Of a stretch of DNA of 40,808 nt, positions 1-40,808 are shown piece after piece. The stretch is from Accumulibacter sp. (lineage in GTDB: Bacteria; Pseudomonadota; Gammaproteobacteria; Burkholderiales; Rhodocyclaceae), in NCBI GenBank assembly GCA_017302455.1, contig JAFLDO010000042.1:1-40808 (forward strand), in the 5' to 3' direction. Every line of letters starts with the position of its first letter. Within the stretch, counting starts at the first letter, position 1. The position numbers were made by a program, and so were the translations under genes. The notes under the pieces are model-generated. The model had not been told where the DNA came from. It did not search any database and was given only the letters and a program-made list of their open reading frames with translations.

Positions 1-65
1 ATCCCAGGGAGGGCCTCTTCCAGACCAAACCGTACCTCATCCGCTAACTTATCTGTCTTTCCCAT
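1..65 (-). CDS. N-terminal fragment of an unknown protein, cut by the window edge
   Basis: An open frame starts at an ATG whose first base is 65 and runs off the left edge after 21 codons (MGKTDKLADEVRFGLEEALP...). A GAGAG sequence lies a few bases upstream and could serve as ribosome binding site. The charged, helix-like composition looks coding, but the fragment is too short to assign to a family. It may be a gene or the start of a truncated one. Confidence 0.35.
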   Translation of the reverse strand, partial: MGKTDKLADEVRFGLEEALPG

Positions 66-502
66 CGTCTCTCAATGTGTTGCCTCGTAGTAATGAGAGA
101 TTACATTAAAAGTGATGGGTGGTAAGCGTCGGCGACCTGCGTATCCCCTATCCCCTGATGGAGGCGCTGCCTTAACCGGCAGCGACCACCGCGCGATCAT
201 CGCCGGAGGCGACCCGCCACGTGATGGCCAGCCAGCGTCGCACGCAAGGAAGCGAACTGACATCAGCGGCGATGGTAATATGCGCAACGCGGGTCGCCAA
301 GCACGAATGCGACATCGGCACGCGCCGGGAACCCGCGAAGATGTGACGGACCGGCGTGGAGCCGTAGCTAGGCGGAGTCCCGAACCGCCTTGGCATGACC
401 CGGCCGGGATGTCTTGGAGTCACCGTCACGACACCCACGCCGTCGCATCGAAGACCGGGGATCACACGAACTGCAGCTTCATCGGGCAGGAAAGTCTCGC
501 AT
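66..502. other. Intergenic stretch without a recognisable gene
   Basis: About 440 bases separate the edge fragment from the ankyrin lipoprotein. Open frames exist on both strands, but their translations are arginine-, proline- and alanine-rich and look like shadow frames of GC-rich DNA. A short inverted repeat (GGCGG / CCGCC, around 372-390) is visible but has no T-tract. I see no RNA gene here. Confidence 0.4.
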
Positions 503-1129
503 ATGAACATAGCCGCATCCCGCGCCACGCTCCTTGGCCTTGCCATGCTTTCGCTCGCCATCGCCGGTTGCAGCAAGCAGGCCGAGAAAGAACCCTCGGC
601 GACAGCCAAGCCCCCAGCCGCGCCAGCAGCGACCGTCGAAGTGCTTGCAGCGGCCTCGCCACTCGCGCGCGCCGCGAGCCGTGGCGATCTGCCGGAAGTC
701 AAGGCGCTCGTCGCGGCGGGTGCAAACGTCAACGTCACCGACGCGCTGGGCAGGACACCGCTGCACATGGCAGCCTTTTATGGCCGTACCAAAGTGTCGG
801 ATTGTCTGCTGACCAGCGGTGCGGATATTCATGCCAGGGACCGTGTCGGCATGACACCCCTGCATGCAGCGGTGCTCGCTGGCGCCCGCCAGGAGATGGA
901 ACTTCTGCTCGACAGGAAGGCCGATGTGAATGCGGCGACCGATGCCGGGCAAACACCACTCCACTTGGCGGCTGCGACCGGCCAGCCCAAGATCTCCCGC
1001 TTGCTGATCGAACGTGGCGCCGATCCGCGAAGCAAGGACAAGGACGACAGAACGCCCCTGTTCTATGCTTCCAGGAACAAGCATCCGATGACCACCGAAG
1101 TTCTGCAGCAGTACGCAACCAAGGATTGA
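503..1129 (+). CDS. Ankyrin-repeat lipoprotein
   Basis: The 208-residue protein starts at the ATG at 503; the frame is open further upstream but that part lacks any signal. Residues 1-22 form a lipoprotein signal peptide ending in the lipobox IAGC, with Cys23 as the likely lipidated residue, followed by an Ala/Pro/Lys-rich linker to about residue 50. The rest consists of about four ankyrin repeats with the usual GRTPLHMAA, GMTPLHAAV, GQTPLHLAA and DRTPLFYA cores. Ankyrin repeats bind other proteins, so this is probably a membrane-anchored periplasmic binding protein; its partner is unknown. It converges with fadD, 90 bases away. The family is clear, the role is not. Confidence 0.85.
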   Translation: MNIAASRATLLGLAMLSLAIAGCSKQAEKEPSATAKPPAAPAATVEVLAAASPLARAASRGDLPEVKALVAAGANVNVTDALGRTPLHMAAFYGRTKVSDCLLTSGADIHARDRVGMTPLHAAVLAGARQEMELLLDRKADVNAATDAGQTPLHLAAATGQPKISRLLIERGADPRSKDKDDRTPLFYASRNKHPMTTEVLQQYATKD

Positions 1130-1219
1130 GATCGAGCACTGTCGTCCACCTGGCAACCGGAATCACCCGGAGGCACTGCCGCGCGATGAGCCCCAGCAGC
1201 GCCCCCAAAGGCCGGCCAG

Positions 1220-2896
1220 TCAGGCCTTCTTCAGCGCCTCGTCACGTAGTTCGCGGCGCAGAATCTTGCCGACATTGGTCTTCGGCAACTCGGCGCGGAA
1301 TTCGACCTGCCCCGGCACCTTGTAGCCCGTCAGATGCTCGCGGCAATGTGCGATCAGGCCCTCCGCGGTAAGCGACGGATCCTTCTTGACCACGAAGATC
1401 TTGACCGCTTCGCCCGACTTGTCGTGCGGCACGCCGACGGCGGCGACTTCGAGTACCCCGGGATGCTGGGCGACGACGTCCTCGACCTCGTTCGGGTAGA
1501 CGTTGAAGCCGGAGACGAGAATCATGTCTTTCTTGCGGTCGACGATGCGAACGAAACCTTGCTCGTCCATGACCGCGATGTCACCGGTAAGGAGAAAACC
1601 GTCTGGCATGATGACCTTCGCGGTTTCTTCAGGGCGATTGTAGTAGCCTTTCATCACCTGCGGCCCACGGATGCAAAGCTCACCGCGCTCGCCGAGCGGC
1701 ACATCGGCACCCGCATCATTGCGAATCGCGACTTCGGTGGACGAGATCGGCACACCAATCGCGCCGGTGTACTCGGGAATGTCGAGCGGATTGATGGTCG
1801 CCGCCGGCGATGTCTCGGTCAGACCATAGGCCTCTATCAGCGGCTTGCCGGTAACCGCTTTCCAACGCTCCGCGACCGCCCTCTGAACGGCCATTCCGCC
1901 ACCGAGTGTAACCTTCAGCTTGCTGAAGTCGAGGGCGCAGAAGGCATCATTGTTGAGCAGCGCATTGAACAGGGTGTTGACGCCAGTGATCACCGTGAAT
2001 GGATACTTGCCGATTTCGGCGACGAAGCCAGGAATGTCGCGCGGATTGGTGATCAGCAGGTTGCTGGCACCAATCTTGAAGAAGGTGAAGCAGTTCGCCG
2101 TCAAGGCAAAGATATGGTAAAGCGGCAGCGCCGTGACGACCATGTGCTGCTCGCTGCCGAGTGCCGGCTGAATCCACGCGTGCGCCTGCGCCAGATTCGC
2201 CAGGATGTTGCGATGAATAAGCATCGCCCCTTTCGAAAGACCAGTCGTGCCACCCGTGTACTGCAGGAAAGCCAGATCCTCCTGAGAGACGGCGACCGAC
2301 TTGAGTTCCGCCGAGGCACCCTTGGCGAGAGCCGTGCGGAAATTGACGGCACGTGGCAGACTCCACGCCGGAACCATCTTCTTGACGTACTTTACGACAA
2401 AGTTGACGACGGCACCTTTCGGAAAGCCGAGCATGTCGCCGAGGCGCGCCATGACGATGTGCTTGACCGGCGTCCTCGTCAGAACCTGCTCGAGGGTCAC
2501 GGCAAAATTCTCGAGTATCACGATGACGTCTGCCCCCGAGTCCTTCAGCTGGTGCTCGAGTTCGCGCGGCGTGTACAGCGGGTTGACGTTCACCACCACA
2601 TAGCCGGCGCGCAAGGCGCCGAAAATGCAGATCGGGTACTGGAGCACGTTCGGCATCATGATCGCCACCCGCGCGCCGCGGGGCAGCTTGAGCACCGACT
2701 GCAGATACGCGGCGAAATCTCTTGACAGCTTGTCGAGTTCTCCGAAGGTCACCTCGACACCCATGTTGATATAGGCGACCCGGTCGCGATACTGCGCGAC
2801 GCTCTTCTCGAAGAGTTCCCCGAGCGACTGGAACTCCTGCAGGTCAATCTCGGCGGGCACGCCCTTCTGGTAACTCTTCAGCCAAATCTTCTCCAC
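1220..2896 (-). CDS. fadD: Long-chain fatty acid-CoA ligase
   Basis: This 558-residue adenylate-forming enzyme activates fatty acids to acyl-CoA using ATP. The AMP-binding P-loop-like motif [13 protein letters not shown] lies at 213-225, YGLTET at 357-362, the TGD and DRKKD hinge motifs near 437-456, and a C-terminal [13 protein letters not shown] carries the catalytic lysine. Length and motif order match FadD. The start is a GTG at 2896, supported by a strong AGGAGG eight bases upstream. It would feed acyl-CoA both to beta-oxidation and to the acyl-CoA-using genes at 10.9-18.6 kb. That link is inferred from function, since the genes are 8 kb apart. Confidence 0.93.
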
Positions 2897-3062
2897 TTGC
2901 TCTCCTCCTGAGTCATATTGTATGTGTGTGTATGTCTGTGCATCGCACTACCCGTCATCTGCCGACAGCCTGTCGCGACAGTCAACCTGTACCAGACGAG
3001 CGGGCAGGGTCGCCTCCTGCAGGCACAGGCGATGAAGACGCAAAGTCAGTCGGCCATGGACC

Positions 3063-3386
3063 TCATCGCTCGAGATACTTCAGCTTGTCTGCCCTGCCGT
3101 TCCACTCGTCTGCGTCAGGCAAGGGATCCTTACGCTCGACGATCGTCGGCCAGGCCTTGGCCAACTCGGCATTGAGCGCGATGAAGGCGCGCTGTGTGTC
3201 GGGAACGTCGTCCTCGGCAAAAATGGCTTCCGCCGGGCACTCGGGAACACACAGCGTGCAATCGATGCACTCGTCGGGATCGATCACCAGGAAATTCGGA
3301 CCCTCGTGGAAACAATCAACAGGACAGACATCAACACAATCCGTGAACTTACACTTGATGCAACTCTCAGTAACGACGTAGGCCAT
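3063..3386 (-). CDS. fdxA: 7Fe (3Fe-4S/4Fe-4S) ferredoxin
   Basis: This 107-residue cytoplasmic electron carrier begins [17 protein letters not shown]. The N-terminal cluster motif is [14 protein letters not shown] and the second is [12 protein letters not shown], a spacing typical of the FdxA-type seven-iron ferredoxins of proteobacteria. The C-terminal 45 residues ([20 protein letters not shown]) are the family's usual tail. The frame stays open upstream, but homologues begin at MAYVV, so the ATG at 3386 is chosen. It is transcribed away from trxA, with which it shares the 190-base upstream region. Its redox partner cannot be read from the sequence. Confidence 0.93.
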
Positions 3387-3575
3387 TGTCTCGATTCGGG
3401 AAAATGAAACACGGAAACTATAGCGCATTTGCCGCCGACGAGACAGAGCGGCGGCTTCCCTTGACGGGTTTTTTTCGCTAGCATTGCACGGCTGGCTGGA
3501 CAGGCGTGCCACTGAGTTCGCCTTTCGACCCGCAACCACGCGCATCTCACCCCAGTTCCTGCAAGAGGCTTCTTA

Positions 3576-3902
3576 ATGAGCGAACACATCCATCACGTCA
3601 CAGACGACAACTTCGGTATCGATGTACTGCAATCCGACCAACCGGTTCTCGTCGACTACTGGGCCGAATGGTGCGGTCCATGCAAGATGATTGCGCCACT
3701 CCTCGACGACATCGCCAGCGACTATGCCGGACGGCTGAAGGTGGTCAAGTTGAACATCGACGACAATCAGAAGACCCCGGCCAGCTACGGGATCCGCGGC
3801 ATTCCGACGCTGATGTTGTTCAAGAACGGGAATGTCGAAGCCACCAAGGTTGGCGCGCTGTCGCGGTCACAACTGATCACCTTCATTGACAGCAATCTGT
3901 AA
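3576..3902 (+). CDS. trxA: Thioredoxin
   Basis: The 108-residue protein carries the WCGPC active site (Trp32-Cys36) and the cis-proline motif GIPTL, so it is a classical thioredoxin that reduces protein disulfides in the cytoplasm. Its length matches E. coli TrxA. It lies directly upstream of rho in the same direction, the same pairing seen in many proteobacteria. The 190-base gap to rho leaves room for a separate rho promoter or leader. Confidence 0.96.
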
Positions 3903-4091
3903 AGTCGTTACCCTCCGCCTGCAGGTTCGATGGGACGGCACCTGACCCATCGCGAACCACAAACCCGCGCAGAACCTTCAGGCGTCCTCCCCCCATAGTT
4001 GTTCCCGCCCGGTCCGAGGCAATTTTTCAGCACGTGTTTTCGTCGCGGCTCCCGCCGCCCGCCTGGCCCTTCCCTTCTTCGTCTTCAGCAC

Positions 4092-5348
4092 ATGCACCTA
4101 TCCGAACTCAAGGCACTCCATGTAAGCCAGCTTCTCGACATGGCCATCACCAATAACGTCGAAGGAGCAAACCGGCTGCGCAAGCACGAACTCATCTTCG
4201 CGTTGCTCAAGAATCAGGCCAGGAAAGGCGAGACCATCTTCGGCGATGGCACCCTGGAGACGCTATCCGATGGATTTGGCTTCCTGCGCTCCCCGGACAC
4301 CTCGTACCTCGCCAGCACCGACGACATCTACGTCAGCCCGAGCCAGATCAGGCGTTTCAATCTGCATACCGGTGACACGATCGAGGGTGAGATCCGTACG
4401 CCGAAGGACGGTGAGCGGTATTTCGCTCTGGTCAAGGTCGACAAGATCAATGGCGAGGCCCCGGAGGCGTCGAAGAACAAGATTCTCTTCGAGAACCTGA
4501 CGCCCCTGCACCCCTCCGAACACCTCAAGCTCGAACGCGACATCCGGGGCGAAGAGAACATTACCAGTCGCATCGTCGACATCATCGCACCCATCGGCAA
4601 AGGCCAGCGAGGTCTGCTTGTCGCCAGCCCAAAGAGCGGCAAGACCGTGATGATGCAACACATCGCACACGCCATCACCACCAACCACCCGGACGTCACC
4701 CTGATCGTGCTGCTGATCGACGAACGCCCCGAAGAAGTTACGGAAATGACGCGCTCGGTCCGTGGTGAAGTCGTCGCTTCGACCTTTGACGAACCGGCGA
4801 CCCGTCATGTTCAGGTGGCCGAAATGGTCATTGAGAAAGCCAAACGCCTGATCGAACACAAGCGCGATGTGGTCATCCTGCTCGACTCGATCACGCGCCT
4901 GGCACGCGCTTACAACACCGTGCAACCAGCCTCCGGCAAGGTCCTCACCGGTGGCGTCGATGCCAACGCTCTCCAGAAGCCAAAGCGCTTCTTTGGTGCG
5001 GCACGGAACATCGAGGAAGGCGGCTCGCTAACCATCATCGCCACTGCGCTCATCGATACCGGCAGCCGCATGGACGACGTCATCTACGAGGAGTTCAAGG
5101 GCACGGGCAACATGGAGATCCACCTTGATCGTCGAATGGCCGAGAAAAGGGTCTACCCGGCGATCAACGTCAACCGGTCCGGCACCCGCCGCGAGGAACT
5201 CCTGCTCAAGCCGGACGTCCTGCAAAAGATGTGGGTTTTGCGCAAGCTCCTGTACAACATGGATGATCTGGAAGCAATGGAGTTCCTGCTCGACAAGATC
5301 AAGGCCACCAAGAACAACGGCGAGTTCTTCGACTCGATGCGCCGCTGA
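4092..5348 (+). CDS. rho: Transcription termination factor Rho
   Basis: The 418-residue hexameric RNA helicase terminates transcription at unstructured C-rich RNA. The N-terminal helical domain ([18 protein letters not shown]) is followed by the cold-shock-like RNA-binding domain with GFGFLR (about 60-120), then the RecA-like ATPase with Walker A SPKSGKT and Walker [11 protein letters not shown]. The secondary RNA-binding Q and R loops lie in the last third. The start is the ATG at 4092, as in homologues, although the frame is open upstream. It sits between trxA and rpmE, a common arrangement. Confidence 0.97.
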
Positions 5349-5440
5349 GCGGTAGCGCCATCGCTGCCCGTTCCTCGTCGGCCAAGGAAGCCGACGCAGT
5401 CGGCAACTTTTCTGCCACGACTCGCAATTGCAGATGCGAC

Positions 5441-5466
5441 AAAAATCGCCGATAATCGGGATTTTT
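5441..5466 (+). terminator. Palindromic terminator-like hairpin after rho
   Basis: An imperfect palindrome has AAAAATC at 5441-5447 pairing with GATTTTT at 5460-5466 and an inner CCGA/TCGG stem, with one unpaired G at 5448. The A-tract before and T-tract after the stem fit an intrinsic terminator usable in either direction. It lies 93 bases after the rho stop and 74 bases before rpmE. It could also be part of the rpmE promoter region. Confidence 0.5.
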
Positions 5467-5539
5467 CTCAGGGCGCCATGTCCCGGCTGTCAACGCCTGA
5501 CGATGGGCCGCCTGATTCAACATACAGGAAAAGCACCAG

Positions 5540-5755
5540 ATGAAAGCCAACGTCCACCCCGCCTATAACGAAATCACGGTGACATGCTCCTGCGGCAACA
5601 CCTTCACCACCCGGTCGACGATGAAGAAGGCTCTGCATGTCGAAGTGTGCGCAGCTTGCCATCCCTTTTACACCGGCAAGCAGAAGATCATCGACACGGC
5701 CGGGCGAGTCGAAAAGTTCAACCAGAAGTACGGGGCCATTCGCAAGTCGGCTTGA
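5540..5755 (+). CDS. rpmE: 50S ribosomal protein L31 (zinc-binding form)
   Basis: The 71-residue protein starts [20 protein letters not shown] and contains the four cysteines (Cys16, Cys18, Cys37, Cys40) that hold zinc in the C+ form of L31. L31 bridges the two ribosomal subunits and can be replaced by a zinc-free paralogue during zinc shortage. No such paralogue is in the window. It follows rho and ends with a clear intrinsic terminator. Confidence 0.96.
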
Positions 5756-5790
5756 GCCGGCCCGCTAGGCCGACAGGAGTCGATAGAGAA

Positions 5791-5813
5791 GGCAGCCCCG
5801 CGGCTGCCTTTTT
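5791..5813 (+). terminator. Intrinsic terminator of rpmE
   Basis: GGCAGCC at 5791-5797 pairs with GGCTGCC at 5802-5808 around a CCGC loop and is followed by five T residues. It lies 35 bases after the rpmE stop and just before the next gene. Confidence 0.85.
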
Positions 5814-5856
5814 CGTTTCGCTCGCATAGCCAGCGCGCCCGCCACACCCACTGCAG

Positions 5857-7509
5857 ATGCCAGCACACCCGGAGCATCCCCGCTTCAAGGGAATTCCGCT
5901 GCCGCCCAGCGGCTGGACCCTGGCGGTGCTGCTCGCCCTCTACATCTTCACCGGTCTGGTCGGCCACGACCCCTGGAAGAACGACGACGCCCTGACCATC
6001 GGCATAGTCCACGACATCGTCGCGAACGGTAACTGGCTAACGCCTGGCCTTGCCGGCCGTCCCTATCCCGACGCCCCCCTCTATTATTGGGTGGCGGCAG
6101 CCAGCAGCCACGTGTTTTCCTGGTTGCTCCCGGTACATGCGGGAGCCCGCTTGGCCAGCGGCCTATGCACCCTGCTCGCACTTGCTTTCATACTGCTCGC
6201 GGCACGCGAACTGCATGGCCGCGAGGCAGCGCCGGCCGCACCGCTACTGCTGGCCGGCAGCATTGGTTTCCTTTTCCACGCGCACGAAGCGCAGCCGATG
6301 CTCGCTGCCTTGACGGCGCACACCGCCGCCTACTGGGGGCTCTTCCTGCTCGGCCGAAAGCCTGTCGCGGGCGCCTGCTACTTTGGTTCGGCACTGGGAC
6401 TCGGCTTTCTTGCCAACGGCCTGCCCCCCATGTTGCCGCTCGTGCCACTGGCCGCCTTCGTCGTCTGGCGATCGGAAAAGCGGCAACAAGCGGCGCTACT
6501 GCTCGTCGGTTCGCTGCTCCTGGCCGCCGCTCTTGGCGGCGCATGGCTGATCGCCTTGCTGGCAAACTCACCTGACTACCTGGCGGCCTTCTGGCGAAGC
6601 GAGTCGACACAACTGCACGCCAGCGCCCAACCTCTCGTCAACCTGTGGGGCCTCGTGATGATGCTCCCATGGTACGCTTGGCCCGCCTTTCCCCTGGCCG
6701 GCTGGACGCTCTGGGCAAAGCGCCGCCAATTTACGACGCGGCCACTGGCTCTGCCGGTGGTTGCCTTCCTGATGGTACTTCTGGGCGTCAGCTACTGCTT
6801 TGGCGCGCGCAGCGCGCCTGCCTTGCTGTTGCTGCCGCCACTGGTGCTGCTCGCCGTTCCCGGCATCACCTCCCTGCGGCGCGGCGCCGCGAACGCCTTC
6901 GACTGGTTCGGCATGATCACCTTCAGCGTCTTCGCCGGAGTCGTCTGGGTTGCGTGGTGCGCGACGGTGTTCGGCTGGCCGGAAAGGCTCGCCCGTCAGG
7001 CCAGCCGACTCGAGCCAGGTTTCATCGGTCACTTGAGCATCCCCGCTGTCGGCCTCGCCCTGTTCGGGACTGCCGTCTGGTGCTGGCTGATCGCCACCAG
7101 TCCGCGCTCGCCAATGCGTGGGATCATGCACTGGATGGCTGGCCTGACCCTGTTCTGGCTGTTGACTGCGACACTGCTGATGCCGTGGGTAGACCACGGG
7201 AAGACCTACCGACCGGTGTCGGCATCGCTCGCCAGAGCCTTGCCCGAGACGCGCAATTGCATCGCCAGTACCAATGTTGCCGACTCCATTCTCGCTTCTC
7301 TCGACTACTTTGACGGAATACGCACGCTCACCACCCGGTCGGAAGCCGGTCTCGACTGTGACTGGCTACTGATGCATGGCCTGCCCAGGGACAAGGGTGC
7401 GATCGCCGCTGGCGGCTGGCGGAAGGTGTGGGAGGGCGGACGCCCCAGCGACCGGCGTGACGCCGAAAAACTGCAACTCTACCGGCGTGACGTAAGAAAA
7501 GCGCCATAG
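5857..7509 (+). CDS. ArnT/PMT-like membrane glycosyltransferase (GT39-type)
   Basis: The 550-residue protein has about ten hydrophobic segments and the layout of the dolichyl-phosphate-mannose mannosyltransferase / ArnT group. The first membrane segment (about 20-36) is followed by a periplasmic loop with DPWKNDDALTIGI, in the place where GT39 enzymes hold their catalytic acidic residues. Then comes PDAPLYYW (typical 'P-LYYW' motif, about 70-77), further membrane helices and a short soluble C-terminus. Such enzymes transfer a sugar from a polyprenyl phosphate to lipid A, protein or another acceptor on the periplasmic side. The acceptor is unknown, and no polymyxin-resistance genes lie next to it. 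Confidence 0.8.
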   Translation: MPAHPEHPRFKGIPLPPSGWTLAVLLALYIFTGLVGHDPWKNDDALTIGIVHDIVANGNWLTPGLAGRPYPDAPLYYWVAAASSHVFSWLLPVHAGARLASGLCTLLALAFILLAARELHGREAAPAAPLLLAGSIGFLFHAHEAQPMLAALTAHTAAYWGLFLLGRKPVAGACYFGSALGLGFLANGLPPMLPLVPLAAFVVWRSEKRQQAALLLVGSLLLAAALGGAWLIALLANSPDYLAAFWRSESTQLHASAQPLVNLWGLVMMLPWYAWPAFPLAGWTLWAKRRQFTTRPLALPVVAFLMVLLGVSYCFGARSAPALLLLPPLVLLAVPGITSLRRGAANAFDWFGMITFSVFAGVVWVAWCATVFGWPERLARQASRLEPGFIGHLSIPAVGLALFGTAVWCWLIATSPRSPMRGIMHWMAGLTLFWLLTATLLMPWVDHGKTYRPVSASLARALPETRNCIASTNVADSILASLDYFDGIRTLTTRSEAGLDCDWLLMHGLPRDKGAIAAGGWRKVWEGGRPSDRRDAEKLQLYRRDVRKAP

Positions 7510-7553
7510 CTCGCCGGTTGAGGGGGGGTTCGCCGGCAGCGGGCGCTACTTGC

Positions 7554-8099
7554 TCAGAGCCTGATGAAATGCTCGCGGTAGTATTTCAGTTCCTCGATGG
7601 ATTCCCGGATGTCGCCAAGCGCCGTGTGATCCGCCTTCTTGACGAAACCTTTCGCCAATTCCGGCTTCCAGCGCCGACACAATTCCTTCAGCGTGCTCAC
7701 GTCAAGGTTGCGATAGTGAAACCAGGCCTCGAACTGCGGCAAGTACTTCACCATGAAGCGGCGATCCTGCCCGACCGAGTTGCCGCAGAGCGGGCTGCTT
7801 GCCTGCGGAACCCATTCCTGAACGAAGGCCAGCGCTGCTGCTTCGACTGCCACCTCGTCGAGTGCGGACACGCGGACCCGCTCAATCAGTCCCGAGCGAC
7901 CGTGCGTCTTCCGGTTCCACTCATCCATCGCATCCAGACAGGTGTCGTCCTGATGGATGACCCATGCGGGCGACTCGGCAAGCGTCGCGAGTTGACCGTC
8001 GGTAATGACGATGGCCAGCTCGATGATCCGCTCGCGCTCCGGATCAAGACCGGTCATTTCCATGTCCAGCCAAACGAGGTGATTCGCATCCTGTGCCAT
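7554..8099 (-). CDS. orn: Oligoribonuclease
   Basis: This 181-residue 3'-5' exonuclease degrades very short RNAs, including pGpG from c-di-GMP breakdown. It has the DEDD-type motif pattern: [10 protein letters not shown] near the N-terminus, a central acidic site, and the C-terminal [17 protein letters not shown]. The start at 8099 ([16 protein letters not shown]) matches the family; a longer open frame upstream overlaps the divergent protease gene and is not needed. It diverges from the M48 protease with only 44 bases between. A GGEEF protein at 35.5-37.1 kb makes c-di-GMP, whose final breakdown product Orn would clear; this is a functional link only. Confidence 0.95.
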
Positions 8100-8143
8100 A
8101 TAATCCGTCTGAACCTTGAAAAGCAGTATTGTGTCACAGACCC

Positions 8144-9382
8144 ATGGACAACATTCTGACTCTCGCCTTTCTTGCCGCCCTGTTGGTAATGTCCGCCTTG
8201 CGCCTCTGGCTGGCACGCCGTCAGATTTCGTACGTCAGCGCGCACCGAGAGAAGGTTCCCCCCGGATTTGCTGAACGGATCGCACTTGGCGCGCATCAGA
8301 AGGCTGCTGACTACACCGTGGCACGCACCCACTTCGGTCGTGCAGGCCTTGTCGCCGAGGTCGCCGTCCTGCTCGCCCTCACCCTCGGTGGCGGCCTCCA
8401 GGCGCTGCACGACTTCTGGTCGACGCGACTCGACGGCCTCGTCTACGGCGTGGTCGTGATTTTCAGCGTCATCGCCATTTCCGGACTCCTCGATCTGCCG
8501 CTCGCGCTCTATCGTCAGTTCGTCATCGAAGAGAAGTTTGGCTTCAACCGCATGACGCTCGGACTCTTTCTTGTCGACCTGGTGAAGCAGTTGGCTCTGG
8601 GCATCCTCATCGGGACGCCAGTGTTGCTCGCCGTGCTCTGGCTGATGGAGAGAATGGGTAGCCTGTGGTGGCTCTACGTTTGGGTCTTCTGGTGCGCTTT
8701 CAATCTGCTGATGCTGTTCGTCTATCCGACCTGGATCGCGCCCCTGTTCAACAAGTTCGCACCACTCGACGACGCCGGGCTGAGAGAACGCATCGAGGCG
8801 CTGCTGACGCGCTGCGGCTTCGCCAGTTCGGGACTCTTCGTGATGGACGGGTCGAAGCGATCCAACCACGGAAACGCGTATTTCACCGGCTTCGGCAAGA
8901 CGAAGCGCATTGTCTTCTTCGACACGCTGCTCTGCCGCCTGCAAGCTGCGGAGGTGGAAGCGGTGCTCGCGCACGAACTTGGCCATTTCAGCCACCGACA
9001 CGTGCTCAAGCGAATCGGCATGCTCTTTGCGCTGTCGCTGGCCTTTCTCGCCCTCCTCGGCCAACTGATCGATGCCCCCTGGTTCTATGGCGGCCTGGGA
9101 CTGGTCACCGGAAATACGGCACTCGGGCTCGTGCTTTTCTTCCTGGTCGGGCCCGTTTTCGCTTTCCTGCTGACGCCGCTGCTCAGCCTCCTGTCGCGCC
9201 GCGACGAGTTTGCAGCCGACCGCTACGCGGCCGAGAACGCCTCGGCCGAACAGTTGGCAAGCGCGCTGGTAAAGCTCTACGAAGACAACGCCGCAACCTT
9301 GACTCCCGACCCGCTACACTCGCTGTTCTACGACTCGCATCCGCCCGCCGCCCTGCGTATCGCCCGCCTGCAGGCGGCCTGA
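8144..9382 (+). CDS. M48 family (Ste24/CAAX prenyl protease-like) membrane metallopeptidase
   Basis: The 412-residue membrane protease has zinc motif HELGH at 277-281 and a downstream glutamate ligand in [12 protein letters not shown]. Several N-terminal transmembrane segments precede the catalytic part, and the [13 protein letters not shown] stretch (about 193-205) is characteristic of the Ste24 group. In bacteria these enzymes are thought to act in membrane-protein quality control, since CAAX prenylation is absent. The ATG at 8144 is chosen over a TTG fifteen bases upstream. It starts the block M48-phhB-rsgA, divergent from orn. Confidence 0.9.
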
Positions 9383-9405
9383 ACCGAGCACCGGAGACCT
9401 CGACC

Positions 9406-9747
9406 ATGAACACCGAACCGTCGCTTGCCCTCGAACACTGCCGTCCCTTGCGCGGCAGCCAGCACTTGCTTGATCCAGGCCAGGCAAATGCCCTGCTCGG
9501 ATCGCTACCCGGCTGGAGCATTGCCGACACCGGCGTTCTCCGGAAGGATTTCACCTTTCCCAGCTATGCTGCCACGCTGCTCTTCGTCAACACCGTGGCC
9601 TGGCTGGCTGAACGTCAGAACCACCATCCCGACCTGGAAGTCGGCTACGGTCGGGTCAGGGTAAGTTACAGCACGCATGACGTCGGCGGCCTGTCGCGAA
9701 ACGACTTCATCTGTGCTGCCCACGTCGAGGCACTGGCAGGAACTTGA
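9406..9747 (+). CDS. phhB: 4a-hydroxytetrahydrobiopterin dehydratase
   Basis: The 113-residue pterin-4a-carbinolamine dehydratase regenerates the pterin cofactor after aromatic amino acid hydroxylation. The family core ERQNHHPDLEVGYGRVRV and the later THDVGGLSRND are both present. It begins 23 bases after the protease gene, and its stop overlaps the rsgA start, so the genes are probably cotranscribed. No phenylalanine hydroxylase gene is in the window. Confidence 0.93.
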   Translation: MNTEPSLALEHCRPLRGSQHLLDPGQANALLGSLPGWSIADTGVLRKDFTFPSYAATLLFVNTVAWLAERQNHHPDLEVGYGRVRVSYSTHDVGGLSRNDFICAAHVEALAGT

Positions 9748-10610
9748 GACGCGCGGGCACCGTCGTCGCCGCGTATGGCCGACAGTATCGGGTGGAGTTG
9801 GCCGACGGTACGACGCTGCTCTGCTTTCCGCGCGGCAAGAAGAGCGAACTCGCCTGCGGCGACCAGGTGATCGTGCAGCCGACAAATGCCGCCCAAGGCG
9901 TAGTCAGCTCATTCGAGCCGCGCAAGACCCTGCTCTACCGCTCCGACAAGTTCAGGCAAAAACTGATTGCCGCCAACGTCACACAGATCGTCATCGTCGT
10001 CGCCACCGAGCCGCCATTTTCCGATGAGTTGCTCACACGTTGCATCGTCGCCGCGGAAACCCAGGGGATCCGGGTCGTGATCGTGCTCAACAAGTGTGAT
10101 CTTGCCGGTCTTGTGGCCAGCGCCGCGAGGACACTGGCGCCATTCGAGAAACTGGGGTATCCGGTGCTGAAGCTCTGCGCCCGCACCGAGAGCGCGCTCC
10201 TGCTGCCTTGTCTGGAAGAGCAAACGAGTTTGTTGATCGGCCAGTCCGGAATGGGCAAGTCGACCCTGATCAATGCCCTGATTCCCGGCGCCAAAGCGTC
10301 AACCTGCGAGATCTCGCAAGCCCTCAACGCGGGCAAGCACACCACGACACACACCAGACTCTATCACCTTGACGCCAGATCCGCGCTGGTTGACTCACCG
10401 GGGCTGATGGCTTTCGGCCTGCGCCATCTGTCGGCGGACGAGCTGGCGCAGGCGTTCATCGAGTTCCGCCCGCTGCTCGGCCGATGTCGTTTCCGCGACT
10501 GCCGCCATAATCGGGAACCGGACTGCAGCCTCCACGCGGCACTCGACCAAGGCGACATCGACCCGCGGCGCTTCGCCGCATTCCGCTCACTCTGTGCCGA
10601 AATCGGCTAA
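9744..10610 (+). CDS. rsgA: Small ribosomal subunit biogenesis GTPase RsgA
   Basis: The 288-residue circularly permuted GTPase acts late in 30S assembly. It has an N-terminal OB fold (about 1-60), G4 motif NKCD before the P-loop, Walker A GQSGMGKST, DSPG as G3, and a C-terminal zinc finger (CRFRDCRH...C). The permuted order G4-G1-G3 is diagnostic. The most common P-loop in the family is SGVGKS; here it is SGMGKS, a mild change. The start is a TTG that overlaps the phhB stop (TTGA), and there is no good ATG nearby. Translational coupling with phhB is likely. Confidence 0.95.
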   Translation: MRRAGTVVAAYGRQYRVELADGTTLLCFPRGKKSELACGDQVIVQPTNAAQGVVSSFEPRKTLLYRSDKFRQKLIAANVTQIVIVVATEPPFSDELLTRCIVAAETQGIRVVIVLNKCDLAGLVASAARTLAPFEKLGYPVLKLCARTESALLLPCLEEQTSLLIGQSGMGKSTLINALIPGAKASTCEISQALNAGKHTTTHTRLYHLDARSALVDSPGLMAFGLRHLSADELAQAFIEFRPLLGRCRFRDCRHNREPDCSLHAALDQGDIDPRRFAAFRSLCAEIG

Positions 10611-10628
10611 CACGACAGGACATCTCCG

Positions 10629-10907
10629 ATGAGCGACATCAACATTCGCCGCCAACATGGCAAGACCCGCGCCGACGCCCGCAGCTCAGCTGAACACATG
10701 GCCTCCGAGTTGAAGGAGGAGTTCGACCTGGACTACGCCTGGAACGGCGATGTCATGCGGTTCAAGCGGCCCGGGCTTACCGGCGAACTGTCGCTCGACG
10801 ACAGCGAAGTCACCCTCCACATCCACCTCGGATTCCTGCTCTTTGCGCTCAAGCCGACCATAGAGCGTGAGGTTCACAGATTCTTCGACGAGAACTTCCC
10901 GACCTGA
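10629..10907 (+). CDS. Polyhydroxyalkanoic acid system protein (PHA_gran_rgn family)
   Basis: The 92-residue protein begins MSDINIRRQHGKTRADAR and matches the small 'putative polyhydroxyalkanoic acid system' family found next to PHA granule genes. The sequence shows an alpha/beta pattern with LDYAWNGDVMRFKRPGLTGEL in the middle and a helical C-terminus ending FFDENF. Its biochemical role is not established. It starts 18 bases after rsgA, so it may be read with that operon. It opens a stretch of storage-lipid genes. Confidence 0.82.
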   Translation: MSDINIRRQHGKTRADARSSAEHMASELKEEFDLDYAWNGDVMRFKRPGLTGELSLDDSEVTLHIHLGFLLFALKPTIEREVHRFFDENFPT

Positions 10908-10940
10908 ACACGCCGGAGCGCAAGCGCGGCGGGAAGGGCG

Positions 10941-11201
10941 TCAACCGCCGAGCAGCCTGTCGACGAGGGAGACGTACTCGTGCATCGCGTCGTCGGAAGC
11001 TGTTCCCTTGAGCGCAGCCCAGGCATCGTACTTGGCGCGACCAACCATGTCGGTAAACCCGGGCCGTCGGCCGTCTACATCACCGTCGCTCGCCTGCTTG
11101 TAAAGCGCGTAAAGCCTGAGCAAGGTGGCATTGTCCGGACGCTCGCGCAAGGTCTTGGAACGGGCAACAGCCGTCTCGAACTGGGCGTGTAGATCGCTCA
11201 T
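10941..11201 (-). CDS. Acyl-CoA-binding protein
   Basis: The 86-residue protein is a four-helix acyl-CoA-binding protein, the usual length for the family. The motifs LRLYALYKQASDGDV and RAKYDAWAALKGTASDDAMHEYV are the canonical ligand-binding region, with the Tyr and Lys residues that contact the CoA headgroup. Such proteins buffer long-chain acyl-CoA in the cytoplasm and hand it to enzymes. It is encoded divergently from the wax ester synthase with 79 bases between, so the two may share control. That supports a role in feeding acyl-CoA to that enzyme. Confidence 0.93.
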   Translation of the reverse strand: MSDLHAQFETAVARSKTLRERPDNATLLRLYALYKQASDGDVDGRRPGFTDMVGRAKYDAWAALKGTASDDAMHEYVSLVDRLLGG

Positions 11202-11280
11202 GAAAAACTCCTCCGGTCGATGATGCGATGAAATGACTTGCTATTATATGAGCTTGCCATTTCCTCCGGGAGCAGACGCC

Positions 11281-12774
11281 ATGAGTTCGCGCGAACCGAT
11301 GTCCCACGTCGACACGGCCTGGCTGCGCATGGACCGGCCCGAGAACCTGATGCAGATCCTCGGTGTGATGCTGTTCAGGGGCCGCATTGACGCTGAGCGC
11401 TTCAAGCGTACGGTCGCCCTGCGGCTGCGCCGATACCGACGCTTCCAGCAGATCGCGATACTCGATGCGGAAGGTGCGTGGTGGGTCGATGATCCCGACT
11501 TCGACATCGATGCACACGTCCGTCATTCGCTGCTCCCCGCCCCCTGCGGCAAAGCGGAGTTGCAGAAGTTCGTTGCCGAGATGGCCAGCACGCCGCTCAA
11601 CCCGGCGCGACCGCGCTGGGAATTCAACCTCGTCGACACCGCCAAAGGCAACTCGGCACTGGTCGTCCGCATCCACCACGCGATTGCCGACGGTATCGCC
11701 CTGATTGGCGTCATCAACTCGCTCACCGACGAGCGCGCCAACGCTCGCGAGGATGGCGGACCGGAGGCGGAGACGGACGCCAGCGCGCTTGCCGCGAGAG
11801 ACACTGACGAGCATCAGGGCGACGCTGGCGACCCGTTCTGGCGATTGGTTCTCGAACCGCTCAGCGACGTCGCCCTGGCCTCGATCCGCGTGGGCGGCCA
11901 TCTCTGGGGTCACTACCTCGGCTTGCGTCAGGATCCGGGAACGCTGCGCGATTACGCGCGCTTTGCCGGAGCGATCGCCCAGGAAGTCGGCAAACTCGCG
12001 CTGCTTCCCAGCGACAGCGTCACACGCTTCAAAGGCAAGGCCGGCACGGTCAAACGCGTGGCCTGGTCCGAGCCCATCTCGCTCGCAGACATCAAGGCCG
12101 TCGGCAAAGTTCTCGGCTGCTCGGTGAACGACACGCTGCTCTCCTCGGTTGGCGGCGCCCTGCGTAGCTACCTCGCGGCGCAAGGCGATGCGGTGGGCCG
12201 GGCCGAGATTCGCGTCATGGTTCCGGTCAATCTGCGGACAGCCAGCGACATCGGCGAGCTCGGCAACCATTTTGGCCTCGTCACCCTCGAACTACCGATC
12301 GGTATCGAGAATCCCCTCGCCCGGCTCTACGCGACACGCGCCAGGATGGCAGCATTGAAGGGCTCGCATCAGGCGATGCTGACCTTCTCGCTCATCGGCG
12401 CGGCAGGCATGGCGCCAAAATTCGTGCAGGACAAGGTACTCAACCAACTTGCGGACAAGACGACAGCGGTGATGACCAACGTCCCCGGCTTTCAGCAGGG
12501 CCGCTTCTTTGCCGGCAGCCGGATCGAGCAACAGATGGTGTGGGTTCCGCAAGCGGGCGAAATCGGCATGGGCGTCAGCATTCTTTCCTACGACGGCCGC
12601 GTGCAATTCGGACTGATCACCGACAAGAACATGGTCGATGACCCCGAGAAAATCGTTGGCCGCTTTGCCGACGAGTTCGAGAAACTCCTCTGGCTGGTCC
12701 TTCTCGAACCCTGGGATCGGCTTGGCTGGCCGGAGGCAGTGGAAGAAGACATGCTCGCCCTGGCCGGAGCCTGA
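11281..12774 (+). CDS. Wax ester synthase / acyl-CoA:diacylglycerol acyltransferase (WS/DGAT)
   Basis: The 497-residue acyltransferase joins acyl-CoA to a fatty alcohol (wax ester) or diacylglycerol (triacylglycerol). The catalytic motif HHxxxDG is intact as HHAIADG at 132-138; the N-terminal MSHVDTAWLRMDRPENLMQ and the middle SVNDTLLSSVGGALRSYL (NDxxL motif) are family hallmarks. The ATG at 11281 is preferred; an upstream ATG at 11248 is possible. The length is slightly above the 450-480 usual for the family. Divergent from the acyl-CoA-binding protein and 4 kb from a fatty acyl-CoA reductase, it is the central enzyme of the inferred storage-lipid locus. Which product it makes cannot be told from sequence. 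Confidence 0.93.
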   Translation: MSSREPMSHVDTAWLRMDRPENLMQILGVMLFRGRIDAERFKRTVALRLRRYRRFQQIAILDAEGAWWVDDPDFDIDAHVRHSLLPAPCGKAELQKFVAEMASTPLNPARPRWEFNLVDTAKGNSALVVRIHHAIADGIALIGVINSLTDERANAREDGGPEAETDASALAARDTDEHQGDAGDPFWRLVLEPLSDVALASIRVGGHLWGHYLGLRQDPGTLRDYARFAGAIAQEVGKLALLPSDSVTRFKGKAGTVKRVAWSEPISLADIKAVGKVLGCSVNDTLLSSVGGALRSYLAAQGDAVGRAEIRVMVPVNLRTASDIGELGNHFGLVTLELPIGIENPLARLYATRARMAALKGSHQAMLTFSLIGAAGMAPKFVQDKVLNQLADKTTAVMTNVPGFQQGRFFAGSRIEQQMVWVPQAGEIGMGVSILSYDGRVQFGLITDKNMVDDPEKIVGRFADEFEKLLWLVLLEPWDRLGWPEAVEEDMLALAGA

Positions 12775-12839
12775 CGACCCCGCGGGCACCCTGTCCAACC
12801 CGGCGCGGCAGCGGACGGCGCGCACGCGCGGGGTGACAG

Positions 12840-13613
12840 TCAGTCCGCCAGTTCTTCCTTGGCCGCTTCGACGTCGAGACGTTCCATGGCATCCATCGGG
12901 GTAAACGCTGCGGCTTCCTGGTAGAGACGCTCGGCGTCCTTCATTTTCGCCTTGCCGAACATCATCACCAACGCGTTCGCATACTCGATGCGCGTGATCG
13001 CCGAGTCGGGATTGAGCTTCAGGGCGGTTTCGAGAAGCTCGTTGCCGGTAGTCTTCTTGGCCCCGTAGGTCAGCCCACCGACCAGCGCCCCAACCTTGTC
13101 GATTACTTCGGCGTGATAGGCACCGAGCGCCACATGCGCGTCGGCGTGTCCTGGTTCGATCTCCAGCGCCCGCGTCAGGCTGTTCTTGATCTTGCCACCG
13201 AGACCCTGGGCGAGCGCCTTGACCACCGAGATGCTCTGGCTGTAACGACCCAGCGCAAAAGCGTGGAGATACCAGGCGTTGGCGTCGTGCGGCGTCTTTT
13301 CGTGTTGCTCCTCGCAACGCTGAGCGACCTCCATGAGTAGACTGCGTTTTCGCTCGTCGTCGCTCTCCAGGTAATTGGCATAGATGGTCGCCGCCTTGTT
13401 GGCCACGTTGTAACCGGCGATACCGCAGGCGAGACCTGTTTCGACCGCCTTGCCGAACTCCCCGGCGTGATAGCTACGCCATGCATCCTGCACCTTCGCA
13501 TCCTCGGGAAACGGCTCACAGTCGCCACGATGCAGACGCGCCCAGTTCTTCTGCAGAGCCGCACCAGGGTAGGCAAAACCCGTATCGGAATAGGGAAATT
13601 TCTTCCAGGCCAT
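12840..13613 (-). CDS. TPR-like helical protein of unknown function
   Basis: The 257-residue protein has no signal peptide and is mostly helical, with TPR-like units such as ANAWYLHAFALGRYSQSI, GHADAHVALGAYHAEVI and DSAITRIEYANALVMMF. TPR proteins act as scaffolds, so a structural or docking role in the cytoplasm is plausible, but no specific function is known to me. It converges on the wax ester synthase gene (65 bases apart) and lies just downstream of the TetR gene on the same strand, 50 bases away. The two may form an operon. Confidence 0.75.
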   Translation of the reverse strand: MAWKKFPYSDTGFAYPGAALQKNWARLHRGDCEPFPEDAKVQDAWRSYHAGEFGKAVETGLACGIAGYNVANKAATIYANYLESDDERKRSLLMEVAQRCEEQHEKTPHDANAWYLHAFALGRYSQSISVVKALAQGLGGKIKNSLTRALEIEPGHADAHVALGAYHAEVIDKVGALVGGLTYGAKKTTGNELLETALKLNPDSAITRIEYANALVMMFGKAKMKDAERLYQEAAAFTPMDAMERLDVEAAKEELAD

Positions 13614-13663
13614 TGAATATCCTTAATATTTTTAACAAGAACAAAGTGCAACGCAGAGTCCCA

Positions 13664-14308
13664 CTAGCCGACGTACTCGCCTGACAATTTGTCGAGCAGG
13701 CCTTTCGCCTCGCCCAGCAGAAATGGCGACAACATGGCCATCGCCTGATACACGCCGCGCCCGAGACGGCCGCTTTCGACCTTGCCGCGCGGGTCGCAAG
13801 CGTACTCGAACGACAGCCAGTAGGTCGCGATCACCGCCATGTTCGTTGCCAGCGCGCGCATCTGGTCAGTGGTAGCACGCATCGCTCCTGCCGTCACCAA
13901 ACCTTCACACAGGCTCGTCGCCGTTCTCACCTTGTGCGCCAGGATCTGCTTGAAGTGAATTTCCAGGACGCGATTGCGAGTCAGCAGATCGTTCAGGTCG
14001 CGGTAGAAGAAGCGATACTTCCAAATCTGTTCGAAGAGCAGGTGCAGGAACAGCCAGATGTCCTCGACGTTCGCCTGGCGGCGGGTCGGCGCGGCAAGTG
14101 TTTCCTCGATTTCCCGCTCAAAGGAGGCAAAGATCGCCTCGATGATCTCGTCCTTGTTGTGGAAGTGGTAATAGAGGTTGCCCGGGCTGATGTTCATCTC
14201 ATCCGCAATGACCGTGGTCGTCACGTTCGGCTCACCAAAGTCGTTGAACAGCCGCAGACTGGTTTCGATGATTCGCTCGCGAGTTCGCCGCTTTGGTTTC
14301 CCTTCCAT
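13664..14308 (-). CDS. TetR/AcrR family transcriptional regulator
   Basis: The 214-residue repressor-type regulator has an N-terminal helix-turn-helix (about 10-56: RERIIETSLRLF, ADEMNISPGNLYYHFHNKDEI) typical of TetR, followed by a helical ligand-binding domain. The start at 14308 (MEGKPKRRTRE) is chosen because the extra upstream residues are not conserved in this family. Many TetR proteins of this kind sense acyl-CoA or other lipids. Its place between the lipid acyltransferase, the TPR protein and the patatin suggests that it controls these genes. Both the target and the ligand are inference. Confidence 0.9.
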   Translation of the reverse strand: MEGKPKRRTRERIIETSLRLFNDFGEPNVTTTVIADEMNISPGNLYYHFHNKDEIIEAIFASFEREIEETLAAPTRRQANVEDIWLFLHLLFEQIWKYRFFYRDLNDLLTRNRVLEIHFKQILAHKVRTATSLCEGLVTAGAMRATTDQMRALATNMAVIATYWLSFEYACDPRGKVESGRLGRGVYQAMAMLSPFLLGEAKGLLDKLSGEYVG

Positions 14309-14406
14309 CGACTCTCTCTCCTTGGCCGTCGTCGGCGACCAGCATAGCATTGCTGATCAGGTCAGGGAATGCCAGCCAGAAGGATGGGGTTGTCGAGCTG
14401 GCCGGA

Positions 14407-15624
14407 TCACGCCCGCCGGGTCTGCAGCCAGACCTCGAGATCGCGCAGCGACGAATCCAGCGCGCTGGCGCTGCTCGCCAGATCCGGGCGGCGTTTGCGC
14501 GACAGCAGCGAACGACTGTGGTCCTTCAGCACCCCGAGGTTGAGGTGGATACCGTGGCGCTCGAGGATCGGCCTCAGTTCATGGCGACGCCGGTAGAGAT
14601 CGCTGCGCGTGCGCTGGTAGGCATGCTCGCAAAGGCGGCTGCGGCCACGATAGCTGAATACATTGGTGAAGAACATCGCCGCATCGTCGCGCGTCGGCTC
14701 GAACAGGATCACGTCCTTGCCTGCGAACTCAAGCCGGTAGCGGTCCATGCCGGTGCGCATTCGCGAGTGGATAATGGCGCGAAAGGTCTGCGCCAGGACG
14801 ACCGGCAGCCCTCCATCTACCAGATGCGCAGGAGCCGATGTCGGTTTTTCCTGCGGCGGACGTTGGGCCGCCAGGCGGGCATCAAAGGGTACCAGCGGGT
14901 TGAGGCAGATCACCAGGTCGGCGCCCTCGTGCAGCGCCACGGACGCATGCAGGGTCTTGATCAAGGCACCGTCAACAAAATAGCGCTCGCCGATGCGCAC
15001 GGGCGGGAACAAGCCGGGCAAGGCGGCGCTCGCCTGCACGGCAACCGAAATCGGCACGTCATCATGCCCCGGCGAACCGAAGGCCACCGACTCGCCGGTG
15101 TCGAGATCAGTCGCGACGATGAACAGACGGTGTTTGAGCTGCCGGAAATCGTTGCATCGGCCGCCCGTCGAAAACAGCTTCCGAAGTAGTTGATCGATTC
15201 CGGCACTGTTGAAAACCCCGGCTGGGATCGCATGGCTGAGGCCCTGAAAAGCCTCGACGAAACGCAGATGCCAAGGGTCGGACAGATACTGCCGGAGCGA
15301 GGACCAGAACAGCACCGGCAGCGATAGCGCACGCCGGAAGTACTCACCGAACGCTGGACGGAGGAGCATTTCCGGATCGAAAACCTCGTCCGTATCATTC
15401 TCCACGAGCATCCGCGCCAGCGTCGCTGGCCCCAGCCCGTTGGCCACGGCGGCCGAGATGAAGGCACCGGAACTGACCCCGACGTAAATGTCGAAAGCGC
15501 TGAAGTCCACGCCATCGAGTGCCTCGGCCAGCGCCGCCATTGCCCCGACTTCGTAAATCCCACCCACCGGACCACCGCCGGCAAGCGCCAGCCCGACTTT
15601 CGAACATCTGGTTGCAGCAGCCAT
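14407..15624 (-). CDS. Patatin-like phospholipase / lipid hydrolase
   Basis: The 405-residue protein has the patatin fold signatures: oxyanion-hole glycine motif GGGPVGG at 16-22, nucleophile GVSSG at 49-53 (Ser51) and the dyad aspartate in DGA at 218-220. All catalytic elements are present, so it should be an active lipid acyl hydrolase. The C-terminal 150 residues are charged and not assigned. It has no signal peptide, so it probably works in the cytoplasm. Next to a phasin gene and upstream of the TetR gene on the same strand, it could mobilise stored triacylglycerol, wax ester or phospholipid; that role is inferred. Confidence 0.9.
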   Translation of the reverse strand: MAAATRCSKVGLALAGGGPVGGIYEVGAMAALAEALDGVDFSAFDIYVGVSSGAFISAAVANGLGPATLARMLVENDTDEVFDPEMLLRPAFGEYFRRALSLPVLFWSSLRQYLSDPWHLRFVEAFQGLSHAIPAGVFNSAGIDQLLRKLFSTGGRCNDFRQLKHRLFIVATDLDTGESVAFGSPGHDDVPISVAVQASAALPGLFPPVRIGERYFVDGALIKTLHASVALHEGADLVICLNPLVPFDARLAAQRPPQEKPTSAPAHLVDGGLPVVLAQTFRAIIHSRMRTGMDRYRLEFAGKDVILFEPTRDDAAMFFTNVFSYRGRSRLCEHAYQRTRSDLYRRRHELRPILERHGIHLNLGVLKDHSRSLLSRKRRPDLASSASALDSSLRDLEVWLQTRRA

Positions 15625-15873
15625 GAAGCCCTCTCGTCTGGGAAAGCCGTGCCGGCGGCGGCATCACAGCCACGCCCGGCAGCATCGTCTTGGCGCGTGT
15701 CGGCATGCTCACATGCCACTGTCGGCAGCGCCGTGCGCCGCCCGATGGAGATCCTCAGGCCCCCGCACAACCCGCACCCGCTGTGTCGCCGGCGCAAGCG
15801 TCAAGCATGACGCGCTGGCCACCTTTGCGACACAAGCCGTGCGGGTCGGCAAGCGGGTCTCTGGACGCCAGGA

Positions 15874-16443
15874 TCACTCGCTGGTCTGCGGCAGGGTGCT
15901 CAGCACATCGGCCGGCGTCACCGGCGGAACCGGCTTCGCGGCGGCAGGTTTCCGGGCCGCTGGTCTGGCAGCAGCGGGCTTGGCGACGGGCTTGGCGGCC
16001 ACCGACTCAGCCGCCGCCGCAACATCCTTTGCGGCTGGCTTGGCAGTGGTCTTGGCCACTGCCTTCCCCTCCGTCAGTGCCTGCACCGCGGCGCTCAGTT
16101 CGACTACGCGCTTTGACAGGCTGTCGATATCCTGCTTGCTCGGTACGCCGAGGCTCCCCAAGGCACGCGCGACGCGATCCTCGAAAACCTGCTCGAGGCG
16201 ATCCCAGGTCCCCGCCGCCTTGCCGGCAACCTGTGCGATCTTCTCGTCGGTCATCTGGCGCGTCTTCGACTGAATGCTCTCGCCCTCCTTGACCAGCGCG
16301 TCGAATACCTTGCCGCCTTCCTCCTGCGCCTTGGCAAAGGCACCGAGACCGGCCAGCCAGATCTGCTGTGCGGATTCCTTGACCGTCGATGCCAGTTGGT
16401 TTTCCGTCAGCCCACCAGCCAATTCTTTGAGTTTCTTGCCCAT
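15874..16443 (-). CDS. Phasin, poly(hydroxyalkanoate) granule-associated protein (PhaI/PhaF-like)
   Basis: The 189-residue phasin has an N-terminal amphipathic helical domain (about 1-110: ASTVKESAQQIWLAGLGAFAKAQEEGGKVFDALVKEG) and an Ala/Lys/Pro-rich tail (about 125-180, repeated AKPAA and PAAKP units) like the nucleoid-binding tail of PhaF. The start at 16443 (MGKKLKEL) is placed six bases after AAGGAG; an ATG two codons earlier overlaps that site. Phasins coat storage granules, and the basic tail can bind DNA to spread granules at division. It diverges from the fatty acyl-CoA reductase gene, so it may coat wax or triacylglycerol bodies as well as PHA. Confidence 0.9.
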   Translation of the reverse strand: MGKKLKELAGGLTENQLASTVKESAQQIWLAGLGAFAKAQEEGGKVFDALVKEGESIQSKTRQMTDEKIAQVAGKAAGTWDRLEQVFEDRVARALGSLGVPSKQDIDSLSKRVVELSAAVQALTEGKAVAKTTAKPAAKDVAAAAESVAAKPVAKPAAARPAARKPAAAKPVPPVTPADVLSTLPQTSE

Positions 16444-16519
16444 TTTCATCTCCTTGAACGTCGTGATCGAAAGGTCAACAAGTTTTTCGCTTGCCCTAGA
16501 AAGCCAGTGTAGTGACAAT

Positions 16520-16563
16520 ATCTAGAGGACGCACACTAAAGGTCTGGGTAACCGCCTCTAGAT
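16520..16563. promoter_or_regulatory. Perfect 9-bp inverted repeat between phasin and acyl-CoA reductase genes
   Basis: ATCTAGAGG at 16520-16528 and CCTCTAGAT at 16555-16563 are exact inverted copies separated by 26 bases. The element lies in the 180-base divergent region, 77 bases from the phasin start and 61 bases from the reductase start. There is no T-tract, so it is more likely an operator than a terminator. The nearby TetR protein is a candidate binder. Confidence 0.45.
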
Positions 16564-16623
16564 TGCGGCAGTCTACCAAAAACATGCTACCGGGGAGATG
16601 ACCATGAATTCGAGGAGACAGCA

Positions 16624-18609
16624 ATGAATTACTTCGTGACCGGCGCCACCGGTTTCATCGGCAAGCGGCTTGTCGCAAAGCTGTTGACCCGCCCCGATGC
16701 CGTCGTGCATTTCCTGACACGCGCCGTCGAGCTACCGCGACTCCAGGAATTGTACGAGTACTGGGGCACCGACGCGACGCGCGTCATCCCGATCGTCGGC
16801 GACTTGACGCAACCTGAGCTTGGCGTGGCCAAAGCCGACGTCGAGAAGCTCAAAGGCACCATCGAGCACTTTTTCCACCTCGCGGCCATCTACGACCTCA
16901 AGGCAAGCGCCGAAGACCAGCAGCGGGCCAACGTGGACGGTACCCGCAACACGGTTCGCCTGGCCGAGGAAATCGGCGCCCGACACTTTCACCTGGTCAG
17001 TTCGATAGCATCTGCCGGGCTGTTCGAAGGACTGTTTCGCGAAGACATGTTCGAAGAGGCGGAGAACCTCGACAACCCCTACTTCCGCACCAAGCACGAC
17101 TCGGAAGGAATCGTGCGCAAGGAGTGCAAGGTGCCGTGGCGCATCTTCCGTCCGGCCATCGTCGTCGGCGACTCGCGTACAGGGGAAATGGACAAGATTG
17201 ACGGCCCCTATTACTTCTTCAAGCTGATCCAGAAAATGCGCAGGATGTTCCCGTCGTGGATGCCGACCATCGGCATCGAAGGCGGTCGCATCAATGTCGT
17301 ACCGGTGGACTTCATCGTCGCCGCCATGGACCACATTGCCCATCTGGAGAACGAAGACGGCAATTGCTTCCACCTCACCGACCCGACGCCGATGCGCGTC
17401 GGCGACTTGCTCAATACTTTCGCGCGTGCGGCACACGCGCCGGAAATGGCGATGCGCGTCAATGCCGCATTGCTTGGCTTCATTCCGCGCTCGATGCGCA
17501 AGGCGATGTTTGCCCTGACGCCGGTTCGCCGCATCCGCAACGCGGTGATGAAGGATCTCGGCCTGCCCGACGACATTCTCGACTTCGTCAACTACCCGAC
17601 CCGCTTCGATTGCCGGGAAACGCAACGCGCGCTCAAGGGCACCGGCATTGCCGTACCACCGCTGGACAGCTACGCCTGGCGTCTGTGGGACTATTGGGAG
17701 CGCCACCTCGACCCGGATCTGTTCATCGATCAGACGCTACGCGGCCAGATCGAAGGCAAGGTCGTTCTCGTCACCGGTGGCTCCTCCGGGATCGGCAAGG
17801 CTACGGTCCGCAAGATGGCCGAAGGTGGCGCGATCGCCGTCACCATCGCCCGCGATGCGCAGGCCCTCGACGAAACGCGACGCGAGTTCGAAGCAAACGG
17901 TCTGCGCCTGATCACGCATGCGGTTGACGTTGCCAACCCCGAACAATGTGCGGCCTTCGTCAAGCTGATGACCGAGGAGTATGGCGGCGTCGACATCCTG
18001 GTCAATAACGCCGGGCGATCGATTCGCCGTGGTATCGAGAACTCATTCGATCGTTTCCACGACTTCGAACGGACGATGGAAGTCAATTACTTTGGCGCCT
18101 TGCGCCTGACGATGGGCTTCCTGCCCGGAATGATCGCCAAGCGCAAGGGACACGTCATCAACATCTCATCGATCGGCGTACTGACCAACGCCCCGCGCTT
18201 CTCGGCCTATGTTGCCTCGAAAGCGGCGATGGATGCCTGGGCACGCTGTGCCGCGTCCGAGTTCGCCGATCGCGGCATCGAGTTCACGACGATCAACATG
18301 CCACTCGTCAAGACGCCGATGATTGCGCCGACCAAACTCTATGACCAGGTGCCGACGCTGTCTCCGGACGATGCGGCCGACATGATCGTCGAAGCGATCA
18401 TCCACAAGCCGGTGCGCATCGCCACCAGGCTGGGGATCTTCGGCGCCCTGCTCCACTCGCTGACGCCGAAAGCGGCCCAGATCATGATGAATACCAGCTT
18501 CCGGATGTTCCCGGACTCCAGCGCCGCCGCGCAGAAGAAACCGGAGTCCGCCGAGCAAACCGCTGACCAGATCGCTTTCTCGCAGATCATGCGCGGCATT
18601 CACTTCTGA
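16624..18609 (+). CDS. Two-domain fatty acyl-CoA reductase (alcohol-forming, Maqu_2507-type)
   Basis: This 661-residue protein carries two SDR domains. The N-terminal extended SDR has TGATGFIG at 6-13 and a Tyr153-x3-Lys157 pair; the C-terminal classical SDR has VTGGSSGIG at 383-391, NNAGRSIRR and Tyr529-x3-Lys533. Length, domain order and many signature stretches (YFFKLIQKMR, GRSIRRGIENSFDRFHDFE, IGVLTNAPRFSAYV, RMFPDS) match the Marinobacter enzyme Maqu_2507, which reduces acyl-CoA through the aldehyde to fatty alcohol with NADPH. The C-terminal half resembles the Acr1 acyl-CoA reductase. It diverges from the phasin gene and would supply alcohol to the wax ester synthase. I rate the family assignment as strong. 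Confidence 0.92.
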   Translation: MNYFVTGATGFIGKRLVAKLLTRPDAVVHFLTRAVELPRLQELYEYWGTDATRVIPIVGDLTQPELGVAKADVEKLKGTIEHFFHLAAIYDLKASAEDQQRANVDGTRNTVRLAEEIGARHFHLVSSIASAGLFEGLFREDMFEEAENLDNPYFRTKHDSEGIVRKECKVPWRIFRPAIVVGDSRTGEMDKIDGPYYFFKLIQKMRRMFPSWMPTIGIEGGRINVVPVDFIVAAMDHIAHLENEDGNCFHLTDPTPMRVGDLLNTFARAAHAPEMAMRVNAALLGFIPRSMRKAMFALTPVRRIRNAVMKDLGLPDDILDFVNYPTRFDCRETQRALKGTGIAVPPLDSYAWRLWDYWERHLDPDLFIDQTLRGQIEGKVVLVTGGSSGIGKATVRKMAEGGAIAVTIARDAQALDETRREFEANGLRLITHAVDVANPEQCAAFVKLMTEEYGGVDILVNNAGRSIRRGIENSFDRFHDFERTMEVNYFGALRLTMGFLPGMIAKRKGHVINISSIGVLTNAPRFSAYVASKAAMDAWARCAASEFADRGIEFTTINMPLVKTPMIAPTKLYDQVPTLSPDDAADMIVEAIIHKPVRIATRLGIFGALLHSLTPKAAQIMMNTSFRMFPDSSAAAQKKPESAEQTADQIAFSQIMRGIHF

Positions 18610-18628
18610 CACGAGCCCACCGTACTTC

Positions 18629-19048
18629 ATGACTACCCCCACCCCTGGCCCTTTGCCTGGCCAAAACGCCCGCCAGCTATTGAAGCAACTTCAGGAGCAG
18701 TTCCCGGTCTTCCGCGACTGCCTGCCGCTGGCGATCGGTATCGACAAGCAACTCCTGGCGCGGCTGCCCGACCTCAATCGCAAGGAGTTACGGATTGCAC
18801 TGGGGATCCATACGCACTCCTTGCGCTACCTCAAGACGACCGAAAAGGCGACCGCCAGGGTCGACCTCGACGGCAACCCCGCCGGCGAGATCATGGCCAC
18901 ACACCGTACCCATGCCGCCGAGCTGGTCAAGGACCGTTTGAAGAAACAGGCGGAACAGCGCAGAACGCAGCGCGAGGCCGAGGCGCTGGCGCGTCAGCAC
19001 GCGCAGAAACTGGGACAGCTCGTCGAGAAGTTCAGCCGCAGCAAGTGA
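18629..19048 (+). CDS. ProQ/FinO-domain RNA-binding protein
   Basis: The 139-residue protein has the FinO/ProQ core: FPVFRDCLPLAIGIDKQLL, RKELRIALGIHTHSLRYLK and the following AxARVDLDGNPAGEI. A lysine/arginine-rich C-terminal helix (about 100-139) follows. Such proteins bind structured small RNAs and mRNA 3' ends and act as RNA chaperones. It begins 19 bases after the fatty acyl-CoA reductase and could be read from the same promoter. It is shorter than E. coli ProQ and lacks the C-terminal Tudor-like domain, as in many betaproteobacteria. Confidence 0.88.
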   Translation: MTTPTPGPLPGQNARQLLKQLQEQFPVFRDCLPLAIGIDKQLLARLPDLNRKELRIALGIHTHSLRYLKTTEKATARVDLDGNPAGEIMATHRTHAAELVKDRLKKQAEQRRTQREAEALARQHAQKLGQLVEKFSRSK

Positions 19049-19075
19049 GCCGAGAGTGAAGGCGGGCAGCCGTTG

Positions 19076-19636
19076 ATGGACCACCTGCTCAGGGACAACA
19101 CCACCCTCGAGTTGTACGCCTGGCTGGAAGAGGATGCCGAACTGCCCGGCTGGGATGTCCTGGTCGGCAATCCCTTCGGCAAGTCGCTGCCCGAAGACCA
19201 GTTCACCACCGTACAGAACTACTTTGCCGAGTATCACCTGGAGTATTTCCGGCAGAGGCTCTATCGGCACTTTCCGAGCCGCCTGCACGCCCTGCTGCTG
19301 TTCGCGACACGCGTGGACGCAGAAACATTCCGCGCCAAGCATCCAGCACGGGTGTTTGGACGGACGCTCGTGTGCGCACGCAGCAAGGGCGCCTATCTGT
19401 GCTCGTTTCATGATTCGAGCTGGCTCGACTACCTGCGCCTCCCGCACAGTCTCAGCTTGTCTACGCTTGACACGATCGCCAACCACTATTGGAAAGGCGC
19501 CTTGGTCGAGGAAGCGGGCTTGACCTTCATGAATGAGCGCTGGCGCGAGCCGCCGGTGATCGAAGCCCTTTTCCAGGGCACGCTGGAAGCCGTCGCCCCT
19601 GGCCAGCAGAGCGGCTGGCTCCCCGGCTTTGGTTGA
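19076..19636 (+). CDS. Conserved-looking protein of unknown function
   Basis: The 186-residue soluble protein (MDHLLRDNTTLELYAWLEEDAELPGWDVLVGNPFG) has no signal peptide or membrane segment and no motif I recognise. It is rich in aromatic residues, with one Cys in VCARSKGAYLCSF and a pattern of alternating strands and helices. It starts 27 bases after the ProQ-like gene, and its 3' end overlaps the start of mobA by eight bases, so all three are probably cotranscribed. The overlap suggests a possible link to molybdenum cofactor metabolism, but that is guesswork. Confidence 0.7.
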   Translation: MDHLLRDNTTLELYAWLEEDAELPGWDVLVGNPFGKSLPEDQFTTVQNYFAEYHLEYFRQRLYRHFPSRLHALLLFATRVDAETFRAKHPARVFGRTLVCARSKGAYLCSFHDSSWLDYLRLPHSLSLSTLDTIANHYWKGALVEEAGLTFMNERWREPPVIEALFQGTLEAVAPGQQSGWLPGFG

Positions 19637-20246
19637 GTCAGACGGAAGTCCGCGGACGCCGCGCGAACCGATCACCGGGGTGATTCTTGCCGGTGGTCTG
19701 GCCCGCCGCATGGGCCGAGTCGACAAGGGCCTGCAGTTACTGGACGGCAAGCCGCTCGTCCAGTGGGTAGCAGAACGTTTCGCGCCCCAGGTCGAACAGC
19801 TGTTGGTCAACGCCAATCAGAACGCCACCGACTACGCGACTCTCGGCTATTCGGTAATCGCTGACCTGGTCCCCGGCTTCGCGGGTCCGCTTGCCGGTCT
19901 GCATGCCGCCCTGGCGCACGCCAGCCATTCGCTGGTGGCTGCCGTCCCCTGCGACTCGCCCTTTCTGCCGGCCGATCTTGTGGCTCGCCTGCACACCGCG
20001 ATGGTAATGACCGGCAGTGATGTCGCCACGGCGCGAACCTTCGACCAGCCACAACCGGCCTTCTGTCTCTGCCGCCGCGAGCTTCTCCCGCAACTGGCTG
20101 AGTTCCTTGCCGGTGGCGAGCACAAGATGGCTCTCTGGTACCGAACGTTGCGGGCAGTTCACGTCGCCTTCGACGATGAGGCCGCAGCGTTCCGCAATAT
20201 CAACACCTCCGGCGAACTGGCTCGCTGCGCGCACAAGACGAAATAG
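19629..20246 (+). CDS. mobA: Molybdenum cofactor guanylyltransferase
   Basis: The 205-residue enzyme joins GMP to molybdopterin to make the MGD cofactor. The nucleotide-binding motif LAGGLARRMGRVDKGLQ is near the N-terminus, and PCDSPFLPADLV holds the metal-binding aspartate. The start is uncertain: a TTG at 19629 overlapping the preceding stop is the best candidate, and the conserved part starts at ITGVILAGG. No molybdoenzyme gene is in the window. Confidence 0.9.
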   Translation: MVESDGSPRTPREPITGVILAGGLARRMGRVDKGLQLLDGKPLVQWVAERFAPQVEQLLVNANQNATDYATLGYSVIADLVPGFAGPLAGLHAALAHASHSLVAAVPCDSPFLPADLVARLHTAMVMTGSDVATARTFDQPQPAFCLCRRELLPQLAEFLAGGEHKMALWYRTLRAVHVAFDDEAAAFRNINTSGELARCAHKTK

Positions 20247-20438
20247 GCGGCGCCCTGGCGCAGGTGCCCCGTGCCAGGGCGCAATTGCGGACGCGGGAGG
20301 AATTCTTCCGCTTGCCGCAAGGCTGACCGCAAGTTAGAATCGCGCCCTCGCTTCGCCAAGCGAATAAGCACCTTCATCCATCTGGCGTTCGCTCTATCAA
20401 ACCGGGGCTGCGCCGTTATTCACGAAAGAGAGTTTGAC

Positions 20439-20708
20439 ATGGCGATCAATGTTGCGCAGAAAGCGCAAATCATGGCTGACTACCAGCGTGCGGCCGGCGA
20501 TACCGGTTCTTCCGAAGTCCAGGTAGCCCTGCTCACGGCACGCATCAATGACCTGACCGGCCATTTCAAGGAACACAAGAAGGACAACCACTCGCGGCGC
20601 GGACTGCTGCGCATGGTCAGTCGTCGCCGCAAACTGCTGGACTACCTCAAGCGCACCAACGTTGATTCGTACCGCGCGCTGATTCAGCGTCTCGGCCTGC
20701 GCAAATAA
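20439..20708 (+). CDS. rpsO: 30S ribosomal protein S15
   Basis: The 89-residue primary 16S rRNA-binding protein has the S15 signature [35 protein letters not shown] and ends RLGLRK. The ATG at 20439 has a purine-rich GAAAGAGAG upstream. It precedes pnp, the rpsO-pnp arrangement known from E. coli, where S15 represses its own translation and PNPase levels are set by RNase processing of the intervening RNA. Confidence 0.97.
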
Positions 20709-20763
20709 GCCTGCTCGCCGATCCGCGCTGCGGTCGGAGATGCGGGCAACTCGAAGAAGCCGT

Positions 20764-20796
20764 CAGCGGCCAGCCCCCTTTCGGGCTGTGCCGCTG
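20764..20796 (+). terminator. Strong hairpin between rpsO and pnp
   Basis: CAGCGGC-CAGCCC at 20764-20776 pairs with GGGCTG-T-GCCGCTG at 20783-20796, a 13-base-pair stem with one bulged T and a six-base loop. It is followed by TTCTT rather than a pure T-tract. In E. coli the same gap holds the rpsO terminator and an RNase III site that controls pnp; this stem may act as an attenuator or processing site. Confidence 0.6.
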
Positions 20797-20894
20797 TTCT
20801 TGCTGCGGCGGCCCCGTCGGCCAATGGGCACGTCGGCTGCAATGCCTGCCGGAGTCGTGGGCAGGCACGTGCCAGACAATTGAGAAAGGAAACA

Positions 20895-23015
20895 ATGTTT
20901 AATATCGTCAAGAAAACCTTTGCTTACGGCGCCCACCAGGTGACCATGGAAACCGGCGAAATCGCCCGCCAGGCTGGCGGTGCCGTCATGGTCTCCATCG
21001 ATGACACGGTCGTTCTGGTCTCCGTCGTCGGCAACAAGACGGCCAAGCCCGGCCAGGACTTCTTCCCGCTGACCGTTGATTACATCGAGAAGACCTATGC
21101 GGCCGGCAAGATTCCTGGCGGCTTCTTCAAACGCGAGGGGCGCCCTTCCGAAAAGGAAACGCTGACTTCGCGCCTGATCGACCGTCCTCTGCGTCCGCTG
21201 TTTCCCGATGGCTTCTACCATGAAGTGCAGGTCGTCGCGACGGTGATGTCGCTGAACCCGGAAATCGACCCCGACATCGCGGCGCTGATCGGCGCATCTG
21301 CCGCGATGACGATCTCCGGCATTCCCTTCGACGGACCCATCGGTGCGGCTCGCGTGGGCTACGTGGACGGTCAGTATGTCGTCAATCCGACCGCCACGCA
21401 GCTGAAATCAAGCCTGCTCGATCTGGTTGTCGCCGGCACGCAGGCGGCCGTCCTGATGGTTGAATCGGAAGCCAAGGAACTGTCCGAAGAGGTCATGCTC
21501 GGTGCCGTGGTCTTCGGACACCAGCAGATGCAGGTGGTGATCGACGCGATCAATGAACTCGCTGATGAGGCCGGCAAACCCGAGTGGGACTGGACGCCGG
21601 CGGCGCGCAACGAGGCGGTACACGGCAAGCTCAATCAACTCGTTGAGGCCGAACTGCAGGAAGCCTACCGGATCACCAGCAAGCAACTGCGCAGCCAGCG
21701 GCTCAAGGAGGTCACCGCCTATGCGGTGGAAACCCTGACCGCCGATGACGACGCTCCTGACGCGAATGCCGTGCGCAACATGGTCTCCGCCGTCGAGGCA
21801 CGCATCGTCCGTGGCCGCATCCTCGCCGGGGAACCGCGAATCGACGGGCGCGACACGCGCACGGTCAGACCGATCGCGATCCGTTCGGGTGTGCTGCCAC
21901 GTGCGCATGGGTCATCCCTGTTCACGCGCGGCGAGACGCAGGCGATCGTCGTGGCGACGCTGGGTACCGGTCGCGACGAGCAGATCATCGACGCGCTGTC
22001 CGGTGAGTACCGCGAGCGCTTCATGCTGCACTACAACTTCCCGCCCTACGCGACGGGTGAATGCGGACGCGTCGGCACGCCCAAGCGCCGCGAGGTGGGT
22101 CACGGTCGTCTTGCCAAGCGGGCCCTGCTTGCCGTGCTGCCGGCGCCGGAGGACTTCTCGTACACGATTCGCGTCGTCTCCGAGATCACCGAGTCGAACG
22201 GTTCGAGCTCCATGGCCAGCGTCTGCGGCGCCTCGCTGGCGCTGATGGACGCCGGCGTACCGCTGAAGGCCCACGTGGCCGGAATCGCGATGGGGCTGAT
22301 CAAGGAAGGCAATCGCGTCGCGGTGCTGACCGACATCCTCGGCGACGAGGATCATCTGGGTGACATGGATTTCAAGGTAGCCGGAACCGAGGCCGGAGTC
22401 ACGGCGCTGCAGATGGACATCAAGATCCAGGGGATCACCAAGGAGATCATGCAGGTCGCGCTGGCGCAGGCCGGCGAAGCCCGCCTGCACATCCTCAAGC
22501 AGATGCAGGGCTCGATGTCAGGGCACCGCGAGGAGGTGTCAACCTACGCGCCCCGCCTGTACACCATGAAAATCAACCCCGAGAAGATTCGCGACGTGAT
22601 CGGCAAGGGCGGCGCGGTGATTCGCGCCATCACCGAGGAAACCGGCACCACGATCGACATCAAGGACGATGGAACGATCACCATCGCCTCGGTCAGCGGC
22701 GAAGCCGCGAGTGCCGCGCGAGCCCGGATCGAGTCGATCACCGCCGATGTCGAGGTGGGCAAGGTGTACGACGGCACGGTACTCAAGCTTCTCGACTTTG
22801 GTGCCATCGTCAGCATCCTGCCGGGACGCGACGGCCTGCTGCATATTTCGCAGATCGCCAACGAGCGCGTCAACGCGGTTGCCGACTACCTCAAGGACGG
22901 CCAGAAAGTCCGCGTCAAGGTGCTCGAAGCCGACGAAAAGGGCCGCGTTCGGCTGTCGATGAAAGCGCTTACCGCTGAAGAAGGCGGTGCCACCGCCGCT
23001 GCCCCGGCGCCATAA
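20895..23015 (+). CDS. pnp: Polyribonucleotide nucleotidyltransferase (PNPase)
   Basis: The 706-residue phosphorolytic 3'-5' exoribonuclease has two RNase PH-like domains (about 1-215 and 310-540, with [33 protein letters not shown] in the first). A KH domain follows ([18 protein letters not shown]) and then an S1 domain ([18 protein letters not shown]) ending with a short Ala/Pro tail. The start at 20895 (MFNIVKKTF) follows AGAAAGGAAACA. The length is normal. It works in RNA decay and, with RNase E, in the degradosome. Confidence 0.97.
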
Positions 23016-23050
23016 CCAGCTACGTTCCAGCGAACCGCGGCAGCATGAGA

Positions 23051-23075
23051 AAGGACGCCTTGGCGTCCTTTTTCT
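23051..23075. terminator. Terminator between convergent pnp and dksA
   Basis: AAGGACGCC at 23051-23059 and GGCGTCCTT at 23062-23070 are exact inverted copies, followed by a T-rich run on the plus strand. It lies 36 bases after the pnp stop and 55 bases past the dksA stop on the other strand, so it can serve pnp and perhaps both genes. Confidence 0.8.
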
Positions 23076-23124
23076 TATCCAGCCGGTCATTCAGCGCGGC
23101 CGCTGGCCGACCGCGCTGAGCGGG

Positions 23125-23550
23125 CTACTTGGCGACCTGTTTCTCGCGCACCTCTTCGAGCGTCTTGCAGTCGATGCACAGCGTCGCCGTGGGACGCGCC
23201 TCCAGACGCTTGATACCGATCTCGACACCGCAGGCCGCGCAATAGCCGTAGTCGCCGCTATCGATGCGATCAATGGTTTCCTCGATCTTCTTGATCAGCT
23301 TGCGCTCACGGTCACGGTTACGAAGCTCGATGGCAATGTCGGTTTCCTGGCTCGCGCGATCATTGGGATCGGCGAAGACGGTCGCTTCATCCTTCATCGT
23401 ATGCACCGTGCGCTCGATGTCTTCCATCAACTGCTGTTTGAGGGCTTCCAGAATGCCGCGAAAATGCGCCAACTGGGCGCTGCTCATGAACTCCTCGCCA
23501 GCTTTCGGCACGTAAGGGGAGAATTGCTTCTGCAGCACGTCTTCAGCCAT
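23125..23550 (-). CDS. dksA: RNA polymerase-binding transcription factor DksA
   Basis: The 141-residue protein inserts its coiled coil into the RNA polymerase secondary channel and works with ppGpp in the stringent response. The coiled-coil region (about 30-105) holds the tip motif ADPNDRASQE with the two acidic residues needed for activity. The four-cysteine zinc finger (CAAC...CIDC) follows. No good ribosome binding site precedes the ATG at 23550; a start at the second methionine (residue 22) is possible. It converges with pnp. Confidence 0.95.
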   Translation of the reverse strand: MAEDVLQKQFSPYVPKAGEEFMSSAQLAHFRGILEALKQQLMEDIERTVHTMKDEATVFADPNDRASQETDIAIELRNRDRERKLIKKIEETIDRIDSGDYGYCAACGVEIGIKRLEARPTATLCIDCKTLEEVREKQVAK

Positions 23551-23716
23551 ATCGGAGGACCCTGTTCTTCTGATTGCGAAAAACCCGATTAAATATCAGA
23601 AATAGTCCCGCCATGCAAGCAGCCGCCACGCGCCCGGCCACCACCGGAGTTCGCCGGCGACCCAGCCTCTCGACAGGCGGCCGCTGCGCTATGCGCCGGG
23701 GCAGGTAGTGCCTGCG

Positions 23717-24469
23717 TCACCCGCCGGTCTCGCCGACAGGTCTTGCGCTCCCGCTCGCATGGCGGCTGCGCAGCGCCATCGCCATTTCGAAGGCCGCCTG
23801 GGTGAAGCTGAGGATCTCGGCGAACTCCTCGTCGGTAAGTCCTCGGGCCTCGTCGTTGCTACGGTAAACATTGACGAACTGGTGTTCGCGCACCGTCTGC
23901 AAGACCAGCTTGCCGACGCCAAGCCCTTCAAGGGTTTTCCACAGATCCGGATTGGAACTGCGCGTGAGACCCATGACGAAGCCGATCGGGTCGCTGCGCC
24001 CGAAAACCGCCGCCAGACGCAGAATCAGTTCGAACGACAGCGCCATCCGGCCGTTCTCCAGGGCCTCGATCAACGACGGGTCCTTGAGGTCTATCGCCGC
24101 GCCGACCTCGGCGATGGTCAGCCCCGCGGCCTCGCGCATCCCCCGGATGCTCGCGCCGGTCCTGGCCCAGGCAGCGGGCTCGCCGACGCTCGGCAACACG
24201 GCTCTGACGACCTCGCTGGCCGCCTCCAGCGCTTGCCCTTCGCGCAACGCGCGCGACACCTTGCCTGCGGTCTGCAGCGCCCGCCCGGCGACGCCGGCGG
24301 CAGAACTGATGTCGAGCAGCCTGCCTGCCATCGCCCGTACCTGATCCACCAATCCAGGTTCGGCAGCGGGCGCACTCGCCTTCTCGCCCGCAGCGGCGGC
24401 AGACTTGCCCGCTACCCGCCGGGCAGCGGGAGGCTTGCGTTTCGGTGGTGGCGAAGACGGATCGGTCAT
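23717..24469 (-). CDS. XRE-type helix-turn-helix protein
   Basis: The 250-residue protein has a Pro/Ala/Lys-rich disordered N-terminus (about 1-40). A helical linker follows, then an XRE/Cro-type helix-turn-helix at about 105-165 (SIRGMREAAGLTIAEVGAAIDLKDPSLIEALENGR), and a helical C-terminal part of about 80 residues with DEEFAEILSFTQAAFEMAMALR. It should be a DNA-binding regulator; its targets are not evident. The HTH in the middle of the chain rather than at its start is notable. It stands alone between dksA and a DUF2917 gene on the same strand. Confidence 0.75.
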   Translation of the reverse strand: MTDPSSPPPKRKPPAARRVAGKSAAAAGEKASAPAAEPGLVDQVRAMAGRLLDISSAAGVAGRALQTAGKVSRALREGQALEAASEVVRAVLPSVGEPAAWARTGASIRGMREAAGLTIAEVGAAIDLKDPSLIEALENGRMALSFELILRLAAVFGRSDPIGFVMGLTRSSNPDLWKTLEGLGVGKLVLQTVREHQFVNVYRSNDEARGLTDEEFAEILSFTQAAFEMAMALRSRHASGSARPVGETGG

Positions 24470-24841
24470 CGAGAATCCTTTCGAGGCGACAGACCTGCGG
24501 CCGGCAAGCGCCCGCCGTGCCCGTCAGATCAACCGGAACGGCGATTGCAGGCGCCTCAAGGGTACGCTCCACGACCCCGCCCGGGCGTTCCCCGAAAGGA
24601 CCGACGTGCACACCGGTACCCGCGGACGGGTACGCAGGAGGCGCCCTCAGGCCCGGCACTCCACGTCAACCGGGTCTTGGCGCCGCCAGCCGAGCCCGAG
24701 GAGATTCGCGGCCCGCCGACGCACCTGCCACTGCCAGATCAGGCACCAATACTATACCTTGAGCAGCGACGCGTGCAGCAGGCGTGCGAAAAAGCCAGGC
24801 GCCGGCAAGCGCGGCGGCGGCGAGCACCGCCGCTTCGCCAA
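24470..24841. other. Intergenic stretch, no gene seen
   Basis: The 372 bases between two reverse-strand genes hold only arginine/proline-rich shadow frames. A short hairpin (GTACCC / GGGTAC near 24617-24634) is visible without a T-tract. I see no RNA gene. Confidence 0.4.
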
Positions 24842-25180
24842 TCAGGCACGCAGCGGCAAGGCCACGCGATTCGGGATGCGCACGAAGTCGCGACTGGCAC
24901 GCCAGAGAGCCGCAAGGCGACCCGCCGAGAGTCTGGCCGGCCGCGAGACGGGGCGCGCGAACCGCGCACGCCCACTGCCGATCGCCTCCAGCAAGGCCAG
25001 GCCCCGGCCGCGGATGAGATGACTATCGCCCGGCGCGAGAAGGATGTCGCCGGCTTCGCCCTCAACGGTCAGCCAGAGCCGTCCGGCCGTACAGATCACG
25101 CGCACGCCCTTGGCGGAGCGAAGCCGGATCGGTGTGTTCTCCGCAAGGCACAGTTCGCTGTCGAAAAAATCGAGGCCCAT
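24842..25180 (-). CDS. DUF2917 protein (first of two)
   Basis: The 112-residue protein starts at MGLDFFDSELCLAENTPIRL, with GGAG upstream. It has the small beta-rich core of DUF2917: RVICTAGRLWLTVEGEAGDILLAPGDSHLIRGRGLALLEAIGSG, a cupin-like strand pattern with the W-L-T-x-E and D-x-x-L-x-x-G-D motifs. The C-terminal 35 residues are basic (RPVSRPARLSAGRLAALWRASRDF). The family's function is unknown. It diverges from a MocR-type regulator and is probably its regulatory target. A second member at 29668-29994 diverges from a LysR gene. Confidence 0.78.
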   Translation of the reverse strand: MGLDFFDSELCLAENTPIRLRSAKGVRVICTAGRLWLTVEGEAGDILLAPGDSHLIRGRGLALLEAIGSGRARFARPVSRPARLSAGRLAALWRASRDFVRIPNRVALPLRA

Positions 25181-25268
25181 GACATTCTCTCCGTTCGTTG
25201 TCTTGACAGCGAGCAGTCTACGGCGACCGCGAGTAGTGGTACAGTGACAGAAAAGACGAATTGTAATC

Positions 25269-25323
25269 AGCACAGTCTTGTCAATGCTCAACTGTGCTGT
25301 CCCGCTGCGGCAAGAACTGTGCT
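25269..25323. promoter_or_regulatory. Putative MocR operator: three copies of an 8-bp element
   Basis: AGCACAGT at 25269-25276 and ACTGTGCT at 25291-25298 and 25316-25323 form one inverted and one direct pair in the 154-base divergent region between the DUF2917 and MocR genes. The two direct copies are 25 bases apart start to start. MocR proteins commonly bind such direct and inverted repeats in a shared divergent promoter. Confidence 0.6.
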
Positions 25324-25334
25324 GGTAGGTAACT

Positions 25335-26753
25335 ATGGAAACTCGACTGTTACGTTATGAAACTCTGGCCGAAGATCTCGGCGGCATCATCGTCGCCGGC
25401 AACCTGCGGCCCGGCGAACGTCTGCCTTCGGTACGACGCCTGTCGCGCGAGCGGCGACTGTCGGTATCGACGGTGCTGCAGGCGCTGCGGCAACTCGAAG
25501 ATCGAGGCCTCGTCGAGGCCAGGCCGCAATCGGGGTACTTCGTTCGCCATGCGGCCACGCGGCGCCCGTCGCCCAACGCGCGGTCGACGCCCGACGAGCC
25601 GGTGCCGGTGGACGTCAGCCAGCGGCTGATGCGGGTGCTGCAAAGCGGTATGCAGCCCGGCGTCGCCCCGCTGGCCGCCGCCCTGCCTGCCTCTACCCTG
25701 TTGCCGCTGGCGGCCCTGCAGCGGCTCTACGGGGGTGTCGCGAGGCGCCATCCCCGGCTGCTCGAGGGCGGCAGTCACATCAACATGGACGAACCGGCGC
25801 TGGTGCGGCAGTTGGTGCTGCGCTCAGTGGCCTGGGCCGGACCGCTGGCCGCCGACGAGTTCGTGATCACCAACTCCTGCACCGAGTCCCTCAGCCTTTG
25901 CCTGCGCGCCGCGACTCGCTCGGGCGACACGGTGGCGGTCGAATCGCCCGCCTACTACCTGATGTTGCAACTGATCGAGACCCTCGGGCTGAAGGCCCTC
26001 GAGATCCCGACCGATCCGCGCCATGGCTTGTCGATCGAGGCGCTCGATCTCGCTACCCGCGACGGCAAGGTGACCGCCTGCCTGCTGGTACCCAACGCCA
26101 GCAATCCGCTTGGCAGCATGATGCCCGACGAGAACAAGCGCCGCTTGGCCAAGCTGACTGCCGAACGCGGTGTGGCGGTGATCGAGGATGACATCTACGG
26201 CGATCTGCACTTTGGCGCCGAGCGGCCCTGGCCGATCAAGGCTTTCGACAGGACAGGCAATGTCATGCTCTGCTCCTCGTTCTCCAAGTGCCTGTCGCCG
26301 GCGCTACGCATCGGCTTCGTCGCCGGCGGCCGCTACCGGCCGCAGATCGCCCTGCAGAAGACGATCACCAGCGGCGGCACCAATTCGATCACCCAGCTCG
26401 TCCTCGCCGAATACCTTGAATCCAGTGCTTCCGAGCGTCACCTGCGTGGTTTGCGGCGCACCTACGAGCGCCAGGTCGAGGCCATGATCGCCGCCGTAAC
26501 GCGGCATTTTCCCGCCGCCACACGCGTCACCGAGCCTCAGGGAGGTTTCGTCCTTTGGCTCGAGCTACCCGACGACATCGACACCACGGCCCTCCACTCC
26601 CGGGCGATCGCCGCTGGCGTCGCCTACGTGCCCGGCGAACTCTTTTCCGCCAGCGGCATGTACCGGAACTGCCTGCGCCTGAACTGCGGCAACCCGCACA
26701 CGCCGGAGATCGATGACGCGGTACGGCGCCTGGGCGCATTGATGGCGCCCTGA
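25335..26753 (+). CDS. MocR/GntR family regulator with aminotransferase domain
   Basis: The 472-residue protein fuses an N-terminal GntR winged helix (about 1-72: LRPGERLPSVRRLSRERRLSVSTVLQALRQLEDRGLVEARPQSGYFV) to a fold-type I aminotransferase domain. The PLP-binding lysine is Lys318 in SSFSKCLSPALRIGF, with NASNPLG (254-260) and DDIYGD as cofactor contacts. All key residues are present, so it should bind PLP. MocR proteins use PLP or an amino compound as signal. It diverges from a DUF2917 gene across repeats that look like its operator, so that gene is the likely target. The effector cannot be predicted. Confidence 0.92.
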   Translation: METRLLRYETLAEDLGGIIVAGNLRPGERLPSVRRLSRERRLSVSTVLQALRQLEDRGLVEARPQSGYFVRHAATRRPSPNARSTPDEPVPVDVSQRLMRVLQSGMQPGVAPLAAALPASTLLPLAALQRLYGGVARRHPRLLEGGSHINMDEPALVRQLVLRSVAWAGPLAADEFVITNSCTESLSLCLRAATRSGDTVAVESPAYYLMLQLIETLGLKALEIPTDPRHGLSIEALDLATRDGKVTACLLVPNASNPLGSMMPDENKRRLAKLTAERGVAVIEDDIYGDLHFGAERPWPIKAFDRTGNVMLCSSFSKCLSPALRIGFVAGGRYRPQIALQKTITSGGTNSITQLVLAEYLESSASERHLRGLRRTYERQVEAMIAAVTRHFPAATRVTEPQGGFVLWLELPDDIDTTALHSRAIAAGVAYVPGELFSASGMYRNCLRLNCGNPHTPEIDDAVRRLGALMAP

Positions 26754-26870
26754 CCTGGCACCGCCCTGGCCGGGCGCGTCAATGGGGGAACTGCTGGGAA
26801 AAGCGCAGCGGAGTCGTGACCCGTAGTAACGCCCGCAAGCAGACTTCCTGCGGCGATGCCGTCGCCGTGC

Positions 26871-28367
26871 CTAGTGCCGATCGCGATGGGAAATCTCGAC
26901 CACGCGCGCGCGTTGCGCCAGTTGCCCGACCAGTGCGCTGGCCGCGGCACGATTGGCAAGGTCAAGATTCGCGTCCCACTCGTCGAGCAGATAGACTTGG
27001 CAATCCGTCTTCGCGACGATTTCCTGGAGTACGCGCAACTGGCGCTCGCCCGAGGAGTAGCCCTTCTTCTGTTCGATTTCTTCCGCCACACTGATCTCGC
27101 TGGCGTCCTCGGCGTCGGCATCCGGATCCAGCGTCGAATCGGCCGGTGACAGACCCGGTGCCGGCGCGCCGGCATTGAACTCGAATACCAGCCGGTCGTG
27201 CGTCGGCCAATAGTAGGCCTGTCCGCGCAGACGGCACTTCAGCGCCGAGAGCAGCGTGGACTTGCCGCTGCCGTTGCCACCGCGCACACCGACCAAGCCG
27301 GTCGGCACGGCGAGGACGCGATGCACGGCATCCGCCAGCGAATCGCAGACCCACTCCCGCTCGCCTTCCCTGAGGACAAGGCGTTCGAAGTCGATGCGCG
27401 CGACGAACTCCGTGTCCGCCGCCGGATGCATGTGGGCGCAAACGCCGCGGATACGCGTCCATACGGCAACGAGATCGGTCAGACCGCCAGTAAGCTGATG
27501 CATGTCCAGCGTCATCTCGATCTGGCGCGGCAGCGTCGCCGCCAGGGCAATCAACAGCGTGGTGTTGCCGGCGTCCTGGATGGCCACCCAGGCGGTCGTC
27601 GACAGCACGACGACCAGCGCGATGACGCCGCTGATCGCACTCCAGCCCTCACGCGCCAGAATCGCCCTGATCTGCGCGACCACGGCGTTACCCACCCGCT
27701 GGCGAAAATCCCGGTGCCAGAGGGTGAAGTTGTAACGGTTGCCGCTGAAAATGTTGTCCCAGGCATTGTAGGTCCGCGCCCGCATGCGGTTGGTCATGCG
27801 CTGGTTATGCAGGAAGGCGGCGGCGAGCGGCTTTTGCAGCAGCCACTGCAGCGTGATGAGGATGACGAACACGGCGGCAAAGGCAATCGGCAAGCCGGCG
27901 TCTATTTCGAAGCCAAGTACCAGCGCGTTGAAAAGCAGCTGGAAGAACAGCCGCAAGTAGTACTGCAGGTTGTAGATCAGATCGAAACTGACATCGAAGG
28001 TCTCATTGGTCAGGAACGGTTCGACCTGCTCGCGTGCCCCGCCATCGGCCAGCAAGGCCGTCCGCGAGCGGTTGCGGCGCGCGAAATCGAGCATGTAGCG
28101 CGCATAGGCCGCGAAGCCCGCCCGCTCCGCGAAGATCCAGCTCACCGCGCCTGCGATGTAGGAGACGGTCTGGACAACAACGATCTCGACGAAGTCCCTC
28201 GCCGTAATGTGCTCCTCGGCAATGTCGCGCGCGATCTGAATGACCAGCCAGGTGGTCGTCGCACTGCCCGCTTCCTGGACGATGATCAGGACCAGCATGC
28301 CAAAGGCAGCCGGACTCACGAAATAGCGCAGGAAGTCTCTTGGCTGAAAGGTCGTCGAAGGCGGCAC
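26871..28367 (-). CDS. Divergent ABC-type protein, fused membrane and ATPase domains
   Basis: The 498-residue protein has an N-terminal membrane part with about five or six hydrophobic segments (to about residue 285) and a C-terminal ABC ATPase. Walker A is GGNGSGKST at 363-371, Walker B is VYLLDEWDANLD at 458-469 and the H-loop is EISHRDRH at the extreme C-terminus. The signature is YSSGERQLR (437-445) instead of LSGGQ, and an acidic Asp/Glu/Pro-rich insert (about 400-430) precedes it. It resembles an exporter half-transporter, but the altered signature and the very short end after the H-loop set it apart. The substrate is unknown. Confidence 0.75.
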   Translation of the reverse strand: MPPSTTFQPRDFLRYFVSPAAFGMLVLIIVQEAGSATTTWLVIQIARDIAEEHITARDFVEIVVVQTVSYIAGAVSWIFAERAGFAAYARYMLDFARRNRSRTALLADGGAREQVEPFLTNETFDVSFDLIYNLQYYLRLFFQLLFNALVLGFEIDAGLPIAFAAVFVILITLQWLLQKPLAAAFLHNQRMTNRMRARTYNAWDNIFSGNRYNFTLWHRDFRQRVGNAVVAQIRAILAREGWSAISGVIALVVVLSTTAWVAIQDAGNTTLLIALAATLPRQIEMTLDMHQLTGGLTDLVAVWTRIRGVCAHMHPAADTEFVARIDFERLVLREGEREWVCDSLADAVHRVLAVPTGLVGVRGGNGSGKSTLLSALKCRLRGQAYYWPTHDRLVFEFNAGAPAPGLSPADSTLDPDADAEDASEISVAEEIEQKKGYSSGERQLRVLQEIVAKTDCQVYLLDEWDANLDLANRAAASALVGQLAQRARVVEISHRDRH

Positions 28368-28466
28368 GCGAATTGGCCGGTGAACCGCTGACGGGACGCG
28401 CTACCTTCCCGCCGCAGGAAGACTATCAGGGCCAACACCAGGCAAGTCAATGTTGGCCGCATAAAG

Positions 28467-28498
28467 CACCGAAAGCAGACTCACGTCTGCTTTCGGTG
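28467..28498. terminator. Perfect 14-bp hairpin
   Basis: CACCGAAAGCAGAC at 28467-28480 is the exact inverse of GTCTGCTTTCGGTG at 28485-28498, with a four-base TCAC loop. T-tracts are weak on both sides (CTTTATG on the reverse strand). It lies 35 bases past the stop of the reverse-strand micro-ORF and is probably its terminator, or it insulates the ABC gene. Confidence 0.65.
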
Positions 28499-28533
28499 TC
28501 ATTCTCAAGACAGGACTTGCCTGTCAGGCGCCA

Positions 28534-28575
28534 TCACTTCGGCGCCGGCTTCTTGGCTTTTTTCTTGGTGGCCAT
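28534..28575 (-). CDS. Lysine-rich 13-residue micro-ORF
   Basis: An ATG at 28575 is preceded by GGAG six bases away and opens a frame of 13 codons encoding MATKKKAKKPAPK, ending in TGA at 28534-28536. The composition resembles the basic tails of histone H1-like or phasin proteins. A perfect hairpin follows 35 bases downstream. Expression is unproven; it could instead be a leader peptide or the decayed start of a longer basic protein. Confidence 0.4.
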   Translation of the reverse strand: MATKKKAKKPAPK

Positions 28576-28972
28576 GTTCAGCTCCAGTAGCAAGGTTGAT
28601 AAGATATTTCAACGGCCCAACGCGTCAACCGCAAGTGAAGTATACGCCTCTGACGTCGCCAAGAAGAAGTTTTTCGCGCGGCGCCGGGTGGAACGTGGTT
28701 TTCCCGCAACGCTAGCTCGCCCACCGTCCCGCGGATGGACGCCGCGAGAAATTGCCGCTAACCGGCGCGTGGTGTGGATACGGTCCGGCGCGCGCGTGCA
28801 AGCGTGCTCTTGCCAGCCGCGAGGGAAATCAGCCCCATCCTCCGAAATTGCTGCAAATGTACACTTTCCCTGCCATTGGCATGAACCGCCAACAGCTTGC
28901 GGAGACACGCCGGCCGACGGTTCACTTGGCCAGTCCAAATCCTCGTCTGATCCGTCGGCGGCGCGCTGCCAC

Positions 28973-29614
28973 TCATTCCTCGATCGGCACGGCCTTGAAC
29001 GCGGCGCTCGCTTCGAGTCTGTCGGCGAGCCCGCTGAGCGCCGGGTAATCACCCGCCGGCCACTCGTGCGGCAGGACATAACGAACGAAACCGATCCCGG
29101 CAACGGTGGTGATGTCCGCCTGCGTCAGGCGACCGCCGACCAGAAAGTCGCCGGCGAGCCGTTCTTCGAGCATGGCGAATGCCTGCCGCATCTGGCCGCG
29201 CAGGCGGCCCGTCCAGTCGGCCCATTGCAGCTCGCCGGGGCGCTTGCGCTCATATTCGATGGCCACCGCCTTCTCGGTCGCGACGATCGCCAGCGCCATC
29301 AGTTGCTGCACCTGCCGCCGCTCGGGGCCGCTGCGCGGGGTGAGCGGCAAGATATCGCGTTCGCCGGCCAGTTCGTCGAGATAGTCGAGAATGTAGGCGC
29401 TTTCAAAGAGCTTCTCGCCGTTCGGCAAGGTCAGCATCGGCACCTTGAAGAGGGGGTTGAGCGGCCGCATGGCATCCATGTGCCGGAACACCGACAGCGA
29501 CAGGTGCGTGAAGGGAATCGCGTAGAGATGCATCGTCACCGCCACTCGTCGCACGAAGGGTGAATCGTAGAGACCGAGCAACTGGTGCGGCTCGCCTGCC
29601 GTCAAGTCCGTCAT
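28973..29614 (-). CDS. Glutathione S-transferase family protein
   Basis: The 213-residue protein has an N-terminal thioredoxin-fold domain (about 1-85: HQLLGLYDSPFVRRVAVTMHLY, FKVPMLTLPNGEKLFESAYILDYLDE with the cis-proline and ES glutathione contacts) and a helical C-terminal domain ending PALSGLADRLEASAAFKAVPIEE. A serine near residue 18 (DSPFVRR) is the probable catalytic position. It should conjugate or reduce substrates with glutathione in the cytoplasm. The start at 29614 (MTDLTAGEPH) is chosen because upstream residues are not family-like. It lies downstream of the second DUF2917 gene on the same strand, 53 bases apart, and may share its promoter. Confidence 0.9.
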   Translation of the reverse strand: MTDLTAGEPHQLLGLYDSPFVRRVAVTMHLYAIPFTHLSLSVFRHMDAMRPLNPLFKVPMLTLPNGEKLFESAYILDYLDELAGERDILPLTPRSGPERRQVQQLMALAIVATEKAVAIEYERKRPGELQWADWTGRLRGQMRQAFAMLEERLAGDFLVGGRLTQADITTVAGIGFVRYVLPHEWPAGDYPALSGLADRLEASAAFKAVPIEE

Positions 29615-29667
29615 GGTTCTTCTCCAATCATCAATGGTTGATGCGATCCGGGAATCCGTCCGGACGC

Positions 29668-29994
29668 TCACATCCAGGCCGCAGCGACACGCGCCAGCCT
29701 GAGCTTGGGCAGGCACCAGCGCCGGCCAAAGGTTCCCGCCGGCGGTGCCAGGCGAATCCTCGCCGGCAGATCGGCGTTCGCGTCGGCTGTTGGCCACGGC
29801 TCGACGACGACCTTGCCGACACCCGCGACACGATGGCGGTCGCCGGGAAGCAGCCAGATATCTCGGCCGCCCTTCTCTTCGGTCAGCCAGACACGCGTGC
29901 CGAGCGAGATGACTGTCCAGCCGGCGATCCGGTCGAGGGAAACGGCCTCGGCGGCACGCACTTCAAACTCGATGTAGGGTAGCAGATCTTGCAT
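29668..29994 (-). CDS. DUF2917 protein (second of two)
   Basis: The 108-residue protein starts at MQDLLPYIEFEVRAAEAVSL with a strong AAGGAG six bases upstream. The DUF2917 core is DRIAGWTVISLGTRVWLTEEKGGRDIWLLPGDRHRVAGVGKVVVEPW, alignable with the first copy (VWLTEE against LWLTVE, WLLPGDRHRV against LLAPGDSHLI). Its C-terminus is basic and ends RLARVAAAWM. The two proteins are distant paralogues. It diverges from a LysR gene and precedes a GST gene on its own strand. The function is unknown. Confidence 0.78.
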   Translation of the reverse strand: MQDLLPYIEFEVRAAEAVSLDRIAGWTVISLGTRVWLTEEKGGRDIWLLPGDRHRVAGVGKVVVEPWPTADANADLPARIRLAPPAGTFGRRWCLPKLRLARVAAAWM

Positions 29995-30092
29995 GGGGGT
30001 CTCCTTTGCTGGCGATGATTTCTGTCCGGTCTTGTCTTGAACAGACAGGAGCATTTTCATCGTCGGGCGGAGCAAGTACAATCGAATTGTTC

Positions 30093-30107
30093 TCACGTGA
30101 CATGTGA
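30093..30107. promoter_or_regulatory. Putative LysR-type operator palindrome
   Basis: TCAC at 30093-30096 and GTGA at 30104-30107 form an interrupted palindrome (TCACGTGACATGTGA). Weaker symmetry extends outward to AATTG / CAAATT on both sides. It lies immediately before the LysR start and 98 bases upstream of the DUF2917 start, as expected for a self-regulated divergent LysR pair. Confidence 0.5.
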
Positions 30108-30113
30108 AGCAAA

Positions 30114-31052
30114 TTGACAGATAGTCGACGTAGTCCACCGCTGGGCAGTCTGCGCGTTTTCGTTGCGGCCGCCGACAGCGAGAGCGTCACCAAGGCAGCC
30201 GCGCAGCTGCACCTGACGCATGGCGCGGTCAGTCACCAGTTGCGACAGTTGCAGGACTACCTCGGCGTCGCCCTGTTCGAACGTAGCGGCCGCGGCCTGA
30301 AACTGACGACGCAGGGCGCCGCCTATGCCGAACGGGTTTCGCGGGCACTCGCCGAGATCGGCAAGGCGACCGAACAACTGATCGCCGCACGCGACTACCG
30401 CCGTCTGCGGGTGACCTGCATGCCATCGTTCGCCGCGCGCTGGCTGCTGCCGCGGCTCGGCAGCTTCATTTCCTGCCATCGCGAACTCGATGTCGAAGTG
30501 CAATCGAGCGCCCGGCTGGCCGACATCAAGGGAGGCGAAGCCGACGTCGCCCTGCGTTTCGGCCACGGCCGTTACCCGGGACTGAGCTGCCGACTGTTGA
30601 TGAAGGACTGGTACTACCCGGTTTGTTCGCCCGAGTTCATCGCTCGCCACGCGCTGGTCAGCCCGGCGCAGTTGACCGGACTGCCGTTGCTGCGCTCGAA
30701 CGATGAACTATGGCAACCGTGGTTCGGTGCCGCCGGCGTGGTGGTCGAGGAGCCGCAGCGCGGTGCGGTGTTCGACGACTCGAGCCTGATGCTGATGGCC
30801 GCCGCCTCCGGCCAGGGCGTGGCCCTGGCCCGGCACACGCTGGCCGTCGACGATCTGGCGAGCGGACGTCTGCGGCGTCCCTTCGCGATGGCCATCGAGT
30901 CGCCCTTCTCGTACTTTTTCGTCTGTCGCCTCGCTGACGAGCAGCACGCCGCCGTCGTCGCCTTTCGCGAGTGGCTGTTCCAGGAAGCCGCTCTCTATCG
31001 CCCGCCCGACGGCGACCTCGCCGTGGCCCGCAGCGACCAGCCAAACCAGTAG
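30114..31052 (+). CDS. LysR family transcriptional regulator (GcvA-like)
   Basis: The 312-residue regulator has an N-terminal winged helix (about 10-68: LRVFVAAADSESVTKAAAQLHLTHGAVSHQLRQLQDYLGVALFERSGRGL) and a type 2 periplasmic-binding-protein-like effector domain with DVEVQSSARLADIKGGEADVALRFGHGRYPG. This is the GcvA-type subfamily. The start is a TTG at 30114; no better codon is in reach. It diverges from the second DUF2917 gene and probably controls it and the GST gene. The ligand is unknown. Confidence 0.92.
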   Translation: MTDSRRSPPLGSLRVFVAAADSESVTKAAAQLHLTHGAVSHQLRQLQDYLGVALFERSGRGLKLTTQGAAYAERVSRALAEIGKATEQLIAARDYRRLRVTCMPSFAARWLLPRLGSFISCHRELDVEVQSSARLADIKGGEADVALRFGHGRYPGLSCRLLMKDWYYPVCSPEFIARHALVSPAQLTGLPLLRSNDELWQPWFGAAGVVVEEPQRGAVFDDSSLMLMAAASGQGVALARHTLAVDDLASGRLRRPFAMAIESPFSYFFVCRLADEQHAAVVAFREWLFQEAALYRPPDGDLAVARSDQPNQ

Positions 31053-31104
31053 ATGGACAGCGGCGCGGCGGCGCAGCGGCAGCGCGGCGCCGTGACGGCA
31101 GCTC

Positions 31105-32910
31105 TCAGGCGCTGAACTGCAGCGCGGCCAGGCGCGCATACAAGCCGCCACGCTCGACCAGCTCCGGGTGCGTGCCATCCTCGACCACCCGCCCGTGGTC
31201 GAGGACGAGTATCCGGTCGGCCCCCTGTACAGTCGCCAGACGGTGGGCGATGACGATCGTCGTGCGGCCGCTCATCGCCGCCTCGAGCGCGGCCTGCACG
31301 ACGCGCTCGCTCTCGGCATCAAGACTGCTCGTCGCTTCGTCCAGCAGCAGCAGCGGCGCATTCTTGAGGATCGCGCGCGCGATCGCGATGCGCTGGCGCT
31401 GCCCTCCCGACAAGCGCACGCCGCGCTCGCCGACGAAAGTGGCATAGCCCTCGGGCAGTCGCTGCACGAACTCGTCGACAAAAGCCGCGCGCGCGGCCGA
31501 GCGCAGCTCGTCATCGGCCGCATCGGGCTTTCCGTAGCGGATGTTGTCGTCGATGCTGCCGGAAAAGATCACCGCCTCCTGCTGCACCACGGCGATGCGC
31601 GCCCGCAATTCGGCCAGGCGCGGGCGCCGCAGGTCGACGTCGTCGATCCGGATGGCTCCCTCGCCGACGTCGTAGAAGCGCTGCAACAACTGGAAGACAG
31701 TCGTCTTGCCGGCACCGGACGGCCCGACGAGCGCGACGCTCTGCCCGGGCTCGATCGTGAAATCGAGCCCCCGCAGCACCGCCTGCGCCGGCCGTGACGG
31801 ATAGGCGAAACGCACTCCGGCAAAAGCCACCCGCAGGCCACCTGCCGCTACCGGCAGCGGCGCCGGCTGCGCCGGCTCGCCGATCGGCGAACGTGCGCTG
31901 AGCAGCTCCATCAGACGCTCGGTCGCTCCCGAAGCGCGCAGCAAGTCGCCCCAGACTTCCGCCAGCACCGCAACGCTGCCGGCGACGACCATCACGTAGA
32001 GCGCCGTCTGACTCAGCTCGCCGGCCGTGATCTCGCCGGCGAGAACGGCCTGAACACCGCCGTACATGCCGTAGAGCAGCGAACCGAAGACACCGACGAT
32101 GACGAAAGCGGTGAGCGCCGAGCGCGTTCCGGTGCGCCGCAGCGAGGTAGCGAATGCCTGTTCGTTGGCGACGTGGAAGCGTGCCGCCTCGGCAGCCTCG
32201 CGGGTATAGCTCTGGACGACGGGAATGGCGTTGAGAATCTCGCCGGCAATGCCGCTGGTATCAGCGAGGCGGTCCTGGCTGGCGCGCGAGAGCTTGCGCA
32301 CGCGGCGGCTGATGATCCCCGCCGGCAGCACGACGAGAACGACGATGCCGGCAACCGTGAGAATCAGCCGCGGCATCGTCGTCAACAGCATCGTCAAGCC
32401 ACCGGCGAGCAGCACCAGATTGCGCAAGCCCATGCTGACGCTCGAGCCCACCGCATGGTGAATCACCGTCGTGTCCGTGGTCAGCCGGGACAACACCTCG
32501 CCGGTCTTCAGCGTCTCGAAGAACTGCGGACTCTGCCGCAGCACATGCGCGTACACGGCCTGCCGGAGATCGGTGGTCACCCGCTCGCCGATCCAGCTCA
32601 CCATGTAGAAACGCGCGGCGGTAGCCAGGCCAAGCACCAGCGCGACGCCAAAGAGCAGCAGGAAGTAGTCGCGAATCGCAAGTCGCCGCTCGCCGAGGTC
32701 CACCGCTGTCGGCAGCGCGAGCCCGCCGTCAACCAGCAACTTCACCGCGTAAGGCAGCGCCAGCGTGGAAGCGGCAGCCAGCAGCAGGAACAGCAAGGCC
32801 AGGGCGATCTGCCCGCGGTAGGGCGCCAGATAAGGCAGCAACGCACGCAGCGGTTGCAGCCGGCGCTCGGCCACCTGGCCTTGGGCTTTCGCGTCGCCCG
32901 CGTCGCCCAC
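31105..32910 (-). CDS. ABC exporter with fused membrane and ATPase domains
   Basis: The protein is about 600 residues long: a six-helix exporter membrane domain, then a complete ATPase with Walker A GPSGAGKTT, Q-loop, signature RLSGGQRQR, Walker B LLLLDEATSSLD and the H-loop IAHRL. It is of the MsbA/multidrug and lipid exporter type and should work as a homodimer in the inner membrane. The start is uncertain: GTG at 32910 is preferred, GTG at 32874 is also possible, and a CTG at 32964 overlaps the MAPEG stop. The open frame running through the MAPEG gene is a shadow. Unlike the divergent ABC protein at 26.9-28.4 kb, all motifs are canonical. Confidence 0.9.
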   Translation of the reverse strand: MGDAGDAKAQGQVAERRLQPLRALLPYLAPYRGQIALALLFLLLAAASTLALPYAVKLLVDGGLALPTAVDLGERRLAIRDYFLLLFGVALVLGLATAARFYMVSWIGERVTTDLRQAVYAHVLRQSPQFFETLKTGEVLSRLTTDTTVIHHAVGSSVSMGLRNLVLLAGGLTMLLTTMPRLILTVAGIVVLVVLPAGIISRRVRKLSRASQDRLADTSGIAGEILNAIPVVQSYTREAAEAARFHVANEQAFATSLRRTGTRSALTAFVIVGVFGSLLYGMYGGVQAVLAGEITAGELSQTALYVMVVAGSVAVLAEVWGDLLRASGATERLMELLSARSPIGEPAQPAPLPVAAGGLRVAFAGVRFAYPSRPAQAVLRGLDFTIEPGQSVALVGPSGAGKTTVFQLLQRFYDVGEGAIRIDDVDLRRPRLAELRARIAVVQQEAVIFSGSIDDNIRYGKPDAADDELRSAARAAFVDEFVQRLPEGYATFVGERGVRLSGGQRQRIAIARAILKNAPLLLLDEATSSLDAESERVVQAALEAAMSGRTTIVIAHRLATVQGADRILVLDHGRVVEDGTHPELVERGGLYARLAALQFSA

Positions 32911-32960
32911 GTCCGCCGCTGCCGGCGCTTCCGGAGCCGCCGCCCGGGACGCGTCGGCGC

Positions 32961-33356
32961 TCAGGCGAGCAGCCCTTGCAGCACACCCCAGGCGCCGCCG
33001 ACCCCGAGCGCGCCGAAGCAGAGCATCGACAGCAGGAAACCGCTGCCGCGCGTCTTCGGGTCGCGCGCATAAGCCAGTGCGTACCACACGCGACCGGCCA
33101 GCCACAGTGCGCCGAGGGCGGTCGCCCACAGGCTCGACAGACTGAGTGCGCATACCCAGAGCACCGGCAGGAAGAGCACGGTGTTCTCGAGAGTGTTCAT
33201 CTGGATCCGATAGGCGATCTCGAACTGCGGGTGACCCGTGGTCGCCGGCGCCTTGATGCCCAGGCGCATTCGACAGCGGCCGACATAGGCGGCGCAGGCA
33301 AAGAGCAGAAACGAAGTGGCGAGAGTGACCAGAGCGGGTCCGGGGTAGCTGTTCAT
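32961..33356 (-). CDS. MAPEG family membrane protein
   Basis: The 131-residue protein has four hydrophobic helices and the MAPEG signature RCRMRLGIKAPATTGHPQFEIAYRIQMNTLENTVLFLP, with the Glu and Asn-Thr-Leu-Glu residues that bind glutathione in the eukaryotic enzymes. The family includes microsomal glutathione transferases; bacterial substrates are largely unknown. It is directly upstream of the ABC exporter, with about 50 bases between the chosen ends, and downstream of the RDD gene on the same strand. A GST gene lies 3.3 kb away. Confidence 0.9.
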   Translation of the reverse strand: MNSYPGPALVTLATSFLLFACAAYVGRCRMRLGIKAPATTGHPQFEIAYRIQMNTLENTVLFLPVLWVCALSLSSLWATALGALWLAGRVWYALAYARDPKTRGSGFLLSMLCFGALGVGGAWGVLQGLLA

Positions 33357-33377
33357 GGTGTCGATACGTTTCCTGGG

Positions 33378-34100
33378 TCAGGAGTTGGATGCTGCGGCAT
33401 GGCTGCCGAGCAGGAAATTGCCGATGCGCAGCAGGCGGCGCTGTGCCGCCTCGCCGCCCAGGCCGGCGATCAAGGGGCCGGCGGCGGCGGCCACCTCGAT
33501 TGCCCGCTCGGGCGTCAGCAGCGCGGCGCGCTGGCAATATTCGATGATGGCAAGCTGCTCTTCCCGCGTCAGCGGGAAGGGCGGCGCTTCGCTGCCCACA
33601 TCGTGGTGCGCGCCGACGACCTGCCGCGGCGTGGCTTCGACATGCACCACCAGCGTGCCCGCGGCGAGGTCGCCCAGGCGCTTGCCCTGGGCGTTGAGCA
33701 GGCTGGCGACGAATCCGGTAGCGTAGAAGAACGGCAGGAAGTCGATGCCGCGCAGCGTGTTGCGGATGAACGCGGCGCTCCAGCCGACGGGGCGACCGTC
33801 GTCATGGACGACCGCCAGCCCGCAGGCCTTCTTGCCCGGCGTCTGGCCGTTCCGGTACACCTCGAAGACGATCGGATAGAACCACTCGAGCAGGAAAGCG
33901 CCGACGAGCAGCAGGCCGATCCCGAAATCACCGATCACCGACCCGGCGATCGCCAGCAGCAGCCAGACGCCGAAGCGGACCAGGAAATCGAGAAACCAGG
34001 CGCGCGCGCGCGCCACGGGTCCGGCCACCCGCAGGTCGATCTCGCAGCCTTCCGGCGTCGCGATGCGCTGGATGGTGTCCAGGCGAGCAGCGGCGTTCAC
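33378..34100 (-). CDS. RDD family membrane protein
   Basis: The 240-residue protein has the RDD domain (about 15-155) with ARARAWFLDFLVRFGVW as the first RxxxxxxD segment, a second hydrophobic pair, and GQTPGKKACGLAVVHDDG before the C-terminal helix of the domain. A soluble helical tail follows (about 165-240). The start is a GTG at 34100 that overlaps the stop of the upstream gene (GTGA), which indicates translational coupling with the BPSS1780-type protein. RDD proteins are often transport or ion-related, but this one's role is not known. Confidence 0.87.
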   Translation of the reverse strand: MNAAARLDTIQRIATPEGCEIDLRVAGPVARARAWFLDFLVRFGVWLLLAIAGSVIGDFGIGLLLVGAFLLEWFYPIVFEVYRNGQTPGKKACGLAVVHDDGRPVGWSAAFIRNTLRGIDFLPFFYATGFVASLLNAQGKRLGDLAAGTLVVHVEATPRQVVGAHHDVGSEAPPFPLTREEQLAIIEYCQRAALLTPERAIEVAAAAGPLIAGLGGEAAQRRLLRIGNFLLGSHAAASNS

Positions 34101-34861
34101 GGCTCGAAAAACACGTCCCGGTAGAAGGCGTACATCGACGCATAGAGCACCGGCACCAGCACCAGCCAGCCGAGAAACAGCGGCAGGCAGGCGACGATGG
34201 CCGCGAGCAGCACGCACAAGCCGTAGACCAGAAAAGGCAGCGAGTTCCGCAAAGCCGCGAAGAAACTCGCCTTGAGCGCCTGAAAGGCAGAGAAGTCGTG
34301 AAACACCACCAGCGGCGGCGCCAGCCAGACGGCCATCGCCAGCGGCACGAAGACGACCATCAGGACCAAGACGGCGACGATAATGACCGCCAAGGTCGGC
34401 TCCGAAGCACCGGCACCGGCAAACGCACCGACGGCGACGACGATGCCAAAAATGGCCGCGGCGCCCAGCACGGCCAGCAGATAGAGCAGCCCGACGAGCA
34501 GCAGACCACCAAGCCGGGTCGAGAAACCGGCGAAGAGGTGCGCGAAGCGCAGACCCTCGCCCTCCTCGATCGCCCGGCAACCGATGATGATGCCGCCGAT
34601 GAACACCGGACCGAGCAGGTTCACGGCAAGATTGACGACCGGAATCATGCCGATGACCATCATGATGGCGATCAAGGCGACGCTGATGCCGACCCAGGTA
34701 CCCGGCGCACTCCGGAACATCTGCCAGCCACGCAACAGCCACTGGTAGCCGTTGCCGGTCGGCACGCGCCGCCCCTCGGGAATGAAGTTCCCCATCATCG
34801 ACTCGATGTGGTCATGCACCCGCGCCACGGGTGCCTTGAACGGATTGCTGTCGATACTCAT
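34097..34861 (-). CDS. BPSS1780-type membrane protein
   Basis: The 254-residue protein has a short soluble N-terminus (about 1-50: VPTGNGYQWLLRGWQMFRSAPGTW) and about five to six hydrophobic helices, with a conserved LAPPLVVFHDFSAFQALKASFFAALRNSLPFLVYGL segment. It matches the BPSS1780 membrane protein family common in betaproteobacteria, whose function is unknown. It is the first gene of an apparent reverse-strand set with RDD, MAPEG and ABC exporter genes. Confidence 0.85.
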   Translation of the reverse strand: MSIDSNPFKAPVARVHDHIESMMGNFIPEGRRVPTGNGYQWLLRGWQMFRSAPGTWVGISVALIAIMMVIGMIPVVNLAVNLLGPVFIGGIIIGCRAIEEGEGLRFAHLFAGFSTRLGGLLLVGLLYLLAVLGAAAIFGIVVAVGAFAGAGASEPTLAVIIVAVLVLMVVFVPLAMAVWLAPPLVVFHDFSAFQALKASFFAALRNSLPFLVYGLCVLLAAIVACLPLFLGWLVLVPVLYASMYAFYRDVFFEP

Positions 34862-35139
34862 TGTTGCCCCCCATGCAGTCCAGATACGGCAGGAACGTCT
34901 GCCGCCGCGCCCGCCCAGGTTCAGAGACCGACGACGCAGCGCGTACTATAGCGCGCCGGCCCGCTCTGCGGCCCGGCAGTACCTGGTCAGCGCCATCAGC
35001 AATTGACGCGGACTATCGCCGCGAGCACCCGACGGCGTGGCGCGCCTGCTGACCCGCGATCTTCCCGCCGTGTCGCCGACGCACCGGATTGGTTCATGGT
35101 GCGTCCCCAACCCTGAGCACGCGGACGAGTCGGAGGGGC

Positions 35140-35360
35140 CTGGACGTCGACTGGATCGAGGCGTGGGCGATCACCGAGGACCTGTTGGCCATGTTTCGCA
35201 CCGATGTGGCGAGCCGCAATGCGCGCTTCATCCTGGCGACGCTGCCCACCGACATCCTGGTGCATCCGGCCGGAGGATCCGTGAGGCATTCCAGCGGCAG
35301 GTCGGCGCCGACTCGCTATTCCATTCACTCCGGCGCCTTGATGTTGATGGGCGAAAAGTG
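35140..35360 (+). pseudogene. Remnant of an SGNH/GDSL-hydrolase-like protein, frameshifted
   Basis: One frame (35140-35275) reads WIEAWAITEDLLAMFRTD...ARFILATLPTDILVHP, which resembles the middle of SGNH-hydrolase proteins (pattern W-x-x-TE-x-LL, then ARF-x-L-x-x-x-P-x-x-x-x-VHP). The next frame (35277-35360) continues with REAFQRQVGADSLFHSLRRLD, the segment expected after it. The join at about 35275 needs a frameshift, and both the N-terminal GDSL region and the C-terminal catalytic DxxH region are missing. I therefore call it a decayed fragment. The family assignment rests on pattern recognition only. Confidence 0.5.
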
Positions 35361-35485
35361 AAAAGCGCATCACGTAGCCCGTCGTCGACGACGTTCCCGA
35401 TGAAGTCAGCGGTCCACTTGAGCTACGGACAAGTCGCGAGGTTTCGGGTACGATTTTTGCCGTTTCGTGAGCAGACCCGATTCGG

Positions 35486-37078
35486 TCAGCAAGAGCGAAC
35501 CGCATTGCGACCGTCTTCCTTGGCCCGATAGAGCGCCGTATCTGCCCGCCGCACTGCGCTTTCCTCATCCTTGTCCTCGCCCAGCGCCATGGCTACGCCG
35601 ATACTTAAGGTGACTTGCCTTGCCCCCGGGAAAGCTTGCTGGGCAACCGAGCTCCTGACGATCTCGGCTATCGTCAGTGCTCCCTCGGCATTCGTCTCCG
35701 ACAGGATGGCCAGAAATTCTTCCCCACCATAGCGGGCGACGAAATCGGTTTGTCGCAATGAGGCTGTGAGGACAGTTGCCATGTGCCGAAGCACTTGATC
35801 GCCTGTTTCGTGGCCATAGGTGTCGTTGATCTCCTTGAAGAAATCGATATCCATGAACAGAACGGCATAAGGATTGCTCGACCGCTGCAAGCGTAGAAAT
35901 TCCAGTCGTAGCCTCTCATTGGCTGACTTGCGGTTTTGCAGGCCGGTCAGCGCGTCCACCTGGGCAAGTTGTGCGAGTTCCCGATTGGCGGCCAGCAAGG
36001 CGGCGGTGCGTGCTGCCAACAATTCGCCGGCTTGACCGATCGCCGCCGCAAGCTCGGCCGACTCCTGGATAGACACCTCGGGAACAGGCACCAACTGCCC
36101 CTTGCCCAGGGCTACTGCCGGTGCGGTGAGTGCGCGCACCGAAGCGGCTATTTTCCGCCCCGCCATCCACGCCAAACCGAGCCCAATGACGAGCAAGGTC
36201 GCCAGGCCCAAGGACAACCAGGTCATCGTGTGCATCAGATCGCGTTCGAGAATCTCCCGTGGAATGCCGATGCCGACACTCCAGCCGGTGACCGATGAGC
36301 GACTCCAGACGGACAAGGTCGGAATTCCCTCGCGTGTGACTGTCTTCATCGAGCCTTCCAGGGCCTCGCCGATTCGCTGGATGTACTCGAGCGTTCCTTT
36401 CCGGCCGACGAACTCGTCCGGCGCGTGAGTCCGCGCGGCGATCGTGCCGGTGTTGTCGAATATCGCCGATACCCAGCCCGGCGGAAAGCGTTGCGCGGCG
36501 AGGATAGCGTTGAAATCATCCGGCACCAGGCCGATGCTCAAGACATACGCCACCTTGCCGTCGAGGATCACCGGCAAGTCAATGCTCACTACAGGCTTGT
36601 GCAGCACCCCACCGATGTAGACTTCCGAAATCACCGACTGGCCGGTCGCCAGGACTCGACGGAGAATCTCCGGATTCCCGTGGCGTGGCAAGGGTTCGCC
36701 GAATTCCCGCAGCGTATTGACCAGTTGCTGGCCACCCTCGTCGCTGAGCACGACATTCATGCCGACTTTCGTCACTGCGACGACCTCGCGCGCCCGTCGA
36801 TGGAATCCCGCCAGATCACGCCGGGCAAGCACACTGGACGTGGAGAGGACCTCGCCGACGGTCCTGGCCTTCAACAATTGGCTATCGACGGCCTGAACCA
36901 TCGCACGCGCCGTGGCGATCATGTCCCTTTCCAGTTGAGCGCGGCCGTTCAGGTACTCGCGCGCGAACAAGATCGCGACACCGAGTATTCCGGGCAGCAG
37001 GCAAGCGAGAACCAGCCAGAGGAGCACCGTGCCGATTCGCCAGCGGGAAGTGAAGCCGTACGCCCGAACGGTCTTCAT
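35486..37078 (-). CDS. Membrane diguanylate cyclase with Cache sensor domain
   Basis: The 530-residue protein has a transmembrane segment (about 16-40), a periplasmic single- or double-Cache sensor region (about 45-280, with VSIDLPVILDGKVAYVLSIGL), a second membrane helix (about 286-310), a HAMP-like linker and a GGDEF domain (about 370-530). The active-site motif is GGEEF at 451-455, and an RxxD inhibitory site (RQTD, 442-445) sits five residues before it. All residues for c-di-GMP synthesis and feedback inhibition are present. The start overlaps the end of an upstream frame (ATGA at 37075-37078). Confidence 0.93.
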   Translation of the reverse strand: MKTVRAYGFTSRWRIGTVLLWLVLACLLPGILGVAILFAREYLNGRAQLERDMIATARAMVQAVDSQLLKARTVGEVLSTSSVLARRDLAGFHRRAREVVAVTKVGMNVVLSDEGGQQLVNTLREFGEPLPRHGNPEILRRVLATGQSVISEVYIGGVLHKPVVSIDLPVILDGKVAYVLSIGLVPDDFNAILAAQRFPPGWVSAIFDNTGTIAARTHAPDEFVGRKGTLEYIQRIGEALEGSMKTVTREGIPTLSVWSRSSVTGWSVGIGIPREILERDLMHTMTWLSLGLATLLVIGLGLAWMAGRKIAASVRALTAPAVALGKGQLVPVPEVSIQESAELAAAIGQAGELLAARTAALLAANRELAQLAQVDALTGLQNRKSANERLRLEFLRLQRSSNPYAVLFMDIDFFKEINDTYGHETGDQVLRHMATVLTASLRQTDFVARYGGEEFLAILSETNAEGALTIAEIVRSSVAQQAFPGARQVTLSIGVAMALGEDKDEESAVRRADTALYRAKEDGRNAVRSC

Positions 37079-37476
37079 GGGTTTCCAGAGATTATGCGAA
37101 AAGGGTGGAAAGCAGCGGTTTCAGTGAGGCTTTGCCACGGATCCTGTCGTTGGGCAACATCATCCAGCCGCACCGCTGTCCGGATCATCACCAGCATCTT
37201 ACCCAAAGGCGGGGGCTGGACGGTCAAAAACCCGCCATCCCCTCCCATTGCCGCTCCCTCGCTGCTAGCCGCCAGCGCCAGTTGCTTCCACTCATTCCGG
37301 TACGCGACAGTAGTCACCAAGCAATTTCGGTCACCAGCGATGCTCGTCTTGCTGCCACTTGGGTCGCATAGGCGTTCGCCGCACGCTATCCGACCAGCCA
37401 GGGTCTCTCGAAGCGCTGCGCCGACATTGCGGAGACAAACCCTGGTACGTTCGCAGCTTTCGCAACTCAGTGGCAA
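37075..37476 (-). CDS. Doubtful ORF overlapping the diguanylate cyclase start
   Basis: A 133-codon frame begins at a TTG inside a dispersed repeat and ends with TGA overlapping the ATG of the diguanylate cyclase. The stop/start overlap is what one expects of coupled genes. However, the translation (RNCLVTTVAYRNEWKQLALAASSEGAAMGG...) shows no family I recognise and no signal peptide. It may be a decayed upstream gene or a chance frame. Confidence 0.2.
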   Translation of the reverse strand: MPLSCESCERTRVCLRNVGAALRETLAGRIACGERLCDPSGSKTSIAGDRNCLVTTVAYRNEWKQLALAASSEGAAMGGDGGFLTVQPPPLGKMLVMIRTAVRLDDVAQRQDPWQSLTETAAFHPFRIISGNP

Positions 37477-37511
37477 GCGAAGCGAGTGCGTCGGAATGCA
37501 GAACCGGGCAA
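37468..37511 (-). repeat. Dispersed repeat, copy A
   Basis: The 44-base segment matches copy B (39286-39329) at 32 of 44 positions, in the same orientation. Read on the reverse strand it ends a frame with LPGSAFRRTRFACH and a stop; copy B ends a gene with LPNSAFQRTRFAHR at the same place. The flanks differ. Confidence 0.55.
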
Positions 37512-37722
37512 CGCCTGTAACGGCGCAGGGCTATGTTTCCAACCTTCTGCTTCGCCTTGCACTTCAGATTTGCGAATCGCTGCGGCAATGCGTCGGATGT
37601 CGAAACCCGATTCTTCGATCAATGCCTCACATGGCGGCACGCCGCAATGTATCCCGTTGCGCGAATGGTTAAGCGGCGCGACGCCACGCTTGTAGAGAAA
37701 TGGTGTTGCTGCACAATAGCGC

Positions 37723-37733
37723 GTACATGTACA
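37723..37733. promoter_or_regulatory. Putative YefM operator
   Basis: The palindrome GTACATGTAC at 37723-37732 contains the hexamer TGTACA (37728-37733), known as the core of the E. coli yefM-yoeB operator. It sits 14 bases before the yefM start, overlapping the expected promoter. Confidence 0.6.
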
Positions 37734-37746
37734 AAGGGGCCTTCTG

Positions 37747-37998
37747 ATGGACGCCATCACCTACAGCGCTGTTCGCGCCAACCTGGCCAAGACAATGGAT
37801 CGTGTTTGTGATGATCATGAGCCGCTGATCATTACTCGCAATGGAGAACAATCCGTTGTGATGCTGTCTCTTGAGGACTACAACGCACTTGAAGAGACGG
37901 CGTTCCTTCTGCGAAGTCCTGCCAATGCAAAGCGTCTTCTCTCGTCCGTTGCGCAGCTTACCTCTGGAAAAGGCATTGAGCGGGAATTGCCACAGTGA
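37747..37998 (+). CDS. yefM: YefM-type antitoxin (Phd/YefM family)
   Basis: The 83-residue antitoxin begins MDAITYSAVRANLAKTMDRVCDDHEPLIITRNGEQSVVMLSLEDYNALEET, the classic YefM N-terminal DNA-binding fold, followed by a C-terminal part (LLRSPANAKRLLSSVAQL) that wraps the toxin. It neutralises YoeB and represses its own operon. A TGTACA palindrome lies just upstream. The stop overlaps the yoeB start (GTGA), so the two are coupled. Confidence 0.94.
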   Translation: MDAITYSAVRANLAKTMDRVCDDHEPLIITRNGEQSVVMLSLEDYNALEETAFLLRSPANAKRLLSSVAQLTSGKGIERELPQ

Positions 37999-38249
37999 AG
38001 TCGATCTTCTCTGACGATGCATGGGACGACTATTTGTATTGGCAGAATAATGATCGCAAGATTGTCGAGAGGATCAACAAGTTGATCCAAGAAGTTAAAC
38101 GCGAACCTTTTTCTGGACCCGGCAAGCCGGAGCCACTGAAACATGCGTTGTCTGGGTTTTGGTCAAGAAGGATCACTGACGAACACCGCATGGTGTATCG
38201 AGTTGAAGCTGATGCATTGCTTCTTGCTCAGTTGCGCTACCGCTATTGA
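37995..38249 (+). CDS. yoeB: YoeB-type toxin (ribosome-dependent mRNA interferase)
   Basis: The 84-residue toxin has the YoeB/Txe pattern: FSDDAWDDYLYWQNNDRKIVERINKLIQEVKREPFSGPGKPEPLKHALSGFWSRRITDEHRMVYRV. The catalytic Glu, Arg and His and the C-terminal Tyr pair (RYRY) are in the expected places. It cleaves mRNA in the ribosomal A site when free of YefM. The pair appears intact and functional. Its start is a GTG overlapping the antitoxin stop. Confidence 0.94.
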   Translation: MKSIFSDDAWDDYLYWQNNDRKIVERINKLIQEVKREPFSGPGKPEPLKHALSGFWSRRITDEHRMVYRVEADALLLAQLRYRY

Positions 38250-38365
38250 ACTGCGACGCCTAACCGGCAGAGGGAGGAGAAGGCCATGCGTACCCACAAG
38301 ACCAGGGCCTCGCCACTCGGCAGTCATCACCCGCTGCTGTGGCGCCTGCCATCCAAGCCTGTTCG

Positions 38366-38998
38366 TCAGCCCTTGCGCTCCATCACGATAAGGCGGGCGG
38401 CAAGCCCCAAGAAGACGACACCCATCAGGCGTTCAAGCATTACCTGACGACGAGGACTCGACAGCAACCATTGCCCAAGGCTGCCGCTGGCGACGGACAC
38501 GGCCGCCTGGAATAGCAGGCCAAGAAGCGCCAACACCGCACCGAGAGCAACAATTTGCTCGAATATCGGCCCGAAGGCCGGAGACGCGAACTGTGGCAGA
38601 AACACACCCGAGAACAGGATGGCCTTCGGGTTCAGAAGATTCGTAAGGAACCCACGGCGGAAATTCTCGAATGGAGAACGCACGGTAGTTTGAGCGCCGG
38701 CTTCGAAAGGCTTGGCGCGAAGCGACTTGCAGCCGAGAAACACCAGGTAGGCGGCGCCCCCAAGGCGGATGGCATCGAACGCCAACGGCGACGTGGCGAC
38801 GATTGCCGCAACACCGACAGCGGCAAGGACGGCATGCCCAAACATGGCCAATGCAATACCAGCAGAGGCCCAGAGGGCCGAACGGCGACCTTGGGTCGCA
38901 CCGGTAGCCACAACAAATGCGACATCCGGCCCGGGCGTAATGAGCAGCACGACGGAGGCGGCGAGGAAAACGGGCAGAACAGAGGTATCAAATGGCAT
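38366..38998 (-). CDS. LysE family translocator
   Basis: The 210-residue inner-membrane exporter has about six hydrophobic helices and the LysE/RhtB signature at the N-terminus (FLAASVVLLITPGPDVAFVVATGATQGRR) and in the middle (GFLTNLLNPKAILFSGVFLPQF). Members export amino acids or related small molecules; the substrate cannot be predicted. The start at 38998 (MPFDTSVLP) follows GGAGG. It stands alone between two toxin-antitoxin loci. Confidence 0.92.
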   Translation of the reverse strand: MPFDTSVLPVFLAASVVLLITPGPDVAFVVATGATQGRRSALWASAGIALAMFGHAVLAAVGVAAIVATSPLAFDAIRLGGAAYLVFLGCKSLRAKPFEAGAQTTVRSPFENFRRGFLTNLLNPKAILFSGVFLPQFASPAFGPIFEQIVALGAVLALLGLLFQAAVSVASGSLGQWLLSSPRRQVMLERLMGVVFLGLAARLIVMERKG

Positions 38999-39284
38999 AG
39001 TGCCTCCTTGAAATGGCAAACGCTCCCCAAAACGACCGAGGTAGAGAATTTCGGGACAGAAAACACGGGGACAGGCGACACCGGACAGCATACCCAACCC
39101 AGCTTTTCAGACCGAGGCCTACAGTGTCAAGATGGCGGCGTTGACAGGGCGTCGCGAGTAGTCACGCAAATTACACATACTGTTCCCGGAACTCGTGTCA
39201 AAAAACCATAGTCCATTGTTCCGCCTTCACCGTCTCACCTGCGCCACCTGTTCGGGAAACCGACTCCGGCCTCTTATCTGTAAT

Positions 39285-39491
39285 TCAGCGGTGAGCGAAA
39301 CGAGTCCGCTGGAATGCCGAGTTTGGCAAACCTGCTGGATCGAGCGGTGGGTCGATAACTAGAACGCCTGCGGCTTTGAGTTCGGCTTCGCCCCGCCTAA
39401 GCTCGTCGAAGAGGGCGCCAAGGTTATCGGCATATTTCAGTCCGATTGCATCCTTTATGGCATGTACCTCGGCAATGATTTCGTCATTCAT
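39285..39491 (-). CDS. Small partner (antitoxin-like) of the PIN toxin
   Basis: The 68-residue protein MNDEIIAEVHAIKDAIGLKYADNLGALFDELRRGEAELKAAGV resembles the small proteins found next to PIN toxins of this type. Its start overlaps the end of the PIN gene. The final 14 residues (LPNSAFQRTRFAHR) lie in repeat copy B, so the natural C-terminus may have been replaced. It appears intact although its toxin is frameshifted. Confidence 0.6.
   Translation of the reverse strand: MNDEIIAEVHAIKDAIGLKYADNLGALFDELRRGEAELKAAGVLVIDPPLDPAGLPNSAFQRTRFAHR
39286..39329 (-). repeat. Dispersed repeat, copy B
   Basis: This second copy matches 37468-37511 at 32 of 44 positions. It contains a six-base inverted repeat (CAGCGG 39286-39291 / CCGCTG 39306-39311) that resembles the inner arms of integron attC sites. 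The conserved outer cores (GTTRRRY and RYYYAAC) are not present at the right spacing. Confidence 0.5.
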
Positions 39492-39965
39492 CGTCGCTTC
39501 CTCCTAGAAGTTCCTCGGGGGTGCAAATGATTGGGAGGAACAGGCCTTGTCGTTCAATATGCGCAGCGATCTTTTCTTGAATCAGCGGGTTCGCGATGTG
39601 ACGGCAATTCCATGTGAGCAGGAAATCAACGCCGTGCAACGTCGAAATCGCGATATGAATTGCATCCTCGATAGCTTTGGCCGGAATAATTCCCTCCGCG
39701 ACAAGCGACTGCGCCAAACGTATCATTTCTTCCGACACGGCCAGTACGGATATTCCATCAAGTGCGGCAAGTCGTTTCCGCGCGGCATCAGGGTCACCAG
39801 CAGCGCATTCCTGCCAGACTGCGCGCGAGACAAGAAGTCATATTGCGACCTTTGCGTCCACCAAGCCAGGGTGAGTTGCTGGTGGGCGGCCCCTACAATG
39901 GTCTTGCTGGGGCGCGCTGTCAGGTAGCTGATAACGGATGTTTCAACGTATACCTTTCGTTTCAT
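39484..39965 (-). pseudogene. PIN-domain (VapC-like) toxin, frameshifted
   Basis: The N-terminal part (from the ATG at 39965) reads MKRKVYVETSVISYLTARPSKTIVGAAHQ...RRSQYD. The rest continues in another frame as LLVSRAVWQECAAGDPDAARKRLAALDGISVLAVSEEMIRLAQ...AKAIEDAIHIAIST...LLTWNCRHIANP to the stop at 39484. The two parts join into a normal PIN toxin of about 160 residues if one base is restored near 39840. The acidic residues (Glu in YVETS, Glu-Asp in IEDA) and the TWNCRHI motif are present. As it stands the gene is broken, unless the missing base is a sequencing error. Confidence 0.75.
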
Positions 39966-40208
39966 GAGTTTCTTCCTCTTTCGGGAACCCGTAGCCTGCC
40001 CCCTGTTGCTTATGTCGTGTTTAGAACTTCATCGGTCGACTGAACCTGACAGAACTCGCCGTCTAGACTTGATAGATGAACTCTATCGGAACAAATCCAT
40101 CCTGGCCCTCATGGCGCTACGTTAGCCTATTGTCATTACCGAATTAGTGGATGTAGGCTTCTGCCACGAGGTTTTTTGGTAGGACATCCGTTGAGGAGGT
40201 GGATCAGA

Positions 40209-40808
40209 GTGAAAGCGGCGAGTGCACAACAGGAAAGCCTGAGGCGAGAGGCGGTCAAGCTGAGACATCAGTTTGCGCAGGGAAGTAGGGGAATCTTCTC
40301 TGGGGTGTTGCCGGCATCGAAGGTGACGGAGGTGATCAGGGAAGAGTGCGAAGCCTGGCGGGATCGCGTGTATTCGCCGGCGACGACGCTGCGCCTGTTC
40401 ATCGGTCAAGTACTGGGTGAAGATCGAGCGTGTCAGGATGTCCTCTCGCGTTTCTTGGCGGAGCGAACAGCCGAGGGCGTGGCGGCGATTGGTTTGAATA
40501 CGGGCGCCTATTGCCAAGCGCGGCAGCGTTTGCCATTGGAAGTCCCCGATCGACTGTACCGGGAAGTTGCCCGCGCATTGGAAGAGAAATTGCCGAAGGA
40601 GTGGTCGTGGCGTAGTCGGCGAGTGAAGGTGTTTGACGGGACGACCGTGTCGATGCCAGATACACCGCAGAACCAAAACGCATTTCCGCAGAATTCCGAG
40701 CAGCAAGAGGGGCTGGGTTTTCCCATCGCGCGCCTGGGCGCGGTGATCAGTCTGGGTAGCGGAGCGGTGATCGGTCACACCGTAGTGGCCTGCGAAGGGA
40801 AAGGTACT
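40209..40808 (+). CDS. IS4-type transposase, cut by the window end
   Basis: A frame open from the GTG at 40209 to the window end gives 200 residues of an IS4-family DDE transposase. The N-terminal domain (ECEAWRDRVYSPATTLRLFIGQVL) is followed by VKVFDGTTVSMPDTPQNQNAFPQ, which carries the first catalytic aspartate. A GAGGAGG lies about ten bases upstream of the start. The remaining catalytic residues and the C-terminus are beyond the window. The left end of the element is probably between about 40000 and 40150, but I could not define its inverted repeat. Confidence 0.85.
   Translation, partial: MKAASAQQESLRREAVKLRHQFAQGSRGIFSGVLPASKVTEVIREECEAWRDRVYSPATTLRLFIGQVLGEDRACQDVLSRFLAERTAEGVAAIGLNTGAYCQARQRLPLEVPDRLYREVARALEEKLPKEWSWRSRRVKVFDGTTVSMPDTPQNQNAFPQNSEQQEGLGFPIARLGAVISLGSGAVIGHTVVACEGKGT

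Follow-up and report, generated by a model that had tools for sequence, protein, structure and literature searches.

Background

In Pseudomonas the PF05597 phasins PhaF and PhaI bind PHA. A review legend additionally places PhaP1 of R. eutropha in this family (PMC5658603). Parts of clusters comparable to the one analyzed here have been reported on Burkholderiales scaffolds from coastal sediment in a 2023 paper, the consulted sections of which include two scaffolds coding for an SDR protein resembling MAQU_2507 (59.2% and 58.8%) together with a PHA-system protein (PMC10351704). According to the available part of another study, the M. tuberculosis protein FCR1, which is 40% identical to MAQU_2507, yields alcohol as well as aldehyde in E. 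coli; reductase knockouts of that bacterium lost wax ester (PMC3522743).

Here we describe a gene cluster from Candidatus Accumulibacter (hereafter Accumulibacter), located within a window (the whole stretch of DNA that was analyzed) of 40.8 kb, which we predict with a probability of about 0.75 to be a locus and regulon for wax-ester synthesis and droplet storage. Accumulibacter comprises the bacteria behind biological phosphorus removal, and to our knowledge wax ester is not among the storage fats commonly attributed to them; in the open-access literature searched for this genus the term 'wax ester' was met only within a reference list. As far as the open-access literature searched reaches, the genus-wide presence, the split between two phasin families and the shared DNA element reported below are additions to the 2023 paper.

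Gene content and domain architecture of the locus

Profile searches with Pfam and NCBIfam recovered every gene named in the first-pass annotation, each scoring above the cut-off of its family, and the residues it had singled out in the WS/DGAT (HHAIADG) and the patatin-like lipase (Ser51 and Asp218) are intact. Beyond that list two further genes, respectively encoding a PHA_gran_rgn protein and a TPR protein, belong to the cluster. Its features, with the number of congeners that have the gene in place, are:

10629..10907, plus strand: PHA_gran_rgn protein (PF09650 91.3 bits, TIGR02610 81.4 bits); 22/25 congeners
10941..11201, minus strand: acyl-CoA-binding protein, ACBP (PF00887 97.2 bits); 19/25 congeners
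11233..12774, plus strand: WS/DGAT (TIGR02946 364.8 bits, HHAIADG); 20/25 congeners
12840..13613, minus strand: TPR protein (only weak hits to TPR models, none in NCBIfam); 25/25 congeners
13664..14350, minus strand: TetR regulator (PF13972 149.9 bits); 25/25 congeners
14407..15624, minus strand: patatin-like lipase (PF01734 93.9 bits, Ser51 and Asp218); 25/25 congeners
15874..16518, minus strand: PF05597 phasin (132.8 bits, gathering cut-off 28.8); 25/25 congeners
16522..16539, no strand: 18-base palindrome [CT]TAG-N10-CTA[AG], at the core of a conserved block, 16504-16542, some 39 bases long
16624..18609, plus strand: two-domain fatty acyl-CoA reductase of the PRK07201 type (NF005539 1018.1 bits); a match in 28/28 genomes of the genus

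The WS/DGAT is recognized by PF03007 (120.2 bits), PF06974 (122.7 bits) and, over the whole protein, TIGR02946 (curated cut-off 309.95), and displays the HHxxxDG catalytic motif at 148-154 and ND at 299; similar solved WS/DGAT structures are 7nxg (9.5e-26) and 6chj (3.6e-24). The match of the reductase to NF005539 (cut-off 549) covers residues 1-661 and comprises two SDR domains, NAD_binding_4 (5-235) and adh_short (379-569), with cofactor and catalytic motifs intact in both (GATGFIG, Y153xxxK157, NNAG, Y529xxxK533). Intact motifs are also seen in the lipase (GVSSG with Ser51, DGA with Asp218) and the ACBP (YKQA, KYDAW), and the nearest solved chains to the regulator are the unnamed TetR proteins 3nnr and 3rh2. 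Alternative ATG starts are present at 11281 for the WS/DGAT and at 14308 for the TetR protein. The phasin as called begins with a TTG that lies inside the conserved promoter block, and translation more likely starts at ATG 16449 or 16443. The head-to-head pairing proposed earlier was recovered for ACBP and WS/DGAT (the called ORFs are 31 bases apart) and for phasin and reductase (105 bases apart as called), and the genes for phasin, patatin, TetR and TPR share one strand.

Conservation of the gene neighborhood

A reductase match was found in each of the 28 genomes of the genus, and all 25 congeners with sufficient flanking sequence keep the order phasin-patatin-TetR-TPR beside it (13 of 85 loci with less than 8.5 kb upstream were dropped from this count). 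The gene order is therefore not restricted to a single genome, and the arrangement is more than chance. In the window and in the same 25 congeners a TetR-family protein lies beside the PF05597 phasin, an arrangement expected of PhaD-type phasin regulators. The cluster's own WS/DGAT is absent in 5 of the 25, with some WS/DGAT encoded somewhere in the genome in 28/28; at loci outside Accumulibacter it occupies this position in just 32 of 72. The loci L123, L124 and L139 were placed with Accumulibacter and are so treated in the corrected final synteny and element counts, from which two duplicate loci were also removed, and L111-L120 were left out of both genus and non-genus counts, most of them repeating genomes of the genus sample and L118-L120 being simply uncounted.

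A palindromic element shared by two unlinked loci

The palindrome occurs in the phasin-reductase gap of the window and of all 27 congeners. It is the sole match in the 40.8 kb of the window, and the other 302.6 kb of the 27 congener loci contain none. These counts rest on regions extended by 75 bases past the called TTG start; regions cut at the TTG showed the element in only 13 of 90, because the called phasin start lies inside it. The final element count over 85 loci leaves out 9 that have no usable phasin-reductase gap. Elsewhere in the same genome, in the gap between a second, unlinked WS/DGAT and a second phasin, the element occurs again; it precedes the latter in all 17 congeners that possess this phasin (as a strict palindrome in 15). 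Its presence in the phasin-reductase gap and its repetition before the second phasin-WS/DGAT pair suggest that the two loci constitute one regulon. No element was detected in the gap between ACBP and WS/DGAT in 16 Accumulibacter regions or in 27 other regions (L123, L124 and L139 being counted among the latter); hence the cluster's own WS/DGAT is not directly under the element. It was likewise absent from the 14 kb surrounding a third WS/DGAT and the next 20 kb, and from the four stretches of this genome where PHA synthase and PF09361 genes are found. Close to the third WS/DGAT are genes for a response regulator and a histidine kinase.

In another 20 phasin stretches taken from the order sample (250 kb in all), the palindrome is present in 12 and absent in 8, and 12 of its 14 matches, as read from their positions, lie directly before a PF05597 phasin. 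A TetR gene is found in 33 of 35 loci with the palindrome and in 24 of 32 without it.

Phyletic co-occurrence of reductase, WS/DGAT and two phasin families

Across 300 genomes of the order, WS/DGAT is present in 40/40 genomes with the reductase versus 3/260 without it, and in no genome does the reductase occur without WS/DGAT. Similarly, a PF05597 phasin is found in 43/43 WS/DGAT genomes versus 3/257 lacking WS/DGAT. The PF09361 phasins, used as a control family, are present in 196 of 201 genomes with PHA synthase and in 2 of the 99 others. Of the 158 genomes with PHA synthase and no WS/DGAT, PF05597 is absent from 155 and PF09361 present in 154. Thus, the PF05597 phasin, though annotated as a PHA protein, tracks WS/DGAT rather than PHA synthase, which the PF09361 phasin tracks. 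As the genomes are related, these tests overstate independence; counted by genus, with the genome of the window excluded, the figures are 19 against 2 for reductase and WS/DGAT and 21 against 1 for PF05597 and WS/DGAT.

The three genomes with WS/DGAT and no reductase (G109, G183, G215) each have PF05597. Conversely, PF05597 occurs without WS/DGAT in G254, G307 and G317, of which only G254 and G317 are clear exceptions because the contig in G307 stops 0.3 kb past the phasin match; in both of these PF05597 lies beside a TetR gene, with neither WS/DGAT nor reductase. Weaker PF05597 matches in G163 and G190 fell below the cut-off and were uncounted. In a class-wide sample of 133 genomes, WS/DGAT exceeded the cut-off in 8, PF05597 in 6 and both in 5 (outside the order 6, 4 and 3, respectively), and we claim a clean phasin split for the order only. 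PHA synthase is also encoded by all 46 PF05597 genomes of the order sample. The genome of the window itself has three PHA synthase matches of full-length type and two PF09361 phasins, and none of its four PhaC_N matches is on the window's contig.

Predicted function and alternative explanations

Synteny, genome-wide co-occurrence and the promoter-like element at two unlinked loci support the part of the first-pass proposal that joined wax-ester synthesis to granule proteins. Its further claim, that all steps to triacylglycerol are present, is not supported, because the ten genes scanned between 9744 and 19045 include no GPAT, AGPAT or PAP. We propose that the two-domain reductase converts long-chain acyl-CoA to fatty alcohol, an activity supported by the alcohol formation of its relatives. 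WS/DGAT, both the cluster copy and the second copy elsewhere in the genome, would join this alcohol to another acyl-CoA brought by the ACBP, and the wax ester would gather in droplets whose coat is the PF05597 phasin. Stored ester is probably hydrolyzed by the patatin. The phasin, patatin, TetR and TPR genes are probably expressed as one transcript, starting back to back with the reductase, and the palindrome is probably read by the cluster's TetR protein.

An alternative is that the phasin serves PHA granules together with the PHA_gran_rgn and TetR proteins, the wax-ester genes being neighbors that share only regulation by carbon surplus. The listing of both PF05597 and PF09650 as PHA-granule phasin families in the consulted part of a review (PMC5658603), the activation of phasin genes by the TetR-like PhaD of P. 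putida as given in the sections seen of another paper (PMC9049629), the PHA synthase in 46/46 PF05597 genomes and the arrangement in G254 and G317 are all compatible with this. We nevertheless consider it unlikely, given the near-complete absence of PF05597 from PHA-synthase genomes devoid of WS/DGAT, where PF09361 prevails, and the lack of the element in the four stretches around PHA synthase and PF09361 genes.

That triacylglycerol is the main product, with WS/DGAT acting as a DGAT and the reductase meeting another need, appears quite improbable: the reductase never occurs without WS/DGAT in the genomes of the order sample and the scanned genes include none of the Kennedy pathway, although both activities feature in the name of the WS/DGAT enzymes and an adjoining ACBP has been suggested, in the available text of the 2023 paper, to aid triacylglycerol accumulation (PMC10351704). 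A role for the wax ester or fatty alcohol in the cell envelope or in surviving stress, and not as a carbon store, is highly doubtful. Wax esters formed via related reductases in M. tuberculosis are tied to lower envelope permeability and dormancy in the part of that study consulted (PMC3522743); against such a role here, the reductase is back to back with a phasin of granule-coat type in 25/25 congeners and a lipase gene lies in the same strand run.

Wax-ester storage thus remains our preferred reading. A broader proposal, to which we assign an even chance, is that Burkholderiales PF05597 phasins are wax-ester droplet coats mislabelled as PHA proteins, that together with a TetR regulator and a short palindromic operator these phasins mark out a wax-ester regulon, and that the whole genus Accumulibacter maintains a reserve in addition to polyphosphate, glycogen and PHA, its fourth. 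If this is true, a storage pool is missing from the carbon and reductant balances of the key organism in enhanced biological phosphorus removal, and models of that process omit the reserve; the reduction of acyl-CoA to alcohol consumes reductant, which would be of weight in the anaerobic feast phase. The proposal further suggests that one phasin family be reassigned within a bacterial order, which can be tested, and the short DNA element is a possible handle for finding wax-ester regulons in other genomes.

Comparison with known systems

The coastal-sediment Burkholderiales scaffolds resemble our locus in having ACBP next to WS/DGAT, with a phasin on another scaffold; the consulted section on WS/DGAT clusters mentions no TetR, patatin or TPR gene, and the seen parts of that study contain no Accumulibacter, co-occurrence test or promoter element and take the phasin as belonging to PHA metabolism (PMC10351704). 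As MAQU_2507 does in the Marinobacter pathway, in the available text of two papers, a two-domain alcohol-forming reductase would here supply WS/DGAT, a likeness by family type (PMC10351704, PMC3522743). The FCR1/Rv3391 reductase of M. tuberculosis is similar in its length of about 650 residues, and under stress normal wax-ester synthesis depends on it, but it is actinobacterial and the portion of the study consulted describes no phasin cluster (PMC3522743). In P. putida, PhaD and phaI/phaF likewise combine a TetR-like regulator and phasin genes in one control unit, a likeness at the level of the TetR family; that unit, in the sections seen, serves mcl-PHA, whereas here the partners are the reductase and WS/DGAT (PMC9049629).

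Gene content and conservation in Accumulibacter

The window is contig C64 of a Candidatus Accumulibacter genome (4.93 Mb, 126 contigs), and the cluster has an rsgA gene before it and a ProQ-domain gene after it. Its 8 genes, at 10629-18609, and the element discussed below are ordered as follows:

plus strand, PHA_gran_rgn protein
minus strand, acyl-CoA-binding protein (ACBP)
plus strand, WS/DGAT (wax ester synthase family)
12840-13613, minus strand, TPR protein
minus strand, TetR protein
minus strand, patatin
minus strand, phasin of family PF05597
16522-16539, palindromic element
plus strand, two-domain fatty acyl-CoA reductase

The motifs named in the first-pass annotation are intact in the sequence. 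Elsewhere in the window, and outside this finding, are genes for a diguanylate cyclase (35489-37078), which has a GGDEF domain and weakly matches Cache, and for a GntR-aminotransferase (MocR-like) regulator (25335-26750).

The reductase was matched in all 28 genomes of the genus, the 27 others being 82-95% identical, and is full-length in 25. In G008 the match stops at residue 562, and in G017 the gene is divided over two contigs; in G007 (L031, L032) it occupies two frames with a TGA, through either decay or assembly error. The same annotation had proposed comparing gene order in related genomes, and the order indeed recurs: in 25 congeners with enough upstream sequence (G002 and G009 were excluded by contig ends), the phasin, patatin, TetR and TPR genes are each in place in 25/25, PHA_gran_rgn in 22, WS/DGAT in 20, ACBP in 19 and all seven in 19. 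The TPR gene adjoins that for TetR in these 25 and in 55 of 72 loci outside the genus.

At least one WS/DGAT is encoded in each of the 28 genomes, with three in the genome under study. G022, G024 and G016 (L047, L048, L085; L204, L207, L208) lack the cluster WS/DGAT, the ACBP and the phasin of a second locus, as if these had been lost together, and G017 and G027 are likewise without the cluster WS/DGAT and ACBP.

Two phasin families and their partner pathways

In 300 genomes taken evenly from the order, including the one under study, we recovered the reductase in 40 (E 1e-90), WS/DGAT in 43, PF05597 above cut-off in 46, PHA synthase in 201 and PF09361 in 198 at E 0.001 (196 above cut-off). WS/DGAT occurs in 40/40 genomes with the reductase versus 3/260 without it, and PF05597 in 43/43 genomes with WS/DGAT versus 3/257 others, one of these three at a contig end. 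Counted by genus with the own genome left out, reductase and WS/DGAT occur together in 19, WS/DGAT only in 2 and neither in 112; PF05597 and WS/DGAT occur together in 21, PF05597 only in 1 and neither in 111. The same 12 families are involved in both associations, and Fisher values at genome and genus level overstate independence, the genomes being related.

The second phasin family, PF09361, follows PHA synthase, being present in 196/201 genomes with this enzyme versus 2/99 others. Among the 158 PHA-synthase genomes without WS/DGAT, PF09361 is present in 154 and PF05597 missing in 155. The link of PF05597 with reductase and WS/DGAT is also one of position: of the 40 reductases, 33 have a PF05597 match and 29 a WS/DGAT match no more than 12 kb away, and 47/61 PF05597 matches have one or the other enzyme at this range. 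A class-wide sample gave a looser link, with PF05597 in 5/8 WS/DGAT genomes. Two genomes count against the reading proposed below: without WS/DGAT and reductase (G254, L232; G317, L234), they have a PF05597 phasin followed by a TetR gene, and the element was not found at these loci; the pair is possibly a bare ancestral or a PHA-serving module.

The nine order-wide sample genomes from other genera of the Accumulibacter family have neither reductase, WS/DGAT nor PF05597, and 9/9 have PHA synthase and PF09361. The cluster was nonetheless found in some relatives by reductase search, for example Azonexus, Dechloromonas and Sulfuritalea, and a Propionivibrio locus shows the reductase and ProQ genes only. 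We assigned 85 non-redundant loci to genomes outside Accumulibacter, and in 72 of them the sequence upstream of the reductase spans 8.5 kb or more; as the loci were chosen by reductase similarity, the fractions in place (phasin 64, TetR 55, TPR 55, patatin 46, WS/DGAT 32, ACBP 23, PHA_gran_rgn 22, all seven genes 12) are no survey of the order. In L119 (uncultured Rhodocyclaceae) TetR, TPR and WS/DGAT form a segment whose orientation is reversed with respect to patatin, phasin and reductase.

A palindromic element common to two loci

The phasin-reductase gap holds a block with little variation across the genus, containing the palindrome [CT]TAG-N10-CTA[AG]. The single match in the window is at 16522-16539, and the gap carries the element in 27/27 congeners (32 matches in 4.8 kb) versus 0 matches in the remaining 302.6 kb of their loci. 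Outside the genus it occurs in 42/76 such gaps, with 49 matches in 16.7 kb of gaps versus 19 in the remaining 1.35 Mb. No match was found in 14 further stretches of the genome under study, which total 249,185 bases and include the surroundings of PHA synthase and PF09361. The gap of the cluster's own WS/DGAT lacks the element, which counts against the proposed reading.

On contig C48 (L191, 5879-8114) a second WS/DGAT is placed head-to-head with a second PF05597 phasin, with a LysR gene adjoining; over aligned parts the two loci share 34.6% identity in their phasins and 23.9% in their WS/DGATs. The sole element match in 14 kb around this WS/DGAT precedes the second phasin and is oriented like the one in the window. 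The second locus was examined in 20 congeners (G017, G027, G001, G005, G007, G015 and G018 were not covered), and the 17 with this phasin all show a longer form of the element with at most 7 substitutions (7 being reached in three), the strict palindrome being present at 15/17. Neither form occurs at the second loci of G016, G022 and G024, which lack the phasin. Both element sites may stem from the duplication of a single promoter, and the element's retention, with the phasins now only 35% identical, argues that it is used. A third WS/DGAT, on contig C34 (L192, 5502-7025), scores highest of all three for the family; a response regulator and a histidine kinase are encoded nearby, and neither phasin nor element is present there.

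The cluster's TetR protein is the natural candidate for the reader of this putative operator. In loci with at least 5 kb of upstream sequence TetR is present in 33/35 with the element versus 24/32 without it (p 0.039, uncorrected for kinship). The phasin operon of P. putida is under activation by PhaD, a TetR-like protein (PMC9049629).

Proposed pathway and relation to known systems

We propose, as the likeliest scheme, that surplus acyl-CoA would be reduced to alcohol and then esterified to wax ester, that the phasin would coat the resulting droplets and that the patatin may free stored chains; the part specific to Accumulibacter is what we infer. Experiments have demonstrated fatty alcohol production by related reductases in M. 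tuberculosis and, as cited in the same paper, in Marinobacter (PMC3522743). Wax ester is a likelier product than triacylglycerol, because no reductase without WS/DGAT was seen among the 300 genomes of the order.

Against this proposal, a review places both PF05597 and PF09650 among the phasin families of PHA and assigns R. eutropha PhaP1 to PF05597 (PMC5658603). Burkholderiales scaffolds with neighboring ACBP and WS/DGAT genes, a MAQU_2507-like SDR and a PHA-system protein, and another with a phasin, have been described (PMC10351704), and that work proposes storage as wax ester or triacylglycerol for such bacteria; the cluster by itself is thus not a new find. Within the open-access literature searched, what is added is its presence throughout Accumulibacter, the order-wide division of the two phasin families between partner pathways, and the element common to two loci.
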